NCBI GenBank assembly: GCA_023264995.1 | Contig: JAHFUR010000021.1 | Location: 1-64,000, forward strand | DNA length: 64,000 nucleotides | Source of the DNA: Acidimicrobiia bacterium | GTDB taxonomy: Bacteria > Actinomycetota > Acidimicrobiia > Acidimicrobiales > AC-14 | Direction of reading: 5' to 3' | Part shown: in pieces, positions 1-64,000 of the stretch | Position numbering within the stretch: the stretch's first letter is position 1 | Layout of the letters: each line of letters begins with the position of its first letter | Notes under the pieces: generated by a model | Told to the model about the DNA's origin: nothing | Seen by the model: only the letters and a program-made list of their open reading frames with translations | Database searches by the model: none | Program-made: the position numbers and the translations under genes

Positions 1-79
1 CGACAACCTCATGGCCTTCCCGCACCCGCTCGAGCCAGCCGCGGAGGTTGGCCCGGAATTCGCTCACGGCTACGTCCAT
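1..79 (-). CDS. Phd/YefM-type antitoxin, N-terminal part (cut by window start)
   Basis: Only the first 26 codons are present, reading leftward from an ATG at 79. They begin MDVAVSEFRANLRGWLERV, the typical start of a Phd/YefM antitoxin, in which a short beta strand is followed by a helix with the S-x-F/A-R-x-N-L pattern. Family members bind DNA with the N-terminus and neutralise a Doc or RelE-type toxin with the C-terminus. The toxin gene would lie to the left, outside the window. The recognition rests on a short stretch, but the pattern is distinctive. Confidence 0.7.
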   Translation of the reverse strand, partial: MDVAVSEFRANLRGWLERVREGHEVV

Positions 80-542
80 ACCGGGTAACTGTACAGGACG
101 GGGTGATCAGAACGTACGTCGGCCAGCGGTCGAGCCACGGGACACCGGACGGTACCGCCGGGCTCGGGAGGCTGGTCAGGGTCGCTCACCCAACGGTCGG
201 AATGCCCCCAACTGGTGGACCAACCCGCGAGAACCGGCCTTCTCGCGAGTCAGGTGCTCCGACCGATGGCGTCCGGAACACCGGGCCGGTAGCGGGAGCC
301 GTCCGGGCCCAAGGCGGGACACGTCCACCGACCGGCCACAGCGAGAGCGGTCAAGGGACGGCCCGAGGGCCGAGCGAGGACCGCAACGCAGCGCAGGACC
401 GCAGGCGCCCTTGACGGCTCGGGCATCGGCGAGTGCCCATCATGGGAATCGGCCAGCCCTCCGAGGCTGGCCGTACCCGCCGAGGTCAGGTCGCCAGGCG
501 GTGGGCGTTGATGGAAGCATTCTCGTACTACGCTTATCCCGT
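80..542. other. Non-coding interval between two toxin-antitoxin loci
   Basis: No convincing gene is seen; the long open frames here are Arg/Pro/Gly-rich, as expected by chance at high GC. Three structures are visible. A hairpin with 8-bp arms spans 226-247 (arm cgcgagaa, loop of 6). The 8-mer gtcaaggg at 350-357 is complementary to 408-415, and gcccgag at 361-367 is complementary to 418-424; these two pairings cross, as in a pseudoknot. A structured RNA is possible but unsupported by any family match. Confidence 0.4.
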
Positions 543-788
543 GTGGAGATCCCTCGGTCGGCCCGTCGCCGCCAGGTCCCCGACGAGGACATCAGCCACG
601 CGTATGAACATCCCGTCGCCTGGGTCGAGCTGGGCGACGACCCGTTGCGGTACCTCCTGGCCGGCGCCGATCGGGCCGGGAACCTCTTGGAGCTCGTCGT
701 GCTGGCAGTCGAAGACGACGAGCTCGTGATCCACGCCATGGCGTTGCGGAGCAGCACCCGACGAGAGCTGTTTGGAGACGACCGATGA
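543..788 (+). CDS. Putative BrnT/DUF4258-like toxin of a type II TA pair
   Basis: This encodes about 81 residues from a GTG at 543. The N-terminus VEIPRSARRR resembles the start of small BrnT/DUF4258-like ribonuclease-fold toxins; the middle is hydrophobic (LLELVVLAVEDDELVIHAM) and the end is a basic tail, SSTRRELFGDDR. The same frame stays open upstream, but the sequence there is low-complexity Arg/Pro, so I chose the start where family-like sequence begins; an in-frame GTG at 501 is the alternative. The stop overlaps the ATG of the next gene by 4 bases, the normal layout for a translationally coupled toxin-antitoxin pair. Toxicity is inferred from size, context and weak resemblance only. 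Confidence 0.55.
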   Translation: MEIPRSARRRQVPDEDISHAYEHPVAWVELGDDPLRYLLAGADRAGNLLELVVLAVEDDELVIHAMALRSSTRRELFGDDR

Positions 789-1069
789 GCGAGCGGACCT
801 ACGGCCACACCCGGACCGGGAAGCCGATCGACGACGAGATGATCGAGGGCCTCGCCGATGAGGCCGATCGCGGCTATGAACCCGGCCAGCTCGCAGGGCA
901 CCGCCGCGGCCCGGGCCGGCCGCCCCTCGGGGATGCCGCCAAGGTGGTCGAATCGGTCCGTCTCGATCCCGGCCTGCGAGTCGAGACCGCGGAGCGGGCC
1001 GCAGCAGAGGGCGTGACCGTCTCAGAGATCATCCGCCGAGCGCTGCGCCAGTACCTCCGGAGCGCCTAA
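785..1069 (+). CDS. Ribbon-helix-helix (CopG-like) antitoxin
   Basis: This 94-residue protein has a C-terminal segment (about 55-94) that reads as a ribbon-helix-helix DNA-binding domain: a beta strand VESVRLDPGL, then helix ETAERAAAEG, the turn VTVSEIIRRA and a final helix ending LRQYLRSA. The N-terminal half is acidic and polar, as in antitoxins that wrap around the toxin. Its ATG overlaps the stop of the preceding toxin-like gene, so the two are probably co-translated and the protein likely represses its own promoter. The fold assignment is firmer than the pairing partner. Confidence 0.65.
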   Translation: MSERTYGHTRTGKPIDDEMIEGLADEADRGYEPGQLAGHRRGPGRPPLGDAAKVVESVRLDPGLRVETAERAAAEGVTVSEIIRRALRQYLRSA

Positions 1070-1176
1070 GCCTCGATCCACCGCCCTTCTGACCCACGTT
1101 TCTTCCGATTAGGGGTGGCGTTAAGGGAGCTGGCACCAACCGACAAGTGGGCGGCGCAGCATGGGTCGGGCGCCAC

Positions 1177-1298
1177 CATGTGACAGGGAATGTGTCGTCC
1201 CCCGACGGCGCCTGACCGTGGGCGCCGGCCGCTCACCTGCGAGAACCCCGGCCGGGGCCGGCCCATGTAACCGGGAATGGGCAGTTCCCTGTCACATG
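1177..1298. repeat. 122-bp segment bounded by perfect 14-bp inverted repeats
   Basis: The sequence catgtgacagggaa at 1177-1190 recurs exactly inverted at 1285-1298. A third, degenerate direct copy (atgtaaccgggaatg) is at 1265-1279. The segment lies in the 1070-1339 gap between the ribbon-helix-helix gene and the Rhs remnant, and no gene is visible inside it. It could be a small non-autonomous insertion or the remnant ends of an insertion sequence; I saw no target duplication that would prove this. Confidence 0.5.
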
Positions 1299-1339
1299 AC
1301 CGCCCGTCGCCCTGCCACCCAACGTCCTCGGCACGCCGT

Positions 1340-1858
1340 TCATGGCCTCACTTGTCGGCTGGTGCCACGTTCCTCACCAGCACCGCAATCCTTGTGGAGT
1401 TGGCCGAAGTAGGCGCCATTGTCGTTATTCCCTTTGTCGACCTCGAAGTCTTGACGATAGGCCTTCGGTGTATCCGCTTCATGCGCCTCTCCCAGGCCGA
1501 CCGCCCACCCCAAGCCATAGCGCTTGGAGATCATGGCCATCCAGCGGGCGTGACGGAATGCGTTCCGCTGGCCGCCTGTCCAGCCGTACATGTCACCGAA
1601 CCTGCCAGTCGCCACCTCAGACCTGCTTCGAAGCGAGTTGAGGGCGGTCAGACACCTCTTTCAATTGAAGGCGCAAAACCATGCCTGGTTTGGGCCGACG
1701 TTCTTCCCGCCAATTGCGGTCCCTTCGGGGTCCGCGCAATTGATCGGACCGCCAGCGCAGTAGTCGTAGTCGTTCGCCGATCCCGCCTCCACGGGGCTGG
1801 TTTCCACGCCTGTCCCGCCGAGGTCAGACCATCTAGAGAATACGAACTCTTCTTGCAC
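1340..1858 (-). pseudogene. Orphan Rhs C-terminal tip cassette with an in-frame stop
   Basis: Reading leftward from 1858, the frame opens with a short leader and then the Rhs seam SPVEAGSANDYDYCAGGPIN, followed by a variable tip. A TGA at 1661-1663 interrupts the frame; the same frame continues without shift through KRCLTALNS into a domain with NAFRHARWMAMI and a later LGEAHEAD. That second part resembles DUF6973, a family found at the ends of polymorphic toxins. A full Rhs shell domain is absent, so this is a silent or decayed tip of the kind left downstream of main Rhs genes. One base change (TGA to TGG) would join both parts. Toxin activity is inferred. Confidence 0.65.
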
Positions 1859-2057
1859 GGTACGGATAGCCTTGTTGGCCGGGTTCGTACTCGAACTCGA
1901 CTTCTTGGCCGGGACTAAGATCGGTGTATTCTGATCCTTCGATCTCGGAGAAGAATGTGATTACATCACCAATAAGGGCCTCCGAACGTAGCACCCCTAT
2001 GCCCTTCCGCTGGTTCCACCAGACAACGCGTCCGGCAGCGGTTCCTAGACTAGCCAT
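1833..2057 (-). CDS. Cold-shock-domain-like small protein inside the Rhs locus
   Basis: This 74-residue protein follows the cold-shock fold pattern along its length: GRVVWWNQRKGIGVLRSE matches the RNP1 region (canonical GxVKWFNxxKGFGFI), ITFFSEIEG matches the RNP2 region (canonical VFVHFS), and GQEVEFEYEPGQQG plus ARRVR match the last strands. The second aromatic motif is altered (ITFF for VFVH). Start: ATG 2057 preceded by the strong ribosome site AGGAGGA six bases upstream. It lies between the truncated Rhs core and the orphan tip, overlapping the latter by 26 bases. It could be an ordinary nucleic-acid chaperone, or it may occupy the position of an immunity gene; the sequence cannot decide. 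Confidence 0.65.
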   Translation of the reverse strand: MASLGTAAGRVVWWNQRKGIGVLRSEALIGDVITFFSEIEGSEYTDLSPGQEVEFEYEPGQQGYPYRARRVRIL

Positions 2058-2105
2058 CTGGCTCCTCCTACTTATACTGTATAGCTGGCATAGCCAGATA
2101 TGTTA
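2058..2105 (-). promoter_or_regulatory. AT-rich leader/promoter candidate for the cold-shock-like gene
   Basis: Directly upstream of the minus-strand start is an unusually AT-rich stretch for this genome, with TATACAGTATAAG on the minus strand at about 2071-2082 and TATAAC further out near 2102. A small inverted repeat, ctggc-ata-gccag, lies at 2085-2097. The AGGAGGA ribosome site is at 2064-2070. A -10-like element is plausible; no convincing -35 box is assigned. Confidence 0.35.
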
Positions 2106-2151
2106 TATCGGGTACCGCTGTTATCTGAGGCCACTCCACTCATTTCGATTT

Positions 2152-3207
2152 CTACCGCGTCGCCGCTTCAAGCGTGTACCAGTGCCGTCCGGAATGGTAC
2201 TGGCCAACATGTTTCCCTTTGGGATTGCCAGCACCGATAGTGCCGTAGAAAATGTAGAGGGTGCTATCGCCGTTAACACCGCTCTTGCTAGTGTACGGAT
2301 AGTGCGAATGAGACGCGTGGCGTCGATGTCCGTGGGTGTCTGTGACGTAGACGTCAAAGTCCAGGCTCATGACATGTAGGGACGTGTCATCGAGGAGCCC
2401 CATGGTGGCCTCGATGACGTTGTTGTTGGCGTCCATGACGAAAGAGGGCGAGTCGCCCCCTCCGCCGAAGCCGTAGTGGACGGCGGGGTCGGTGCCCTCC
2501 TTGCGGGAGGTGATGCGCCCGGTGGCGTCGCGCTCGTAGCGCACCAGGGTGGTCCCGGCCACCTTGGTCTCCATGTGCCGTCCGGCGCCGTCGTAGACCA
2601 GGCTCTGGGTGCCCAGGGTGGTGGTGTTGCCGTGGCTGTCATAGGCCGGGGTGCCCACCGCGGTGTCGGTGCTCGAGGTCAGGCGGTCGGCGTTGTCGTA
2701 GCAGTAGCCGGTGGTGGTGGGGCTGCCCCCCACCGTGTCGGTCACCGAGGAGCGGTTGGAGTTGCGGCCAGGGGCGTCCTGGGCCCCGCAGCCCCCGGAG
2801 GTGGCGAAGCCGTAATCGAGGACGTGGGTGGCCCCGCCGATGGCCACCCGGGCCTTGGTCAGGCGCCCGAGGGGGTCGTAGATGAAGTTGGGGTTGGCGG
2901 CATCGGCGTCCGTGCCGTCGATTGTCTCATCGGTCACCCGCCCGGACTGGGAGCGGGTGACGGCGTCGGTGGCCAGGGTTCCGCCGGGGCCGGCCCAGGT
3001 CAGGCCGCTGATCATGCCGGTGCCGTGGCGGGCGATGGCCGACAGCGAGGTGGCGTTGCCTGCGTTGCCCAGCCCCGAGGGGTAGGAGACGTTGATCAGC
3101 TCGCCGGTGGTGGCGTTGTTGGTGGCGGTGGCCATCACCGACCCGTCGAGGGACTGGCTCGGGATGCGCCCGGCGGCGCTGTAGACGACGTGGGTCGCCC
3201 CCGCCGG
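2152..3207 (-). pseudogene. Rhs core fragment, truncated at both ends, with a foreign C-terminal tip
   Basis: The first GTG of the open frame is at 3138, but Rhs-like sequence continues in frame to about 3207 (VVYSAAGR, SQSLDGSV). The body carries YD-repeat motifs of Rhs proteins: NFIYDPLGRLTKA, YCYDNADRLTSS, LVYDGAGRHMETK, RYERDATGRITSRKEG. At 2391 the match to the second copy (6371-7211) ends abruptly, and about 80 unrelated residues follow (LDFDVYVTDTHGHRRHASH and later HVGQYHSGRHWYTLEA). The seam motif that normally precedes a toxin tip is missing, as are the N-terminus and any export signal. The fragment is therefore probably inactive, serving at most as recombination substrate. Confidence 0.7.
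2391..3207. repeat. Long direct repeat of Rhs core, copy 1
   Basis: This stretch is near-identical to 6371-7211 in the same orientation, differing mainly in a variable middle part (about 2735-2900 here). Homology starts at cgaggagcccc and ends at gtcgcccccgccgg at both sites. It encodes the YD-repeat part of the Rhs core. Confidence 0.85.
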
Positions 3208-3233
3208 ATCCTGTGGCCCAGGTCGGCGCCTAC

Positions 3234-3273
3234 ATGATCGCCCTTGTGCGATGATCGTGTGTATGCGATCATC
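3234..3273 (+). promoter_or_regulatory. Operator-like half-sites upstream of the HigBA-type operon
   Basis: The half-site atgatcg occurs at 3234-3240 and 3251-3257 and inverted at 3266-3272. The last two form a perfect inverted repeat (gatgatcg, 8-base spacer, cgatcatc) ending 5 bases before the toxin start codon. HigA-type antitoxins bind such repeats to repress their own operon, so this is a good operator candidate. Confidence 0.5.
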
Positions 3274-3278
3274 ATCGG

Positions 3279-3602
3279 GTGGCGGAAGTCGAACTCCACG
3301 AGGAAGTCGCCCAGTGGATGGACGTGCTCAGCGATGACGACTGGGAGCGGACGGTGGTCATTGTCGACCGCCTCGCCGATCTCGGCTCGGCCGCACGAAT
3401 GCCCCTGTCGAGGAGTCTCGGAGACGGGCTGTTCGAGCTTCGCTTCGCCCTGGGACCGACAGCACGTCGCGTGACCTACCGGTTCACGAAGGACGCTCGG
3501 ATCATCCTGCTGACCACGTTCCGCAAGCAACGCAACAACGAACGCCACGAGATCGCCCGGGCGCGTGATGCCGCCGCCGAGTGCGCTCGGGCCAACCCTT
3601 GA
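3279..3602 (+). CDS. higB: HigB/RelE-like toxin (Gp49 family)
   Basis: This 107-residue protein starts at GTG 3279. It fits the Gp49/HigB-type mRNA interferase family: helix VAQWMDVLSDDDWERTVVIV, then PLSRSLGDGLFELRF, then strand RRVTYRFTKDARIILLTTF and a basic end RKQRNNERHEIARARDAA. The L-x-D/G-G-L-x-E-L-R pattern followed by a phenylalanine-lysine stretch is characteristic. Family members cut mRNA on the ribosome. The gene order toxin then XRE antitoxin, 7 bases apart, is that of HigBA. It sits between two Rhs core copies and runs opposite to them, so it may have arrived separately. Confidence 0.8.
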   Translation: MAEVELHEEVAQWMDVLSDDDWERTVVIVDRLADLGSAARMPLSRSLGDGLFELRFALGPTARRVTYRFTKDARIILLTTFRKQRNNERHEIARARDAAAECARANP

Positions 3603-3609
3603 GGGAGAG

Positions 3610-3936
3610 ATGAATATGGCGAACCACTCGCGCTGGGACGACGTCAAGAAAGGACGGCCATCACCCTCTGCGGAAACGCGGACGGCAGTGAACCAAGATC
3701 TCGCGCTCGGCCAGCTCATCTACGACCTTCGCGTCGAGGCTGGCCTGAGCCAACGAGAGCTCGCCGCCCGCATGGGGACGACGCAGTCGGTCATTTCGCG
3801 TCTCGAGGAGGGCGGCGGCGCCCGCAACCGCCTTGACACCCTCGCTCGGGTGGCCACGGCCCTCGACCGTCACCTCATCGTGTCGTTCCCCGACAAGGTC
3901 CCCGCCACGCTGAAGGACGCCGTACAGGTCGCCTGA
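3610..3936 (+). CDS. higA: HigA-like XRE-family antitoxin
   Basis: This protein has 108 residues from ATG 3610, chosen because gagggagag sits immediately upstream and the frame before it overlaps the toxin end. Residues about 38-92 form a Cro/C1-type helix-turn-helix: LIYDLRVEAGLSQRELAARM, TTQSVISRLEEG and LDTLARVATALDRHL. The N-terminus is basic and polar. It should neutralise the adjacent toxin and repress the operon through the half-sites at 3234-3273. The last residues (FPDKVPATLKDAVQVA) are an acidic-hydrophobic tail. Confidence 0.8.
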   Translation: MNMANHSRWDDVKKGRPSPSAETRTAVNQDLALGQLIYDLRVEAGLSQRELAARMGTTQSVISRLEEGGGARNRLDTLARVATALDRHLIVSFPDKVPATLKDAVQVA

Positions 3937-3964
3937 GGGCCTGAGCGCGCCGACCCCAACCCGT

Positions 3965-4000
3965 CCTGACCCCCGTTTCTGCCAGTTATCGGGGGTCAGG
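3965..4000 (+). terminator. Strong hairpin downstream of the HigBA-type operon
   Basis: The arms cctgacccccg (3965-3975) and cgggggtcagg (3990-4000) are perfectly complementary over 11 bp with a 14-base loop. It starts 28 bases after the antitoxin stop. There is no T-run, so it may be an unusual terminator, a bidirectional one, or a protein site. A related but degenerate sequence (ttctgacccacgtttct...) begins at about 1088, after the first antitoxin gene. Confidence 0.45.
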
Positions 4001-4069
4001 ATCGGGGGGCCCTAAGCTGTACACGCTTACGATCGGGTGGGGCTCCTCGACTCTGGCGAGCAACTGGCG

Positions 4070-4546
4070 TCATCCGCGCCGATTTAGACGATTAGCGAAG
4101 ATCGCAATCTGGACTACTTGCGCAGTCCCATCTCCAAGATGAAGCAGGTCACCTCCTTGGGTAATATAGCCAGCGACGGTAACGCCATGGCCCTGTACTT
4201 CTCCACCGAATGCACACCAGTTCGGAGCATTCGGCAAGAATTCTTTCGTCACATCAGGCAGTCCGTTAGGAAGACCCTTGACAAATTCACAGTCAACTGG
4301 AGGCTTAGCGCTGAATGTGTAGGTGAGGTGAGGTCGCTCGCAACCTTGCCCATGGCAGTCGGTTCCGAACTCGCGTCGTTCCAGCAATTCAAGGGACGAC
4401 AATCCAAGGATCGGCTTGATCACAGGTTCAAGTTGGTTGAAGTCATACGGTGCTCCGGGTGCAGTACTGAACCCGCACGCGCCATAAACTGACGCCAGAA
4501 GTATGGCCAGTGCGCCGCTGCTTCGCCTCTCCCAAGTCATCGCCAC
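4070..4546 (-). CDS. Putative lipoprotein, candidate immunity protein of Rhs cassette B
   Basis: This 158-residue protein has an N-terminal hydrophobic stretch (SGALAILLASVYGAC) ending in a possible lipobox cysteine near residue 24, so it may be exported and lipid-anchored. The rest (for example PYDFNQLEPVIKPILGL, and three or four cysteines such as GTDCHGQGCERP) is not a family I recognise. Its start overlaps the end of the Rhs tip reading frame (4537) by 10 bases, the usual position of an immunity gene after its toxin tip. GC content is lower than in the chromosomal genes around the island. Function is inferred from position only. Confidence 0.5.
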   Translation of the reverse strand: MAMTWERRSSGALAILLASVYGACGFSTAPGAPYDFNQLEPVIKPILGLSSLELLERREFGTDCHGQGCERPHLTYTFSAKPPVDCEFVKGLPNGLPDVTKEFLPNAPNWCAFGGEVQGHGVTVAGYITQGGDLLHLGDGTAQVVQIAIFANRLNRRG

Positions 4547-5060
4547 GGATCCCCCTCCTTCAGGGTATTTAGGTACAGGCCGGTGCTGAAGACCTTACGC
4601 GCCACCTGGCAGGACGCCTTGTTGAAGGTGCCGATATAGCCCGTATTGCTACACACGCGACCGGCCAGCGATGAAAATATGCTATCGGCAGAACCACGAA
4701 GGCCATAAATCATTACCCCTCTAGCGGCCTCAGCACGGAGCACATCGTAGAGATAGTCGTGGCTTCGCATGCTGGAGTAAAGGCGCTGATCGCACGAGGT
4801 CCGAGCTTGGGTCCAAGTGCGATCAGCGTCAGAGTCTTTGCGCTGCATCCATCTCCGTTTTCATTGACAAAGATTGTTCCAGCCTTGCCTTGGATAACGG
4901 ATGGTGTATAGCTGAGACCGCAATAGAAGTCTTGTCCGTTGACGAGAATCCATAAGTCAGCGCGTCCTCCGATGCTGCTCAGGCACAGTCCCGCCAGATC
5001 CGAACTGTTGACCGGATCCCCCGCCGTGTAGTCGTAGTCGTTCGCCGACCCGCCCTCCAC
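4537..5060 (-). pseudogene. Orphan Rhs C-terminal tip cassette B, frameshifted
   Basis: The frame entering at 5060 begins EGGSANDYDYTAGDPVN, the Rhs seam, then continues as a Cys-containing variable tip (DFYCGLSYTPSVIQG, VNENGDGCSAK). At about 4845-4850 the sensible sequence moves to another frame, KDSDADRTWTQARTSC and on to SLAGRVCSNTGYIGT, ending at 4537. One extra A in the AAA run would restore a single frame. No shell domain precedes it; homology to the other cassettes stops at about 5066. I do not recognise the tip fold. The downstream lipoprotein overlaps its stop and is the likely immunity partner. Confidence 0.6.
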
Positions 5061-5066
5061 GGGGTG

Positions 5067-5399
5067 GCAATGGGGGATTCGGGCGAGGTCTCTTGTCGAC
5101 CGTTCTCGCTGGCCTCATGGCCGAGCGCAACAAGGTCGACTTCGACCGGCACGTTCGGAGCGCGTGCCGGCGGCACCCGTCGTAGGTCGCCAGTTGGGAG
5201 TCGTAAGTGGCCTATCGTGATCGTTGACCGACGACGACGCGTCCCTGGGACGCATGCGATTCAGCCGGCTACGTGCGGCCATGAGGCACCAAGGCGCCAA
5301 CGCGTGTTCCACTTCTGGGGCCGACCCGACAGGTCGTCCTCCTCGAGTCGAGCGACACGCCGTGCTGATAGGGAACGTTTCGCCTATTACGCACGACAT
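5067..5399. other. 333-bp interval with no recognisable gene
   Basis: The interval lies between the seam of cassette B and the candidate immunity gene of the main Rhs. Open frames on both strands exist but are Arg/Pro/Ser-rich without domain features. It is probably a scar left by cassette exchange; no inverted repeat or promoter stood out. Confidence 0.4.
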
Positions 5400-5624
5400 C
5401 TATCGAGCATCCTCGCCCCAACCTGTCGTGCGTTCTGGAGGGGGCGCCTCGAGCCTGTGCTGTAACGCGTCAATCAAAGACGTGCCCGCGTATGACCCCA
5501 CGTCACCCTCGACCATGATGCTCCAAGGAAACTGCTCATCGGTGGTTCTGCGTGCAAACGATACAGACACTTCCCGGTGGAATCTCTCCCACAGGGCGTC
5601 GAATAGCTCCTCGACGGTCGTCAT
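5400..5624 (-). CDS. Small acidic protein, candidate immunity partner of the Rhs tip
   Basis: This 74-residue protein (MTTVEELFDALWERFHREVS... ending TTGWGEDAR) starts at ATG 5624, 15 bases after the Rhs stop. It is rich in acidic residues, has no signal peptide or membrane segment, and matches no family I know. The position directly behind a polymorphic toxin tip and the small acidic character are typical of cytoplasmic immunity proteins that plug a basic nuclease tip. This assignment is inference from context. Confidence 0.5.
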   Translation of the reverse strand: MTTVEELFDALWERFHREVSVSFARRTTDEQFPWSIMVEGDVGSYAGTSLIDALQHRLEAPPPERTTGWGEDAR

Positions 5625-5639
5625 ATCCCGCGATTGGCT

Positions 5640-7658
5640 TTAGTCGTCATCATCATCACGACGTCCGATCGGGATGGCGCTCGGGTCCTCACCGCGTACT
5701 CGTCCGTCAGGGAAGACGTTCGTGTGGCCACCTCCCCGGTGTGACACGTCCCAATGGTCACCGTGCATCTTATCCCACGTCCAGATTGCGCCATCCTTGT
5801 CGACAAAGCCACCACCGCGCACTCGTTTAAATTCCGGATTGCCCTTTTCCTTCGGCGGAATGTAAGGGTAGGGCCCAGTGCGGGGTAGCTTTTTCGGATC
5901 GGCAGCCTTTGGGCCGTGCGACCCGAAAAAGTGATTGAAGCCATAAGCGATCAATCCCTCAACAATGAGTGCCTCGCCGACGCACAGATCCTCCAGGCAC
6001 GTTCCACCTAGGTCGAACCGGTTGACCGGATCCCCGCACACGTAGTCGTAGTCGTTGCACGAACCACCCTCCACGGGGTCGACCTGGAGGAACCGTCCGA
6101 TACTCGGCACATACTGCCGTGCCCCCATCTCGATGGTGGCCAGGGCCCCGGCGTGCTCGATGGGTCGCTGGGCCGAGCCCAGCCAGCCGTAGTCGAAGTT
6201 GCCGGCGGAGTTGTCGGGCGGGGCGCCCTGGCCGAAGGGGTCATAGGTCCGGGTGGCGCCCTGCTTGGCCCCGACGTTGTCGGCGACGGCCATGACGTCG
6301 CCGTGGACGTTGGGGTAGCTCCACACGTCGCCCACCCCGAGCAGCCCCCGCTTGGTGACCATGGCCCCGCCGAGGAGCCCCATGGTGGCCTCGATGACGT
6401 TGTTGTTGGCGTCCATGACGAAGGAGGGCGAGTCGCCCCCTCCGCCGTAGCCGTAGTGGACGGCGGGGTCGGTGCCCTCCTTGCGGGAGGTGATGCGCCC
6501 GGTGGCGTCGCGCTCGTAGCGCACCAGGGTGGCGCCGGCCACCTTGGTCTCCATGTGGCGGCCGGCGCCGTCGTAGATGAGGGTCTGGGTGCCCAGGGTG
6601 GTGGTGTTGCCGTGGCTGTCATAGGCCGGGGTGCCCACCGCGGTGTCGGTGCTGGAGGTCAGGCGGTCGGCGTTGTCGTAGCAGGAGGTCGTGGGGGCGC
6701 CGCCGTTCAGCGTGGTGGCGCTGCGGTTGGTGCTCAGACCAGCGTTGGGGTTGGCACAGCCCGACACGACGCCGAAGGAGTAGGCCACATGCTGCGATGG
6801 CGTGGACCAGGCCTCCACCAGGCGCCCTGGGGCGTCATAGAGGAAGTTCTGAGCCAAGGGGTTGGCGACGGTGGCGGTGGTGTTGGCGTCCGTGCCGTCG
6901 ATTGTCTCATCGACCACCCGGCCGGACTGGGAGCGGGTCACCACGTCGGTGGCCAGGGAGCCCCCGGGGCCGGTCCAGGTCAGGCCGCTGATCATGCCCG
7001 TGCCGTGGCGGGCAACGCCCGACAGCGAGGTGGCGTTGCCTGCGTTGCCCAGCCCCGAGGGGTAGGAGACCTTGACCAGCTCGCCGTTGACGTAGGAGGG
7101 GGTGGCCGGCGCCGGCGGGTTGACCGGTGCCGATGCCATCACGGCGCCGTCGAGGCTCTGGGTCTCGATGCGCCCGGCGGCGCTGTAGGCGACGTGGGTC
7201 GCCCCCGCCGGCCCGGCGGTGTCGGTGGCCCGCCCGGCCTGGTCGTAGGTGGTGGTGGTGGTCTTGGTCCACACGTCGGTGGCCGAGACCACCCGGCCCA
7301 GCAGGTCGACGGAGGCGGTGATGGTGGTGGTGGCGGTGACCGGGAGGCCGATGCTGTCGGTCACCGAGGCCACCAGGGGGTTGGCGCCCACCGCGTAGTT
7401 GTAGGCGATGGTGTGGGCCGGCTCGCCCCCGTAGGCGGGGACGGCGAGGGAGGTCACCCGGCCCCGGGCGTCATAGACGGTGCAGGTCCAGTCCCCGGCC
7501 AGGGAGGAGCGGATGACCCGCCCGGTGCCGTCGTAGACGAACTGGCGGACCAGGGCGCCCCCGGTCGCGGGGGTGGCCCCGGTGGTGTCCTTGAGGGACT
7601 TGGCCTGGTCGGGCGCCGTCGTGGTGCACGCAGGAGGCGGCGGAGGCGTCATCGGCAT
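5640..7658 (-). CDS. Rhs-family polymorphic toxin, C-terminal two thirds with toxin tip
   Basis: The frame codes 672 residues of Rhs protein. YD repeats run through most of it (FVYDGTGRVIRSS, TTYDQAGRATDT, LIYDGAGRHMETK, RYERDATGRITSRKEG). The shell end is complete: GAKQGATRTYDPFGQG, YGWLGSAQRPIEHAG, GARQYVPSIGRFLQVDPVEG and the seam GSCNDYDYVCGDPVN. The last 110 or so residues are the variable tip, with GFVDKDGAIWTWDKMHG, DHWDVSHRGGGHTN and a DDDDD end; the Trp/His/Asp pattern resembles bacteriocin-like nuclease tips, family unassigned. The true protein should begin upstream; the frame is separated from it by a one-base shift near 7665. No export signal is visible. Confidence 0.8.
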   Translation of the reverse strand: MPMTPPPPPACTTTAPDQAKSLKDTTGATPATGGALVRQFVYDGTGRVIRSSLAGDWTCTVYDARGRVTSLAVPAYGGEPAHTIAYNYAVGANPLVASVTDSIGLPVTATTTITASVDLLGRVVSATDVWTKTTTTTYDQAGRATDTAGPAGATHVAYSAAGRIETQSLDGAVMASAPVNPPAPATPSYVNGELVKVSYPSGLGNAGNATSLSGVARHGTGMISGLTWTGPGGSLATDVVTRSQSGRVVDETIDGTDANTTATVANPLAQNFLYDAPGRLVEAWSTPSQHVAYSFGVVSGCANPNAGLSTNRSATTLNGGAPTTSCYDNADRLTSSTDTAVGTPAYDSHGNTTTLGTQTLIYDGAGRHMETKVAGATLVRYERDATGRITSRKEGTDPAVHYGYGGGGDSPSFVMDANNNVIEATMGLLGGAMVTKRGLLGVGDVWSYPNVHGDVMAVADNVGAKQGATRTYDPFGQGAPPDNSAGNFDYGWLGSAQRPIEHAGALATIEMGARQYVPSIGRFLQVDPVEGGSCNDYDYVCGDPVNRFDLGGTCLEDLCVGEALIVEGLIAYGFNHFFGSHGPKAADPKKLPRTGPYPYIPPKEKGNPEFKRVRGGGFVDKDGAIWTWDKMHGDHWDVSHRGGGHTNVFPDGRVRGEDPSAIPIGRRDDDDD
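6371..7211. repeat. Long direct repeat of Rhs core, copy 2
   Basis: This is the partner of 2391-3207, same orientation, near-identical except for the variable middle (about 6690-6870). It lies within the main Rhs frame. Recombination between the copies would delete about 4 kb containing the HigBA-type pair, cassette B and the main toxin tip. Confidence 0.85.
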
Positions 7659-8925
7659 GGCGATCGCCGCTTCGGTGGGCCCACCGCAGGGCCAGTTGGG
7701 CGGGGGCGCTCGGGTGGGTGGCGTAGTCGAGGCGGATGCGGTGGCGGCCGACCAGCGCGTTGGCGAACGTGCCCGTCACCGTGGCCGCGCTGGGATGGTC
7801 GGCCCAGGCCTCGACCACCGGTCGGTCGTCGATGAAGAGGCGGGCCTGGCCGGTGAGCACGATGGCGAAGCTGTAGGTGCCGGTGGTGGCCAGGGTCACC
7901 TCGCCGGTGTAGCGGGCCGACCAGTTGTTGGCCACCAGGCCCCCGGGCAGGGGAGCGGGCACCATCGTGGCCGCGCCGGCCGCCAGGTCGTGGTTCGCCG
8001 CCCCGGCGGACAGGTCGCGGTTGGCCCAGTAGGTGGCGGCCAGGCCGGTGACGGCGCCCCCGCCGGCCGGGTTGGTGTCATAGGTGGTGGCGGAATGCGC
8101 CGGGGTGGTCGAGGCCGAGGTGCAGGTGCCGTTGGGGCGGTTGTCGGTGCCGAAGCAGGCGGCCGGGGCCGGCCCGTAGGTGTCGGTGGCCCGCCCGCTG
8201 GGCTGGGCCCGGACGGCATCGGCGTCATAGGCCACGGTGGAACGCCGCCCGGCGGCGTCGGTGCTGGACAGGAGGCGGTCCCCGGCGTCGTAGGCGGCGG
8301 TGGGCAGGGCCACGCCGTCGGCGTCGGTGCCGCCCACGGCCAGCCCGCCGCCGGCGTCGCGGGCATAGGTCACCGTGGAGGTGAACTCGGTGGTGGGGCT
8401 GGCCTTCACCTTGACCGTGGTCTGGGCGGACGAGGAGGAGTAGTCGTAGCTGTGGGCCGGGCGGGAGGCCCCGGCCGTGGGGGCGGGCAGGGTGATCGAG
8501 GTGGCCCGGGCCGCGGCGGTGGCGGTGGTCTCATAGACGATCTCGGTGCGCACCTCCGGCCCGTCGCTGCGACCACCCGAGGCCACCGCGTCGGCGGCCA
8601 GGGGCGAGCGCACCGAGACCAGCCGCCCCGTTGGCGTAGGCGAAGTCGGTCTTGGGGGTGGCGGCGGCGCCGGAGGGGTCGCCGGGGTCCTCGATGCGGG
8701 CCAACTGGCTGGCGGAGTAGGTCATCTTGGTCACCGTGGTGTCCCAGTAGGTCACCAGGCACAGGGTGGCGGCCGGCGTGGCGGTACAGGAGTGGGCGGG
8801 GTCGAGAGGATCGTCGGCCGGGCCCCAGCGCAGCTTGATGAGCCGGCCGGTGGCGATGTTGGTCATGGTCAGCAGTCGGGGCTTGGGCGTGTTCGTCGAC
8901 CATGTATAGGTGTTCAGGTCCATCA
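7659..8925 (-). pseudogene. Upstream part of the Rhs gene with PA14 domain, broken by frameshifts
   Basis: Reading leftward, 8925 to about 8630 codes LLTMTNIATGRLIKLRW ... KTDFAYANG; the frame then shifts and continues as VRSPLAADAVASGG down to about 7665. The shift sits at a CCCC run (8626-8629); removing one base restores GRLVSVRSPLAA. The second frame includes Rhs-like text and a PA14 domain at about 7680-8050 (LAATYWANRDLSAG, NNWSARYTGEVTLATTG, ARLFIDDRPVVEAW). A second one-base shift at GGGCCC near 7665 leads into the main frame (5640-7658). PA14 domains bind glycans. The Rhs N-terminus is missing at 8925. Confidence 0.7.
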
Positions 8926-9056
8926 GGACGATGTCCGGGCGGCATCCGCGTACGACGGCGAAGGCTTCAGCCCCGGTGCTGGCCTCACCGACCGCGTCGA
9001 ACCCCTCGACCGATCTCAGCAGGGCGCGGAACGCCGGCGTCATCGTGCTGGCCATG
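8926..9056 (-). pseudogene. Response-regulator receiver-domain remnant fused to Rhs
   Basis: The minus strand codes PAFRALLRSVEGFDAVGEA, then STGAEAFAVVRGCRPDIVLM and DL, the first half of a NarL/FixJ-type receiver domain up to the phosphoacceptor Asp. The upstream Asp-Asp pair appears in another frame (HDDAG), indicating a frameshift, and at 8925 the sequence switches in frame to Rhs text. It is a dead fragment marking the right border of the Rhs material. Confidence 0.65.
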
Positions 9057-9251
9057 ATCGGCGTTTCCGTCGTCGTCCTGCTGCGCCGCCCAGACGCTCG
9101 GGCGCGGCTGGACGGCTGAAGGCCGGTCCAGCCTGTTTGGCGCTGGGGAAGTGAGCTCGGATAGGAGCGCCCAGCAGCGAAGATACTCGGCCGGGCGCCG
9201 TCCATCTGGTGGCGCCCGGCTTCCCCTGCGGGAGGGTTACAGTTCTCGACC

Positions 9252-9629
9252 GTGGCGGCGAGTGATCGGGTGTCACGCATCACCCCTGAGGGCCGGGTCG
9301 AGACTGACCCGACCCCGGGGATCGTCCGCGAGCAGGCCATCGCGGTCGAGGGTCTCTGGGCCGGCATGGCCAGGACAGCGCCGGGCATGACATCGGGCTG
9401 GCACCACCATGGTGGGTACGAGACTTCGATCTACGTTGTCTCGGGCCGGCTGCGGATGGAGTCGGGCCCAGGCGGGGCAGCAGTCGTGGAGGCGGTGGCC
9501 GGCGACTTCGTCCACGTTCCCGCCGGGGCCATCCACCGCGAGTCGAACCCGAGCGGCGCCGAGAGCTACATCGTGGTCGTCCGCGCTGGTCAAGGGGTCC
9601 CGACGGTCAACGTGGACGGTCCCGCCTGA
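9252..9629 (+). CDS. Cupin-domain protein
   Basis: This 125-residue protein starts at GTG 9252. Both cupin motifs are clear: motif 1 GWHHHGGYETSIYVVSGRLR (two of three His and Glu ligands for a metal) and motif 2 GDFVHVPAGAIHRESNPSG (final His). Small single-domain cupins bind Fe, Mn or Zn and act as dioxygenases, isomerases or ligand sensors; the sequence does not say which. It stands alone just right of the Rhs island, with no operon partner of obvious function. Confidence 0.8.
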   Translation: MAASDRVSRITPEGRVETDPTPGIVREQAIAVEGLWAGMARTAPGMTSGWHHHGGYETSIYVVSGRLRMESGPGGAAVVEAVAGDFVHVPAGAIHRESNPSGAESYIVVVRAGQGVPTVNVDGPA

Positions 9630-9726
9630 CGGAGAACCTCGCCAACCGAGGTGGCCGCGCACCTGCGCCGGCTGGGGGCGCCGGCTCGCGCTCAAGGAAA
9701 TCGGCAACCATGACGACGACCCGGTG

Positions 9727-11268
9727 ATGCGCTCCAGCATCTTCCGCCGACGGGCGATGGCCATGGCCGTCGTCGCCCTGGCCGCCGCCGCCGTTGCCGT
9801 CCCGCCCAGCCAGGCCAAACCCGTCCCTGGCGCGCCGGCGTGCCCGACCTTCCCGGCCGACTCCTTCTGGCACGCCGACGTCGCCGCGCTGCCCGTCCAC
9901 GCCCAGTCGTCCACCTGGGTGGCCAGCATCGGGGCCACGGCGAAGCTCAAGGCCGACTTCGGGAGCGGCACCTGGGACGGCGGCCCCATCGGCATCCCCT
10001 TCACGACCGTCCCCGGCACCCAGGCCCGGGTGCCGGTCACCTTCGACTACGCCGACGAGAGCGACCCCGGTCCGTACCCGGTCCCGGCCAATGCCCCCAT
10101 CGAGGGTGGCTCGGCGTCCACCGGCGACCGCCACGTGCTCGTCGTCGACCGTGACGCCTGCCGGCTCTGGGAGCTCTACAGCGCCTACCCGCAGAACGGC
10201 GGCACGTCGTGGACCGCCGGCTCCGGCGCCACCTGGGACCTCGGCTCGAACGCCATGCGGCCGGCGGGCTGGACCTCGGGCGACGCCGCCGGCTTGCCCA
10301 TTCTGCCGGGCCTGGTCCGCTACGACGAGGTGGCCTCGGGGAACATCGACCACGCCATCCGCTTCACTGCCCCCCGGACGGCGAACGCCTACGTTTGGCC
10401 GGCCAGCCACAAGGCTGCGACCGGCGGGGCATCCGACCCTCCGATGGGAGCGTGGTTCCGCCTCAAGGCCAGCTTCGACATCAGCGGGTACTCCGCGGCG
10501 AACCAGGTGATCCTGCGGGCCCTCAAGCAGCACGGGATGGTCCTGGCCGACAACGGCTCGTCGTGGTTCATGAGCGGCGCGCCCGACCCGGGCTGGAACG
10601 ACGACGACCTCAGTCTGCTGCGGAACGTTCCCGGGTCGATGTTCGAAGCCATCGATGCCTCGACGCTGCCCGTGTCGTCGACGTCGTACGCGGTCAAGGG
10701 CAGTGTCTCGACGACCACGTCGACATCGGTGACGACCACCTCGACTTCGACCTCGACTTCGACCTCGTCGACTACGTCGAGCACGTCGACCTCGACCACC
10801 TCCACCACCGTCCCGCCCTCCGGCCAGCTCCTTCCCAACCCGGGCTTTGAGACCGGTCTGGGCGGCTGGGGCACGGGGGACAGCCGTACAACCCTGGCCC
10901 GGGTGTGCACGGTGGCCCACGGCGGCGCCTGTTCGGCCGAGATCGGCCGCCGGCTCTCCGCCGGCGACGCCGTGCTCGACGATTCGCCCAACTCGGTGGC
11001 ATCGACACCCGCCGGCGCCGTGTACACGGGGTCGGCATGGGTAAAAGCCCCCGCCGGCCGGAGCGTCACCGTGCGCCTCCGCGAGTACCGCAGCTCCAAG
11101 GTGGTGCGGGTACGGACGACGACCGTCACGGCCACGGGATCCTGGCAGCAGGTGAGCGTGACCTCGGCCGCGGCCGACGCCGGCTCGTCGATCAGCGTCG
11201 ACATCCTGGTGTCCCTGTCGACGACCCAGCGGGCCAACGTGGACGACGTGTCCCTCCGCCGCCTCTGA
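9727..11268 (+). CDS. Secreted protein of unknown function with C-terminal carbohydrate-binding-like domain
   Basis: This protein has 513 residues from ATG 9727 (a GTG lies directly before it). It begins with a signal peptide (FRRRAMAMAVVALAAAAVAV, then SQA). Residues about 35-325 form a conserved domain known from actinobacterial secreted proteins, with FPADSFWHADVAALPVH, YADESDPGPYPVP, HVLVVDRDACRLWELY and QHGMVLADNGSSWFMSGAPD; its function is unknown to me. A Ser/Thr linker follows (about 330-360), then a C-terminal beta-sandwich-like domain (LLPNPGFETGLGGW ... ANVDDVSL), the pattern of carbohydrate-binding modules. It is probably an extracellular or wall-bound protein. Confidence 0.7.
   Translation: MRSSIFRRRAMAMAVVALAAAAVAVPPSQAKPVPGAPACPTFPADSFWHADVAALPVHAQSSTWVASIGATAKLKADFGSGTWDGGPIGIPFTTVPGTQARVPVTFDYADESDPGPYPVPANAPIEGGSASTGDRHVLVVDRDACRLWELYSAYPQNGGTSWTAGSGATWDLGSNAMRPAGWTSGDAAGLPILPGLVRYDEVASGNIDHAIRFTAPRTANAYVWPASHKAATGGASDPPMGAWFRLKASFDISGYSAANQVILRALKQHGMVLADNGSSWFMSGAPDPGWNDDDLSLLRNVPGSMFEAIDASTLPVSSTSYAVKGSVSTTTSTSVTTTSTSTSTSTSSTTSSTSTSTTSTTVPPSGQLLPNPGFETGLGGWGTGDSRTTLARVCTVAHGGACSAEIGRRLSAGDAVLDDSPNSVASTPAGAVYTGSAWVKAPAGRSVTVRLREYRSSKVVRVRTTTVTATGSWQQVSVTSAAADAGSSISVDILVSLSTTQRANVDDVSLRRL
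10713..10812 (+). repeat. Simple coding repeat for a Ser/Thr linker
   Basis: Short repeats of the type acctcgacttcg encode a run of alternating Ser and Thr joining two domains of the secreted protein. It is a low-complexity linker, probably prone to length change. Confidence 0.7.
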
Positions 11269-11299
11269 CCCTCCGGTTCCGCCGGTAGCCTCGCCTCTG

Positions 11300-12958
11300 A
11301 TGGCCGAGGCCGACCCAGACCCCGGCCCCCACGCGGGGCTCCCCGCCAACCTCGGCCGCTCGGCAGTGGTCATGGCCGTCGGCACGACCTTGTCCCGTCT
11401 CACCGGGCTCGGTCGGCTGGTGGCGATGGCGTTCGCCCTCGGCGTCACCGAGTCGCGTCTGGCTGACTCGTACAACATCGCCAACACCATGCCGAACGTC
11501 ATCTACGAGCTGATCCTCGGCGGGGTGCTGACCTCGGTGTTCATCCCAGTGCTGGTCGAGGAGCTGCGCAAGAAACGCGACGACGACGCATGGGAGTCGG
11601 TTTCCGCCCTGGTGACCACGTCGGTCCTCGCGGTGCTGGTCATCAGCATCGTCGCCGCCGTGGGGGCACCGTGGATCATCCACCTCTTCACGTTCCGCCT
11701 CTCCGGTGCCGAGCAGGCCCATCAGCAGGCCTTGGCCACGTTCTTCCTCCGTATCTTCGCCCCCCAGATCCTCTTCTACGGCGTGGCGGCCATCGCTGGG
11801 GGGCTCCTCAACGCCCACGACCGCTTCGCCGTCCCGATGTTCGCCCCGATCGCCAACAACGTCGTCGTGATCGCCACCTTCCTGGCCTTCTCGGCCATCG
11901 TGTCGGGCACTCCGAGCGAGGCCGGCGTCGGCACTGCCCTGGCCGAGAAGCTGCTGCTCGCCGTGGGCACGACGGGAGGGGTGGCCGTCCTGGCCATCGC
12001 CCATTGGCCGTCGGTGCGACGTTTGCCGGGCCGGCTCCAGTGGCGGCCAGACTTCCGCCACCCCGCCGTCCGCAAACTGGCCAGGCTCTCCCTCTGGACC
12101 CTCGGCTATGTCGTGTCCAACCAGCTCAGCTTCGGCATCGGCCTGGTCCTGGCCAACGGGGTCCGGGGTGGCCCGACCGCCATGTTCACGGCCTTCGCTT
12201 TCTTCCAGCTGCCGTACGGGGTCGCCGCGGTGTCGATCATGACCGCCCTCGTCCCTCGAATGTCGGCCCAGGCGGTGGAGGGCGACGAGGACGGCTTCCG
12301 CGCCTCGGTCGGCAGCGGGCTCCGGCTCATGGGCCTCCTCCTGCTCCCGGCCACCGCCGGCTACCTCGTGCTCTCCCGGCCCCTGGTCACAACCCTCTTG
12401 CAGCACGGCGTCATGAGCGCCGGTAGCAGCCGGCTGGTGGCGGAGGTGTTGAACATGTTCGCCCTGGGACTGGTGCCGTTCTCGTTCTACCTGCTGCTCC
12501 TCCGCGCCTTCTACGCCCGCCAGGACGCCCGGACCCCCACGCTCGTGAACGTGGTGCTGAACACCGTCTATGCCGTCTTCTCCCTGGTCCTGTTCCCCCT
12601 GTTCCACGTGCAGGGCCTGGCCCTGGCCCACTCCTTCTGCTACCTGACCGGCGCCACACTGGCCGGTGTCCTCCTCTCCCGGCGCATCGGCGGGCTCGAC
12701 GCGGCCCGCACGTTCGCCGCCCTCGGCCGGGCTGCCGCCGCCTCGCTGCTCGCCGCCGGCGCCATGCTCCTCGCCGTGTGGGGGGTCGACGCCCTGATGG
12801 GCCCGGGCGGGGAGCGGGCGCTGGCCCAGCTCCTTGCCGGGGTGATCGCCGGCGGCGTGGCCTTCCTGGCCGCAGCCAAGGCACTGCAGATCGAGGAGCT
12901 CGACACCCTCCGCAACTTGCTTCCCGGTGGCTCCCGGGCCCGATCGAGCCTGGGGTAG
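11300..12958 (+). CDS. murJ: Lipid II flippase MurJ
   Basis: This protein has 552 residues and about 14 hydrophobic segments throughout. Family hallmarks include the N-terminal GTTLSRLTGLGRLVAMAFAL, the amphipathic loop around ADSYNIANTMPNVIYELILG and the segment LTSVFIPVLVEEL. MurJ moves the lipid-linked peptidoglycan precursor across the membrane. Start ATG 11300. The gene is followed after 9 bases by an L,D-transpeptidase, so precursor export and crosslinking are neighbours. Length is normal for the family core; the large C-terminal kinase-like extension of mycobacterial MviN is absent. Confidence 0.9.
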   Translation: MAEADPDPGPHAGLPANLGRSAVVMAVGTTLSRLTGLGRLVAMAFALGVTESRLADSYNIANTMPNVIYELILGGVLTSVFIPVLVEELRKKRDDDAWESVSALVTTSVLAVLVISIVAAVGAPWIIHLFTFRLSGAEQAHQQALATFFLRIFAPQILFYGVAAIAGGLLNAHDRFAVPMFAPIANNVVVIATFLAFSAIVSGTPSEAGVGTALAEKLLLAVGTTGGVAVLAIAHWPSVRRLPGRLQWRPDFRHPAVRKLARLSLWTLGYVVSNQLSFGIGLVLANGVRGGPTAMFTAFAFFQLPYGVAAVSIMTALVPRMSAQAVEGDEDGFRASVGSGLRLMGLLLLPATAGYLVLSRPLVTTLLQHGVMSAGSSRLVAEVLNMFALGLVPFSFYLLLLRAFYARQDARTPTLVNVVLNTVYAVFSLVLFPLFHVQGLALAHSFCYLTGATLAGVLLSRRIGGLDAARTFAALGRAAAASLLAAGAMLLAVWGVDALMGPGGERALAQLLAGVIAGGVAFLAAAKALQIEELDTLRNLLPGGSRARSSLG

Positions 12959-12967
12959 CGTCGCCGG

Positions 12968-14047
12968 GTGGCCAGGCGGACCGTGGTGCGGGCGATCGTC
13001 CTCCCGCTCACTCTGGCGGTCGTGCTGGCCGGCTCGCTCACGGCTGCCGCCGTCGACCGCCAGGCTCGGGGCACATTGCCGGCGGGGACGGTCGTCGAAG
13101 GCATCGACGTTGGCGGGCTCGGTGTCGACGCGGCCGTCGCCCGGGTCGGCGAGGCGGTCGAGGCGCCCCTCCACCGCCCGGTCACCTTGACGGTCGACGC
13201 CTTCAGGAGCCAGGTGTCGCCGTGGGACCTCGGCTACCGGGTCGACGTCCGGGCCGCCGTCCGCCAAGCCATGAACGCCGGCCGGACGGTCACGGTTGGG
13301 TCGCGCGTCTCCGGCGTGCTGTTCGGCGCCGGCAGCACGTCGGTCGTCGATGTGCAGCCGGCGTGGGGCCCGGGCCGGCTCGACGAGGTGGTCGCCGCCG
13401 CCGGCCGGGTCATCGGCGCGCCACCGAAGGACGCCGACATCGACATTTCCAGCGGCTGGGTCAAGGCTGTGCCGGAGAAGGCGGGCAAGGAGATCGATGT
13501 CGAGGCGTCGAAGCGGGCGATCATGGCCGGCGTCGCCGCCGGTGACACTGCGGTCCACCTCGTGGCCAGGCCGCTGCGCGCCGCCTCCGATCCCACTCTG
13601 GCCAAGGTGGTCCTCGTGCGGGCCGGCGAGAACAAGCTGTACCTCTACGAGAACGGCCAGATCGTGAGGTCCTGGCCCGTCGCCACCGGCGCCGCCGGCT
13701 ACCTCACCCCCGAAGGGGTGTGGCACATCACCCAGAAGCTGGTGAACCCGTCGTGGCACAACCCGGGGAGCGCCTGGGCCAAAGGCCTACCGGCGGTGAT
13801 CGGCCCCGGCCCCGGCAACCCACTGGGCACCCGGGCGCTCCGCCTCGACGCCCCGGCCATCCTGATCCACGCCACGTCCAACCGCAGCTCCATCGGCTTC
13901 AGCGAGTCCCACGGCTGCATCCGCATGACCGAGGAGAACGAGGCCGAGCTGTTCTCCATGGTCGACGTCGGCACCCGGGTCGCGATCGTGCAGGTGGCCC
14001 CGCCGCGCCCGAAGGGCTCCGCGCCCGTCGCCGCCACCGAGTACTGA
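12968..14047 (+). CDS. L,D-transpeptidase (YkuD) with peptidoglycan-binding domain
   Basis: This protein has 359 residues from GTG 12968. It has an N-terminal signal anchor (residues about 8-28), then a PG_binding_4-type domain (VVEGIDVGGLGVDAAVARV). The YkuD catalytic domain spans about 215-345: KLYLYENGQIVRSWPVATGA, the His of LIHATSNRSS and the active-site motif SHGCIRMT with nucleophile Cys. These enzymes form 3-3 crosslinks in peptidoglycan using L,D chemistry and are resistant to most penicillins. It acts outside the membrane and is probably co-transcribed with murJ. Confidence 0.88.
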   Translation: MARRTVVRAIVLPLTLAVVLAGSLTAAAVDRQARGTLPAGTVVEGIDVGGLGVDAAVARVGEAVEAPLHRPVTLTVDAFRSQVSPWDLGYRVDVRAAVRQAMNAGRTVTVGSRVSGVLFGAGSTSVVDVQPAWGPGRLDEVVAAAGRVIGAPPKDADIDISSGWVKAVPEKAGKEIDVEASKRAIMAGVAAGDTAVHLVARPLRAASDPTLAKVVLVRAGENKLYLYENGQIVRSWPVATGAAGYLTPEGVWHITQKLVNPSWHNPGSAWAKGLPAVIGPGPGNPLGTRALRLDAPAILIHATSNRSSIGFSESHGCIRMTEENEAELFSMVDVGTRVAIVQVAPPRPKGSAPVAATEY

Positions 14048-14068
14048 ACCGAACCCGGCCTCGCGCTG

Positions 14069-14815
14069 TCAGATCGTCTGGTTGGCCAGGGCCAGGTGGG
14101 TGGCGCTGGCGGCGCGGAGATTGGCCAGCCGGCGGGCGTCGAGGCGTTCGCAGATCCAGCCCCAGTGGACCGACACCCAGTCGCCGGCGGCCAGGTCGTC
14201 GGCAAAGCCCCGGCCCTCGAACGCCCGCAGGACGCGCTCGGCCCGGGCCTCGCCCAGCGCCAGCTTCCCGTCGACCTGGACGAGCGGCTGGCGGTCGACG
14301 ACGACGCTGGCGCCGTCAACCTCGCGCACCTGGCCCCAGCTGATCCGGCAGCTCTCCATGGTGGCCATGCCGACCGCCTCGGACTCGAGGTGGCGGTAGA
14401 CGTCGAGCACGTGGAACAGGTGGAACGGTTTGGCGCCGGCCGGTGGTTTGCGGAGCACCTGGGCCCGGACCTTGGCCGGCAGATGGGCGCCGAACCGTTC
14501 GTCGAGCGACCGGTACAGGTCGCCGGCCTCGACGTGGTCGAGCAGCTCGTTGCCGATCCAGTAGGCCTCGACCACGCGTGGGTCGAACGGGTCGCCGATC
14601 CCGTTGGCCGCCGCGATCGTGCGCAGGTAGGGGACGGCGCCGGTGAACTTCACCAGCATGGGGGCCAGGCGGGGATCGGGCCGGCCTTCGACCGCGTGCT
14701 CGAACAGGATCTCGTTCTCGTTGCCCCCGCAATAGCCCAGGTTGTTGGGCATGAAGGCGTAGCGGATGAAGAGCAGCAGCCCCGAGGGAGGGGCGGCCGG
14801 CGGTGCCGCAGGCAT
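14069..14815 (-). CDS. DUF6390-like conserved protein
   Basis: This protein has 248 residues from ATG 14815, which follows GAGACTGCAACC; the frame upstream is open but unlike the family. Conserved-looking parts are LLLFIRYAFMPNNLGYCGGN, VEAYWIGNELLD, KPFHLFHVLDVYRH and WGWICERLDARRLANL. I associate this pattern with DUF6390, seen in actinobacteria and sometimes near hydrogenase genes; none is visible here. No signal peptide or membrane segment is present. Cytoplasmic role unknown. It converges on the L,D-transpeptidase gene, 21 bases apart. Confidence 0.6.
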   Translation of the reverse strand: MPAAPPAAPPSGLLLFIRYAFMPNNLGYCGGNENEILFEHAVEGRPDPRLAPMLVKFTGAVPYLRTIAAANGIGDPFDPRVVEAYWIGNELLDHVEAGDLYRSLDERFGAHLPAKVRAQVLRKPPAGAKPFHLFHVLDVYRHLESEAVGMATMESCRISWGQVREVDGASVVVDRQPLVQVDGKLALGEARAERVLRAFEGRGFADDLAAGDWVSVHWGWICERLDARRLANLRAASATHLALANQTI

Positions 14816-14970
14816 GGTTGCAGTCTCCCACGGACATCCATGCTTCAGTTCTGCTCGCGTTAGGCCGAAAGACCTAGTGGCGACGCCGGCCGCACTGCGC
14901 GATCCTGTTGGGCTTCGTCTGCCAAGCGCTCCCGACAAGGACGACGTCGAGGCCGATTGAGAGGGTACCC

Positions 14971-16518
14971 GTGCGCCTTTCCATCCTGACGAGGCCCGAA
15001 GTCATCGGGTTCGCCGTTCTGATCATCGGGACGGCTATCGTGACGCTCCGAATGACACGTCCGGGAGGCCGGTTCTCAGGCCGGCGCAAGGAAGGCCGGA
15101 GCGGGCGGGCGGTCGCTGCCGCCGGCGGCGGCGGGGAGACGCCGTTCAAGGTCGAGCAGGTCGACCGGAACGACCCGAAGGCCCGCATGGAATCGGTCAC
15201 CTTCGCCGACGTCGCCGGTCTCGAGGAAGCCATCTCCGAGCTGCGTGAGGTGGTCGAGTACCTGCGCGACCCCCACCGGTTCGAGCGCCTCGGCGCCCAC
15301 ATGCCCAAGGGCGTCCTGCTCTACGGCATGCCGGGCTGCGGGAAGACGCTGCTGGCCCGGGCCCTGGCCGGCGAGACCGGGGTGCCGTTCTACTTCGTGT
15401 CGGCCACCAGCTTCGTCGAGAAGTTCGTCGGCCTGGGGGCGGCGCGGGTCCGCCAGCTCTTCGAAGCGGCCAAGAAGTCGTCGCCCTGCATCATCTTCAT
15501 CGACGAGCTCGACGCCATCGGTCGCCACCGCAGCGCCGACACCACGGGTGAGCGAGAGTTCGACCACACGCTCAACCAGCTGCTCGTCGAGCTCGACGGC
15601 TTCATGGGCTCCGCCGGCGTCATGATCATCGGGGCCACCAACCGCCCGGAGCTGATCGACGGCGCCCTGCTCCGCCCCGGTCGTTTCGACCGCCGCATCC
15701 AGGTCGACCGGCCCGACCGCAGCGGGCGGGAGAAGATCCTCCGCCTCCACGCCGACGCCCGGCCGGTCTCCCGCCGGGTCGACTGGGGCGAGGTGGCGGC
15801 CCACACCGCCGGCCTCACCGCGGCCGAGCTGGCCAACATCGTCAACGAGGGCTGCCTCCTGGCCGCCCGTCGCCACCGCGACCGCGTGGCCCCGGAGGAC
15901 ATCGACGAGGCTGTCTCCCGGGTGCTGGCCGGCACCCGGAGCGCCCGCCTCATGTCCGACGACGAGAAGGAGCTCGTCGGCGTGCACGAGGCCGGCCACG
16001 CCCTGCTCTCAGTGCTCCTGCGGGGCGTGCAGCCGCCGTCGCGGGTGTCGATCGTGAACCGGGGGGCGGCCTTCGGCCGGTCGCCGTGGTCGACCACCGA
16101 CGACCGCGAGGTCCTCACCAAGCGCGAGCTCATGGCCCAGCTCATCGTCCTCATGGGCGGGCGGGCGGCCGAGATGCAGGTGTTCGGCCAGCCCAGCACC
16201 CGAGCCGAGGACGACCTGGAGCATGCGGCCGGCCTGGCCCGCCGCATGGTCGAGCGGCTGGCCATGACCGGGCGGTTCGAGCTGGCCGGTCGTAAGGAGG
16301 ACGGCCCGGCCCGCAACGACGACGGTGAGGGGGGCAAAGAGGTCCGGGAGCTGCTGGAGAAGGCCGAGCAGGCGGCCCGCACCATCCTGGGCGACAACAG
16401 CGGCGACCTGCGCACCATCGCCGAGACCCTGGTGCTGAAGGAGACGCTCACGGCCGCCGAGCTGCAGGACCTCATCCGGGGTGGCGGCGGGGGCGGCGCC
16501 GTGGAGATGTCGAGCTAG
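14971..16518 (+). CDS. Short FtsH-like AAA+ zinc protease
   Basis: This protein has 515 residues from GTG 14971, with gagaggg nine bases upstream. A single N-terminal membrane segment (about 10-30) precedes a basic linker. The AAA+ domain has Walker A GMPGCGKT (about 120), the pore loop region [11 protein letters not shown], Walker [12 protein letters not shown] (about 173) and the arginine-finger region [11 protein letters not shown]. The M41 protease domain has HEAGH (about 338) and a downstream Asp in [11 protein letters not shown]. FtsH proteins degrade membrane and short-lived soluble proteins. Usual FtsH has two membrane helices around a periplasmic domain of about 70 residues; here that part is missing. 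Confidence 0.85.
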
Positions 16519-17339
16519 AAGCAGAGGAACAGCAGGCACTGCTTGGCTTTGACCGGCGGTGCGGCCGGGACCGGCGCGGCCACCGCGTCGAGGAACAGCG
16601 GCGTGCCGTCGCCCCCCGCCATGACCGGGTGCTGGGCGCCCTGGGACTGGCCGGCGGTGAGCTGCGGCGCCCGCTGGGCCGCGTACGCGAACGCCTCCTG
16701 CACGGAGACCCGCCCGTCATGGTTGGCGTCGCCCAGGCCCTGGAGGACGCCCTGCTCGATCTCGAGGAGGGTGAAGACGGACTGGTGCATGTCGGGGATC
16801 TCGTAGGACTTCTCGGTTGCCTTCGAGGAGGCGGTGAACAGCCGGCTCGGCCCGGAGATCCCCTCGTCGAAGCCGGCGGCCTCGCACCCGGAGATGTCGA
16901 CCCACGCCTGGCCCTTGAGCTGGCGGACCTTGCTGGCCAGCTCCGTGTCGGCGATGAACGAGTTGTCGTGGGGCCAGAGGTACTCGGTCGAGCCCACCTG
17001 CTTGACGTGGCCGGAGTAATGGAAGACCGAGAGCGACGTCGGGCCGCTGTGGTCCACCAGCCATTGCAGCCCGGAGCGGACCGCGCCCGCCGTGGCCCCG
17101 CTGTCGGTGAGCACCTTCACGTGGTCGTCGGCGAAGCCGGCCCGGAGGAGGGCCTGGCGGAAGTCGGCGGCGTCGGCGACCGCGCCGAAGTTCGGTCGTG
17201 TCGCCCCCTGGAAGTGGTCGACGCCCACGATGAGGGCCCACCGCTCGGCGGCCGCTGGGGCCGGCGCGGCGTCGGCCGCCACGCTTCCGGCCAAGACGCC
17301 GGCGACCAGGAGCGGGAGGACCAGCAGGGCACGTCGCAT
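16515..17339 (-). CDS. Secreted caspase-like (C14/metacaspase-type) protease
   Basis: This protein has 274 residues from ATG 17339, preceded by AGGAA; a GTG directly before is the alternative. It has a signal peptide (LLVLPLLVAGVLAGSVAADA). The caspase-fold domain begins WALIVGVDHFQG; the catalytic His lies in SVFHYSGHV and the probable Cys in WVDISGCEAAGF. A calcium-binding EF-hand-like loop DANHDGRVSVQEAF follows near residue 215. The C-terminus ends CLLFLCF. Such prokaryotic metacaspase-like enzymes cut after basic residues, sometimes with calcium; their roles are mostly unknown. It overlaps the FtsH-like gene end by 4 bases in convergent orientation. Confidence 0.75.
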   Translation of the reverse strand: MRRALLVLPLLVAGVLAGSVAADAAPAPAAAERWALIVGVDHFQGATRPNFGAVADAADFRQALLRAGFADDHVKVLTDSGATAGAVRSGLQWLVDHSGPTSLSVFHYSGHVKQVGSTEYLWPHDNSFIADTELASKVRQLKGQAWVDISGCEAAGFDEGISGPSRLFTASSKATEKSYEIPDMHQSVFTLLEIEQGVLQGLGDANHDGRVSVQEAFAYAAQRAPQLTAGQSQGAQHPVMAGGDGTPLFLDAVAAPVPAAPPVKAKQCLLFLCF

Positions 17340-17501
17340 CACTGGTTCCTACCACCCACCACCCGACCGGTCCACCGGCGGGGATTCTGCGCGTTTGCAC
17401 CCCTCAAGCGGTACGAACGCGCGGCCGATCCGTGACGGAGGGGTTCACCGAGCACGAGGCGTTGAGATGCCCATATCCGCAGTAACCCATGTCGTGGGGC
17501 C

Positions 17502-18671
17502 GTGACGCCTTCGCCGGAGCCGGACCGAGCCGCTGACCAGGGCCGCGTGGTCGAGCTGCGGGCCTGGACGGCGGTGCAGCCACGTCCTTTGGTGCCGGCG
17601 CACTTCCGCGAGGTGTTCGAGCACGCCCCGTTGCCCACGATCGTGGTCGACCTCGACGACCGGGTGGTGCATGCCAACGAGGCGGCGTGCCGGCTGACGG
17701 GGTACCAACCCGAGGAGTTGATGGGCCGGGCCATCGCGGACTTGGCACACCCGGACGACCGCCAGGCCACACTCGCGGCCCAGCGGTCCGTGGCGGAGGG
17801 GACCGCGCCGGCCGCCTCGGTCGAGGCCCGTCTGGCCCGGGCCGACGGACGCAGGATCTGGGCCGCGATCAGCTACTCGGCGACCGCCGGCGCCGGCCGG
17901 CCCTATCTGGTCGTACAGCTGGTGGACGTGACCGAGCAGAAGCGGGCGGAACGGGAGCTGGTCCGGTCGAACGCCGAGCTCAGCAGCTTCGCCTACCTGG
18001 CCGCCCACGAGCTGAAGTCGCCCCTCCAGATCCTCTCCGGGTTCGCCGCCCTCCTCGACCGGGCCCATGGGCCTCAGCTCGATCCCCAGGCCCGGGAGTT
18101 CGTCGGCTGGATCATGGACGGCGCCGGCCGGATGGACCGCTTGATCGAGGACCTGCTTGGGTACTGCTCGGTCGACTCGGACGACGTCACCGTGGTGCCG
18201 GTGGCCCTCGGCGACGCCGTCGGCGAGGCGCTGGGCCAGCTCGAGCACGAGATCCAACGACGCGACGCCATCCTGATCGTCGACCGCCTCCCGTCGGTGG
18301 CCGGCGACCCGGTGCAGATGGTCCAGCTGTTCCGGAACCTGCTGGCCAACGCCTTGAAATTCGTCCCGGACGATCGCCGGCCCCAGCTTCGTGTCTGGGC
18401 CCAGCGGGGAGTTGATGCCTGGACGGTGACCGTGGCGGACAACGGCATCGGCGTCGAGGATGGCGCCCGCGAGCGGATCTTCGCCATGTTCGAGCGGCTG
18501 CACCCGCGGGAGCGGTTCAAGGGTACGGGTATAGGGCTCGCCATCTGCAAGCGGATCGTCGAACGTCGGGGCGGCACGATCTGGGTCGAGCCGAACCCGT
18601 CGGGCGGGAGCCGCTTCCGGTTTGTGCTGCCCGACGGCGTCGAGGCCGCGCCGGCGTCACCAGTTCAGTAG
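17502..18671 (+). CDS. PAS-domain sensor histidine kinase
   Basis: This protein has 389 residues from GTG 17502 and no membrane segment, so it is probably cytoplasmic. A PAS domain occupies about 34-145 (HAPLPTIVVDLDDRVVHANE, CRLTGYQPEELMG, DVTEQKRAE). The HisKA H-box is FAYLAAHELKSPLQIL (phospho-acceptor His near 173). The ATPase domain shows N-box RNLLANALKFV, G1 VADNGIGV and G2 GTGIGLAICKRIVE. The architecture resembles phytochrome-like kinases without the chromophore domain. No response regulator is adjacent. It is divergent from the caspase-like gene across about 160 bp. Confidence 0.85.
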   Translation: MTPSPEPDRAADQGRVVELRAWTAVQPRPLVPAHFREVFEHAPLPTIVVDLDDRVVHANEAACRLTGYQPEELMGRAIADLAHPDDRQATLAAQRSVAEGTAPAASVEARLARADGRRIWAAISYSATAGAGRPYLVVQLVDVTEQKRAERELVRSNAELSSFAYLAAHELKSPLQILSGFAALLDRAHGPQLDPQAREFVGWIMDGAGRMDRLIEDLLGYCSVDSDDVTVVPVALGDAVGEALGQLEHEIQRRDAILIVDRLPSVAGDPVQMVQLFRNLLANALKFVPDDRRPQLRVWAQRGVDAWTVTVADNGIGVEDGARERIFAMFERLHPRERFKGTGIGLAICKRIVERRGGTIWVEPNPSGGSRFRFVLPDGVEAAPASPVQ

Positions 18672-18746
18672 CGCGCAAGGAAGCCGACCCCGACCCGTAA
18701 AGCCCGGGAGACCGGCGGGCAACCTGAGTTCCGTACTGTCCGAGGG

Positions 18747-19466
18747 GTGGATGCAGGTCTGTATACAGCCCGGCCAGCAGGCCTGCGACGGGAGCGGGCC
18801 TACGACGAGCTGAAGACCGGCCTGCTCATCGGCGACTACCCGCTCAACCGCCGGCTGACCGAAGAACGTCTGGCTGCGCAGCTCGGTGTGTCTCGCACGC
18901 CGGTGCGAGAGGCCCTGCTCCGCCTGGATGCCGAGGGGCTGGTCCAGCGCTCGCCGGAGGGCGGTTTCTACCCGACCGCGCCTGACGTGTCGATGGTGCA
19001 CGACCTCTACGAGGTCCGCCTGGTCCTCGAGCTACAGGGCCTGCGCCGGCCGGCGCTGGGAGGGCGCAGCACGGCCCACGACGCCGCCCTCCTCGAGCCA
19101 TTGCGGGACGAGTGGCGCGGGCTGGCCGAGGCCGCGCCCGACCCTGACCCGGGGTTCGTGATGCTCGACGAGGACTTCCACGTCCGGTTGGCCGCCTCGT
19201 CGGGCAACCCCTCGCTCGCCGACCTGCTTCGCATGGTGAACGAGCGCATCCGCATGGTGCGCATGCACGACTTCCTCACCGAGGAGCGGGTCCGTCGCAC
19301 GATCTCCCAGCACCTGGAGATCGTCGAGGCCGTCCTGGTCGGGGACCTGACGTTGGCGGTGGCCCGGTTCGGTGTCCACCTGGGTGAGTCCATGGCCGTG
19401 GTCGAGGAGCGGGCCTCCCGCGCCCTGGCTCGCATGGTGAGCGGAAGAGGGGGGATGCGGGCATGA
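18747..19466 (+). CDS. GntR-family regulator, FCD (FadR-type) subgroup
   Basis: This protein has 239 residues from GTG 18747. The winged helix spans about 15-80 (AYDELKTGLLIGDYPLN, RLTEERLAAQLGVSRTPVRE, EGLVQRSPEGGFYP). The FCD ligand-binding domain follows (VHDLYEVRLVLELQGL, DEDFHVRLAASSGNPSL, HLEIVEAVLVGDLTLA), with His residues that usually bind a metal next to the ligand. It heads an operon for an ABC importer and amide hydrolases, overlapping the ATPase gene by 4 bases, so it probably senses the imported compound or a product. A palindrome CTGTATACAG lies inside its first codons. Confidence 0.88.
   Translation: MDAGLYTARPAGLRRERAYDELKTGLLIGDYPLNRRLTEERLAAQLGVSRTPVREALLRLDAEGLVQRSPEGGFYPTAPDVSMVHDLYEVRLVLELQGLRRPALGGRSTAHDAALLEPLRDEWRGLAEAAPDPDPGFVMLDEDFHVRLAASSGNPSLADLLRMVNERIRMVRMHDFLTEERVRRTISQHLEIVEAVLVGDLTLAVARFGVHLGESMAVVEERASRALARMVSGRGGMRA
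18759..18768. promoter_or_regulatory. Candidate GntR/FCD operator CTGTATACAG
   Basis: A perfect 10-bp palindrome with the TGTATACA core common to FCD-type GntR operators lies at codons 5-8 of the regulator itself. Binding there would block a leaderless or short-leader transcript of the whole operon. The position within the coding sequence is unusual. Confidence 0.45.
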
Positions 19467-21013
19467 GCTTGCTGACTGAGCCGGTGACGGCGCCGACGAT
19501 CGAGGGCGAACCGCTCCTGGCCGTGCGGGATCTCACGGTCCGCTTCGGCGAGGTCGTGGCCAACGACTCGGTGAACTTCGAGGTCCGAGCCGGGGAGGTG
19601 CACGCCCTGCTGGGCGAGAACGGCGCCGGCAAGAGCACCCTCATGAAGCTCATCTACGGCGTCAACAAGCCCGATTCCGGCGAGCTGCACTTTGCCGGGG
19701 CACCGGTGCGCATCGACTCCCCGGCCACGGCCCGCAAGCTCGGGATCGGCATGGTGTTCCAGGACCTGCGCCTGGTGCCGGCGCTGACCGTGGCCGAGAA
19801 CGTGGCCCTGGCCCTGCCGCTGAAGGGCATCCGCCTCGACCGGGCCAAGCTGGCCCGGGACATCGCCGAGGCGGCCGACCATTTCGGGCTGGCGTGCGAC
19901 CCGTCCGCCCTCGTCCGCCACCTTTCCATCGGCGAGCGCCAGCGGGTCGAGATCCTCAAGGTCCTCATGGCCGGGGCCAAGCTGGTGATCCTCGACGAGC
20001 CGACGAGCGTGCTCGCCCCCCAGGAGGTCGACGCCCTCTTCGCCGGCCTGCGCCAGCTCCGGGCCCGGGGCTTGTCCGTGGTCATCATCACCCACAAGCT
20101 CCACGAGGCCCGGGAGATCGCCGACCGGGTCAGCGTCCTGCGCGGCGGGCGCATGGTCATGGTCGGTGCCGACCCGACGGCCTACGACGACCGGGCCCTC
20201 ATCGAGGCCATGGTCGGCCGCACGGTCCCGGCCCTGCCGGCATCGCGCCCCGCACCCCGCTCGGGCGCCGGGACGGCGCTGGAGCTGCACGGCGTGTCGT
20301 CCAGGGGCGACGGCGGTCACCTGGCGCTCCACGACGTGAACCTGACGATCGCCAGCGGCGAGCTGGTGGGTGTGGCCGGTGTTTCCGGCAACGGCCAGCT
20401 CGAGCTGTACGAGGTGGCGCTGGGCCTGCGGTCCCTCGAGGCCGGCCGGGTCATCGTCGCCGGTACCGACCTGGCCGGCGGCGGTCCCCGGGCCGCGATC
20501 GAAGCCGGCGGTGTCGGGATCCCTGAGGACCCGGTGGCCGACGCGGTCGTGCCCGGGCTGTCGGTGGCCGAGCACATGGCCCTGGCCGACCTGAAGGGCG
20601 TGCGCAAAGGCCTCGGGATCGACTGGGCCAAGGTCCGCTCCCGCATGGCCGCCCTCGACGAACGGACCGGCTTGCGCATGGCCCCCCAGGCCCGCAGGGT
20701 GGCCGAGCTCTCGGGCGGCAACATCCAGCGGGTCATCCTGACCCGGGCCCTGGGGAGCGACGCCAAGCTGGTCGTCGCCGCCTACCCGAGCCGGGGCCTC
20801 GACGTCGCCACCACCCGCCGCACCCAGGAGCTGCTCCTCGAACGGCGGGCCGCCGGCGCCGGCGTCCTGGTCATCTCCGAGGACGTCGACGAGCTGCTCG
20901 AACTGTCCGACCGCATCCTCGTCCTCCACGCCGGCCGGGTCGCCGGCATCGTCCGGCCGGCCGAGACCGACCGCTACGCCATCGGCGAGCTGATGTTGAA
21001 GGGAGCGCCATGA
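19463..21013 (+). CDS. BMP-type ABC importer ATPase (two ABC domains)
   Basis: This protein has 516 residues with two fused ABC domains, as in the RbsA/NupA group. First half: Walker A GENGAGKSTLMK and signature LSIGERQRVE. Second half: a degenerate Walker A GVSGNGQLELYE and signature LSGGNIQRVI, then the altered Walker B KLVVAAYPSRGLD (usually ending DEPTRGLD). Such asymmetry is normal for this group. It powers uptake of the ligand caught by the lipoprotein encoded at 23060, through the two permeases that follow with 4-base overlaps. Homologues import nucleosides or other small polar compounds. Confidence 0.88.
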   Translation: MSLLTEPVTAPTIEGEPLLAVRDLTVRFGEVVANDSVNFEVRAGEVHALLGENGAGKSTLMKLIYGVNKPDSGELHFAGAPVRIDSPATARKLGIGMVFQDLRLVPALTVAENVALALPLKGIRLDRAKLARDIAEAADHFGLACDPSALVRHLSIGERQRVEILKVLMAGAKLVILDEPTSVLAPQEVDALFAGLRQLRARGLSVVIITHKLHEAREIADRVSVLRGGRMVMVGADPTAYDDRALIEAMVGRTVPALPASRPAPRSGAGTALELHGVSSRGDGGHLALHDVNLTIASGELVGVAGVSGNGQLELYEVALGLRSLEAGRVIVAGTDLAGGGPRAAIEAGGVGIPEDPVADAVVPGLSVAEHMALADLKGVRKGLGIDWAKVRSRMAALDERTGLRMAPQARRVAELSGGNIQRVILTRALGSDAKLVVAAYPSRGLDVATTRRTQELLLERRAAGAGVLVISEDVDELLELSDRILVLHAGRVAGIVRPAETDRYAIGELMLKGAP

Positions 21014-22098
21014 GCCGCTTGGCCGCGATCGACCGGGCCAAGCTGGCCCGGGGCGCGGGCCGCCTGGCGCTTGCGTATGCCGGCGCCCTTGTCCTCTTCG
21101 GGGCCTTTGTGATGACCAAGGGTGCCAACCCGGTCGACGTCTATCGCGAGATGTGGCGGTCGACGGTGATGAACACGACGTCGATCGGCCAGGTGCTGGT
21201 GAAGGCGTCGCCCCTCATCCTGGCCGGCTTGGCGGTGGCCGTGCCGGCCAAGGCCGGCCTGGTCAACGTCGGCGGCGAGGGCCAGGTGATCATGGGCGCG
21301 GTGGCCGCGGGCGGCGTCGCCCTCGCCCTGGACGGCACCCTGCCCGGTGGGGTCATGGTCGTGGTCATGATGCTGGCCGCGGCGGCCGCCGGCGGGCTGT
21401 GGGCCGGGCTGGCGGCAGTGTTGCGGCTGACGGTGCGGGTCAACGAGGCCATCACCACCCTGCTCCTGAACTACGTGGCCATCGACCTGCTGCTCTACCT
21501 GATCTACCAGCCGTGGAAGGACAAGCACGGCTCCGGGCAACCCGCCACCCGCCAGCTGGCGGTGGCGGCCCGCCTGCCCCTCCTGGGCACGAGCAAGGTC
21601 CACGCCGGCTTCCTGATCGCCGTGGTCGCGACGGCCGTGATCTTCGGCCTGCTCCGATGGACCTCCTGGGGCTTCCGCCTCCGGGTGGTGGGTGGCAACG
21701 CCGAGGCCGCCCGCCGGGCCGGCCTGCCCGTCTCCGCACTCCTGCTCAGTGCCATGGTGGTCGGCGGCGCCCTGGCCGGGCTCGGCGGCATGGTCCACTT
21801 CGCCGGCGCCGAGTTCAAGCTGCGGCCGGGGATGACGCTCAACTTCGGCTACATCGCCTTCCTAGCCGCCTGGCTGGCCCGCCACGAACCGGTCAAGGTG
21901 GCCGGCGCGGCCGTCCTGCTGGCCCTCATCGCCATTGGCGGCGACAGCCTCCAGCTCGACTCGGGCCTGCCGGCGGCGGCGGTGAACGTGCTGATGGGCC
22001 TGGTGCTGGTCGCCGTCATGGGCCGGGGCCAGTTCCGGGCCAAAGCGCCCAAGGTCATGGCCGTACCCGCGGCCCAGGCGCCGGCGGTCGTATCATGA
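21010..22098 (+). CDS. BMP-type ABC importer permease 1
   Basis: This protein has 362 residues and about 9 membrane segments. The family-typical stretch VPAKAGLVNVGGEGQVIMGA lies near residue 77, and RVNEAITTLLLNYVAI near 145. It belongs to the branched-chain/ribose-type permease fold (BPD_transp_2). It is translationally coupled on both sides (ATGA overlaps with the ATPase and the second permease). The two permeases should form a heterodimer channel. Confidence 0.87.
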   Translation: MSRLAAIDRAKLARGAGRLALAYAGALVLFGAFVMTKGANPVDVYREMWRSTVMNTTSIGQVLVKASPLILAGLAVAVPAKAGLVNVGGEGQVIMGAVAAGGVALALDGTLPGGVMVVVMMLAAAAAGGLWAGLAAVLRLTVRVNEAITTLLLNYVAIDLLLYLIYQPWKDKHGSGQPATRQLAVAARLPLLGTSKVHAGFLIAVVATAVIFGLLRWTSWGFRLRVVGGNAEAARRAGLPVSALLLSAMVVGGALAGLGGMVHFAGAEFKLRPGMTLNFGYIAFLAAWLARHEPVKVAGAAVLLALIAIGGDSLQLDSGLPAAAVNVLMGLVLVAVMGRGQFRAKAPKVMAVPAAQAPAVVS

Positions 22099-23009
22099 GC
22101 TTGCCCGTCGAAGTCATGGTGGGGGCCGTCCGGGGTGGGACGTCGATCCTCTACGCCGCGCTGGGCGAGACGGTGTCCGAGCGGGCGGGCGTCATCAACC
22201 TCGGCACCGAGGGCTGCATGCTCGTCGGCGCCCTGACCGGCTACGCGGTGACGGCCAGCACCGGCAACCCCTGGGTCGGCGTGATCGCCGGCGCCGGCGC
22301 CGGCGCCCTCCTGGCCCTCGTGCACGCGGTCCTGGTCCTGTCCCGGGGCGCCAACCAGTTGGCCACCGGCCTCGTCGTGCTGTTCCTCGGCCTGGGGCTG
22401 ACGTCGCTGTTCGGCGCCGCCTACGTGGGCCGGTCGATCAACGCCTTCACGCCGATCGCCATCCCCGGGCTGTCGTCGATCCCCGGCCTGGGGGACATCT
22501 TCTTCAACCACGACCCGCTGACCTACCTGTCCTACCTGGCCGGCCCCGCCGTGTGGTGGTTCCTCTACCGCAGCCGCCCCGGCCTGATCATGCGGGCGGC
22601 CGGCGAGCGCCAGGAGGTCCTGGCCGCCTACGGGCACTCGCCGCTGCGCACCCGGTACCTGGCCGTCATCGGCGGCGGCGCCTTGGCCGGCATCGGCGGG
22701 GCCCAACTCTCCACCGCCTACGCCAACGCCTGGTTCGAGAACATGACCCAGGGCCGGGGGTTCATCGCCGTCGCCCTGGTGATCTTCGCGGCCTGGCACC
22801 CCCTGCGGGCCGTCGGTGGCGCCTACCTGTTCGGTGCGGCGCTCGCCCTGTCGCCGGCGCTCCAGGCCCGGGGCTACGGGTTCAACCAGTTCGCCCTCGA
22901 CGCCATCCCGTACCTGGTCACGATCGGCGTCCTCGTCGTCCTCGGTCGCAAGCGGGCCCACGCCGCGCCTGAGGGGCTCAAGAAGGTTTTCGAGATGACC
23001 GGCGCCTGA
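22095..23009 (+). CDS. BMP-type ABC importer permease 2
   Basis: This protein has 304 residues from ATG 22095, which overlaps the previous stop; a longer open frame upstream is only a shadow. It has about 8 membrane segments. The family motif LGETVSERAGVINLGTEG is at residues 22-39, followed by MLVGALTGYAV. Later motifs include GRGFIAVALVIFAAWHPLRA. It pairs with permease 1. The substrate is unknown from sequence; context suggests a small nitrogen compound. Confidence 0.87.
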   Translation: MSLPVEVMVGAVRGGTSILYAALGETVSERAGVINLGTEGCMLVGALTGYAVTASTGNPWVGVIAGAGAGALLALVHAVLVLSRGANQLATGLVVLFLGLGLTSLFGAAYVGRSINAFTPIAIPGLSSIPGLGDIFFNHDPLTYLSYLAGPAVWWFLYRSRPGLIMRAAGERQEVLAAYGHSPLRTRYLAVIGGGALAGIGGAQLSTAYANAWFENMTQGRGFIAVALVIFAAWHPLRAVGGAYLFGAALALSPALQARGYGFNQFALDAIPYLVTIGVLVVLGRKRAHAAPEGLKKVFEMTGA

Positions 23010-23059
23010 CGCCGGCCGTCGGGACCACCGAGCAACACCAAACAGAGAGAGGGAATGCA

Positions 23060-24217
23060 ATGGGGAAGCGATGGAGGAGGAGCGCGGGCCTGCTCGCGGT
23101 GATGGGCCTGGCGGTGGCGGGGTGTAGCAGCAACAGCACGCCCACGACGACCGCCACCGGAGGTGACTCGGCGAAGGCGCCGGGCACGGGAGGGAAGGCG
23201 GTCGGCTTCATCTTCGTGGGCCCGAAAGACGACTACGGCTACAACCAGGCCGCCTTTGAGGGCAGCCAGGACGTGGCCAAGGCCTTCCCGAGCCTGAAGG
23301 TGCTGACGGCCGAGAACGTGCCTGAGGACGACAACGCCACCCGGGTGATGGAGGGGATGATCGCCAACGGGGCCAAGATCATCTTCGCCACCAGCTATGG
23401 CCACCTCGACCCGGCCAAGAAGGTGGCGGCGGCCCACCCGGACGTGGTCGTGATCCAGCAGGGCAACATCGCCACCGGCACCATCCCGCCCAACTTCGGC
23501 ACCTACTTCGGCACGGTGTACGAGCCGGTGTACCTGGCGGGGATCGCGGCCGGCAAGGCCACGAAGACCAACAAGCTCGGCTACGTCTACGCCTTCCCGA
23601 TCAGCCAGAGCATCGACAACATCAACGCCTTCGAGCTGGGGGCCAAGTCGGTCAACCCGGCAGCCAAGACCTACGTGGTCAACACGTCGAACTGGTGTGA
23701 CCCGGGCAAGCAGGCCGAAGCGGCCAACAGCCTGCTGTCCCAGGGAGTCGACGTCATCACCCAGCACCAGGACTGCACGGCAACCGTGATCAAGACCGCC
23801 GAGGCCAAGGGTGCCTTCACCGTCGGCTACCACGCCGATGCCTCGACCCTGGCCCCGAAGGGGTGGCTCACCGGTTCGCAGTGGCGGTGGGGGCCGCTCT
23901 ACACCGAGATCGTCCAGACCACCATCGACGGCAAGTTCACCGGCTCGAAGTTCAACGCCAACTACCGGGTCGGGCTCAAGACCGGGAGCAACCCGTTCGT
24001 CCAGTCGCCCTACGGGCCGTCGGTGAGCGCTGAGACCAAGGCCGACATCGACAAGGCCCGGGCCGCCATCAGCGCCAAGGACGGCTCGCCGTTCAAGGGC
24101 CCGGTGATGAGCCAGGACGGTAAGGTCCTCTTCGCCGACGGCATGGTGCCCGACTACGCGGCGATCGAGGACCTCAAAGTCTTCGTCGACGGCGTCGTCG
24201 GCAAGCTGCCCTCCTGA
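23060..24217 (+). CDS. BMP-family substrate-binding lipoprotein
   Basis: This protein has 385 residues from ATG 23060, with gagagaggg upstream. Lipoprotein signal: basic start, hydrophobic core, lipobox AVAGC at residues about 17-21, then a Ser/Thr linker. The mature part has the BMP (PnrA-like) pattern: IFVGPKDDYGYNQAAFEGSQ near the ligand pocket, ENVPEDDNATRVMEGMI, IIFATSYGHLDPAKKVA, and GTYFGTVYEPVYLAGIAAG. It captures the ligand outside the membrane for the preceding ABC importer. Known relatives bind purine nucleosides; here the downstream enzymes suggest another nitrogen-rich ligand (inference). Confidence 0.88.
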   Translation: MGKRWRRSAGLLAVMGLAVAGCSSNSTPTTTATGGDSAKAPGTGGKAVGFIFVGPKDDYGYNQAAFEGSQDVAKAFPSLKVLTAENVPEDDNATRVMEGMIANGAKIIFATSYGHLDPAKKVAAAHPDVVVIQQGNIATGTIPPNFGTYFGTVYEPVYLAGIAAGKATKTNKLGYVYAFPISQSIDNINAFELGAKSVNPAAKTYVVNTSNWCDPGKQAEAANSLLSQGVDVITQHQDCTATVIKTAEAKGAFTVGYHADASTLAPKGWLTGSQWRWGPLYTEIVQTTIDGKFTGSKFNANYRVGLKTGSNPFVQSPYGPSVSAETKADIDKARAAISAKDGSPFKGPVMSQDGKVLFADGMVPDYAAIEDLKVFVDGVVGKLPS

Positions 24218-24222
24218 CGCAG

Positions 24223-24756
24223 ATGAGCACAAGCCCCTACCCCTGGCCCTACGGCGGGACGCTCGACCCGAGGCGGCTGGCCTTGGTCGTCGTCGGGGCC
24301 CAGGGGTGGTGGGCAGCCCGCACGATCGACCCGGAGGCCGCCCTGGGCGCGCTCGAGCGGGCGGCCAAGGTGGTGCGCGATGCCGGCGGCACTGTCGTCG
24401 TCGTGCGCAAGGCCGGCGCCGACGACAGCATCTTCGACCCTGAGGTCGTCGACCTGACTGTCGAGTGCGCTGGGATGAGCGGGTTCTCCGGGAGCTCGCT
24501 GGACCTGCACCTGCGCGCCCTCGGGTGCGACCACCTGGCGGTTGGCGGGCTCGGCCTCGAGACAGCCGTCTACTCGACGATGAGCGGGGCCAACGACCGG
24601 GGTTACGAGGCCCTGGCCCTGGCCGACGCCGCCGCCCCCCACGATCGGGCGGTGGGCGAACGGGCCCTGTCCAGCATCACCATGTCCGGCGGCATCTTCG
24701 GCGCCATCGGCACCACGTCCGACCTGTTGGAGCTACTCGGCAAGGAGCAACCATGA
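24223..24756 (+). CDS. Isochorismatase-like protein lacking catalytic residues (pseudoenzyme)
   Basis: This 177-residue protein is clearly a paralogue of the next gene: both open with PYxWPYxG..DP, and both share STM/TTM...ANDxGYE and GGxFGA stretches. Against the neighbour, the catalytic Asp in CIDWQ is Gly here (VVGAQGWW), the catalytic Cys in TDVC is Ala (LETAVYSTM), and the segment with the catalytic Lys is shortened away. The fold may be kept but hydrolysis by the usual Asp-Lys-Cys triad should not be possible. It could be a structural or regulatory partner of the active enzyme in a mixed oligomer. Its start lies 5 bases after the lipoprotein stop. Confidence 0.75.
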   Translation: MSTSPYPWPYGGTLDPRRLALVVVGAQGWWAARTIDPEAALGALERAAKVVRDAGGTVVVVRKAGADDSIFDPEVVDLTVECAGMSGFSGSSLDLHLRALGCDHLAVGGLGLETAVYSTMSGANDRGYEALALADAAAPHDRAVGERALSSITMSGGIFGAIGTTSDLLELLGKEQP

Positions 24757-25436
24757 AGCAAGTGGCGGCCGACCCGTACACCTGGCCCTACGACGGTCCG
24801 GTCGACCCGGCCCGCACCGCACTCGTGTGCATCGACTGGCAGGTCGACTTCTGCGGCCCCGGCGGCTACGTGGACGCCATGGGGTACGACTTGAAGCTCA
24901 CCCGGGCCGGGCTCGAGCCCACGGCGGTCGTTCTGGCCGCAGCCCGGGCTGCCGGGATGATGGTGGTCCACACCCGGGAGGGGCATCTCCCCGACCTGTC
25001 GGACTGCCCGCCCAACAAGCTGTGGCGGTCGAAGCGGATCGGCGCCGGCATCGGCGACACCGGGCCGTGCGGGCGCATCCTGGTCAAAGGCGAGCCGGGT
25101 TGGGAGATCGTGCCCGAGGTGGCACCGATCGCCGGCGAGGCCATCGTCGACAAGCCGGGGAAGGGTGCGTTCTACGCCACCAACCTGGACCTCCTGCTCC
25201 GGGTCGCCGGTATCGCCCACCTGATCTTCACCGGCATCACCACCGACGTCTGCGTCCACACGACGATGCGGGAGGCGAACGACAAGGGGTACGAGTGCCT
25301 CCTGCTCGAGGATTGCACCGGCGCCACCGACTACGGCAACTACCTGGCCGCCCTGCAGATGGTGAAGATGCAAGGCGGCGTGTTCGGGGCCGTGGCCCCG
25401 TCCAGCGCCCTCCTCGATGCCATGGAGGCGGCTTGA
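24753..25436 (+). CDS. biuH: Biuret-hydrolase-like cysteine hydrolase (isochorismatase superfamily)
   Basis: This protein has 227 residues from ATG 24753, overlapping the preceding stop. It follows the pattern I know for biuret amidohydrolase along its whole length: VDFCGPGGYVDAMGYDL, VVHTREGHLPDLSDCPPNK, RSKRIGAGIGDTGPCGRIL, GEPGWEIVPE, DKPGKGAFYATNLD, TGITTDVCVHTTMREAND. The catalytic triad is present: Asp in CIDWQVDF, Lys in VKGEPGW and Cys in TTDVC. The reaction would be biuret to allophanate plus ammonia; triuret hydrolase is a close relative and cannot be excluded, nor can ureidoacrylate-type substrates. The upstream importer and downstream amidase fit a nitrogen-scavenging pathway. Confidence 0.78.
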   Translation: MKQVAADPYTWPYDGPVDPARTALVCIDWQVDFCGPGGYVDAMGYDLKLTRAGLEPTAVVLAAARAAGMMVVHTREGHLPDLSDCPPNKLWRSKRIGAGIGDTGPCGRILVKGEPGWEIVPEVAPIAGEAIVDKPGKGAFYATNLDLLLRVAGIAHLIFTGITTDVCVHTTMREANDKGYECLLLEDCTGATDYGNYLAALQMVKMQGGVFGAVAPSSALLDAMEAA

Positions 25437-25582
25437 CGCCGACCAGTGATGGCGGAGGCGGCTTGACGCCGACCAGTGATGGCGGAGGCGGCTTGACGCC
25501 GACCAGTGATGGCGGAGGCGGCTTGACGCCGACCAGTGATGGCGGAGGCGGCTTGACGCCGACCAGTGACAGCGGAGGCGGC
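25424..25582 (+). repeat. 30-bp tandem repeat, five copies plus a partial
   Basis: The unit ggaggcggcttgacgccgac plus cagtgatggc is repeated from 25424; copies start every 30 bases, with two substitutions in the fifth and a 9-base partial sixth. The first copy overlaps the end of the biuH-like gene, so each unit repeats its last codons and stop: atggcggaggcggcttga reads M-A-E-A-A-stop in every copy. In the frame of the next gene the repeat is open (LTPTSDGGG). Each unit also carries GGAGG. It was probably made by slippage from the gene end. Confidence 0.95.
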
Positions 25583-25624
25583 CGACGCGGTGTGACACCG
25601 GTCGGGAGCGTCGGGCGGGAGGCG

Positions 25625-27058
25625 ATGGCCGCGGCGCTCGCCAACCTGTCCGAGTACCGCCCCGACCGGGCGGCGCGGCCGCCGGCCTATGCGGTGGCAC
25701 CGCCGGCGCCCGCCGGCCGTGGGCCGGCTGGGCCGATGCCCCCGGCGGGGGTCGTCCATGGCCCACTGGGCGCGGCCGCCGCCGACCTGAGGGCCGGGCG
25801 GGCCACCAGCGTGGAGCTGGTCGAAGAGGCGCTCCTGGCGGTGGAGAAGCACGACCCGGAGCTGCAGGCCGTCGTCCACCTGATGGCCGATGCCGCCCGC
25901 TCCGAGGCCGCCGCCCTCGACGCGGAGGCGTCTGCCGGCCGATGGCGGGGACCGCTGCACGGCATCCCGATCACGGTGAAGGACGTGATCGACATCGCCG
26001 GAGCCCCCACCCGTGCCGGCTCGGCCGCGTACGAGGACCTTCCCCGCGCCGATGCTGCGTCCGTAGCGCTGCTGCGGGCGGCCGGCGCCGTCATGCTGGC
26101 CAAGGTCAGCACCCACGAGTTCGCCCTGGGCGTGACGACCCCGCAGAGCCGCAACCCTCACGACCCGTCGCGGATACCAGGAGGATCCAGTGGTGGCTCG
26201 GCCATTGCCGTGAGCACCGGCATGGGCCTCGGCTCGCTCGGCACTGATACCAGGGCGTCCATCCGCGTGCCGGCGGCGCTCTCGGGCGTGGTCGGGTTCA
26301 AGCCGACGTTCGGGACAGTCCCGACCGCCGGGGTCGTCCCGCTGTCGTGGACGATGGACCACGTGGCGCCGATGGCGGTGACCATCGCCGACGCCGCGGC
26401 GATGCTCGACGCCATGAGGCCGGGAATGGCCGCCGTGGCGCCCTGGGCGGGGAACGGGGTGGCCGGGCTGCGCCTCGGTGTGCCTGAAGCGTCCTTCGAC
26501 GGGGCCGCCCCGGGCGTCACCTCATGTGTGGAGGCGGCCATCGCCGCCCTCGCCGGCCTGGGATGCCTGGTGTCGACCGCCCGCCGGCCCAGCGCCGGCG
26601 ACCTGGAGGCCGCCAACAGCGCCGGCCTCGTGGTGAGCCGGTGCGAGGCCGCCGCCTTCCACCGCTCCCTTGGCGCCGACCGGCGGCTCTACTGGGAGGA
26701 GGTGGCTGACCAGCTCGACGCGGCCGACACCATCGCCGCCGTCGACTACATCGACGCCCAGCGCCTGCGGGCCGAGCTCACCGAGAGCCTTCTGGGCGTC
26801 TTCGCCGAGGTTGACCTGCTGGCCATGCCGACGGTCCCGATCGTCGCCCCAATGGTGGCTGACTTCGCCCGGCACCTTCTCCTGCTGTCTCGTAACGCCA
26901 TCCCGTGGAGCTTCACAGGATTTCCTGCTGTCTCAGTGCCGTGCGGGTGGTCGGCGGGCTTACCAGTCGGGGTGCAGCTTGTCGCCGCGCCGGGCCGGGA
27001 AGACCTGTTGGTGGCTGCGGGCGCCGCCCTCGAACGCCAGCGACTCGGCGTGGCGTAG
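25625..27058 (+). CDS. Amidase-signature family hydrolase
   Basis: This protein has 477 residues from ATG 25625; an in-frame GTG at 25592 is a possible alternative, and the frame is even open through the tandem repeat. Amidase-signature residues are present: Lys in PITVKDVIDIAG, the cis-Ser in GGSSGGSAIAVSTGMG and the nucleophile Ser in DTRASIRVPAAL. The usual text there is DTGGSIR or DTRGSIR, so the Gly before the nucleophile is Ala, which is unusual. C-terminal SFTGFPAVSVPCG is typical. In biuret pathways related amidases act on carboxybiuret or allophanate; this one lacks the C-terminal domain of allophanate hydrolase, so its substrate is open. Confidence 0.8.
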   Translation: MAAALANLSEYRPDRAARPPAYAVAPPAPAGRGPAGPMPPAGVVHGPLGAAAADLRAGRATSVELVEEALLAVEKHDPELQAVVHLMADAARSEAAALDAEASAGRWRGPLHGIPITVKDVIDIAGAPTRAGSAAYEDLPRADAASVALLRAAGAVMLAKVSTHEFALGVTTPQSRNPHDPSRIPGGSSGGSAIAVSTGMGLGSLGTDTRASIRVPAALSGVVGFKPTFGTVPTAGVVPLSWTMDHVAPMAVTIADAAAMLDAMRPGMAAVAPWAGNGVAGLRLGVPEASFDGAAPGVTSCVEAAIAALAGLGCLVSTARRPSAGDLEAANSAGLVVSRCEAAAFHRSLGADRRLYWEEVADQLDAADTIAAVDYIDAQRLRAELTESLLGVFAEVDLLAMPTVPIVAPMVADFARHLLLLSRNAIPWSFTGFPAVSVPCGWSAGLPVGVQLVAAPGREDLLVAAGAALERQRLGVA

Positions 27059-27796
27059 CAGGGCGGCCAGGGCGGACGGGCATTCGAGCTGGGCCAAGTG
27101 GCCGGCGCCTGGGAGCACCGACGGGGCGCGGCCCGTGTGGGCGGCGACTGCGGCTGCGGCGGCATGACGGCTGGCCGGGCTCGCCTCGCCGACGCTACTG
27201 ACCAATGCCACGCCGCCGAGGGCCCGGAGCTGCACTGGGTCGGGTTCGAAGCGCAGGAACTGGGGGACCTCGGCTCGGACGACGGCTGGGCACGACGCCG
27301 CGGCGGCGACTTGGGAGGGGTGGAGCTGCTGCCACATCGACGGGCCGATCAGGGCACGGACGAACTCCAATACCCCGGCCTCGCCCTCCGACGCGGCCAG
27401 CCGCGCTGCGGCCGCGCTGAGCTGGGCGTGCAGCTCCGGAGCGAGGGCCCCGACGACCGGCTCGTGGACCACGGCGGCCGTCACCAGCTCGGGGTGCGAC
27501 ATGGCCAGGGCGAGCACCAGCGTGGCGCCGCCGGAGACCCCGACGAACGCCGCCGGCCCGACGCCCAGGTCGGCCAGGTCGTCGACCTGCCCACCCAACG
27601 AGGCGGGCAGGGCCAGGCCGGCGCTCCTGCCGTAGCCCCGCCGGTGCACCACCACGACCTCGTGGTCGACGGCGAGCCGGCGGGCCAGCCCGGCGTAGGA
27701 CCACGGCCCGATCCCGACGCCGTGGACCAGCACGACCGGCGGGCCCTGGCCGGTCCGGTCCTGGGCGAGCACGGCTCGGAGCGGGCTGCAGGTCAC
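26960..27796 (-). CDS. Alpha/beta hydrolase
   Basis: This protein has 278 residues from GTG 27796, which overlaps the stop of the response regulator upstream (GTGA). Fold motifs: oxyanion loop VVLVHGVGIGPWSYAGLA, VVVVHRRGYGRSAG, nucleophile elbow FVGVSGGATLVLALA with Ser in GVSGG, and a catalytic His in LPGAGHLAQLECP. Acid residue not assigned. Substrate unknown; the fold covers esterases, lactonases and haloperoxidase-like enzymes. The gene end overlaps the convergent amidase gene by 99 bases, a long overlap that is still compatible with both being real. Confidence 0.75.
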   Translation of the reverse strand: MTCSPLRAVLAQDRTGQGPPVVLVHGVGIGPWSYAGLARRLAVDHEVVVVHRRGYGRSAGLALPASLGGQVDDLADLGVGPAAFVGVSGGATLVLALAMSHPELVTAAVVHEPVVGALAPELHAQLSAAAARLAASEGEAGVLEFVRALIGPSMWQQLHPSQVAAAASCPAVVRAEVPQFLRFEPDPVQLRALGGVALVSSVGEASPASRHAAAAAVAAHTGRAPSVLPGAGHLAQLECPSALAALLRHAESLAFEGGARSHQQVFPARRGDKLHPDW

Positions 27797-28497
27797 GGGT
27801 CGAAGCGGTACCCGACGCCACGCACCGTCTTGATCCACCTGGGATGGTCTGGATCGGGCTCGATCCGCCGGCGGACCCTGCGGATGTGCTCGGTGACGGT
27901 GTCGGGGTCCTGCCACTCCTCCGAGGAGTCCCAGACGTTGGCCAGAAGCTGCTGGCGGGAGAAGACCTGCCGGGGTGAGGACGCCAGGAACGCGAGGAGG
28001 TCGAACTCCCGCGCCGTGGTGGCGACCACGAGGTTCCCGGCGGTGACCTCCCGGGTGGCGAGGTCGAGCATGAGGCCGTCGAACTGGAGGATGGAGTGGG
28101 GCAGGGCGTTGCGGGTACGACGGAGCACTGACGCGATCCGGGCCGTGAGCTCGCCAGGGGAGAAGGGCTTGACCACGTAGTCGTCCGCGCCCAGCTTGAG
28201 GCCCATGATCCGGTCGGCTTCGCTGCTCCGAGCGGTGAGGAGGATCACCGGGACGTCGCTGTGGCGGCGGAGGTTGGTGAGGATGTCGAGCCCATCCTCG
28301 GCCGGCAGCATCAGGTCGAGCAGGACGAGGTCGGGCTTCGTCGAGGCGATGGCGGCCAGGGCCTCGCCACCGTCGTTGACCTGCTCGACCTCGAAGCCCT
28401 CCATCTCCAGGTAGCGGGTCAGGAGCACCCGTACTGCCTCGTCGTCGTCGACCACGAGGACTTTCCCCGCCGAGGTTGGCTGTGAGGGCACCCTCAC
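27793..28497 (-). CDS. OmpR/PhoB-family response regulator
   Basis: This protein has about 234 residues; the start is taken as GTG 28497 just before the receiver domain, with GTG 28491 equally possible. Receiver domain: KVLVVDDDEAVRVLLTRYL, phospho-acceptor Asp in LVLLDLMLPAEDGL, conserved Thr in VILLTARSS and Lys in VVKPFSPGEL. DNA-binding winged helix: VATTAREFDLLAFLASSPRQ, RQQLLANVWD, TVTEHIRRVRRRIEP and VRGVGYRFDP. It is divergent from the phosphorelay operon that starts at 28665 across about 170 bp, so its partner kinase may be the one at 30022 (inference). It is coupled to the hydrolase gene downstream. Confidence 0.9.
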   Translation of the reverse strand: MRVPSQPTSAGKVLVVDDDEAVRVLLTRYLEMEGFEVEQVNDGGEALAAIASTKPDLVLLDLMLPAEDGLDILTNLRRHSDVPVILLTARSSEADRIMGLKLGADDYVVKPFSPGELTARIASVLRRTRNALPHSILQFDGLMLDLATREVTAGNLVVATTAREFDLLAFLASSPRQVFSRQQLLANVWDSSEEWQDPDTVTEHIRRVRRRIEPDPDHPRWIKTVRGVGYRFDP

Positions 28498-28664
28498 AGG
28501 GTAGGAGTTGGGCAAGGGTTGGGTTGGCGTGGGCCTTCCCATGGGAGGAACGGCCGATAGTGCAAGCGGTGCCCCTCTCATCCGTCGTTCGACCGGGTTC
28601 AAGTCCTGGGCCGGCGCTGTCGACAAAGACAAGGCGAATCGATTGTGCCGAACAGGGAGCCGGG

Positions 28665-29072
28665 ATGGGACAGGAACGACCAGCGGCCAGCCCCGCGGTG
28701 GATGAGGTCATGGAAGACCTCGGGCCCGTCGACAAGGGGGTAATTGAGCAGCTCGCCAGCATCACCGATGGTGAGGGTGAAAGCGTGCTGGGCGAGCTCC
28801 TCACTGCCTTCCTCGGCGCCGTCCCCGGGCGGCTGGACGCCCTGGACCGGGCAGTCGCCAGCTCGGACCTCGCGGCGATCGGCGACCAGGCCCACTCGCT
28901 CACCGGCAGCGCCGCCAGCTTTGGCGCCCGGGGGATGGCCGACCTGTGCCGCGAGTTGCGGGTCAGCGCCGACCAGCGCGACCTCGGCACGGCCCGACGC
29001 CTGGTCGAGGACCTCCACCAGGAATTCCTGCGGGTCCAGCTGTGGCTCGTGAATTTCCGGGCCAGCGCATGA
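28665..29072 (+). CDS. Histidine phosphotransfer (HPt) protein
   Basis: This protein has 135 residues from ATG 28665, with gggag upstream. Residues about 30-125 form an HPt four-helix bundle: VLGELLTAFLGAVPGRLDAL, then DQAHSLTGSAASFGARGMAD with phospho-accepting His near 84, then CRELRVSAD. HPt proteins relay phosphate between receiver domains. Stop overlaps the next start by 4 bases, so it is co-translated with the receiver-GGDEF protein and belongs to the same relay. Confidence 0.85.
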   Translation: MGQERPAASPAVDEVMEDLGPVDKGVIEQLASITDGEGESVLGELLTAFLGAVPGRLDALDRAVASSDLAAIGDQAHSLTGSAASFGARGMADLCRELRVSADQRDLGTARRLVEDLHQEFLRVQLWLVNFRASA

Positions 29073-30025
29073 ACGTGATCGTGGTCGACGACGACCCAGT
29101 GGTCCGGCTGGTCCTGGCCAAGGCGGTCGGGAGCATGGGCCACACGGCCATGCCGGCTGAGGACGGGGCGGAGGCCCTCCGCATCGTGGAGACCCAGCCG
29201 GTGGACGTGGTGGTCAGCGACTGGATGATGCCGGGCATGAGCGGGCTCGAGCTGTGCCAGCACATTCGGGCACGAGATGCCATCGAGTACATCTATTTCA
29301 TGCTCGTGACCGCGCTGGACGACAGCGAGCACGCCCTGGCGGGCATCGCGGCCGGCGTCGACGACTGCCTGGTCAAGCCTGTGCGGCCGTTCGACCTCCG
29401 GCTCCGCCTCATGGTGGCCGAACGGGTGACCGACCTCCACCGCCGGCTGGCCGAGCGCCAGCGGGGCCTAGAGCGCTCCAACGTCGACCTGGCGGCCACG
29501 GCTCGCCAGGACCCGCTCACCGGGCTGGGCAACCGGTTGAAGATGAGCGAGGACCTCGAGATCTTTTGGTCTCGTCGCGACCGCTACCACGAGCCCTTCG
29601 GCGTGGCCCTGTTCGACATCGACCACTTCAAGTCGATCAATGACATCGCCGGCCACCTGGCTGGCGACGAAGCCTTGCGCCAGGTGGCGGCGGTCATCCG
29701 CCGCGAGCTACGGGAGGCCGACATGGCCTACCGCTACGGGGGCGAGGAGCTTCTTGTCGTGTTGCCCGCCGGCGTACGCCGGGTCGCCGCCGCCGCCGAC
29801 CGGATCCGCAAGGCGGTCCAGAACTCGGCCATCCCGCACCCGGGCCGCCCGGGACCGGAGACGGTCCTCACCCTGAGCGTGGGGGTGGCCGCAGCCGAAG
29901 GCGACATCGAGTCCACGCTGCTGGCCGCCGATACCGCCCTTTACAAGGCCAAGTCCGAGGGTCGGAACCGAATGGCGGTGGCCGAGCGGCGGGTCACCGT
30001 GCCGGAGCTGGCGGCGTCCCCGTGA
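29069..30025 (+). CDS. Response regulator with GGDEF (diguanylate cyclase) domain
   Basis: This protein has 318 residues from ATG 29069. Receiver domain about 1-120: VIVVDDDPVVRLVLAKAV, Asp in VVVSDWMMPGMSG, Lys in CLVKPVRPFD. A short coiled linker (ERQRGLERSNVDLAATARQD) leads to a GGDEF domain: PLTGLGNRLKM, FGVALFDIDHFKSINDIAGH, and the active loop YRYGGEELLVVLP, where GGEEL is a workable variant of GGDEF. SEGRNRM ends it. Phosphorylation should promote dimerisation and cyclic-di-GMP synthesis. No RxxD inhibition site is evident in front of the loop (EADM precedes it). Confidence 0.88.
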   Translation: MNVIVVDDDPVVRLVLAKAVGSMGHTAMPAEDGAEALRIVETQPVDVVVSDWMMPGMSGLELCQHIRARDAIEYIYFMLVTALDDSEHALAGIAAGVDDCLVKPVRPFDLRLRLMVAERVTDLHRRLAERQRGLERSNVDLAATARQDPLTGLGNRLKMSEDLEIFWSRRDRYHEPFGVALFDIDHFKSINDIAGHLAGDEALRQVAAVIRRELREADMAYRYGGEELLVVLPAGVRRVAAAADRIRKAVQNSAIPHPGRPGPETVLTLSVGVAAAEGDIESTLLAADTALYKAKSEGRNRMAVAERRVTVPELAASP

Positions 30026-31800
30026 ACGTCGGCGCCGGCCCGGCGACGCCCACCCCGATGACCGAACCGGACGTCGCCACCATGCGGGCGGCCGGCGGTG
30101 CCCGGGTACTGGCCGCCGTCGTGACGACGACCGTCGGGCTGGCGGGGGTACAGCGGTGGGACTCGTCGCTGGCGCTCCTTCTCGGCGCCATCGGCCTGGT
30201 GTGGCTGCCATGGACGGTCCTCCTTCTCGTGGCCATCGCCACCAGCCGAGGCCGGCGAGTGGCGATGTACGGCGGGCCGGTCGGCGACGTCCTGATCGTG
30301 TTCGCCGCGCAATGCCTCGTCCCGTGGGCCTGGGGCATCCTGCTGCTGGCCGACGCCCTCGCCGTCGGCCTGGCCGCCTCGCTGTGGAGCCGGCGCAGCG
30401 CCTCGGCGCTCCTCGTCCTGAGCGTCGTCCTGACCGGCCTCGCCCAGGCGGTCGTCCCCACCGACGGTCGTGTCGCGCCGGGTCTGCTCGTCGTCTTCGC
30501 GCTGGCCATGGGCGGGCTCGTCGTCGTGGTCGGCCGGATCGCCAGCGACCACCGCATCGCCGCGGTCAGCTCGCACCGCTTCCAGGAGAAGGCGGAGACC
30601 ATCCTGGCCCGTGTCGCCGACGGCATCGTGGTCACCGACGGGTCCGGCGTCGTCCTGGAGACGAACCCGGCCGGCGAGCGGCTTATGGGCGGCCAGGGGT
30701 GGCCGGTGATCGGCCTCCCTTGCGCCCGGGCGTTGGGCCTTCACGAGGGTGAACGGCCCCTGGATTGCCGCGACGGGTGCCCGCTCCTGCACGACCCTCT
30801 CGTCGCCGAGGCCGGCCCGGGCCGGGAGGTATGGCGGCTGTTGCCCGATGGCCGGCGCCAGCCCCTCCTGGCCAGCGTGTTCTCCGTGGCCGATGAGAAG
30901 GGGGGTCTCGAGGTCGTCCATTCGCTGCGCGACATCACCCGCCTCAAGGAGGCCGACGAGGCCAAGACGCTGTTCTTGGCCACCGCCTCTCACGAGCTGA
31001 AGACGCCGGTGACGGTGATCGCCGGCTTCGCCGAGACCATCCTGCGTTACCCGACGATGCCCGAGGAGCGCCGCGCCGAGGCCGTGGAGGCCATTCGCCG
31101 GCGGGCGCTGGAGCTCTCGTCGATCGTCGACCGCCTGCTGCTCTCCAGCAAGATCGAGGGCGGCCGGGTCACCGTCGACATCCGACCTGTCGACGTGCGC
31201 GCCCTGATCGTCGAGCGGGGCAACGCCTTCCAGGACGCCACCGCGTGCCACGTCGTGCTCAACGTCCCCCACGAACCGCTGGTCGCCTACGGCGATCCAT
31301 TGGCGTTGCGGACCGTGGTCGACCACCTCCTCGACAACGCGGCGAAGTACTCCGACGGGGCCCCGGTGGTGCTCCGGAGCCGGCGGGACCTCGACAGGGT
31401 CGAGATCTCCGTCGGTGACCTCGGGATCGGCATGGACGAGGAGCAGGCTCGGCACTGTTTCGACAAGTTCTGGCAGGCCGAGTCAAGCGACGACCGGCGC
31501 TTCGGCGGCACGGGCATCGGCCTGTACATCGTGTCGTCGATGGTCGACGCCATGGGAGGCACCATGAAGGTGGAGACGGCGATCGGGCAGGGGAGCACGT
31601 TCACCGTGTCGCTCCCGGCGATGATCACGCCCGGCTCGGAGCAGTCCAGGGGCGGTGCTGGCCCCACCTCGCCGCTGGCGGCCGCGGGCGTCAAGCGTCC
31701 GTCCGGCGTGCTCTCGCGGGGCTCGGCAGCGACCGGCCCGGGAGGCCGGTCTAGGGAGCATTCACTGGTCCCCGGTCCCAACGGGAGTGTGGACCAGTGA
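30022..31800 (+). CDS. Membrane-bound PAS sensor histidine kinase
   Basis: This protein has 592 residues from GTG 30022, coupled to the previous gene. The N-terminus (about 15-175) has five to six hydrophobic segments forming a membrane sensor. A PAS-like domain follows (ILARVADGIVVTDGSGVVLE, PAGERLMG). Kinase core: H-box FLATASHELKTPVTVIAGFA (His near 323), N-box DHLLDNAAKYSDG, GDLGIGMDE, CFDKFWQAESSDDRRFGG and GTGIGLYIVSSMV. The end is Ser/Gly/Pro-rich and variable. It probably phosphorylates the small receiver encoded next and, through the HPt protein, the GGDEF regulator. Confidence 0.88.
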   Translation: MNVGAGPATPTPMTEPDVATMRAAGGARVLAAVVTTTVGLAGVQRWDSSLALLLGAIGLVWLPWTVLLLVAIATSRGRRVAMYGGPVGDVLIVFAAQCLVPWAWGILLLADALAVGLAASLWSRRSASALLVLSVVLTGLAQAVVPTDGRVAPGLLVVFALAMGGLVVVVGRIASDHRIAAVSSHRFQEKAETILARVADGIVVTDGSGVVLETNPAGERLMGGQGWPVIGLPCARALGLHEGERPLDCRDGCPLLHDPLVAEAGPGREVWRLLPDGRRQPLLASVFSVADEKGGLEVVHSLRDITRLKEADEAKTLFLATASHELKTPVTVIAGFAETILRYPTMPEERRAEAVEAIRRRALELSSIVDRLLLSSKIEGGRVTVDIRPVDVRALIVERGNAFQDATACHVVLNVPHEPLVAYGDPLALRTVVDHLLDNAAKYSDGAPVVLRSRRDLDRVEISVGDLGIGMDEEQARHCFDKFWQAESSDDRRFGGTGIGLYIVSSMVDAMGGTMKVETAIGQGSTFTVSLPAMITPGSEQSRGGAGPTSPLAAAGVKRPSGVLSRGSAATGPGGRSREHSLVPGPNGSVDQ

Positions 31801-32258
31801 CCGGGCACGGCCAGCCGGGACCGCCCCGCGCCCTGGTCGTCGACGATGCCGCTGACATCCGCCTGCTGGCCGACCTGGTGTTGACGATGGCTGGCTTCGC
31901 GGTGACTGCCGCGGCGAGCGGTCGCGAGGCCCTCCGGCAGCTGGCCGCCGGCGAGCTGCCGGACATCGTCCTCCTCGACGTCCAGATGCCCGAGATCGAC
32001 GGATGGGAGACCCTGGCCCGCGTTCGCAGTGACCCTCGCACGGCCTCGCTCCCCGTCGTCCTGTGCACGGTCAAGGGGTTGCCCGAGGACACGTTCAAGG
32101 GCTGGTCGCTGGGCTGTGACGGCTACCTGGGAAAGCCCTTCGAGATCACTGCGCTCGTCGCCGAGCTCCGGAGCGTCCTAGGGCGGACCGCCGCGGAACG
32201 GGAGGCGGCCCGCCGCGCCATGGTTGCGGAGGTGGGACGCTCCGTCCGGGCCAGCTGA
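31797..32258 (+). CDS. Single-domain response regulator
   Basis: This protein has 153 residues from GTG 31797, overlapping the kinase stop. Only a receiver domain is present: ALVVDDAADIRLLADLVL, Asp in IVLLDVQMPEIDGWETL, switch Thr in VVLCTVKG and Lys in YLGKPFEITALVAEL. A helical tail (AAEREAARRAMVAEVGR) follows without an output domain. Such proteins act as intermediate phosphate carriers or bind partner proteins; here it fits a multi-step relay with the HPt protein of the same operon. Confidence 0.87.
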   Translation: MTGHGQPGPPRALVVDDAADIRLLADLVLTMAGFAVTAAASGREALRQLAAGELPDIVLLDVQMPEIDGWETLARVRSDPRTASLPVVLCTVKGLPEDTFKGWSLGCDGYLGKPFEITALVAELRSVLGRTAAEREAARRAMVAEVGRSVRAS

Positions 32259-32768
32259 TCAGGCCGGCTTGGCCGCGTGCCAGACGCCGCCCACGCCGTC
32301 ACCCTTGGTGTCGCCCGGTGCTGTATCGGCAGCGTAGAAATACAGCGGCTTCCCGTTCCACACCACCTGCATCTTGGTGGCGTCGTCGGGGCGGGCCACG
32401 ACGGTGAGGCTGCCGACGCCCGTGCCGGCCACCGCAGTGGTGGCCCCGGAGGCCAGCACGAGCGGCGGCCACGTGGCCGCGCAGTTGCCGGTGCAGCTGC
32501 TCGTAGGACTGGTGTCGCGGTCGAAGGTATAGAGCGTCTTGCCAGAGGCGTCGACGAAGACCGTCCCCAGGCCCGTCGTGGCCGTGGCGACCGTGGCCTT
32601 CGGCGCGGCCGTGGTCGTGGTTGCCAGGGCCGCGGTGGTGGGCGTGGTCGCCGGGGCCTGGGCCGCGCCAGCGCCGGCGGTGACCGGCGTGTCGTCGCTC
32701 CCACAGGCGGTCATGGCCAACGCCAGGGTCGCGCCCAGGGCCACCGCGGACAGTCTGCGAGCTCGCAT
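32259..32768 (-). CDS. Lipoprotein with COG4315-type secreted repeat
   Basis: This protein has 169 residues from ATG 32768. Signal peptide with lipobox ALAMTAC (Cys near 22), then an Ala/Thr/Pro linker. The C-terminal part has two copies of a short repeat: GKTLYTFDRDTSPTSSCTG with CAATWPPLVL, and GKPLYFYAADTAPGDTKGDG with WHAAKPA. This is the pattern of the predicted secreted lipoproteins of COG4315, of unknown function, often found beside sigma factors. It is divergent from the ECF sigma gene across 107 bp and may belong to its regulon (inference). Confidence 0.8.
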   Translation of the reverse strand: MRARRLSAVALGATLALAMTACGSDDTPVTAGAGAAQAPATTPTTAALATTTTAAPKATVATATTGLGTVFVDASGKTLYTFDRDTSPTSSCTGNCAATWPPLVLASGATTAVAGTGVGSLTVVARPDDATKMQVVWNGKPLYFYAADTAPGDTKGDGVGGVWHAAKPA

Positions 32769-32875
32769 GTTTCTTCCTCCCGGATCGTTCGTTCCCGTCA
32801 GGTATCCCTACGGGAGGTGACGGCGGACGGATTGGTGCAATCTCCCCGGGGGTCGGCGACGTACCCTCGTGCACG

Positions 32876-33439
32876 ATGCCCGCCGCCTCTGACGACACGC
32901 TTCTCGCCAGCTTCGCGCTCGGCGACCGCGACGCTGCGGCCGCGTTCATCCGCAGGTACCAGAGCCGGGTCTACGGGCTGGCCCGGTCCATGGTCGTCGA
33001 CCCCGACCTGGCCGAGGACGTCGCCCAGGAGGCCTTCCTCCGGGCCTGGCGTAACGCGCCCTCCTATGACTCGCGGCGGGGTTCGGTCCATACGTGGATG
33101 CTGGTCATCACCCGCAGCCTCGCCATCGACGCCATGCGGCTTCGCCGGGCCCAGCCGGTCGACCCCGAGATGTTCGCTGCCCTCGACGACCGGGTGTCGA
33201 CGGCCCGGAGCCCCGAGGCGGCGGCCGAGACGAACGACGAGATGCGAGAGCTGCGGGAGGCGCTCGCCACCCTTCCGCCCGAACAGCGCCAAGCCCTGCT
33301 GCTCGCCGGCCTGTGCGGGCGCACTGCGGCCGAGATCAGCGAGATCGAGTCCATACCCCTGGGCACGGCCAAGACCCGCATCCGGACCGGGCTGGCGAAG
33401 GTCCGATCGTCGATGGCCAGGCGAGGCTCCGACCAGTGA
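32876..33439 (+). CDS. ECF-family RNA polymerase sigma factor
   Basis: This protein has 187 residues from ATG 32876. Region 2: AAAFIRRYQSRVYGLARSMV, DLAEDVAQEAFLRAWRNA, VHTWMLVITRSLAIDAMRLR. Region 4: ATLPPEQRQALLLAGLCGRT, AAEISEIESIPLGTAKTRIR, GLAKVRSSM. Region 3 is absent, as in all ECF sigmas. Its stop overlaps the anti-sigma gene start (GTGA), so both are made together. Likely target promoters include its own and that of the lipoprotein on the other strand. Confidence 0.92.
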   Translation: MPAASDDTLLASFALGDRDAAAAFIRRYQSRVYGLARSMVVDPDLAEDVAQEAFLRAWRNAPSYDSRRGSVHTWMLVITRSLAIDAMRLRRAQPVDPEMFAALDDRVSTARSPEAAAETNDEMRELREALATLPPEQRQALLLAGLCGRTAAEISEIESIPLGTAKTRIRTGLAKVRSSMARRGSDQ

Positions 33440-34092
33440 CCTGCGCCGAGCTGGAGGGGCTGGCCGCCGAGCTGGCGCTCGGCACGGTGTCCGGTGCCGA
33501 GCGGGCCGGTGCGCTCGACCACCTGGCCGGGTGCGTGGCATGCCGCGAGCTGGTGGCCGACCTGGCCCAAGCCGCGGACCGCCTGCTCCTCCTGGCGCCG
33601 GCGGCCGAGCCGCCACCGGGGTTCGAGTCCAAGGTCCTGGCCCGGATGGGCGTGGCGGTCCCGTCGCGGCATTCGCACCGCCCGCGTCGCCGGCGGGTGC
33701 TGGCGGGCGTGGCCGCCGCCGCCCTCGTCGCCGCAATGTCGGCGGTGGGGGCGACATGGCTGTCGGGCGGGACTGCGCCGGCGCCCGAGATCCGGACGGC
33801 CCTGGCCAGCGATGCCAACGGCCACTGGACCTGCCGGGCGGTGGTGTACGGCGACAAGCCCACGTGGCTGGTCGTCAGCCTCGACCGCACCGACGGCCTG
33901 TCGGCGGCGTTCACCGTCGACGCTCTCGGCGTGGGCCGCGACACGCCCGTGCCCGTCGGGAGCTTCTCCATCGACCAGGGCCACGGCTCGCTGGCCATCC
34001 CCGTCGGCCTGGCGGCCGAGGACCTGCGATCGGTGCGGGTCTTCGACGCCGGCGGGCGCCTGCGCTACGAAATGACGTTCCCGGTTACCTGA
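33436..34092 (+). CDS. Zinc-finger anti-sigma factor
   Basis: This protein has 218 residues from GTG 33436. The N-terminus carries an anti-sigma zinc-binding motif with Cys at residue 3 and HLAGCVACREL near 35, i.e. the H-x3-C-x2-C pattern. A single membrane segment lies at about 92-112 (VLAGVAAAALVAAMSAVGA). The outer C-terminal part is a beta-rich sensor domain (WTCRAVVYGDKPTWLVVSLD, GSFSIDQGHGSLAIPVG), like RskA. It should hold the sigma factor inactive until an extracytoplasmic signal triggers cleavage. The end overlaps the convergent dppC-like gene by 28 bases. Confidence 0.85.
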   Translation: MTCAELEGLAAELALGTVSGAERAGALDHLAGCVACRELVADLAQAADRLLLLAPAAEPPPGFESKVLARMGVAVPSRHSHRPRRRRVLAGVAAAALVAAMSAVGATWLSGGTAPAPEIRTALASDANGHWTCRAVVYGDKPTWLVVSLDRTDGLSAAFTVDALGVGRDTPVPVGSFSIDQGHGSLAIPVGLAAEDLRSVRVFDAGGRLRYEMTFPVT

Positions 34093-35048
34093 GAGGTCCC
34101 GGCACCGGCCGCCGGCGAGGGGGCCTTGCGGCGCCGGAGGCGCCCGCGCTCGAGACCGGGGGTCGACTCGACCGTGCGAGGGTCGAGGAGGTCCCGCAAG
34201 CCGTCGCCGGCCAGGTTGAAGGCCAGCACCATCAAGGTGATGGAGAGGCCGGGGAAGGCCAGCAACTGGGGCGCCTTACCGATGAACCCCCGGGCCTCGG
34301 CCAGCATCGCGCCCCACTCCGGCGTCGGCGGACCAACCCCGAAACCCAGGAAGGAGAGCCCGGACACGGCCAGGAGGGTGCTCCCCATGTCGATGGTGCT
34401 GAACACGACGACCGGCCCGACCAGGTTCGGCGCGATGTGGCGGAGCATGATCCGGAACCGCGTCGCGCCGACGGCGCGGGCGGCCTCGACGAATTCCTGC
34501 TCACGGATCCGGAGCGACATGCCCCGCACGAGACGGGCGTACCGGGGCCACTGGACCAGGATGATGGTGATGACCAGGTTGCGCAGGCTCTGGCCGAGGA
34601 GCCCGACGATCACCAGGGCCAGGATGAGCGTCGGCATGGCCAGCAGCACGTCGACCGTGCGCATGATCACGGTCTCGGCCAACCGCCCGTAGATGCCGGC
34701 GACCAGGCCGAGCAGGAGGCCGACGATGGTGATGCCGGCGGTGGCGCTGACCGCCATGCCCAGCGAGAGCCTCCCGCCGTGGAGGATGCGGGAGAAGACG
34801 TCCCGACCGACATTGTCCGTCCCAAGGGGATGCGACCGGCTCGGCGAGGCGAAGCGGTTGGAGAAGTCGGTGGCGATCGGGTCGTGATGGGCCAGGAGGG
34901 GGGCCAGCAGGCACGCGGTCCCGACCAGGACGATGATGACCAGGCCGAGGACAGCGGTACGGTCCCGTACCAGGCGCCTGAACGCCTTCCCTCGGGTGAC
35001 GGTGAACGACTCGCCGGCCTGGAGCAGTACGGCCCCCGAGGTGCTCAT
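34065..35048 (-). CDS. Oligopeptide/dipeptide ABC permease, DppC type (module 1)
   Basis: This protein has 327 residues from ATG 35048; the longer open frame upstream is a shadow. It starts with the OppC N-terminal segment (AVLGLVIIVLVGTACLLAPL), then PSRSHPLGTDNVGRDVFSRI typical of DppC, and five further membrane segments. The EAA loop that docks the ATPase is VEAARAVGATRFRIMLRHIA. The last gene of a minus-strand series, it overlaps the DppB gene by 4 bases. It is closely similar to the module 2 protein at 37725, so the two modules look like a tandem duplication. Confidence 0.88.
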   Translation of the reverse strand: MSTSGAVLLQAGESFTVTRGKAFRRLVRDRTAVLGLVIIVLVGTACLLAPLLAHHDPIATDFSNRFASPSRSHPLGTDNVGRDVFSRILHGGRLSLGMAVSATAGITIVGLLLGLVAGIYGRLAETVIMRTVDVLLAMPTLILALVIVGLLGQSLRNLVITIILVQWPRYARLVRGMSLRIREQEFVEAARAVGATRFRIMLRHIAPNLVGPVVVFSTIDMGSTLLAVSGLSFLGFGVGPPTPEWGAMLAEARGFIGKAPQLLAFPGLSITLMVLAFNLAGDGLRDLLDPRTVESTPGLERGRLRRRKAPSPAAGAGTSQVTGNVIS

Positions 35049-35983
35049 CGGCGGCCCTCCAGTCTGATCCTGGGGTCGAGCACGCCGTAAAGCATGTCGA
35101 CGGCCAGGTTGACGACTAGGTAGATCGTCCCGGCCATCAGCACCACCGCCTGGATCATCGGGTAGTCCCGCTGCGAGATGGCCTCGACCGTCAGCCGGCC
35201 CACCCCGGGCCAGGCGAAGACGATCTCGGTGATGACCACCCCCTCGAGAAGCCCGCCGAAGACCGTCCCCAGGTAGGTGACCACGGGGATCGCCGCGTTG
35301 CGCAGGCCGTGGCGGGCGACGATCTGGAACGAGTTCAGGCCCTTGCTGCGGGCGGTGCGGACGTAGTCGTCGGAGAACACCTCGAGGAGGCTGGCCCGCA
35401 GGAGGCGGGAGATGACCGCGGTGGGCAGGGCGGCGACGACGATGGCCGGCATGATCAGGCTGGGCAGACCCTGGCGTCCGGCCACGGGCAGAAGTTTGAG
35501 CCGGGTGGCCAGCTCGATGATCAGGAGGTAGCCGAAGAAGAACCCGGGGATCGAGGCGCTGAGAAGGGCCCAGACCCGCAGGCCCTGGTCGACCCAGTGC
35601 CGATGGAACATGGCCCCCAACACCCCGAGGGGGACCGCCATCACCACCACCAGCAGGAGGGCGGCGAACGCCAGCTCTACGGTGGCGCCGAAGCGGTCCT
35701 TGATCTCGTCGACGACCGGGCGCTTCTTGGCAAAGGACGGGCCGAGGTCGCCGGTCAGCGCCCCCTTGAGCCACAGGCCGTACTGGGTGAGGAACGGGCG
35801 GTCGAGGTGCAGCTCGGCTTTGGCCTCGGCGATCTCGGCCGGCTTCGGGTCCTGCGTCCGCCGGCGGGCCAGCTCCTCGCTCGGGTCGCCGGGGGCGCTC
35901 GAGACGAGGGCGAAAATGAGGAACGACAGCGCCAGCAGCGTCGGCACGGCGACGAGCAGGCGGCGCCCGAAGTAGCGCGCCAC
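35045..35983 (-). CDS. Oligopeptide/dipeptide ABC permease, DppB type (module 1)
   Basis: This protein has 312 residues from GTG 35983. It has six membrane segments and the DppB signature at the N-terminus (LLALSFLIFALVSSAPGDPS) and in the docking loop (RTARSKGLNSFQIVARHGLR); the end reads LYGVLDPRIRLEG. An extracytoplasmic domain with HLDRPFLTQYGLWLKGALTG lies after the first helix. It pairs with the DppC protein. Closest relative in the window is the module 2 protein at 38669. Confidence 0.88.
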   Translation of the reverse strand: MARYFGRRLLVAVPTLLALSFLIFALVSSAPGDPSEELARRRTQDPKPAEIAEAKAELHLDRPFLTQYGLWLKGALTGDLGPSFAKKRPVVDEIKDRFGATVELAFAALLLVVVMAVPLGVLGAMFHRHWVDQGLRVWALLSASIPGFFFGYLLIIELATRLKLLPVAGRQGLPSLIMPAIVVAALPTAVISRLLRASLLEVFSDDYVRTARSKGLNSFQIVARHGLRNAAIPVVTYLGTVFGGLLEGVVITEIVFAWPGVGRLTVEAISQRDYPMIQAVVLMAGTIYLVVNLAVDMLYGVLDPRIRLEGRR

Positions 35984-36018
35984 CTGCTCAGGTCACCAGG
36001 GCCGTGTGGTGCCGCTGG

Positions 36019-37644
36019 CTACTTGGCCGCGATCGACAGGCTCCCCCAGGTCTGGTTGGTGAACGACGGGTGGGGGTCGGTGAAGCTGACGTTCTTCGAC
36101 ATCCCATAGATGCGGTAGGCGCCGGCCAGGTTGATCACCAGGTACTCGTCGTTGGAGAGGATCTTCATCATGTTGGCCGAGGCGGCCTGGGCCTCGGCGG
36201 TGGTCTTGGCCGCGATCGACTTGTCGACCTCGGCCTCGAAGGCCGGCCCGCTCGGGGTGGCCGGGGCGCCGTTGGGGGCGAACTGGATGTTGGTGGCCGT
36301 GCGGGTCGACATGCGGAGCACGGGCAGGAACGCCGGGTTGCCGTCGTTCTGGTTCGGCGGCTCCAGGTCGAGGTCGAAGTCGCCCTTGCCCGAGTTGTAG
36401 AGGGCGTTGCGGGTGGCGACGTCGGGCGTCTTCTTGATCTCGACGTCGATGCCGGCGGCCTTCAGGTTGGACTGGATCACGACGAGGGCCGACTCGGGCA
36501 CCTCCTGCTGGCCCAGCAGGATCAGCTTCAGGCGCTTGTCACCCTTGCTGCGGATGCCGTCGGAGCCGACCTTCCAGCCGGCATCGTCGAGGACCTTCTT
36601 GGCCCGGGCCAGGTCGGTGGTGAGCTGGGCCACGTTGTTGGCCGAGGCGCCGAGGACCGACTGTGGTGCCATCCACCGGCCCTGCTCGGCGTTGCCGTCG
36701 AGCACGACGTCGACGTAGGCCTTGCGGTCGATCGAGTAGGCGACCGCCTCCCGGACTGCCTTCTCGTTGGTGATGCGACCTTCGAGCTTGTTCACGTAGA
36801 GCAGGTGGTTCCGGCCCGGCTTGGACGTGACGACCTTGAAGTTGCTGTCGGCGGCGAGCGCCTTGGTGGCATCGGCGGGCAGGTCGATCACGAAGTCGGC
36901 CTGGCCCGACTTGAGGGCCTCCAGCCGGGTCTGGGGGTCGGGGTAGAAGCGGATGCTCATCTTCTTGAACTGCGGCTTCTCGCCCCAGTAGTTGTCGTTG
37001 CGCTCGAAGACGGCGGTCTGAGCCGGCGTGTAGCTGACGAACTTCCACGGGCCCGTGCCCGAGTAGGGGGCGGTGTCGTTGTGGGTGCCGTTCTTCACGA
37101 TGGCGCCCTCGGGGTGGACGATCTGCTCCGGCAGGCGGAGGTTGGGGGACGTCGGGGTGAAGTCGACCGTGAAGTCGTCGATCTTCTTCACCGCGTCGGC
37201 GCTGCCGAGGGTGCCCTGCACCGTGCTCAGGGTCTTGCCCTCGTTCTGGCGGGGGCCCCACGACCACACCACGTCGTCGGCGGTGAACGGGGTGCCGTCG
37301 TGCCACTTGACGCCCTGGCGGAGGAAGAAGCGCCAGGTCTTGCCGTCGGGCTGCAGCTCCCAGCGCAGGGCCAGGCCGGGCTTCAGCGTGTAGTCGGAGG
37401 CCAGGTAGACCAGCGGCTCGTACACGTTGACGTTGTAGACGTACATGAAGTGGGTGGCCTTGGCGCCGGTGCCGTTGACGGGCCACTGGTCCTCGTTCGC
37501 CGCAATGCGGATCTCGCCGTTGGGGTCGGGCTTCGACGACACCGTGGTGGCCGTCTGGGCCGTGTTCTTGGAGTCCGACCCACCGCCGCACGCGGCGGCG
37601 AGGATCCCCATGAGCATGACGAGAGCAAGTGCTTTACGACGCAT
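36019..37644 (-). CDS. Peptide-type ABC substrate-binding lipoprotein (module 1)
   Basis: This protein has 541 residues from ATG 37644, with AGGGGGA upstream. Lipobox LAAAC near residue 19. SBP_bac_5 family: HFMYVYNVNVYEPLVYLASD, LKPGLALRWELQPDGKTWRF, RQGVKWHDGTPFTADDVVWS, KFVSYTPAQTAVFERNDNYW, and SIDRKAYVDVVLDGNAEQG. It presents a peptide-like ligand to a Dpp-type channel; ligand identity cannot be read from the sequence. It is similar to module 2 over its length (for example LRLPEQIVHPEGAIV against LRLPEQLVHPSGSIV). Confidence 0.87.
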   Translation of the reverse strand: MRRKALALVMLMGILAAACGGGSDSKNTAQTATTVSSKPDPNGEIRIAANEDQWPVNGTGAKATHFMYVYNVNVYEPLVYLASDYTLKPGLALRWELQPDGKTWRFFLRQGVKWHDGTPFTADDVVWSWGPRQNEGKTLSTVQGTLGSADAVKKIDDFTVDFTPTSPNLRLPEQIVHPEGAIVKNGTHNDTAPYSGTGPWKFVSYTPAQTAVFERNDNYWGEKPQFKKMSIRFYPDPQTRLEALKSGQADFVIDLPADATKALAADSNFKVVTSKPGRNHLLYVNKLEGRITNEKAVREAVAYSIDRKAYVDVVLDGNAEQGRWMAPQSVLGASANNVAQLTTDLARAKKVLDDAGWKVGSDGIRSKGDKRLKLILLGQQEVPESALVVIQSNLKAAGIDVEIKKTPDVATRNALYNSGKGDFDLDLEPPNQNDGNPAFLPVLRMSTRTATNIQFAPNGAPATPSGPAFEAEVDKSIAAKTTAEAQAASANMMKILSNDEYLVINLAGAYRIYGMSKNVSFTDPHPSFTNQTWGSLSIAAK

Positions 37645-37724
37645 GACATTTCCCCCTAAGGACGTGCAAAGAGACAGCGTCGGCGCCCAGCGCGCCCCGT
37701 TCCGCCGTCCCTACCGCGATTGTG

Positions 37725-38672
37725 TCATGTAGTCGATAGGTGCGCACGTGCCCGGCGCCGGCGCCGACCCTTTTGCCATCCCGGGCCGTCGTCGGTGGTG
37801 TGGGGGTCGAGGAGGTCGCGCAGGCCGTCGCCGGCCAGGTTGAACGCCAGCACCATGGTCGTGATGGACAGGCCGGGCCAGGCCAGGAGCTGGGGGGCGC
37901 GGTCGAGGTAGATCTTGGCGTCGGCCAGCATGGCGCCCCACTCGGGCGTCGGCGGTGAGATGCCGAAGCCGAGGAACGACAGCCCGGACACGGCCAGGAG
38001 GACCCGGCCCATGTCCAGGGTGCTGAGGACGACGACGGGGCCGACCAGGTTGGGGGCGACGTGGCGGGCGACGATACGGAGCCGTGAGGTGCCGGCGGCT
38101 CGGGCCGCCTCGACGAAGTCCCGTTCGCGGACCTTCAGGGTCATCCCGCGCACGATGCGGGCGTAGCCCGGCCACTGCACGAGGACGATCGTGATGATCA
38201 GGTTGCGCAGGCCCTGGCCCAGCAGCCCGACGACGACGAGGGCCAGGATGAGCGTGGGGAGGGCCAGGAACACGTCGGCCACCCGCATGATCAACGTCTC
38301 GGCCAGCCGCCCGTACATGCCGGCGACCAGGCCGAGGGTGATGCCGACGACACTGATGCCGACGGTGCCGGCCACGGCCATGCCCAGCGACAGCCGGGCC
38401 CCGTGCAGGATCCGGGAGAACTCGTCGCGGCCCAGGTTGTCGGTGCCCATGGGGTGGCTGCGGCTCGGCGAGGCGAAGCGGCTCCCGAAGTTGGTGGCCG
38501 TGGGGTCGCGGGTGGCCAGCCAGGGCGCGAGGAGGGCGGCGAGGAGGGCGAGCACGGCGATGCTCAGGCCGGCCATGGCCGAGGCGTCCCGTACGAACCG
38601 GCGCAGGACGGGTTGGCCCTGAGGGACGAAAGCGTCGCCGGCCTGGCGGAGCGTGACTTCGGGGGTGCTCAC
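37725..38672 (-). CDS. Oligopeptide/dipeptide ABC permease, DppC type (module 2)
   Basis: This protein has 315 residues from GTG 38672, overlapping the DppB stop by 4 bases. Motifs: PSRSHPMGTDNLGRDEFSRI, the docking loop VEAARAAGTSRLRIVARHVA and [20 protein letters not shown]. The C-terminus ends LLDPHTTDDGPGWQKG plus a basic tail, matching the module 1 protein (LLDPRTVESTPGLERG). About 80 bases separate it from the module 1 binding-protein gene, which may thus be read through from the same promoter. Confidence 0.88.
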   Translation of the reverse strand: MSTPEVTLRQAGDAFVPQGQPVLRRFVRDASAMAGLSIAVLALLAALLAPWLATRDPTATNFGSRFASPSRSHPMGTDNLGRDEFSRILHGARLSLGMAVAGTVGISVVGITLGLVAGMYGRLAETLIMRVADVFLALPTLILALVVVGLLGQGLRNLIITIVLVQWPGYARIVRGMTLKVRERDFVEAARAAGTSRLRIVARHVAPNLVGPVVVLSTLDMGRVLLAVSGLSFLGFGISPPTPEWGAMLADAKIYLDRAPQLLAWPGLSITTMVLAFNLAGDGLRDLLDPHTTDDGPGWQKGRRRRRARAHLSTT

Positions 38673-39619
38673 GTCGACCGGGCCGCTTCGACGCGGATGC
38701 GAGGGTCGAGCAGGCCGTAGGACAGGTCGACGAGCAGGTTCATGACCACATAGACCGTGCCGGCGAACAGGACCAGGCCCTGGATCATGGGGTAGTCGCG
38801 CCCGCTGATCGACTGCACGGTGAGCTGGCCGAGCCCGGGCCAGGCGAAGATCACCTCGACGATCACGACACCTTCGAGCAGGGCCCCGAGCACCGTCCCC
38901 AGGTAGGTGACCACCGGGACGGCGGCATTGCGGAGCCCGTGGCGGAGCACGGCGCCGAGCCAGCCCAGGCCCTTGCTGCGGGCCGTGCGGATGTAGTCCT
39001 CGGAGATCACCTCGAGCAGGCTGGACCGGAGGAGGCGGGACACCACGGCCGTGGGCCCGACGGCGAGGGCCATGGCCGGCAGGACGACGCTGGCCAGCTC
39101 CTCCCGCCCGGCTACCGGTAACAGGCCCAGGCGGGTGGCGAAGAGGATGATCAGCAGGTACGAGAGGAAGAACCCCGGCACCGACGCGCCCACGAGGGAG
39201 AGGACGCGCAGCACGTGGTCGGGCCAGTGGCGGTGGTACATGGCCGCGGCCAGCCCCAGGGGCACGGCCAGCAGGAGGATGGCAGCCAGGGCGGTGACGG
39301 CCAGCTGGGCCGATGCCAGCACCCGCTTGCCGATCTCATGGCCCACCGAGGTCGAGCGGAGGAACGACGTGCCCAGGTCGCCGTGGACCGCCCCGCCCAG
39401 CCAGTCGACATACTGGGTCACGAACGGCCGGTCGAGCCCGATCTCGTGGCGGACGCGCTCGATGTCGGCCCGGCTGACCTCGTTGCGGCTGTCGCGCCGG
39501 CGAGCCAGCTCCTCGGCCGGGTCGCCAGGCGCGTTCGAGACCAGGGTGAAGATCAGCAGCGACAACCCCAGGAGCGTGGGGATGGCGATGAGGAGCCGGC
39601 GGAGGACATACCGCCCCAT
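38669..39619 (-). CDS. Oligopeptide/dipeptide ABC permease, DppB type (module 2)
   Basis: This protein has 316 residues from ATG 39619. N-terminus LLIAIPTLLGLSLLIFTLVS followed by NAPGDPAEELARRRD; docking loop RTARSKGLGWLGAVLRHGLR; six membrane segments. Its start follows the binding-protein stop (39627) by 7 bases. With the neighbouring DppC it forms the channel of module 2. Confidence 0.88.
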   Translation of the reverse strand: MGRYVLRRLLIAIPTLLGLSLLIFTLVSNAPGDPAEELARRRDSRNEVSRADIERVRHEIGLDRPFVTQYVDWLGGAVHGDLGTSFLRSTSVGHEIGKRVLASAQLAVTALAAILLLAVPLGLAAAMYHRHWPDHVLRVLSLVGASVPGFFLSYLLIILFATRLGLLPVAGREELASVVLPAMALAVGPTAVVSRLLRSSLLEVISEDYIRTARSKGLGWLGAVLRHGLRNAAVPVVTYLGTVLGALLEGVVIVEVIFAWPGLGQLTVQSISGRDYPMIQGLVLFAGTVYVVMNLLVDLSYGLLDPRIRVEAARST

Positions 39620-39626
39620 GCCAGCC

Positions 39627-41210
39627 CTACTTGGTCTTGGACAGGCTGAACCAGGTCTGGTTGGTGTTGGACGGGTGGGGGTCGCCGAGGTTGACCTTGG
39701 AGCTCATGCCGAAGATGCGGAAGACGCCGGCCAGGGGCACGACGATGTAGGTGTCGTTGATCAGGATCTTCTGCATCTGGGCCGAGAGGTTCTGGACCTC
39801 GGCCCGGGTGGCGGCGGCCATCGACTGCTCGGCGAGGGTGTCGAAGGCCGCACCCGGCGCGAACTGGGCCGTGTTGGCGTTCTTCGAGTACATCCGCAGC
39901 ACCGGGAGGAACGCCGGGTTCCCGTCGTTCTGGTTCGGGCCCTCAAGGTCGAGGTCGTAGTCGCCCTTGCCGCTGCTGTAGAGGGTGTTGCGAGTCGGCG
40001 TGTCCGGCGTCGGCACGATCTGGACCTCGATGCCGACCGCCTTGAGCTGGGCCTGCACGAACTCCCCGCTGCCCGCCGGCGTGTCGGCCTGGCCCAGGAG
40101 CTTCATGGTCAGGCGCTTCCCGTCCTTGGACCGGATGCCGTCGGAGCCGGCTTTCCAGCCGGCGTTGTCGAGGACGGTGGCCGCCTGCTTCGGGTCGAAC
40201 GGGGTGGCCGCCACCTGCTTGTTGGCATCGCCCAGGAGCTCGTCGGGCGCCATGAGCCGGCCGGGAGCGGCGTTGCCTTCGAAGACGACGCTGACGTAGT
40301 CCTTGGTGTTGATGGCCAGGGCGACGGCCTGGCGCACGGCCTGGTCGGCGCCGGGCCGCCCGTCGGTCTTGTTGATGTAGATCAGGAAGGCCCGGCCCGG
40401 CTTGGACTTGACCACCTTGAACGCCTTGTTGGCCTCCAGGGTGGAGGTGGCGTTCGGCGGGAGGTCGACGACGAAGTCGACCTGGCCGGACTTCAGTGCC
40501 TCCACCCGGGTCTGGGGGTCCGGGAGGAACCGGATGTTGAGCCGCTGGGCCAAGGGCTTGGGGCCCCAGTAGCTGTCGTTGCGGTCGAGCACGACGCTCT
40601 GGCCGGGGGTGTAGCTGACCACCTTCCACGGCCCGGTCCCGACCGGCGGGTTGGAGTCGAAGTCCTTGCCCCGGGGCACGATGGACCCCGACGGGTGGAC
40701 GAGCTGCTCGGGCAGGCGGAGGTTGGGGACCTTGGGCGTGTAGTCGACGGTGAAGTCGTCGACCTTCTTCACCGAGTCGGGACCGAGGGTGGCCACGACG
40801 CCGGCGTTGCTCTTGCCCGCCTGCTGGCGCTCACCCCAGCTGTAAACCACGGAGTCGGCGGTGAAAGGGCTCCCGTCATGGAAGGTGACGCCCTTGCGGA
40901 GGTGGAAGCGGGTGGTGTTCGGGGGGATGGTCTCCCAGCTCTCGGCCAGGCCAGGCTTCAGGCTGAAGTCCGAACCGAGCGACACCAGCGGCTCATAGAC
41001 ATTGGTGTTGAACGGGTAGTCGAACGTGGTCGACGCCGCCCCGACGCCCTGGGCCGGCCAGCTGTCCTCGGGCGCGGCGATGTTGATGACCGCGCTCGTG
41101 TCGGGCTGCGGCGCGCCGGGCGCGGTCGTTTCCTTGGTCGTGCCGGAACCACCGCAGGCGGCGGCCAGCATGGCGACCAGCACGATGGCCAGCACCGTCT
41201 TGCGTCTCAC
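39627..41210 (-). CDS. Peptide-type ABC substrate-binding lipoprotein (module 2)
   Basis: This protein has 527 residues from GTG 41210, chosen because AAGGGGGG lies about nine bases upstream. Lipobox LAAAC. SBP_bac_5 motifs: TTFDYPFNTNVYEPLVSLGS, HLRKGVTFHDGSPFTADSVV, VVSYTPGQSVVLDRNDSYWG, ALAINTKDYVSVVFEGNAAP. First gene of the minus-strand series of six. Its start faces the DppD ATPase gene (41306) across 95 bp, so both directions may be controlled from this gap. Confidence 0.87.
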   Translation of the reverse strand: MRRKTVLAIVLVAMLAAACGGSGTTKETTAPGAPQPDTSAVINIAAPEDSWPAQGVGAASTTFDYPFNTNVYEPLVSLGSDFSLKPGLAESWETIPPNTTRFHLRKGVTFHDGSPFTADSVVYSWGERQQAGKSNAGVVATLGPDSVKKVDDFTVDYTPKVPNLRLPEQLVHPSGSIVPRGKDFDSNPPVGTGPWKVVSYTPGQSVVLDRNDSYWGPKPLAQRLNIRFLPDPQTRVEALKSGQVDFVVDLPPNATSTLEANKAFKVVKSKPGRAFLIYINKTDGRPGADQAVRQAVALAINTKDYVSVVFEGNAAPGRLMAPDELLGDANKQVAATPFDPKQAATVLDNAGWKAGSDGIRSKDGKRLTMKLLGQADTPAGSGEFVQAQLKAVGIEVQIVPTPDTPTRNTLYSSGKGDYDLDLEGPNQNDGNPAFLPVLRMYSKNANTAQFAPGAAFDTLAEQSMAAATRAEVQNLSAQMQKILINDTYIVVPLAGVFRIFGMSSKVNLGDPHPSNTNQTWFSLSKTK

Positions 41211-41305
41211 GTTCGTCAACCCCCCTTGGGGCAATGGGCTCCCCGCCCGGATTGTGGCACGGGCGCCGCGCCCACGCCACGCGGCGACGTACGCTCACCA
41301 TCGGC

Positions 41306-42289
41306 ATGGCTCCCGTCCTGGACATCACCGACCTCCAGGTCACGTTCCCGACCTTGGAGGGCCGGGTGTCGGCCGTGCGCGGGGTCGGCCTCACCCTCGA
41401 GCCGGGGCGCGTGCTCGGAGTCGTCGGCGAGTCAGGCTCGGGGAAGACCGTGACCATGCTGGCCACCCTCGGGCTGCTGCCCGCCAGCGCCGAAGTGACC
41501 GGTTCGGTCCGCTACAAGGGCCGCGAGCTGCTCGGCCTGGCCCCCTCCGAGCTGCGCAAGGTGCGGGGTTCGGGGATCGCCATGATCTTCCAGGACCCCC
41601 GTACCTCGCTGAACCCGGTCCACACGATCGGTCACCAGATCGTCGAGGGCATCCGTATCCACCACCCCGAGATCAACCGGAAGGCCGCGGCCAGGCGGGC
41701 CGTGGAGCTGCTGGCGCTCGTCGGTATCCCCCAGCCCGAGAAGCGGGCCCGCGACTACCCCCACCAGTTCTCCGGCGGCATGTGCCAGCGGGCCATGATC
41801 GCCATGGCCGTCGCCAATGACCCCGACGTGCTGGTGGCCGACGAGCCCACGACCGCGCTCGATGTCACCATCCAGGCCCAGATCCTCGACCTGCTCCGCG
41901 ATATCCGCCAGGAGAAGGGGGTGGCCATCGTGCTCATCAGCCACGACCTGGGCGTCGTTGCCGGCCTGGCCGACGAGGTGGCGGTCATGTACGCGGGGCG
42001 GGTGGTCGAGCAGGGCACCGTCGACAACGTTTACGAGCAGGCCCGCCATCCCTACACCCGGGGGCTCCTGGCGTCGATCCCCCGCCTCACCGACACCAAC
42101 CGGGGCCCGCTCGTGTCCATCGGTGGCGGGGCGCCGTCGCTGCTGCACCTCCCTGACGGGTGCGCGTTCGAGCCCAGGTGCACCCACGAGCAGCCGAAGT
42201 GCCGGGTCGAGGACCCGCGGCTGCGGACCGTCGGCAGCGTCCAGGCTGCGTGCCACTTCGCGGAGGAGATGGGCCCGGTGCGGACGTGA
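41306..42289 (+). CDS. Dipeptide ABC importer ATPase, DppD type
   Basis: This protein has 327 residues from ATG 41306. Walker [14 protein letters not shown]-loop [13 protein letters not shown], signature [16 protein letters not shown], Walker [14 protein letters not shown], and switch His in [13 protein letters not shown]. The C-terminal oligo_HPY extension carries four Cys (about 280-315: [14 protein letters not shown], then C in VQAACHF), which in Dpp-type ATPases bind an iron-sulfur cluster. It pairs with the DppF protein next to it (GTGA overlap). Only this ATPase pair is present for the three permease modules around it. Confidence 0.9.
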
Positions 42290-43296
42290 GCGTGCAGCCG
42301 GCCACCGACCGTCCGGCCGCCGGCGACGGGACGGCGATCCTGAGCGTCCGTGACCTGGTCAAGGAGTTCCCTGTCCGGGGAGGCGGCAAGGTCCACGCCG
42401 TGTCCGGCGTCTCGTTCGACCTCATCGAAGGCGAGACGCTCGGGCTGGTGGGGGAGTCGGGCTGCGGCAAGTCGACGACGGCGCGGTGCGTGCTCCGCCT
42501 GATCGAGCCCACCAGCGGCGAGGTCCGCTTCCGCGACCGCGACGTGCTGGCCCTGGGCCGTAAGGACCTCCGCAAGTTGCGAGCCGACCTCCAGATCGTG
42601 TTCCAGGACCCGTACGCGTCGCTGAACCCGCGCATGCAGGTCTGGTCGATCATCGCCGAGCCCCTGATCGTGCACGGGATGTCGTCCAAGGCGGCTCGGG
42701 CCCGGGCTGGTGAGCTCCTCGAGCTGGTGCGCCTCCGTCCGGAGCACGCCGGCCGGTACCCACACGAGTTCTCGAGCGGCCAGCGCCAACGGATAGGGGT
42801 GGCGCGCGCCGTGGCCCTCGAGCCGGACGTGCTGGTGCTCGACGAGCCGGTCTCGGCGCTGGACGTGAGCATCCAGGCCGGCGTCCTCAACCTGCTCGAG
42901 GAGCTGCGCCAGCGGCTCAATCTGTCGTACCTGTTCATCGCCCACGACCTCTCGGTGGTGCGCCACATCTCCGACCGGGTGGCGGTCATGTACCTGGGCA
43001 AGATCGTCGAGATGGGCCGGCGGGACGACATCTACGACCACCCGGCCCACCCGTACACGCAGGCCCTGCTCTCGGCCGTGCCCGTGCCCGACCCGCGGGT
43101 CGAACGCGAGCGCAAGCGGATCGTGCTGGCCGGCGACCTGCCCAGCCCGGCCGACCCGCCGTCGGGGTGCCGGTTCCGCACCCGGTGCTGGAAAGCCCAG
43201 GACATCTGCGCCAGCGAGGAGCCGGCGCTGATCGACCGGGGCCAGGGCCACCAGGCGGCGTGCCACTTCGCCGAGGAGCTGCAGGTCGTCCCATGA
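42286..43296 (+). CDS. Dipeptide ABC importer ATPase, DppF type
   Basis: This protein has 336 residues from GTG 42286. Walker [17 protein letters not shown]-loop [17 protein letters not shown], signature [16 protein letters not shown], Walker [20 protein letters not shown], switch His in [12 protein letters not shown]. The C-terminal extension again has clustered Cys ([21 protein letters not shown]). The start and end overlap neighbours by 4 bases, so it is translated with DppD and with the unknown gene that follows. Confidence 0.9.
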
Positions 43297-43910
43297 GGAG
43301 GCAGGCCGGCCCGAGCCCGATGCGGGACTTCGATCCCCGCCGGGTCGGGTCCTTCGAGTGCCGGGCTTGGGTCACGTACTACCGGCACGAATGGTTCGCG
43401 CTCCTGGTCGCGTCCGTCGGTTTGGTCCGCTGCGGCTTCCGCATGTCGTGGCCCCGCACCCTCCGGGGGGCGTGGTTGGTGCTGCGGGCCAACCAGAAAT
43501 GGGCGCCGCCGGTCGACAACGACCCTGCCGGCGCCAAGCGCTGTATGGAGCGCTTCTACCGGCTCGTGGCGCGCGACTCGGGCGAGTCGCTCGACACCGC
43601 CGAGGCCGCCCGCCGAGAGATCGCCTGGTGGCGAGCCCATCGCGACGTGCAGCGCGGGCCGGGCCTCGAGCGCGACCGGGCGCGCGCCGAGCTGGTCGAG
43701 ACCCTCACCGACCTCTACTCCTATGTCTACGGGGACGAGCGCGAGGCGGTCCGGCCGGCGGCCGCGCTGCGCGCCGACGCCATGGACGTCTCCGACGAGT
43801 GGGTCGCCGCCGGGTGTGTGCTCGACAGCCCGCTCGTGGCCCAGGAGCGGGAACTGCTGGTGCGGTCCTATGCCGCCCTCCTGGCCGTCGTGCACCGCCA
43901 GTCGTCCTAA
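43293..43910 (+). CDS. Conserved protein of unknown function
   Basis: This protein has 205 residues from ATG 43293, overlapping the DppF stop. I do not recognise the family. Visible features: [20 protein letters not shown] near the start with a weakly hydrophobic stretch, an aromatic-rich first half, and a helical, charged second half ([44 protein letters not shown]). No signal peptide. It is translationally linked to a peptide-importer ATPase, so a helper role in the same process is possible, without direct evidence. Confidence 0.6.
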
Positions 43911-43984
43911 CCGAAGGCGCTCATCCAGCGACCCTTGTCGCCCTCGGGCCGCCGCTCGGCCTGCGCCCCGCCCCGTCGTAACCT

Positions 43985-45352
43985 GTGCGGGTGCCCGTGC
44001 GCCTGGTGATCCTCGGAGGCGGGCCGGCCGGGAACCAGGCCGCCACCAACGCCGCCCGGCTCGGGGCCGACGTCACCGTGGTCGAGCGCGACGTGGTCGG
44101 GGGCGCGGCCCACCTCTGGGACTGCATCCCGTCGAAGGCCATGATCGCCACCGGCGCGGCGATCGAGTTCGTGGAGCGGGCGCCGGGTATGGGACTGGCC
44201 CCCTTGCAGGCAGTGATCGATGCCGGCGCCATGAAGCACCGCATCCTCTCGATCGAGGACAAGCTGCGGGGCTCGATCGAGGCGCTGCTCGCCGACCAAG
44301 GGGTGCGGGTGGTCCGGGGCACCGGCCGCCTTTCCGGGCCGCACGGGGTGGTGGTGAGCACCGCCGGCGGCACCGAGGAGATCGAGGCTGACGCCATCCT
44401 CGTGGCCACGGGCAGCCGGCCCCGCATACCGGACTGGTGCCGCCCCGACGGCGACCGTGTCCTCACCACCCGGCAGGCCTACCCACCCCCCACGATGCCC
44501 GAGCACCTGGTGGTCATCGGGTCGGGGGTCACCGGCGTGGAGTTCGTCCACATGTTCGCGTCGCTGGGCGCGGGGGTCACCCTGGTGGTCAGCCGCCAGC
44601 AGGTCCTGCCCAAGAAGGATCCCGAGGTGGCAGCCGCGCTCGAGGAGGAGTTCCTGCGCCGGGGCGTGAAGCTGCTGATCGGCGCCCGCGCCGTCGGGAT
44701 CGACCACGAGGACGGTGGCGTCGCCGTCCGCTGTGACGACGGCCGGGTGGCACGCGGCAGTCACGCCCTCCTGGCGATCGGCTCGGTCCCCAACTCCAAG
44801 GGGCTCGGGCTGGAGGAGGCCGGCGTGGAGGTCGACGAGTTGGGGTACGTGCGGATCAACCAGCACTGCCAGTCGAACCTGCCCCACCTCTACGCCGCCG
44901 GCGACGTGTCCGGGAAGCTGCCTCTGTCGTCGGTGGCCGCCATGCAGGGCCGGATGATCGCCGAGCATGTCATGGGCATGCAGGCTCGCGAGCACCGCCA
45001 CCTCGACTACGACAAGGCGGCCCAGGCCGTGTTCACCGAGCCGGAGATCGCCGAGGTCGGGGTGGCCGAGGCCGAGGCCTTCGCCACCGGCCGGAAGATC
45101 CGGGTGACCAAGGTGCCGTTCTCGTCGAACCCGAAGGCGCTCATCAATGACGACGCGCGCGGGTTCGTGAAGATCGTGTCCGACCCGGCGACGGGCATCG
45201 TGCTCGGCGGGTCGATCGTCGGCCGCAGCGCGGCGGAGCTCATCTCGGTGCTGGCCCTGGCGGTCAACTGCAACCTGCGGGTCGTCGACGTGGTCGACAG
45301 CCTGCTGGTGCATCCCTCGCTGGCCGAATCGCTGAGCGAGGCCGCCGAGTAG
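43985..45352 (+). CDS. NAD(P)H-quinone dehydrogenase-like flavoprotein (LpdA type)
   Basis: This protein has 455 residues; start GTG 43985, with GTGs at 43991 and 43997 equally possible. It has the two-dinucleotide-fold layout of pyridine nucleotide-disulfide oxidoreductases: FAD motif VILGGGPAGNQAATNAARLG, second motif VVIGSGVTGVEFVHMFASLG, FAD motif HLYAAGDVSGKLPLSS, and a dimerisation domain ending VHPSLAESLSEAAE. The active-site text is GGAAHLWDCIPSKAM: only one of the two redox Cys (usually GGTCLNVGCIPSK) remains. This is the mark of the LpdA quinone reductases of mycobacteria rather than of lipoamide dehydrogenase. It probably reduces quinones in detoxification. Confidence 0.82.
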   Translation: MRVPVRLVILGGGPAGNQAATNAARLGADVTVVERDVVGGAAHLWDCIPSKAMIATGAAIEFVERAPGMGLAPLQAVIDAGAMKHRILSIEDKLRGSIEALLADQGVRVVRGTGRLSGPHGVVVSTAGGTEEIEADAILVATGSRPRIPDWCRPDGDRVLTTRQAYPPPTMPEHLVVIGSGVTGVEFVHMFASLGAGVTLVVSRQQVLPKKDPEVAAALEEEFLRRGVKLLIGARAVGIDHEDGGVAVRCDDGRVARGSHALLAIGSVPNSKGLGLEEAGVEVDELGYVRINQHCQSNLPHLYAAGDVSGKLPLSSVAAMQGRMIAEHVMGMQAREHRHLDYDKAAQAVFTEPEIAEVGVAEAEAFATGRKIRVTKVPFSSNPKALINDDARGFVKIVSDPATGIVLGGSIVGRSAAELISVLALAVNCNLRVVDVVDSLLVHPSLAESLSEAAE

Positions 45353-45421
45353 CCGGGGGTCGACCCGCGCCCCGAGCCGTGTAGTTGAATGTCGGCCGTC
45401 GGCACCCGGGGAGGCTCCAAC

Positions 45422-47002
45422 ATGAAGCTGCGCGTGGCGGTTGTGTTCCTTGTCCTGACTGCGGCCTGTGGTGGCGGAGGGAGGGGGACCGACAAGGCGG
45501 CCAGCACGCAGACGACGCAAGCGGCGGTCGCCCTGCCTGACGACCAGCAGACGCTGACCGTCGCCACGCCCGGCGATGTGTACATCACCCGGGACCGCAA
45601 CCTGCTCGGCATGTGGCCGGACAACGCCAACATCTGCGAGACCTTGCTGGGTGTCGACACCGACTTGCGGCCGGTGCCGGTCCTGGCCACGAAGTGGAGC
45701 CTGGTCGGGACCAACACCTGGCGGTTCGAACTGCGCCGCGGTGTGACGTTCCACAACGGTGCGCCGTTCAACGCCGAGGCCGTCCGGTTCTCGATGGCCC
45801 GGGTGGCGGCGAAGAGCCTGGCCCTGACGTCGTTCATCGGGCCGGACTCCACCAAGGTGATCGACGACTTCACCGTCGAGATCACGCCCACGCAGGCCAA
45901 CCTCCGCCTGCCGGAGCAGATCTCCCACCCCAACTTCAGCATCATCGCCCCGGGCACCGACCCGGTCGACAAGCCGGTGTGCACCGGGCCGTTCAAATTT
46001 GGTGACTACTCGCCGAACGACCACTTCACGGCGCTCAGGAACGACGCCTACTGGGGCGACAAGGCCAAGCTGCGCCAACTCGTCTTCCGGTTCATCCCCG
46101 ACCAGAACACGAGGCGCCTGGCGCTCGAGTCCGGCCAGGTCGATGGCATCTACTTCCTGCCCCCGCAGCAGGCCGCGGCGGTCAAGGCCCGGCCCGACCT
46201 CCAGCTCGCGCCCACCCCGCCGGGTGCCACCGTCGTCCTGTCGTTCAACCTGCACGGCCAGGACCCGAACACGCTGATGCAGGACATCGACCTGCGCCGA
46301 GCGCTGGCGTGGAGCCTCGACCCGAAGGCGCTCGCCGACCAGCAGTGGCAGGGGACGGCCCAGGCCATCACCACCGTCAGCCCGCCGTCGGTGCTCGGGG
46401 CGGCGGCCAGCCAGATCGCGGCGATCACGGGCGACCTGGCCAAGGCGGAGGCGCTGCTCGACCAGAAGGGGTGGAAGAAGGGGAGCGACGGCATCCGGGA
46501 AAAGGACGGGAAGAAGCTGTCGCTCGTCACGCCGGCGCAGTTCGACTTCGAGCCGGAGAGCTTGCAGTTCATGCAGGCTCAGGCGCGACGGGCTGGGATC
46601 GACCTGAAGGTCGACAAGGCCTCCGACGGCGCCGCCTACAGCGCCAAGATCAACTCCGGGGCATGGGACGTCGACATCAACTACTGGAACCAGAACGACG
46701 GCAACCCGGCCAGCATCGTGTCGCGGCTCTGGTACGGGAAGAACACGGCCGCCCGGATCAAGTTCACGTCGGCCGGCGACAAGTTCGACGCCCTGGTCGA
46801 CCAGGCCGTGGCCGCGCCGGATACGGCTACCTCAGCCCAGAAGTCGGTGGACGCCATGAAGGTCCTGCTGGCCGAGCAGGCCGACGCCATCCCGCTCACC
46901 AGTTTCCCGCAGATCTTCGCCTTCAAGAAGAGCGTGGCCGGTTTCGTGGCCCACCCGTCCGTCAACCTCCAGTCCTGGACCGCCACCTACCGGACCAAGT
47001 AG
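45422..47002 (+). CDS. Peptide-type ABC substrate-binding lipoprotein (module 3)
   Basis: This protein has 526 residues from ATG 45422, with gggaggc upstream. Lipobox LTAAC near residue 16, then Gly/Thr linker. SBP_bac_5 motifs: ETLLGVDTDLRPVPVLATKW, ELRRGVTFHNGAPFNAEAVR, FKFGDYSPNDHFTALRNDAY, RALAWSLDPKALADQQWQG. It is more distant from modules 1 and 2 than these are from each other, yet keeps LRLPEQISHPN and WNQNDGNPA. The permeases of module 3 follow directly; no ATPase gene accompanies them. Confidence 0.87.
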   Translation: MKLRVAVVFLVLTAACGGGGRGTDKAASTQTTQAAVALPDDQQTLTVATPGDVYITRDRNLLGMWPDNANICETLLGVDTDLRPVPVLATKWSLVGTNTWRFELRRGVTFHNGAPFNAEAVRFSMARVAAKSLALTSFIGPDSTKVIDDFTVEITPTQANLRLPEQISHPNFSIIAPGTDPVDKPVCTGPFKFGDYSPNDHFTALRNDAYWGDKAKLRQLVFRFIPDQNTRRLALESGQVDGIYFLPPQQAAAVKARPDLQLAPTPPGATVVLSFNLHGQDPNTLMQDIDLRRALAWSLDPKALADQQWQGTAQAITTVSPPSVLGAAASQIAAITGDLAKAEALLDQKGWKKGSDGIREKDGKKLSLVTPAQFDFEPESLQFMQAQARRAGIDLKVDKASDGAAYSAKINSGAWDVDINYWNQNDGNPASIVSRLWYGKNTAARIKFTSAGDKFDALVDQAVAAPDTATSAQKSVDAMKVLLAEQADAIPLTSFPQIFAFKKSVAGFVAHPSVNLQSWTATYRTK

Positions 47003-47018
47003 CGCGAGCCGGGCCTGG

Positions 47019-47960
47019 ATGACCCGGTACGTCGTCGAGCGGGTGGCGTGGCTGCTGGTCTCGCTCCTGAGCGTCTCGGTCATCACCTTCGGGCTCGGGG
47101 TGCTGGCGCCCGGTGACCCGGCCGAGGTCGTGCTCGAGCACCGGCTGAACCAGCCGCCGCCCCGCGAGCAGGTGCTGGCACAACGGCGGCTGATGGGGCT
47201 CGACCGACCGCTGACCGCCCAGTACCTGCATTGGCTTGCCGCCGCGTCCCATGGCGACCTCGGCCATTCGTGGCTGAAAGGCCTCCGGGTCTCGACGGCG
47301 CTGGGAGAGCGGATCCCGCGGACTGCGGCGCTGGCCGCGGCGGCGGCGGTGCTGGCCGTGCTCATCGGGCTGCCCGCGGGCATCCTCGCCGCCGTGCGCC
47401 GAGGCTCGATCGCCGACCATCTGTGCCGGGTCGGCGCCCTCCTCGCCGCGTCGGTGCCCGCGTACTTCGCGGCCTACGTCCTGATCCTCATGTTCGCCGT
47501 GCGGCTCCATCTGCTGCCCGCCTTCGGCTTCGGGTCGGCGTCCAACCTGGTGCTCCCGGCGGTCACCCTGGCACTCGGGCCGGCGGCGGTGCTGGCCCGG
47601 CTCACGCGGTCGACCGTGCTCGAAACGCTGGGTGAGGACTACGTCCGCACGGCGCGGGCCAAGGGCGCCGGCACCGTGGCCGTGCTCATCGGCCACGCCT
47701 TGCGCAACGCCATGGTCCCCCTTCTCACCGTTATCGGCCTCCTCCTCGGCCACCTCCTCGGGGGCTCGCTGGTGGTGGAGTACGTCTTTGCGTGGCCGGG
47801 GATGGGCGACCTGGCCATCAGCGCCGTTCACGCCCGTGACTACCCGTTGATCCAGGGCTTCGTGCTCTTCGCCGGCGCGGTCTACGTGGTCGTCAATTTC
47901 GCCGTCGACCTGGGTTACGCCTGGCTCGACCCCCGGATCCGCACCGGCAGGCGGTCCTAG
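47019..47960 (+). CDS. Oligopeptide/dipeptide ABC permease, DppB type (module 3)
   Basis: This protein has 313 residues from ATG 47019. N-terminus WLLVSLLSVSVITFGLGVLA followed by PGDPAEVVLEHRL; docking loop RTARAKGAGTVAVLIGHALR; ending GYAWLDPRIRTG. Six membrane segments. Lies 16 bases after the binding-protein gene and touches the DppC start. Confidence 0.87.
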   Translation: MTRYVVERVAWLLVSLLSVSVITFGLGVLAPGDPAEVVLEHRLNQPPPREQVLAQRRLMGLDRPLTAQYLHWLAAASHGDLGHSWLKGLRVSTALGERIPRTAALAAAAAVLAVLIGLPAGILAAVRRGSIADHLCRVGALLAASVPAYFAAYVLILMFAVRLHLLPAFGFGSASNLVLPAVTLALGPAAVLARLTRSTVLETLGEDYVRTARAKGAGTVAVLIGHALRNAMVPLLTVIGLLLGHLLGGSLVVEYVFAWPGMGDLAISAVHARDYPLIQGFVLFAGAVYVVVNFAVDLGYAWLDPRIRTGRRS

Positions 47961-48940
47961 TGCCCGCCCGCGTCGACCCGCTGCCCGATGCCGGCTCCGG
48001 ACAGCTCGGCCGCCTCATCCTGCGGCGGTTGGCCACCGACCGGACGGCACGGGTCGGGCTGGCACTGGTCGTGGTGTGTGCGGTGGCCGCTCTGCTGGGC
48101 CCGACGTTGGCGCCCAGCGACCCGTTGGCCATCTCGACCGACCGGTTGCACGGGCCCGAGCTCCACCACCTCCTCGGCACGGACGGGCTGGGGCGCGACC
48201 TTCTGAGCCGCCTCCTCCACGGTGCCCGGCTCACGCTCGGCTCGGCCACGATCGCGGCTGCGCTCGTGACCGTGATCGGGCTGGTCATCGGGACAGTGGC
48301 GGGTTACGCGGGTGGGTTGGCCGACACGGTGCTGATGCGGCTCGTCGATGTGGTGCTCGCCATCCCCGGCCTGGTCCTGGCCCTGGCGGTGGCCGGCCTG
48401 TTCACGCCGAGCCTCCTGTCCGTCATGTTGGCCCTGGTGACCGTGTGGTGGGCCGGCTCGGCGCGGACCGTCCGCAGCCTGGCCCTGTCCCTGCGTGAGC
48501 GGCCCTTCGTCGAGGCGGCCCGGGCCACGGGCGCCGGGCAGTGGCGGGTCGTGACCCGCCACATTCTCCCCGGTGTCATCTCCCCGGTCGTGGTGCTCGC
48601 CACCCTCGAGATCGGTCAGCTCGTGCTGGTCATCTCCAGCCTCAGCTTCCTGGGCCTGGGGGCACCGCCGCCGACGCCCGAGTGGGGCGCCATGCTCAAC
48701 GACGGCCGCGTCTATTTCCTGTCCAACCCCCATGTGGTCCTGGTCCCGGGCCTTGCGATCAGCGTGGCCGTCGCCGGCTTCAACCTCCTGGGCGACGGCA
48801 TCCGCGATGCGCTCGACCCCCGCCTGGCCAGCGTCCCCGCTCGGCCGTCATGGTTCGGGCGTCGTCACCGGGCCCCGGCAACTGGTGACGGTCCGACAGG
48901 TCCCCGCCGGCCCGACCGTCACCGGTTCACTCGATCGTGA
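47960..48940 (+). CDS. Oligopeptide/dipeptide ABC permease, DppC type (module 3)
   Basis: This protein has 326 residues from GTG 47960, one base overlapping the DppB stop. Motifs: [20 protein letters not shown], docking loop [55 protein letters not shown]-terminal Arg/Pro tail. Its end overlaps the convergent carboxylase gene by 14 bases. Confidence 0.87.
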
Positions 48941-50678
48941 AGAGGACGTCGCCGGCGCTCACGTTGTCGCCAGCCGCCACGCGGACCTCGGTGACCGTCC
49001 CGGCCCGCTCGGCGTCGACCTCGTTCTCCATCTTCATGGCCTCGAGGACGCACAGGGCCTGTCCGACAGTGACCGCCTCGCCCACCGACACGAGCACCTC
49101 GATGATCGTCCCCTGCATGGGCGCGCTGACCCGCCCACCGCCGGTGGCGCCGGCCGCAGCACCCGACCCGCCGCGGGGCCGAGCGGGCGCCGGCGACGAG
49201 GCCGTCGGCGCCCCGGTCCCCTCGGGGAGCCAGACCCGGACGTCATAGCGCCGGCCGTCGACCTCGACGGCCACGTCACGGGGCGTCTCAGCCTGAGGCG
49301 GGGCGCCGGCGCCGGCCCGGGCCGACGTCATGTCCGAGAAGTCGAGGCGCTCCTCCACCCACCGGGTGGAGTGGCGGTTCTCGATGAAGTCGGCGTGCCG
49401 GAGGATGCGGAGGTGGGCGTCGATGTTGGTGGCGACGCCCTCGATGGTCATCTCGCCGAGGACCCGGAGCATCCGCCGGCGGGCCTCTTCGCGGTCGGCG
49501 CCCCACGTCAGCGCCTTGGCGATGAGGTTGTCGTAGTGCTGGGTGATGGCGTCGCCCTCGCCGTAGCCGGCGTCGATCCGCACGCCGAAGCCGCCGGGCC
49601 GGGAGAAGCGGGTGAGCCGCCCGGGGGAGGGGAGGAACCGCCCGCCGGCCACGTCTTCGGCGTTGACCCGGCATTCAATAGCGTGACCCCGGGGCGACAG
49701 GCTCTCCTGGGTGAACGACAGGGCCGAGCCCGACGCCACCCGCAGCTGCTCGGCCACGAGGTCGATGCCGCATGCCAGCTCGGTGAGGGGGTGCTCGACC
49801 TGAAGGCGGGTGTTCATCTCCAGGAAGTAGAACTCGCCGCCCTGGGTGAGGAACTCGACGGTGCCGGCATTGGTGTAGCCGCACGCCCGGCTGACGTTGA
49901 CCGCCGCCTCGCCCATGGCCCGGCGCAGCTCGGGCGTCATGCCCGGCGCCGGCGTCTCCTCGATCAGCTTCTGGTGGCGGCGCTGGCTCGAGCAGTCGCG
50001 CTCGCCCATCCACACCGCGTTCCCGTGGCTGTCGGCGAACACCTGCATCTCCACGTGCCGGGGCCAGTCGAGGTAGCGCTCGAGGTAGACCTCCGAGCTC
50101 CCGAAGTACGCCTGGCCCTCCCGCCGGGCCGAGTCGAGGGCGGCCACCGCGTCGTCAGGGCCGGCGACGACCTTCATCCCCCTCCCGCCCCCGCCGTAGG
50201 ACGCTTTGATGGCCACCGGCCAACCGTGGGCCGCGCCGAAGGCCAGGATCTCGGCAGCCGAGGAGATGGGGCCGTCAGTCCCGGGCACGACGGGAACGCC
50301 GGCAGCGATGGCGGCGACGCGCGACGACACCTTGTCGCCCATCACCTCCATGGCTTCGGGAGGTGGCCCGACGAACACCGCTCCCCGGGACGCCACCGCT
50401 CGGGCGAACGCCGGGTTCTCGCTGAAGAAGCCGTAGCCGGGGTGGACGGCGTCGGCGCCGCTGGCCGTCACCGCGTCGAGGATGGCCTCGGTGTTGAGGT
50501 AGCTCTCGGCCGCCGTCTCGCCGCCCAGGGCGAACGCCTCGTCGGCCAGGCGGACATGGAGCGACCGGTGGTCGACCTCCGAGTAGACGGCGACGCTGGC
50601 GATACCCAGCTCCCGGCAGGCCCGGATCACCCGGACGGCGATCTCGCCCCGGTTGGCGATCAGGACCCTCTCGAACAT
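48927..50678 (-). CDS. Acyl-CoA carboxylase alpha subunit (biotin carboxylase fused to biotin carrier)
   Basis: This protein has 583 residues from ATG 50678. Biotin carboxylase domain about 1-445: [40 protein letters not shown]-grasp loop [51 protein letters not shown]. After a Pro/Ala linker comes the carrier domain, with the biotinyl-Lys in [11 protein letters not shown] near residue 548. It carboxylates biotin with bicarbonate and ATP and passes it to a carboxyltransferase beta subunit, which is not in the window. Acetyl- or propionyl-CoA is the usual acceptor in actinobacteria. The start codon lies 12 bases from that of the biotin ligase on the other strand. Confidence 0.92.
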
Positions 50679-50690
50679 GAGAGGGCAATA

Positions 50691-51350
50691 ATGGCCCACA
50701 GCGTGACCCCCGATCGCTTCTCCGATGTCCGGTGGTTCACCGAGGTCGCCTCCACCAACCGGGTGGCCGCCGACCTGGTCCGGGAGGGGGCGGGCGACGG
50801 CCTCGTCGTCGTCGCCGACCACCAGACCGCCGGCCGGGGGCGCCGGGGCCGGACCTGGGAGTCGCGGCCGGGCTCGGCCCTGCTCGTCTCGGTCGTGCTG
50901 CGCCCGGTCCCACCGCTGGTGACCCTGGCTGCGGGTGTCGCGGCCGCCGAGGCGTGCCAAGCGGTTGCCGGTGCCAAGGTGGACCTCAAGTGGCCGAACG
51001 ACCTGATGCTCGACGACGCCAAGCTCGGCGGGATCCTTTCCGAGCTCGTAGGTGACGCCGCGGTCGTCGGCCTCGGCCTCAACCTGGGCTGGGCGCCCGC
51101 CGGGGCCGCGTGCCTCGGCCCGGGCACCGACCGCGACCGCCTCTTGGCCGCATGGCTGGCGGTGCTGGCCCAGCCAAGCGGCGACGTCCTTGCCCGGTAC
51201 CGGCAGAGGTGTTCGACCATCGGCCGGCAGGTCAACGTCGAGGTGCCGGGCGGACAAGTCGCCGGTATGGCCGACGGTATCGACGGAGAGGGCCGGCTGG
51301 TGGTCGACGGCCGGGCCATCGCCGCCGGCGACGTCGTCCACGTGAGGTAG
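50691..51350 (+). CDS. birA: Biotin-[acetyl-CoA-carboxylase] ligase
   Basis: This protein has 219 residues from ATG 50691; the open frame extends far upstream only as a shadow of the opposite gene. Catalytic motifs: [16 protein letters not shown] binding biotinyl-AMP, KWPNDLML and [10 protein letters not shown]. The C-terminal SH3-like part has [11 protein letters not shown] and [10 protein letters not shown]. No N-terminal helix-turn-helix, so it is a class I ligase without repressor function. It attaches biotin to the carrier Lys of the divergently encoded carboxylase. Both genes must have promoters inside each other or leaderless messages, as only 12 bases lie between the two start codons. 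Confidence 0.9.
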
Positions 51351-51419
51351 ACGTGATCGTCAGATAGCTGTGATTTCGCGCTATTGCCCTTGGGCCCGCC
51401 GACATCTAGACCAGCGCCA

Positions 51420-52484
51420 ATGAACCGATCGCGGAAATTCGGTGCCCTGCTCGTGGTTGCTCTCTCGGCGACGGTACCGAGTACCGGCAGCGCCGGCGCC
51501 GATGGGGGCCTGGTGTGCGGTCAGACGATCACCGCGAGCACCACCCTGACGTCCGACCTCGGGCCGTGTTCGGACAACGGCTTGGTCATCGGCGCCGATG
51601 GGATCACGTTGAACCTCGGGCGGTGGCGGATCTACGGCACGGCTAGCACCGGCGACGGTGCGGGGGTGCTCCTGCACGGCCGGCAAGGGGTCACGGTGCG
51701 CAACGGCACGGTGTCGGATTTCGACGGCGGCGTGGTCATCCTGGGCGGGTCGGGGAACACGGTGAGCACGATCACGGCGCGGGACAATCTCGGTGGTGTG
51801 TTCGGGCTGGCGGGGCCGACGACGGCCCTGTATGGCGACGGCATCCTCGTCCAGGGCTCGTCGTCCAACGTCATCCAGGACAACCTGGCCGTGAACAACG
51901 GGCCGTTCTCGGGGATCGGGGTCATCAGGGGTGACGGCGACCACCCGGCCGACCCGCCGGCAGACTCCCAGTTCAATGTGATCCGGGGCAACCGGGTGCT
52001 GAACAACGTCGGCTGCCGCAAGGGGGGATCGCCGTTCTGCGACAACGACGGCATCCGCATCGAGCCCAACGTCACGGACACGCAGATCATCAACAACCAG
52101 GTCGCCGGCAACGGGCTGGACGGCATCTCGCTCTTCGGGGGCACCACCCGCAACCTGGTCTCGGGGAACTCCGTGGCCGGGAACGGCTTCCGGGGCGCGG
52201 TCCCCGGCGACGGGATCCGGGTGTTCGGCTTCGGCAACGTCGTCGAAGGGAACGGCTCCTACCAGAACGCGGCCAGCGGGGTCAGCGTCGCCCGCCGGGC
52301 ACCGACCGCCGGGTCGTTCCCGGCGGCCAACCCGAACGGGCGGGGGAACGTCCTGCGCTCGAACAACGCGGGCGGCAACGGGATCAACGACCTCTGGGAC
52401 TCGAACCGCACCCCGGACTGCGACGCCAACGTCTGGACCGCGAACCACGGCCCGGTCGCCGTCCCGGCCTGCACCCTGAACTGA
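51420..52484 (+). CDS. Secreted right-handed beta-helix protein
   Basis: This protein has 354 residues from ATG 51420, with a signal peptide (LLVVALSATVPSTGSAGA). The rest consists of short repeats of the parallel beta-helix type: GVTVRNGTVSDFDGGVVILG, NTVSTITARDN, SSNVIQDNLAVNNG, DTQIINNQVAGNGLDGISLF, GGTTRNLVSGNSVAGNG, GNVVEGNGSYQN. The NosD/pectate-lyase-like fold usually binds or cleaves polysaccharides; catalytic residues cannot be assigned. Four or so Cys suggest disulfides. It stands alone between birA and the convergent pabC gene. Confidence 0.75.
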   Translation: MNRSRKFGALLVVALSATVPSTGSAGADGGLVCGQTITASTTLTSDLGPCSDNGLVIGADGITLNLGRWRIYGTASTGDGAGVLLHGRQGVTVRNGTVSDFDGGVVILGGSGNTVSTITARDNLGGVFGLAGPTTALYGDGILVQGSSSNVIQDNLAVNNGPFSGIGVIRGDGDHPADPPADSQFNVIRGNRVLNNVGCRKGGSPFCDNDGIRIEPNVTDTQIINNQVAGNGLDGISLFGGTTRNLVSGNSVAGNGFRGAVPGDGIRVFGFGNVVEGNGSYQNAASGVSVARRAPTAGSFPAANPNGRGNVLRSNNAGGNGINDLWDSNRTPDCDANVWTANHGPVAVPACTLN

Positions 52485-52494
52485 GCCGCGGCCC

Positions 52495-53328
52495 CTACGG
52501 GTCGGTGCTGCGGGCGAGGAGGGCGGCGAAGGCGGTCGCCGCCGCGTTCGTCAACGGCCCCGGGCAGGTGGCCAGCGAGTGGCCGTCGACGGATCGGATG
52601 GGTTGCACGTCACGCGTGCTCGACGTGAGGAAGGCCTCGTCGGCGGCCGCCAGCGCGGCCAGGGGCAGGTCCTCCTCGACGACCTCGACGATCTCCAGCA
52701 CCAGCTCGCGGGTGACGCCGGCCAGGCACCCGGCGGACAGCGGTGGCGTCAACAGCCGGCCGCCGATGCCGACGAAGACGTTGCTCCCCGTGCCCTCGCA
52801 CAGGTTCCCGGCCAGGTTGGCGAAGATGGCCTCGCCTGCACCCCGTTCGTGAGCGTCGGCCAGGGCGACAACGTTCTCCCCGTAGGACGTGGACTTGACC
52901 CCCGACAGGGCGCCTCGCTCGTTCCGGCGCCAGGCGACGGTGGCGACGTCGGCCACCGCCGGCCACGACGGGAGGGCCCCGGCGGCCACGATCACCGTCG
53001 GCGCACCGGCGTCTCGTTCCGACCCGAGGGTTGAGGCCCCCCCGGTCACCGTCACCCGCAGGCGTCCCTCGGTGATGCCGTTGGCCCGGACCACCTGCTC
53101 GATGGCGGCCTGGACCTCGGCGGCCGGCGGGCACGGGAGGCGCATGACGGCCGCGGACCGGGCCAGGCGGTCGAGGTGGCGCCGGACGGCGAAAGGCTCC
53201 GACTGGGTGACGCGGAGAGTCTCGAATACGCCATCGCCAGTGAGCAGGCCATGGTCCAGCGGCGAGACCCGGGCGTCGGGCTCGTCGACCAGGGCCCCGT
53301 TCATCCAGAGCACGTTCATCTCGGTCAT
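52495..53328 (-). CDS. pabC: Aminodeoxychorismate lyase (class IV aminotransferase fold)
   Basis: This protein has 277 residues from ATG 53328, overlapping the pabB stop (ATGA). Class IV PLP fold: NGALVDEPDARVSPLDHGLL, GDGVFETLRV, LARSAAVMRLP, PLP Lys in GVKSTSYGENVVAL, EGTGSNVFVGIGGRLLTPPL, GVTRELVLEI. These match aminodeoxychorismate lyase or D-amino-acid/branched-chain transaminases; the neighbouring pabB makes the lyase likely. The reaction gives p-aminobenzoate and pyruvate for folate. The gene converges with the beta-helix gene, 10 bases apart. Confidence 0.82.
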   Translation of the reverse strand: MTEMNVLWMNGALVDEPDARVSPLDHGLLTGDGVFETLRVTQSEPFAVRRHLDRLARSAAVMRLPCPPAAEVQAAIEQVVRANGITEGRLRVTVTGGASTLGSERDAGAPTVIVAAGALPSWPAVADVATVAWRRNERGALSGVKSTSYGENVVALADAHERGAGEAIFANLAGNLCEGTGSNVFVGIGGRLLTPPLSAGCLAGVTRELVLEIVEVVEEDLPLAALAAADEAFLTSSTRDVQPIRSVDGHSLATCPGPLTNAAATAFAALLARSTDP

Positions 53329-54353
53329 GCGGCTGGCTCGGCGGTCCGAGCCGTGAGCGTGCCGGCGGCGACGGCCAGCAGCCGGCGGGCCTTGAGCTCG
53401 GTCTCGGCCCACTCGCCCTCGGGCGTGGAGTCCCAGGTGATGCCGCCTCCGGTCCCGAGGTGAAGCCGGCCGTCCTCGACCCAGAACGTGCGGATGGCCA
53501 CGTTCAGGTCGCCGGCAGCCCGGTCGGTGTCCACCAGGCCGATGGCACCGCAGTAGACCCCGCGCGGGACAGGCTCCAGCCGGCGGACCATCTCGATCGC
53601 CGCCAGCTTCGGGGCGCCGGTCACTGACCCGGGCGGGAACGTGGCGTCGAGGAGCTCGGCCCATCCCACGCCGGCCCGCAGCCGCCCCCGCACCGAGCTG
53701 ACCAGGTGGGAGAGCCCGGGGTGGCGCTCCTCCCGGCACAGCTCGGGGACCACGACGGAGCCGTACTGGCACACCCGGCCGAGGTCGTTGCGCATGAGGT
53801 CCACGATCATGACGTTCTCGGCCCGGTCCTTGGCGAGGAACGGCCCGCCTGCCGCCGCCGTGCCCTTGATCGGGCGGGTCTCCACCAGATCGCCGCGACG
53901 GCGCAGGAAGAGCTCCGGCGAGGCGGAGGCGATCGCCACGCCGGTCGACGAGAGCACCACGGCCGCCGCGTGGGGGGCCGGGTTCTGCCGACCCAGGGCG
54001 CCGGCCAGGCCCAGGATGTCGAAGCCGCGGGGCACCGGGGCGGAAAGCCGCCGGCAGAGGTTGACCTGGTAGACGTCGCCGGCGGCGATCGCCTCCCTGA
54101 TCGCATCGACCCCCCGGCCGAACTGGTCGCGGTCCAGGCTCGACGTCCAGCTGTGGTCGGGCACGGGCGTGAAGGGGGTGGGACCGGCGGTTGCGGCCGG
54201 GGCGCGGCGGTCGAACCGGGCGCACACCGGGGAGGCGTCGAACGGGAGAACGACCGCCCACTGACCGTGACCGGGCGCGTCGAGGACGGTAAGGTCGTCG
54301 GTGACGTCGCGCAGGCCGCTGAGCGAATATCCGCCCACGACGGCCGTGTCCAC
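53325..54353 (-). CDS. pabB: Aminodeoxychorismate synthase component I
   Basis: This protein has 342 residues from GTG 54353. Chorismate-binding enzyme: AIAAGDVYQVNLCRRLSAPV, SPELFLRRRGDLVETRPIKG, ENVMIVDLMRNDLGRVCQYG, FPPGSVTGAPKLAAIEMV, YCGAIGLVDTDRAAGDLNVA, GGGITWDSTPEGEWAETELK. It aminates chorismate with ammonia, usually supplied by PabA glutaminase; none is in the window. It is somewhat shorter than E. coli PabB, lacking much of the N-terminal part that binds tryptophan in relatives. Coupled to pabC. Confidence 0.88.
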   Translation of the reverse strand: MDTAVVGGYSLSGLRDVTDDLTVLDAPGHGQWAVVLPFDASPVCARFDRRAPAATAGPTPFTPVPDHSWTSSLDRDQFGRGVDAIREAIAAGDVYQVNLCRRLSAPVPRGFDILGLAGALGRQNPAPHAAAVVLSSTGVAIASASPELFLRRRGDLVETRPIKGTAAAGGPFLAKDRAENVMIVDLMRNDLGRVCQYGSVVVPELCREERHPGLSHLVSSVRGRLRAGVGWAELLDATFPPGSVTGAPKLAAIEMVRRLEPVPRGVYCGAIGLVDTDRAAGDLNVAIRTFWVEDGRLHLGTGGGITWDSTPEGEWAETELKARRLLAVAAGTLTARTAEPAA

Positions 54354-54436
54354 CCGCTGGATCCTACGAGAGAGGTCATGACCGCTGCCTATCGCCGTAC
54401 GGCCGTGGCGGGCCCGATACCGGCCGTCGCCGTCCA

Positions 54437-56104
54437 GTGGTAGCCGGTCGGCCGGCGACGGAGGCTGAGGGGTTGCGTATCGCGGCCACGCGAGCCGGCC
54501 AACCCGAGACCAACGGGAGCGGCGACGCCTCGCCCGACGCCGACGCCGCTGACCGTCTCGACCGGGCGCACGACGAGACGGCGCATGCCGTCTCGGTGCC
54601 AGTTGCCCCCCATGCGGCGGTACGTCCGGTCCGACCGGCGCGGGCCAAAGTCCTTCGGCAGCGCCGGCGCCGGCGCCGGCTGATCGTCGGCGTCACCGCC
54701 TTTACCGCCTTCTGCACGCTGCTCGTGGGCCTGGGCTCCGTCTATGTCCAGCGCAAGCTCGCCCACATCACCCGGGTCGAGCTCCCGGCCCTGGCCGAGG
54801 ACGAGCCCGGCGCCGTCATGAACGTGCTGCTCGTCGGCTCCGACAGCCGGGCCAACCTCAACGGGGCGGAGGCCGCCGGTTTCGGCAAAGGCTCGGTGAC
54901 CGGGCAGCGCAGCGACACGATCATGCTCCTTCACGTCAACCCGAAGGAGCAGAAGGCGGCCATCGTGTCGGTCCCGCGGGACCTCTACGTGCCGATCGCC
55001 AACACCAACTTCTCCGACCGGGTCAACGCCGCCTTCGCCCTGGGCGGCCCTGACCAGCTCGTGGCCACCGTCCAGCGGACGCTGGGCATCACGATCAACC
55101 ACTATGTGCAGGTCGACTTCAGCGGCTTCAAGGACATCGTCGACACTGTCGGCGGGGTCACCATGTACGTGCCCTACCCCGTACGAGACAAGGGGAGCGG
55201 CCTTGACCTGGGGCGGAACGGGTGCTGGGAGCTCGACGGTAACAAGGCCCTGTCGTGGGTGCGGAGCCGGAACATGGAGTTCCTCATCAACGGCAGCTGG
55301 CAGTTCGACGGGCGGGGGGACCTCGGCCGCATCGAGCGCCAGCAGGACTTCATCCGCCGCATGATGAAGAAGGCGCTCTCGGCCGGCATCACCAACCCGC
55401 TCACCCTGAACCGCCTGGTCGACGTCGGCGTGCACGACGTCACCTTCGACTCGGCCCTGTCGACCAAGGACCTCTCGAACCTCGGCCGGCGGTTCAGCTC
55501 CCTCGACCCCGAACGCGTCGTCCTGCGCACGCTGCCCACGGACCCGGCCGATATCGACGGGAAGGCCGTGCTCAAGCTCCAGACGGCGCAGGCCCAGCCG
55601 ATGATCGACCTTCTGAACGGCCGGTCATCGCTCGACGTGCCGTCGAGCACCGTCACCACCACCTCGCCGGCCACGACCGTGCCCGCCAGTGCGGTCAAGC
55701 CCTCCGACGTGCGGATCCGGGTCCTGAACGGTGTCGGCACACCAGGGGCGGCGGCGAAGGCGGCGGCCAGCCTGACCGCCGCCGGCTACGTGGTGGCCGA
55801 CAGGGGTGACGCCGGCGCACCGGCCCCCAAGACCACCATCGCCTACGCACCCGGTCAGCTGGCCAAGGCCCAGCTCGTCCAGAGCGCCCTCCTCACGCCC
55901 GCCCTGCTCAAGGAAGACGCCACGCTCAAGTCGGTCGACCTCAACCTGCTGGTCGGCACCGATTACACCGGGCTCAAGGCCGCCGTGCCGAACGGGACCG
56001 CCGCGCCGACCACGGCCACCTCCTCGACGGCGCCGACGACCACCGTCGTGGCCAACATCTCCCCCGTCCCCCTGCCGAAGGGCACGACCGTCCCGCCCTG
56101 CTGA
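54437..56104 (+). CDS. LytR-CpsA-Psr (LCP) family cell-wall glycan ligase
   Basis: This protein has 555 residues with start GTG 54437. Cytoplasmic basic head (residues to about 80), one membrane helix (about 83-103), then the LCP domain: VMNVLLVGSDSRANL, GQRSDTIMLLHVNPKEQKAA, IVSVPRDLYVPI, RVNAAFALGGPDQLVATVQR, VDFSGFKDIVDTVGGVTMYV, ALSWVRSRN, RIERQQDFIRRMMKKAL. A LytR_C domain follows (VRIRVLNGVGTPGAAAKAAA), then a Thr/Pro tail. LCP enzymes move polyprenyl-linked glycans onto peptidoglycan. The sugar-nucleotide genes that follow would supply the glycan. Confidence 0.9.
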   Translation: MVAGRPATEAEGLRIAATRAGQPETNGSGDASPDADAADRLDRAHDETAHAVSVPVAPHAAVRPVRPARAKVLRQRRRRRRLIVGVTAFTAFCTLLVGLGSVYVQRKLAHITRVELPALAEDEPGAVMNVLLVGSDSRANLNGAEAAGFGKGSVTGQRSDTIMLLHVNPKEQKAAIVSVPRDLYVPIANTNFSDRVNAAFALGGPDQLVATVQRTLGITINHYVQVDFSGFKDIVDTVGGVTMYVPYPVRDKGSGLDLGRNGCWELDGNKALSWVRSRNMEFLINGSWQFDGRGDLGRIERQQDFIRRMMKKALSAGITNPLTLNRLVDVGVHDVTFDSALSTKDLSNLGRRFSSLDPERVVLRTLPTDPADIDGKAVLKLQTAQAQPMIDLLNGRSSLDVPSSTVTTTSPATTVPASAVKPSDVRIRVLNGVGTPGAAAKAAASLTAAGYVVADRGDAGAPAPKTTIAYAPGQLAKAQLVQSALLTPALLKEDATLKSVDLNLLVGTDYTGLKAAVPNGTAAPTTATSSTAPTTTVVANISPVPLPKGTTVPPC

Positions 56105-56164
56105 CCCGCCGGTCCGTCGCCAGCGGAGTCGCCCGGCCGGCGCCCCGTCACCTAGCGTTGGCGC

Positions 56165-57196
56165 GTGAGACTTCTCGTGACCGGTGGAGCCGGCTTCATC
56201 GGTGCCAACTTCGTCCGCTACTGGGCCGAGGCCCATCCCGCTGACCGGGTGGTGGTCTACGACCTGCTGACCTATGCCGGGAACCGGGCCAACCTGGCCG
56301 GCCTGGACGGCACGGTCGGGTTCGTGCAGGGTGACATCGCCGACCAGGCCACGGCGGAGCGCACCCTGCGCGCCGAGTCGATCGACGTGGTGGTCAACTT
56401 CGCGGCCGAGTCCCACAACAGCCTGGCCGTGCTCGACCCGGCGCTCTTCTTCCGCACCAACGTGCTGGGCACCCAGGCCCTGCTCGAGGCGTCGCGCCAG
56501 GCCGGCGTGTCACGGTTCCACCACATCTCCACCTGCGAGGTCTACGGCGACCTCGACCTCGACACCGACGAGTCCTTCTCCGAGGAGTCGCCCTACCGGC
56601 CCCGTACGCCGTACAACGCGTCCAAGGCCGGCGCCGACCACGCCGTGCGGGCGTACTACGAGACCTATGGCCTGCCCGTCACGGTCACGAACTGCTGCAA
56701 CAACTACGGCCCGTACCAGTTCCCCGAGAAGGTCATCCCCCTCTTCACCACCCTGGCCCTCGACGACGACCCGCTGCCGATGTACGCCTCCACCAAGAAC
56801 CGCCGGGAGTGGTTGCACGTCGCCGACCATTGCCGGGCCATCGAGGCCGTGCTCGAAAGGGGCCGCGTCGGCGAGACGTACAACGTCGGCAGCGGCGTGG
56901 AGCGCAGTATCGAGGAGATCGCCGATGGGGTGCTGGGCGCCCTGGGCAAGCCTGCCGAGTTGAAGACCATCGTCCCCGACCGGCCCGGTCACGACCGCCG
57001 GTACCTGCTCGACTCGACGAAGATCCGCACCGAGCTGGGTTGGGAGCCCCAGGTACCTTTCGAGCAGGGCCTGGCCGCCACGGTGGCGTGGTACGCGGCC
57101 AACCGGGAGTGGTGGGAGCCCCTGCGCGACCGGGCCCCGGTGCAGGAATCGGCGTGGGAGGGTGAGGCCGCTCCGGACGAGCCGGGCACCCCCTGA
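56165..57196 (+). CDS. rfbB: dTDP-glucose 4,6-dehydratase-like SDR enzyme
   Basis: This protein has 343 residues from GTG 56165. Extended SDR: NAD motif VTGGAGFIGANFVRYWAE, active-site YNASKAGADHAVRAYYETYG, substrate motifs NCCNNYGPYQFPEKVIPLFT, NRREWLHVADHCRAIE and RPGHDRRYLLDSTKI. All point to RfbB. One deviation: the catalytic S-T-D-E-V-Y-G motif reads STCEVYGDL, so the general-acid Asp is Cys. I have seen this variant in actinobacterial homologues, so it is probably not an error, but the exact reaction may differ (for example dehydration or epimerisation of another NDP-sugar). Coupled to rfbD by a one-base overlap. Confidence 0.82.
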   Translation: MRLLVTGGAGFIGANFVRYWAEAHPADRVVVYDLLTYAGNRANLAGLDGTVGFVQGDIADQATAERTLRAESIDVVVNFAAESHNSLAVLDPALFFRTNVLGTQALLEASRQAGVSRFHHISTCEVYGDLDLDTDESFSEESPYRPRTPYNASKAGADHAVRAYYETYGLPVTVTNCCNNYGPYQFPEKVIPLFTTLALDDDPLPMYASTKNRREWLHVADHCRAIEAVLERGRVGETYNVGSGVERSIEEIADGVLGALGKPAELKTIVPDRPGHDRRYLLDSTKIRTELGWEPQVPFEQGLAATVAWYAANREWWEPLRDRAPVQESAWEGEAAPDEPGTP

Positions 57197-58047
57197 TGCG
57201 GGTGCTCGTGACCGGCGCCGGCGGGCAGCTCGGCCGAGAGGTGGTCGATGCCTGCATGGCCGCGGGTGACGAGGTGGTGGCGTGCGACCACGCCACCCTC
57301 GACGTCGCCGACCGTGACCAGGTCCTCCAGGTGCTCGGTGCCGCGTCGCCCGACGCGGTGGTCCACGCCGGCGCGTGGACCAATGTCGACGGGTGTGAGA
57401 CCGAGCCCGACCGGGCGTACGCGGTGAACGCCCTCGGCACCCGCCACGTCGCCGAAGGGGCCCGCATGGTCGGCGCGCGGGTTTGTTACGTGTCGACCGA
57501 CTACGTGTTCGACGGCCGCGGTGACCGGCCGTACCACGAGTGGGACGCGGTCAACCCCCTCTCGGTCTACGGGCGGTCGAAGCTGGGAGGGGAGGCCGCG
57601 CTCGGCCCCGAAGACACCATCGTGCGCACGTCGTGGGTGTGCGGGCGCCACGGCCGGAACTTCGTCAGGACCATCCTGGGCCGGGCGGCCGAGGGCCACC
57701 CGCTCACCGTGGTCGACGACCAGTGGGGGTGCCCGACCTTCGCCGACGACCTGGCCGGCATGCTCCGCCGGCTCATCGTGGCCCGGCTGCCCGGCGTGTT
57801 CCACGTCACCAACCAGGGCCCGACGACGTGGTACCGGTTCGCCCGCGACGCGGTCGTGGCCGCCGGGCTCGACCCCTGCCTGGTCACGCCCATCACCACC
57901 GCCCAGATGCAGCCGCCGCGGCCGGCGCCCCGCCCGGCCTTCAGCGTGCTGGACAACGCCGCGCTGCGGCTCTCGGGCCTCCCGCTGCTGGCCGACCACC
58001 ACGAGCCGCTGGCCCGCCTGGTCGGGGAGCTGGCGGTCACCGGATGA
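57196..58047 (+). CDS. rfbD: dTDP-4-dehydrorhamnose reductase-like enzyme
   Basis: This protein has 283 residues from ATG 57196. NAD(P) motif VTGAGGQLGREVVDACMAAG; AWTNVDGCETEPDRAYAVNA, STDYVFDGRGDRPYHEWDAV, NPLSVYGRSKLGGEAAL with catalytic Tyr and Lys, RTSWVCGRHGRNFVRTIL, DDQWGCPTFADDLAGML. It reduces dTDP-4-keto-rhamnose to dTDP-L-rhamnose using NAD(P)H. The 3,5-epimerase (RfbC) needed between RfbB and RfbD is not in the window. Confidence 0.88.
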   Translation: MRVLVTGAGGQLGREVVDACMAAGDEVVACDHATLDVADRDQVLQVLGAASPDAVVHAGAWTNVDGCETEPDRAYAVNALGTRHVAEGARMVGARVCYVSTDYVFDGRGDRPYHEWDAVNPLSVYGRSKLGGEAALGPEDTIVRTSWVCGRHGRNFVRTILGRAAEGHPLTVVDDQWGCPTFADDLAGMLRRLIVARLPGVFHVTNQGPTTWYRFARDAVVAAGLDPCLVTPITTAQMQPPRPAPRPAFSVLDNAALRLSGLPLLADHHEPLARLVGELAVTG

Positions 58048-59327
58048 GCGTCGTCGCCGTGATCGGTGCCGGCTACGTCGGCCTCACGAGTGCGGCCTGC
58101 TTCGCCCACATGGGCCACACCGTGGTCTGCGCCGACGTGGTCGCCGACAAGGTTGAGCGGCTGTCACGCGGTGACATCCCGATCCTCGAGGCCGGTCTGG
58201 CCGAGCTGGTCCGTGAGGGCCTCGACTCCGGCCGCTTGTCGTTCGTGCTGGGCGCGTCGGCAGCAGTGGCCGCGGCCGAGTTCGTGTACCTCTGTGTCCC
58301 CACGCCTCAGTCCGACGACGGTTCCGCCGACTTGTCCTACATCCGGGCCGCGGCGGCGGAGATCGGGCCGCTCTTGGGCCCGGAGTCCATCGTCGTCAAC
58401 AAGTCAACGGTGCCGGTGGGCTCGGCCCGGGTGGTCGAGGAGGTCCTCGGTCGCGACGACGTTTCCGTGGTGTCCAACCCCGAGTTCATGCGTGAGGGCT
58501 CGGCGGTCCACGACTGCCTGAACCCCGACCGGATCGTGATCGGGTCCGATGACCAGGTGGCCGCGGCACGCGTCGCGGCACTGTTCAGTTCGTTGCGGGC
58601 ACCCGTGATCGTCACCGACCCGGCGTCGGCCGAGACCATCAAGTACGCCTCCAACGCCTTCCTCGCCGCCAAGGTCACCTTCGCCAACGCCGTTGCCAAC
58701 GTGTGCGAGGCCGTCGGGGCCGACGTGCGCGACGTGCTGTTGGGAATGGGCTACGACAAGCGCATCGGCTTCGAGTTCCTCAAGCCGGGCCCAGGGTACG
58801 GCGGCAGCTGTTTCCCCAAGGACATCAGCGCCCTCATCCGCATCGCCGAGGACGCCGGCTACGACTTCGGGCTGCTGCGAGGCGTGCACGAGGTCAACGA
58901 GGCCCAGTTCGCCCGGGTGGTCGACAAGGTGGAGCGCATGGCCGGCGGCTCGGTGGGCGGCGTGGCCATCGCGGCCTGGGGCCTCACGTTCAAGGCCCGC
59001 ACCGACGACCTTCGCCAGTCGCCGGCCCTGGAGGTGCTCCGCCGGCTCACCGAGAGGGGCGCCGAGGTGCGAGCCTTCGACCCGGCCGTCAGCCCGGCCC
59101 ACGCCGACCCTCGGCTGGCCGGCATCTCGGTCGGCGCCGACCCCTACGGGGTGTGCGAGGGCGCCGGCGTGCTGGTCGTCCTGACCGAGTGGGACGACTT
59201 CCGCCGGCTGGACTTCGCCAAGGTGGCGGCCGCGCTCACCCAGCCCTGCATCGTCGACGCCCGCAACCTGCTCGACCCGGCGGCGCTCCGCCGGCGGGGG
59301 TTCACCTACGTCGGCATCGGCCGATGA
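58044..59327 (+). CDS. ugd: UDP-glucose 6-dehydrogenase
   Basis: This protein has 427 residues from ATG 58044, overlapping rfbD by 4 bases. NAD motif [93 protein letters not shown]; catalytic Cys in [36 protein letters not shown]. Two NAD-dependent oxidations convert UDP-glucose to UDP-glucuronate, a precursor for the next gene's product and for acidic surface glycans. Confidence 0.93.
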
Positions 59328-60262
59328 ACGGTGGCGGGCGGCGTGTGGTGGTCACCGGAGGGGCCGGGTTCCTCGGCTCGCACCTCTGCCGTGCCCTCCT
59401 GGCCCGGGGCGACTCCGTCGTGGCCGTCGACAACCTGGTCACCGGCTCGCTCGACAACCTCGACGGCATCTCCGGGCGACCGGACTTCACCTTTGTCCAT
59501 TCTGACGTGAGCAACTACCTCCACGTCCCCGGCCCGGTGGACGCCATCCTCCACTTCGCCAGCCCGGCCTCCCCGGTGGACTTCGACCGCATCCCGATCC
59601 AGATCCTCAAGGTCGGCAGCCTCGGCACGCACAACACCCTGGGCCTGGCCAAGGAGAAGGGGGCCCGGTACCTGCTGGCGTCGACGAGCGAGGTGTACGG
59701 CGACCCGCTCGTCCACCCGCAGCCGGAGACCTACTGGGGCAACGTCAACCCGATCGGGCCCCGCGGCGTGTACGACGAGGCCAAGCGCTTCGCCGAGGCC
59801 ATCACCATGGCGTACCACCGCCACCACGGCGTCGACGTGCGGATCGTGCGGATCTTCAACACCTACGGCCCGCGGATGCGCCCCGACGACGGTCGGGTGG
59901 TGTCGAACTTCATCGTGCAGGCCCTGGCCGGGACGCCCATCACGATCCATGGCGACGGCAAGCAGACCCGCAGCTTTTGCTACGTCGACGACGAGGTACG
60001 GGGCCTCCTGGCCCTCCTCGACTCAGACCACGTCGGCCCGGTCAACATCGGCAACCCCAAGGAGTTCACGGTCCTCGAGCTGGCGGAGAAGGTCCTGGCC
60101 CTCACCGGCTCGGCCTCGGAGCTGCGCTTCGACCCTCGCCCGGTCGATGACCCGGCCCAGCGCCGGCCCGACCTGACCTTGGCCCGTTCCATCCTCGGGT
60201 GGGAGCCCGAGGTCGGCCTCGACGAGGGCCTGGCCCGTACCGCGGCGTGGTTCTCGCGATGA
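59324..60262 (+). CDS. UDP-glucuronate decarboxylase-like SDR enzyme
   Basis: This protein has 312 residues from ATG 59324. Extended [123 protein letters not shown]. The combined EAKR active site and FASPASP match UDP-xylose synthase, which makes UDP-xylose from the product of the preceding dehydrogenase. ATGA overlaps on both sides. An NDP-sugar epimerase role is the main alternative. Confidence 0.85.
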
Positions 60263-60978
60263 CCGACGAACCGCTCGACCCCGATGGCCGGACCCTCTCG
60301 GTCATCGTGCCCGTCTTCGACGAGCGCAACACCGTGGTCGAGGTGCTCCGGCGCATGCGCCGCGTCGAGCTGCCGGTGAACCTGGAGATCGTTGTCGTCG
60401 ACGACGGTTCGACCGACGGGACCTCCCAGATCCTCACCGCCCTAGAGGACTCGACGGTGCAGGTCGTGCGGCACCCGACCAACCTCGGCAAGGGCGCGGC
60501 CATCCGCACCGGCCTCGACCACGTGCGCGGTGATTTCGTGCTGATCCAGGACGGCGACCTCGAGTACGACCCGGAGGATTGGCCACGCCTGTTGCGGCCG
60601 ATCCTGCGCGGCCGCACCGATGTGGTCTACGGGAGCCGCTTCAACGGCGAGGGCGGCACCATGGCCGCCTCCGACTGGGTCGGGAACCGGTTCCTGTCGC
60701 TCGTGACCAACCTGCTCTACAACACGAGCCTCTCCGACATGGAGTGCGGCTACAAGCTCTTCACCCGCAAGGTGCTCGACGAGATCACCATCGAGTCCGA
60801 CCGGTTCGACTTTGAGCCGGAGATCACCGCCAAGGTCCTCCGGCGCGGGTACCGCATCTACGAGGTCCCGGTCTCCTACTCGGGCCGGCCGGCGAGCGAG
60901 GGCCGCAAGTTCGACTGGCCGGACCGGGCGCGCGCCCTGGCGACCCTCGTCCGCTACCGCTGGGGCAAGGTGCGATGA
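60259..60978 (+). CDS. Family 2 glycosyltransferase (dolichol-phosphate-mannose-synthase-like)
   Basis: This protein has 239 residues from ATG 60259. GT-A fold: [100 protein letters not shown]. The DGD and QDGDLEYDP motifs match polyprenyl-phosphate glycosyltransferases. No membrane anchor. It probably loads a sugar onto a lipid carrier in this surface-glycan cluster. Confidence 0.85.
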
Positions 60979-61856
60979 CCGGGCCAATGGCCGTCGGCGC
61001 GGTCGTGGTCAGCTACAACTCCGCCGCCTACCTCCCCGATTGCCTGCGCAGCCTGCGTTCGGAAGGTGTCGGGGAGGTCGTCGTCGTCGACAACGCGTCC
61101 TCCGACGGCTCACCGGCCGCGGCACGGGCGGCCGACGCCGACGTGCGGGTGGTGGAGACCGGCGCCAACCTGGGCTTCGGCTCGGGCGCGAACCGCGGCG
61201 TCGCCGTCACGACCGGCGACTACGTGCTCATCCTCAACCCCGACACTGTCGTCGAGCCCGGCACAGTGAAGGCCCTGGCCGACGCCCTCGACCGTGATCC
61301 CGGCCTGGCCGTGGTCGGTCCACGCATGGAGAACGTCGACGGCACCCTGTACCCCTCTGTCCGTCGGTTCCCCGACCTCACCGTGGCCTTCGGCCATGCC
61401 TTCCTCGGGCTGGTCTGGCCGGCCAACCCCTACACCCGGCGGTACCGCATGCTCGATGCCGACCACGACCGTGCCCTGGGCAATGTCGACTGGGTAAGCG
61501 GGGCCTGCGCCATGGTCCGCCGGTCGGCGTTCGACGCGGTCGGCGGCTTCGACGAGGCCTACTTCATGTACGTGGAGGACGTCGACCTGTGCTGGCGGCT
61601 GGGCCGTTCCGGCTGGCGCATCGGCTACGAGCCGGCGGGCCGGGTCGTCCACGCCCTCGGCGGGTCGAGCCGCCTGGTGCCCTACCGGATGATCGCCGAG
61701 CACCATCGTTCACTGCTCCGGTTCGTCGTCAAGTCCAGCGAGGGGCCGCGTCGCGCCCTGGTGCCGCTGGTGGCTGCCGGCCTGGCCGTCCGGACCCTGG
61801 CCGCGTGGGCCCAGCACGCCGCGGAGGCCCGCCGGCCACCTAGTACGGTCGGATAG
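60975..61856 (+). CDS. Family 2 glycosyltransferase (rhamnosyltransferase-like)
   Basis: This protein has 293 residues from ATG 60975, overlapping the previous gene. GT2 motifs: VGAVVVSYNSAAYLPDCLRS, VVVVDNASSDGSP, NLGFGSGANRGVAVTTGDYV, LILNPDTVVEPG, WVSGACAMVRRSAFDAVGGF, YFMYVEDVDLCWRLGRSGW. This pattern is that of WbbL-like rhamnosyltransferases that attach rhamnose to a lipid-linked acceptor; the donor would be dTDP-rhamnose from the rfb genes upstream. A hydrophobic-helical end may touch the membrane. Confidence 0.85.
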   Translation: MTGPMAVGAVVVSYNSAAYLPDCLRSLRSEGVGEVVVVDNASSDGSPAAARAADADVRVVETGANLGFGSGANRGVAVTTGDYVLILNPDTVVEPGTVKALADALDRDPGLAVVGPRMENVDGTLYPSVRRFPDLTVAFGHAFLGLVWPANPYTRRYRMLDADHDRALGNVDWVSGACAMVRRSAFDAVGGFDEAYFMYVEDVDLCWRLGRSGWRIGYEPAGRVVHALGGSSRLVPYRMIAEHHRSLLRFVVKSSEGPRRALVPLVAAGLAVRTLAAWAQHAAEARRPPSTVG

Positions 61857-61858
61857 CA

Positions 61859-62623
61859 ATGGGAAAGGCATCTTCAGCAAAAAAGGTCGCTCGGGCGGCT
61901 CGTACCGGGGGCGGTCGCACCCGGCGGGGCACCACGTCGTGGGTCTGGCCGGGCCTCATGGCCATGGTCGTGGTCCTCGGCACGGCAGGCATCGTCTACA
62001 GCCGTGACCAGCGCCAGCCGGACACCAGCCGGCCGATCGCCGCGGCGACGGGCCAGGCGGGCGACCACTGGCACGCCGCCATTGGCTTCTACATCTGCGG
62101 CTCGTTCGTGCCCGACCTGCCCGAAGGCAGCGACCCGCTCGGCATCCACGGCCACGGCGATGGTGTCGTCCACATCCATCCGTTCGGCGCGTCGTCGTCG
62201 GGCAAGCGGGCCGTGCTCAAGATCTACTTCGACACGGTCGGCGCCAACATCTCCGCCGACAAGCTCGAGGTCCCGGGCCAGGACACCAAGAAGAACGGCG
62301 ACAAGTGCGAGAACGGGCCGGGCACGGTCCAGACCAGGGTCTGGGACAGCCGGGCGGCCTCTGACCAGGGCCACATCGTCACCGGTAACCCATCGTCCAT
62401 CCGCCCTCAGGACGGCCAGCTGATCACCATCGCCTTCGTCCCGGCCGGCACGAACATCCCCCGGCCGCCATCGGAGGGCAACCTTGACAAGCTGAGCGAC
62501 GTGGGCACACCGACGTCGCTCGCACCTACCACCACGGTCGACCCCACGGCCTCCACGACGTCGTCGACCGCCCCGCCCACCACCACTACGGTCGCCCCGA
62601 CCACCACCACCAGCCGCCCGTGA
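61859..62623 (+). CDS. Anchored secreted protein with His-rich conserved domain, function unknown
   Basis: This protein has 254 residues from ATG 61859. Basic head, one membrane helix (about 29-44, PGLMAMVVVLGTAGIVYSRD), then an extracytoplasmic domain with a striking His pattern: GDHWHAAIGFYICGSF and LGIHGHGDGVVHIHPFGASS, followed by FDTVGANISADKLEVPGQ and a Cys-containing KKNGDKCENGPG. The end is a Thr/Pro tail. I do not know its function; the His cluster suggests metal binding. It lies 2 bases after a rhamnosyltransferase gene and overlaps the nucleotidyltransferase gene by 4 bases, so it belongs to the glycan operon. Confidence 0.65.
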   Translation: MGKASSAKKVARAARTGGGRTRRGTTSWVWPGLMAMVVVLGTAGIVYSRDQRQPDTSRPIAAATGQAGDHWHAAIGFYICGSFVPDLPEGSDPLGIHGHGDGVVHIHPFGASSSGKRAVLKIYFDTVGANISADKLEVPGQDTKKNGDKCENGPGTVQTRVWDSRAASDQGHIVTGNPSSIRPQDGQLITIAFVPAGTNIPRPPSEGNLDKLSDVGTPTSLAPTTTVDPTASTTSSTAPPTTTTVAPTTTTSRP

Positions 62624-63708
62624 AAGCTGTGGTGCTGGTCGGGGGCACGGGCACGCGCCTGCGCCCCCTGACCCTGACCGTGCCCAAGCAGGTGCTGCCC
62701 ATCGTCAATGTGCCCATGATCGAGCGGGTGCTGGCCTACCTTGCCGGTCACGGCATCGACGAGGCGGTGCTCTCGCTCGGCTACCTGCACGGGGCCTTCG
62801 AGGACCTTTTCCCCGATGGGCGGGCCGGCGCCGTGCGCCTCACCTACGCCGTCGAGCCCGAACCCCTCGATACCGCCGGCGCCGTCGGCTTCGCGGCCCG
62901 CCTCGCCGGGATCGACGAGCGGTTCCTGGTGGTCAATGGTGACGTCCTCACCGACCTCGACGTGACGGCCATGGTCGCGTTCCACGACGAGCGGGGTGCC
63001 CAGGCCACGATCTCCCTCACCGAAGTCGCCGACCCCTCGGCCTTCGGCCTGGTGCCGATCGACGCCGACGGCAAGGTCGAGGCGTTCGTGGAGAAGCCAG
63101 CGCCCGGCACAGTCGGCGCCGCGCTCATCAACGCCGGCACGTACGTCCTCGAACCCTCGGTGCTGGACCACATCCCCGAGGGCCGGCGGGTGTCGATCGA
63201 GCGTGAGGTCTTCCCCGCCCTCGCCGCCGCGGGCACGGTGTACGGGTTCGCGTCGCGGGCGTACTGGACCGACACGGGCACGCCCTTGCAGTACCTGCAG
63301 GCCCAAGTCGACCTCGTCACCGGCGCTCGACCTGGACCGCTGGTGGCCGGCGCCATGCCGACCCCGGCCGGCGTGTGGACCACCGGAGAGACCGACGCCG
63401 ACCCCGAGACCCAGGGGCCGGCGGTCGTCGGTGCCGGCGCCTCGGTCGGGCACGGCGCCTCGATCGTCGGGTCGGTGATCGGGCCCGGGTGCCAGGTGCA
63501 CCCTGGCGCCCGAGTGCTCGAATCGGTGCTGCTGGCCGGCGCGGTGGTCGGCAAGGGGGCGTTGGTCAGCCGGTCGATCCTCGGGCGGGCCGCCCAGGTG
63601 GGGGAAGGAGCCGAGCTCACGGGGCTCTGCGTGCTCGGCGAGGGGTACGTCGTGGAGCCGGGGGCACGTCTCGACGGCTTGCGGCTACCGGCAGCGGACG
63701 GGTCATGA
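62620..63708 (+). CDS. NDP-sugar pyrophosphorylase with left-handed beta-helix
   Basis: This protein has 362 residues from GTG 62620. Nucleotidyltransferase domain about 1-235: VVLVGGTGTRLRPLTLTVPK, PIVNVPMIERVLAYL, FLVVNGDVLTDLDVTAMV, AFVEKPAPGTVGAALINAG, AYWTDTGTPLQYLQA. The C-terminal hexapeptide part (about 265-355) has repeats such as GPAVVGAGASVGHGASIVGS and VIGPGCQVHPGARV. The layout fits mannose-1-phosphate guanylyltransferase or glucose-1-phosphate thymidylyltransferase of the ManB/GlmU-like type. It could supply GDP-mannose or the dTDP-glucose needed by RfbB. Confidence 0.83.
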   Translation: MKAVVLVGGTGTRLRPLTLTVPKQVLPIVNVPMIERVLAYLAGHGIDEAVLSLGYLHGAFEDLFPDGRAGAVRLTYAVEPEPLDTAGAVGFAARLAGIDERFLVVNGDVLTDLDVTAMVAFHDERGAQATISLTEVADPSAFGLVPIDADGKVEAFVEKPAPGTVGAALINAGTYVLEPSVLDHIPEGRRVSIEREVFPALAAAGTVYGFASRAYWTDTGTPLQYLQAQVDLVTGARPGPLVAGAMPTPAGVWTTGETDADPETQGPAVVGAGASVGHGASIVGSVIGPGCQVHPGARVLESVLLAGAVVGKGALVSRSILGRAAQVGEGAELTGLCVLGEGYVVEPGARLDGLRLPAADGS

Positions 63709-64000
63709 AGGCCCTGGTCACGGGGGGCGCCGGCTTCATAGGGTCCACCCTGGTCGACCGGCTACTGGCCGAGGGCCACGCCGTCGACGTCGTCGACGAC
63801 CTCTCCACCGGCTCGCTGGCCAACCTGGCCGAGGCCCGGGCCACCCCCGGCTACGAGCTCACCTTCCACCGCCTCGACATCCGCGAGCCGGCAGTCATCG
63901 AGCTGCTCGCCCACCGCCGGCCCGAGGTCGTGTTCCACCTGGCGGCCCAGGCCGACGTGCGGGTGTCGGTCGAGCGGCCGGCGTTCGACGCCGAGGTCAA
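63705..64000 (+). CDS. NAD-dependent sugar epimerase, N-terminal part (cut by window end)
   Basis: About 98 residues are visible from ATG 63705, overlapping the previous stop. NAD motif LVTGGAGFIGSTLVDRLLAE, VDDLSTGSLANL, DIREPAVIELLAHRRPEVVF and HLAAQADVRVSVERP. This matches UDP-glucose 4-epimerase-like extended SDRs (GalE group). The active-site YxxxK lies beyond the window. It continues the surface-sugar operon. Confidence 0.82.
   Translation, partial: MKALVTGGAGFIGSTLVDRLLAEGHAVDVVDDLSTGSLANLAEARATPGYELTFHRLDIREPAVIELLAHRRPEVVFHLAAQADVRVSVERPAFDAEV

Follow-up and report, generated by a model that had tools for sequence, protein, structure and literature searches.

A putative split phosphorelay with c-di-GMP and OmpR-type outputs behind a WhiG-like promoter in an Acidimicrobiia bacterium

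In the stretch of DNA analysed here (64,000 nucleotides of contig JAHFUR010000021.1 from an Acidimicrobiia bacterium, which we will call the window), open reading frames and Pfam matches place an OmpR-type regulator on the reverse strand, followed on the forward strand by genes for an HPt protein, a REC-GGDEF protein, a PAS-containing kinase with six transmembrane (TM) helices and a REC-only protein. The features are as follows, with G001 and G002 denoting two congeneric genomes:

27793-28491, reverse strand: OmpR/PhoB-type response regulator, about 232 aa from GTG 28491; PF00072 5e-32, PF00486 1.7e-24
28507-28534, forward strand: three repeats GTTGGG-N5-GTTGGG-N5-RTGGGC with 11-bp spacing, candidate OmpR box; exact in the window, G001 and G002
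28599-28626, forward strand: FliA/WhiG-like promoter TCAAG-N15-GTCGACAA, 38 bp upstream of the HPt ATG; conserved in G001 and G002
28665-29072, forward strand: stand-alone HPt protein, 135 aa; phospho-acceptor His77 (HSLTG); PF01627 3.9e-13
29069-30025, forward strand: REC-GGDEF diguanylate cyclase, 318 aa; PF00072 and PF00990 (GGDEF 3.7e-40)
30022-31800, forward strand: membrane histidine kinase, 6 TM helices, PAS, HisKA with His324, HATPase; PF08448, PF00512, PF02518
31797-32258, forward strand: REC-only protein, 153 aa; PF00072 4.9e-23; CTVK motif at beta-4

Pfam and the reading of the DNA bear out the five genes, four-base overlaps and opposing regulator described in an earlier note on this sequence, with the starts of HPt (28665) and REC-GGDEF (29069) corrected. 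The overlaps are ATGA 29069-29072, GTGA 30022-30025 and GTGA 31797-31800. For the regulator the start is most likely GTG 28489-28491 rather than TTG 28632, because good alignment of the three congeneric proteins sets in only near this codon (identity to the congeners is 77-78% over the longer reading and 83-86% over the core), and this start would leave a 173-bp intergenic region as the home of the control elements. A palindrome spotted by eye at the regulator start (CTGTGAGGG-CA-CCCTCACAG, ~28481-28500) was dropped, as it is not conserved in G001 or G002. Gene order is identical in both congeners (2/2), at 66-86% identity, and the neighbouring Lipoprotein_15 and ECF-sigma genes are likewise kept, so a chance arrangement can be dismissed. 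G002 retains all three overlaps; a gap of 55 bp or more separates REC-GGDEF from the kinase start in G001, which thus lacks one coupling. A literature search, with subscription papers mostly outside its reach, did not turn up any description of this cluster or of a phosphorelay driven by WhiG.

Kinase, intermediate receiver, HPt and terminal receiver are all present with their active-site residues, as judged by Pfam and alignment. The closest solved structure to the HPt protein is 7c1i (1.1e-7), and the alignment places a Thr where Lys is usual, which counts against the relay reading. The receiver of REC-GGDEF has D51, T81 and K103, its cyclase site is GGEEL (common to 6/33 orthologues, with GGEEF in 27/33) and the RxxD I-site is found here as in 33/33 orthologues. 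At the switch position K-3, where an aromatic residue is common in REC-GGDEF cyclases but not strictly defining, Cys100 replaces Tyr (Cys in 3/33, all of this genus, Tyr in 27, His in 2 and one not read). The REC-only protein, a probable intermediate receiver, has the Asp/Thr/Lys site and retains the Tyr typical of output receivers (CDGYLGKPF), whereas REC-GGDEF has Cys. The FATGUY motif (F-x-S/T-G-Y type at beta-4) is absent from it, with LCTVKG in its place, and both features likewise speak against the relay reading; as far as described in PMC9981736, this motif was defined for intermediate receivers of the CckA/CpdR/MrrA/SdrG type and is lacking also in ShkA. Six N-terminal helices, PAS, HisKA and HATPase are recognised in the structure model of the kinase, whose nearest solved structures are those of sensor kinases, WalK and HK853 among them. 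Its PAS cysteines 234, 249 and 253 (C-x14-C-x3-C) are invariant in 9/9 homologues, which suggests a redox or metal input; no match to this pattern was present in the literature listed on iron-sulphur PAS domains.

How these parts may be connected is best seen from their relatives. REC-GGDEF has 47-51% identical orthologues in another class of the phylum, suspected to be Rubrobacteria or a near class, and HPt lies directly upstream of them in 25 of 29 loci, a count that excludes 11 of the 41 REC-GGDEF matches as being without a locus. There the HPt is in most cases the closing domain of a giant HisKA-HATPase-REC-(REC)-HPt hybrid, standing alone in G373. In G004, from the same family as the window, HPt is followed by REC-GGDEF with a four-base overlap and accompanied by a convergent HK-REC pair. 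The window's own genome encodes one protein fusing Hpt, REC and GGDEF; near its other GGDEF loci no HPt was found (0/4). In the REC-GGDEF tree the window, congener and other-class proteins group together, apart from other GGDEFs and with G004 outside the window's three, a split that is partly by construction since the other GGDEFs were picked by GGDEF domain alone. The HPt tree leaves the window HPt and the hybrid HPts ungrouped, with 27/45 inner branches open. By these comparisons, the five separate small proteins of this uncultured group appear to correspond to a signalling chain that is largely a single giant protein in other actinobacteria.

Kinase and REC-only form what we take from the kinase loci to be an old pair. 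Beyond the genus cluster, REC-only orthologues occur in 4 of 6 kinase loci, where they come after the kinase and a membrane-protein gene, and HPt/GGDEF in 0/6 within 5.3-16 kb; this comparison left out 3 of 11 loci (27-30% identity, kinase core only) as well as G009 and G016 (kinase core only). The accompanying membrane protein is modelled with seven helices and matches no known fold at an E-value threshold of 0.001.

The OmpR-type regulator, with its full receiver site (Asp/Thr/Lys) and Tyr switch in the alignment, is the probable DNA-binding output. Its homologues are found in HPt-OmpR operons adjoining hybrid kinases (L046, L050) and adjoin REC-bearing kinases in 4/5 of the nearest other genomes. 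The repeat pattern, which was itself derived from the window, G001 and G002, is exact at this place only in these three; further sites with 1-2 mismatches number 5, hardly above the 4 of the reversed control, and upstream of 11 OmpR relatives there were 0 exact copies and one weak match, in G006. The earlier note had called the branch between the two outputs not obvious, and this question can now be narrowed: the pairing of HPt with REC-GGDEF persists across classes and that of kinase with REC-only across families, and OmpR joins these four only in this genus among the genomes examined. Its remark that separate relay parts are unusual in actinobacteria holds in so far as HPt domains occur in 14.49% of 635 species in the survey PMC4558063, and does not hold in so far as that survey has actinobacterial HPt alone more often than fused and the window's own genome has 9 Hpt domains and a further HPt-OmpR operon adjoining a hybrid kinase (contig C26).

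The promoter, the WhiG/RsiG link and the fused hybrid counterparts go beyond the earlier note. The motif TCAAGT-N13..15-GYCGAYA occurs 22 times in three genomes, compared with twice for the reversed pattern, and has identical spacing in 21 of the 22, giving a local consensus TCAAGT-N14-GYCGAYA with which the window promoter agrees. The same motif precedes the hybrid HK-REC-HPt kinase C78 (G000) and the hybrid kinase C160 (G001). The genome encodes a WhiG (NF004935 347.9 bits vs the equivalog cut-off of 343; 2.7e-89 to S. venezuelae WhiG) and an RsiG homologue (motif EDRVSYLRRIIQGRLD; phmmer 3e-12 to 6pfj_T), whose c-di-GMP motif E(X)3S(X)2R(X)3Q(X)3D is exact in the first copy in 3/3 genomes and has Phe for Gln in the second. 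Elsewhere, in the published work consulted, RsiG is an anti-sigma factor armed by c-di-GMP. Expression of the operon probably depends on a sigma factor that is itself under c-di-GMP control, and the relay may lie within a c-di-GMP/WhiG feedback loop. Rather unlikely, in our opinion, is that the promoter is read by another sigma factor of SigB/SigF or ECF type and not by WhiG, with no c-di-GMP feedback as a result. Profile matches to FliA_WhiG number 8, 13 and 8 in the three genomes with one each above the TIGR02479 cut-off, so that other related sigma factors exist, and TCAAGT differs from the textbook TAAA: against the flagellar consensus TAAA/GCCGATAA of PMC8325347, given there with up to 2 mismatches allowed, the sites in the window, G001 and G002 have 3, 2 and 3, placing the window site outside that limit. 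However, the -10 GYCGAYA and the 16-nt spacing from TCAA to it fit the flagellar class, and exact TAAA-N16-GCCGATAA precedes two hybrid operons of the other class (with up to 1 mismatch allowed the promoter is ahead of 4/19 such operons and absent from 15/19).

Our preferred reading, held with fair confidence, is a split multistep phosphorelay with c-di-GMP and OmpR outputs, its operon read from the WhiG-like promoter. The gene fusions, the conserved pairs, the enrichment of the promoter motif and the presence of WhiG and RsiG homologues come from comparison, and fusions and pairs lend good support to the multistep relay with c-di-GMP output that the earlier note envisaged. Given the old kinase/REC-only pair and HPt ahead of REC-GGDEF, the likely route is from kinase to REC-only, HPt and REC-GGDEF, with OmpR as the second output. 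His324 of the kinase would be autophosphorylated and the phosphoryl group passed to REC-only and then to His77 of HPt, which would donate it to the receiver of the diguanylate cyclase and, in a second branch, to the OmpR-type regulator. The chain would thus probably end in the messenger c-di-GMP on one side and, on the other, in DNA binding by OmpR, probably at the 11-bp repeats of the divergent promoter region, so that OmpR would probably control both itself and the operon. With the operon transcribed from the WhiG-like promoter, relay-made c-di-GMP would arm RsiG against WhiG and so damp the relay's own expression. The individual phosphotransfers and their direction are inferred in this scheme, as are the OmpR site, the identity of the sigma factor at the promoter and whether the loop is positive or negative.

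Hybrid kinases encoded elsewhere might instead serve HPt, REC-GGDEF and OmpR for the most part, leaving kinase and REC-only as a separate CheY-like or stand-alone branch. In addition to stand-alone Hpt domains, the own genome encodes four within long frames, the hybrids C78 and C160 share the promoter motif and some kinase homologues have no HPt nearby; but the two halves share one gene row in each of the three congeners, the window and G002 retaining every coupling, and G004 independently sets an HK-REC pair beside HPt-REC-GGDEF, which makes this arrangement unlikely. Least probable of all, and improbable in itself, is that two ordinary two-component systems adjoin by chance, the kinase acting directly on REC-GGDEF and/or OmpR and HPt and REC-only being phosphate sinks or buffers, as the translational coupling of REC-GGDEF to the kinase (30022-30025), the full receiver site and Tyr switch of OmpR and the 4/29 loci lacking HPt would allow, whereas the partner kept by the kinase beyond the genus cluster is REC-only and not REC-GGDEF or OmpR, and HPt is kept in the other 25.

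The proposed split relay resembles several known systems in part. Borrelia Hk1/Rrp1 likewise feeds a REC-GGDEF protein, but from a hybrid phosphorelay-type kinase and with no divergent OmpR regulator known. In Pseudomonas putida, according to the account consulted, the hybrid kinase CfcA is required for the GGDEF response regulator CfcR, whose gene is under the alternative sigma factor RpoS. CfcR itself is a GGDEF/EAL protein, and the system is not known to include a split HPt/REC relay. The Bacillus Spo0 phosphorelay also has separate kinase, REC-only and phosphotransferase proteins ahead of an output regulator; here, in contrast, the phosphotransferase is a Pfam Hpt protein and not of Spo0B type (Spo0B profiles having been sought within Pfam/NCBIfam), and one output is a cyclase. 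ChpT, another phosphotransferase, is not an Hpt-fold protein. Its CckA-ChpT-CtrA/CpdR system, as far as set out in PMC9981736 (where Spo0F is also mentioned), shares with our locus one phosphotransferase with two receivers, one of them DNA-binding, and differs in that CckA is hybrid and the second branch is proteolysis instead of c-di-GMP. The WhiG-RsiG regulon, as described in the work available to us, whose authors propose feedback loops, has in common WhiG and an RsiG homologue in one genome and a flagellar-class promoter before a diguanylate-cyclase operon; there the promoter precedes a DGC/PDE gene, here a whole stimulus-gated phosphorelay, and RsiG here is the twin-motif form with one residue altered.

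More tentatively, the loop may be closed: WhiG would transcribe the relay, the relay would make c-di-GMP and activate OmpR, and c-di-GMP would arm RsiG and so remove WhiG, the loop being old in the phylum and the relay fused in the other class and split in this genus. If so, the WhiG programme would come under the control of a signal sensed at the membrane. A dedicated phosphorelay under a WhiG-like promoter would be an entry point to the signals that govern c-di-GMP levels at the WhiG/RsiG switch. The PAS domain with its three conserved cysteines suggests an input that could be tested, either redox state or a metal. The occurrence of the relay in both fused and split form would provide a natural experiment on the evolution of phosphorelay specificity once the domains are separated.

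The relay of the window and two elements discussed below are laid out as follows:

within 27793-32258, minus strand: OmpR-type regulator
within 27793-32258, plus strand: HPt, REC-GGDEF (diguanylate cyclase), membrane histidine kinase (HK) and REC-only protein, in this order
28507-28534: triple repeat with 11-bp spacing, candidate OmpR site, conserved in three congeners
28599-28626: TCAAG-N15-GTCGACAA, WhiG-like promoter element, conserved in three congeners

The earlier description of separate HPt, REC-GGDEF, membrane kinase and REC proteins joined by 4-base overlaps and facing an OmpR regulator is borne out, as the DNA of the plus-strand genes reads ATGA, GTGA and GTGA at the successive overlaps. 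Gene order and flanking genes are identical in both congeners (G001, G002) of the own genome (G000, with the window as C37:1-64000; 3.8 Mb in 81 contigs); in G001 at least 55 bp separate the kinase start from REC-GGDEF, and the overlap is absent there. Beyond the REC-only gene come a minus-strand Lipoprotein_15 gene and then an ECF sigma gene, and these two also adjoin the relay in both congeners. In the window this downstream stretch (32259-34092) encodes the secreted Lipoprotein_15 protein, the sigma factor and a possible anti-sigma factor. Elsewhere, at 25424-25582, a 30-bp unit is repeated in tandem (5.3 copies, 98% matches) between isochorismatase-like and amidase-like genes, named by eye.

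The active-site residues are in place: His77 as the HPt phospho-acceptor, His324 in the kinase, Asp, Thr and Lys in both the OmpR and REC-only receivers, and D51, T81, K103, GGEEL and RxxD in REC-GGDEF. There are also oddities. Three residues after its histidine the window HPt has Thr (HSLTG) at the position of Lys in many HPts, and all five other HPts aligned carry Arg or Lys there; PMC6341664 describes K67 of Ypd1, at the same position, as touching the receiver. The switch position of REC-GGDEF (K-3) is Cys in all three congeners, while the 33 orthologues together show Tyr in 27, Cys in three, His in two and one unread. In the kinase PAS domain (30721-30780, residues 234-253, C-x14-C-x3-C) Cys234, Cys249 and Cys253 are invariant in nine of nine homologues; they may be redox or metal ligands, and the domain may be a sensor of the metal, Fe-S or thiol type.

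The relay appears to be assembled from two pairs. Judged from gene neighbourhoods, HK and the REC-only protein are the old one. At E 1e-40 seven of 60 relatives have kinase matches (the own genome counted; two of the seven, G009 and G016, share the PAS-kinase core only), and at E 1e-50 at least two of 296 class genomes do (own counted, four candidates scored per genome). Matches also came from eight of 11 loci of named genomes, the remaining three being generic kinases. Six kinase loci lie beyond the focal cluster (G034/L119, G001/L121 as a second copy, L120, L122, G222/L123 and G054/L124), and in all six a 7-helix protein of ~255 residues follows the kinase, with the REC-only protein (48–49% identical to that of the window) next in four. 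No HPt or GGDEF is found in the fetched stretches of these six loci, some of which are cut off by the end of a contig. The cluster of the focal genus has no 7-helix gene; there the kinase and REC-only genes are joined by those of HPt, REC-GGDEF and OmpR. The 7-helix genes following kinases are:

L062:2223-3002, minus strand: 7-helix membrane protein
L066:9425-10213, plus strand: 7-helix membrane protein
L060:5262-6020, minus strand: 7-helix membrane protein
L061:8341-9108, plus strand: 7-helix membrane protein
L120:6016-6900, plus strand: 7-helix membrane protein
L122:2260-3012, plus strand: 7-helix membrane protein

SHFG and AFTCGPHH..H are invariant in this uncharacterised protein. Scans of two examples gave no Pfam family over cut-off, and the protein has no PDB fold match; it is a possible co-sensor.

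HPt and REC-GGDEF form the second pair, as adjacency and fusion indicate; the HPt tree is poorly resolved and silent on common descent of the HPts. A REC-GGDEF profile built from four rows matched 35 of 396 phylum genomes at E 1e-60 (own counted), the best pairwise matches to the window protein being 47–51% identical. An HPt lies immediately upstream on the same strand in 25 of the 29 fetched loci, window locus not counted, and is missing at L133, L134, L135 and L152. At most of these loci a hybrid kinase ends in this HPt domain, e.g. in two genomes of another class of the phylum, G473 (GAF, PAS, HisKA, HATPase, two receivers and Hpt by Pfam in 1,935 residues) and G447 (PAS, HisKA, HATPase, one receiver and Hpt), while G373 has a stand-alone HPt before REC-GGDEF. 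Domains fused in one place and separate in another are a classic sign of joint function, and such fusion ties all four relay steps to a REC-GGDEF output here. G004, from the same family, has an HPt with a truncated receiver and a REC-GGDEF (46%) that share a four-base overlap; a GGDEF-EAL gene lies upstream of them, and an HK-REC pair, likewise with a four-base overlap, is convergent to them. A 688-residue protein on own contig C7 (L044:4492-6558, plus strand) combines Hpt and two receivers with a weak GGDEF domain and is a fused counterpart of the window pair. As a control, none of the four other own GGDEF loci, the C7 protein being outside this set, has an HPt within 1.5 kb.

The regulator has relatives in 42 of 60 related genomes at E 1e-50 (own counted). 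Own contig C26 and G005:C150 each carry a homologue (49–51%) in an HPt-OmpR operon, with a hybrid kinase encoded divergently. Beyond the genus, the five closest genomes (G005, G053, G004, G006, G012) have closer homologues (61–67%), which adjoin REC-bearing or hybrid kinases in four; the stretch around that of G004 has neither. The OmpR gene of G002 and the gene of a REC-PAS kinase are arranged tail to tail. These operons and neighbours make it likely that OmpR is phosphorylated through an HPt. Near close relatives of the regulator lie PilT (G053, L103:3492-4667, minus strand) and PilB with a c-di-GMP-binding MshEN domain, PilC and pilin (G006, L105:2773-5787, minus strand), which offers a link to the type IV pilus as a lead.

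The most likely phosphoryl route would run from HK to the REC-only protein, to HPt and on to both REC-GGDEF and OmpR. The flow through the relay may also be reversed, and the REC-only protein may act as a phosphate sink.

How would this forward relay be controlled? The regulator GTG and the HPt ATG are separated by 173 bp, in which alignment of the three congeners revealed two conserved elements. One is the triple repeat, found exactly once per genome with a pattern drawn from these three genomes; 11-bp spacing is typical of OmpR-family sites. A near-perfect palindrome, CTGTGAGGGCACCCTCACAG, crosses the regulator gene start (28481-28500) and is not kept in the congeners. The second element is the WhiG-like promoter element, which differs from the textbook consensus at three positions, so that its assignment to WhiG rests on the local motif. 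TCAAGT-N13..15-GYCGAYA has 8, 10 and 4 sites in the three genomes and its reversed form 0, 1 and 1 (19 versus 2 without the three sites that suggested the pattern), and 21 of 22 sites share one spacing out of three allowed. After the 19 other sites a frame of 50 or more residues begins within 350 bp, a weak point, as GC-rich DNA is rich in such frames. Downstream of these sites lie, among others, genes for a hybrid HK-REC-HPt (own C78) and, in G001, for a further hybrid kinase, a SpoIIE-phosphatase protein and an OmpR paralogue. In the other class, TAAA/TCAA-N16-GCCGATAA with at most one mismatch precedes the hybrid frame in four (G473, G453, G424, G404) of the 19 genomes where, by our own reading, the frame start lies inside the fetched stretches; it is exact in G473 and G453, in the latter ~400 bp ahead of the called frame, and nine more such sites occur elsewhere in ~204 kb of this DNA, part of it fetched twice.

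A sigma factor of the FliA/WhiG type and an RsiG homologue are encoded in all three genomes. Each has one sigma factor over the FliA_WhiG cut-off, and the own one (G000:C35:75402-76076, L208) also exceeds the WhiG equivalog cut-off, with a match to WhiG of S. venezuelae at 2.7e-89. Searching the DNA with a pattern of the RsiG motif, followed by inspection, revealed a 178-residue RsiG homologue in each (own locus G000:C25:79671-79718, L218), carrying EDRVSYLRRIIQGRLD or nearly so, with Phe for Gln in the second c-di-GMP motif in all three. It matches, at 3e-12, the chain partnered with S. venezuelae WhiG in 6pfj (entry name AmfC, i.e. RsiG) and, at 5.6e-6, the RsiG chain of 7lq4. According to PMC8325347, c-di-GMP arms RsiG, WhiG promoters in R. 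radiotolerans precede type IV pilus genes and five dgc/pde genes, and three of four Acidimicrobiales have a twin-motif RsiG. The sign of the c-di-GMP/WhiG feedback would be that of Streptomyces and Rubrobacter, by analogy.

The relay is a real and conserved circuit that makes sense. All its parts belong to known kinds; the way they are arranged, and the probable link of this arrangement to the WhiG switch, are, as far as literature searches show, new.
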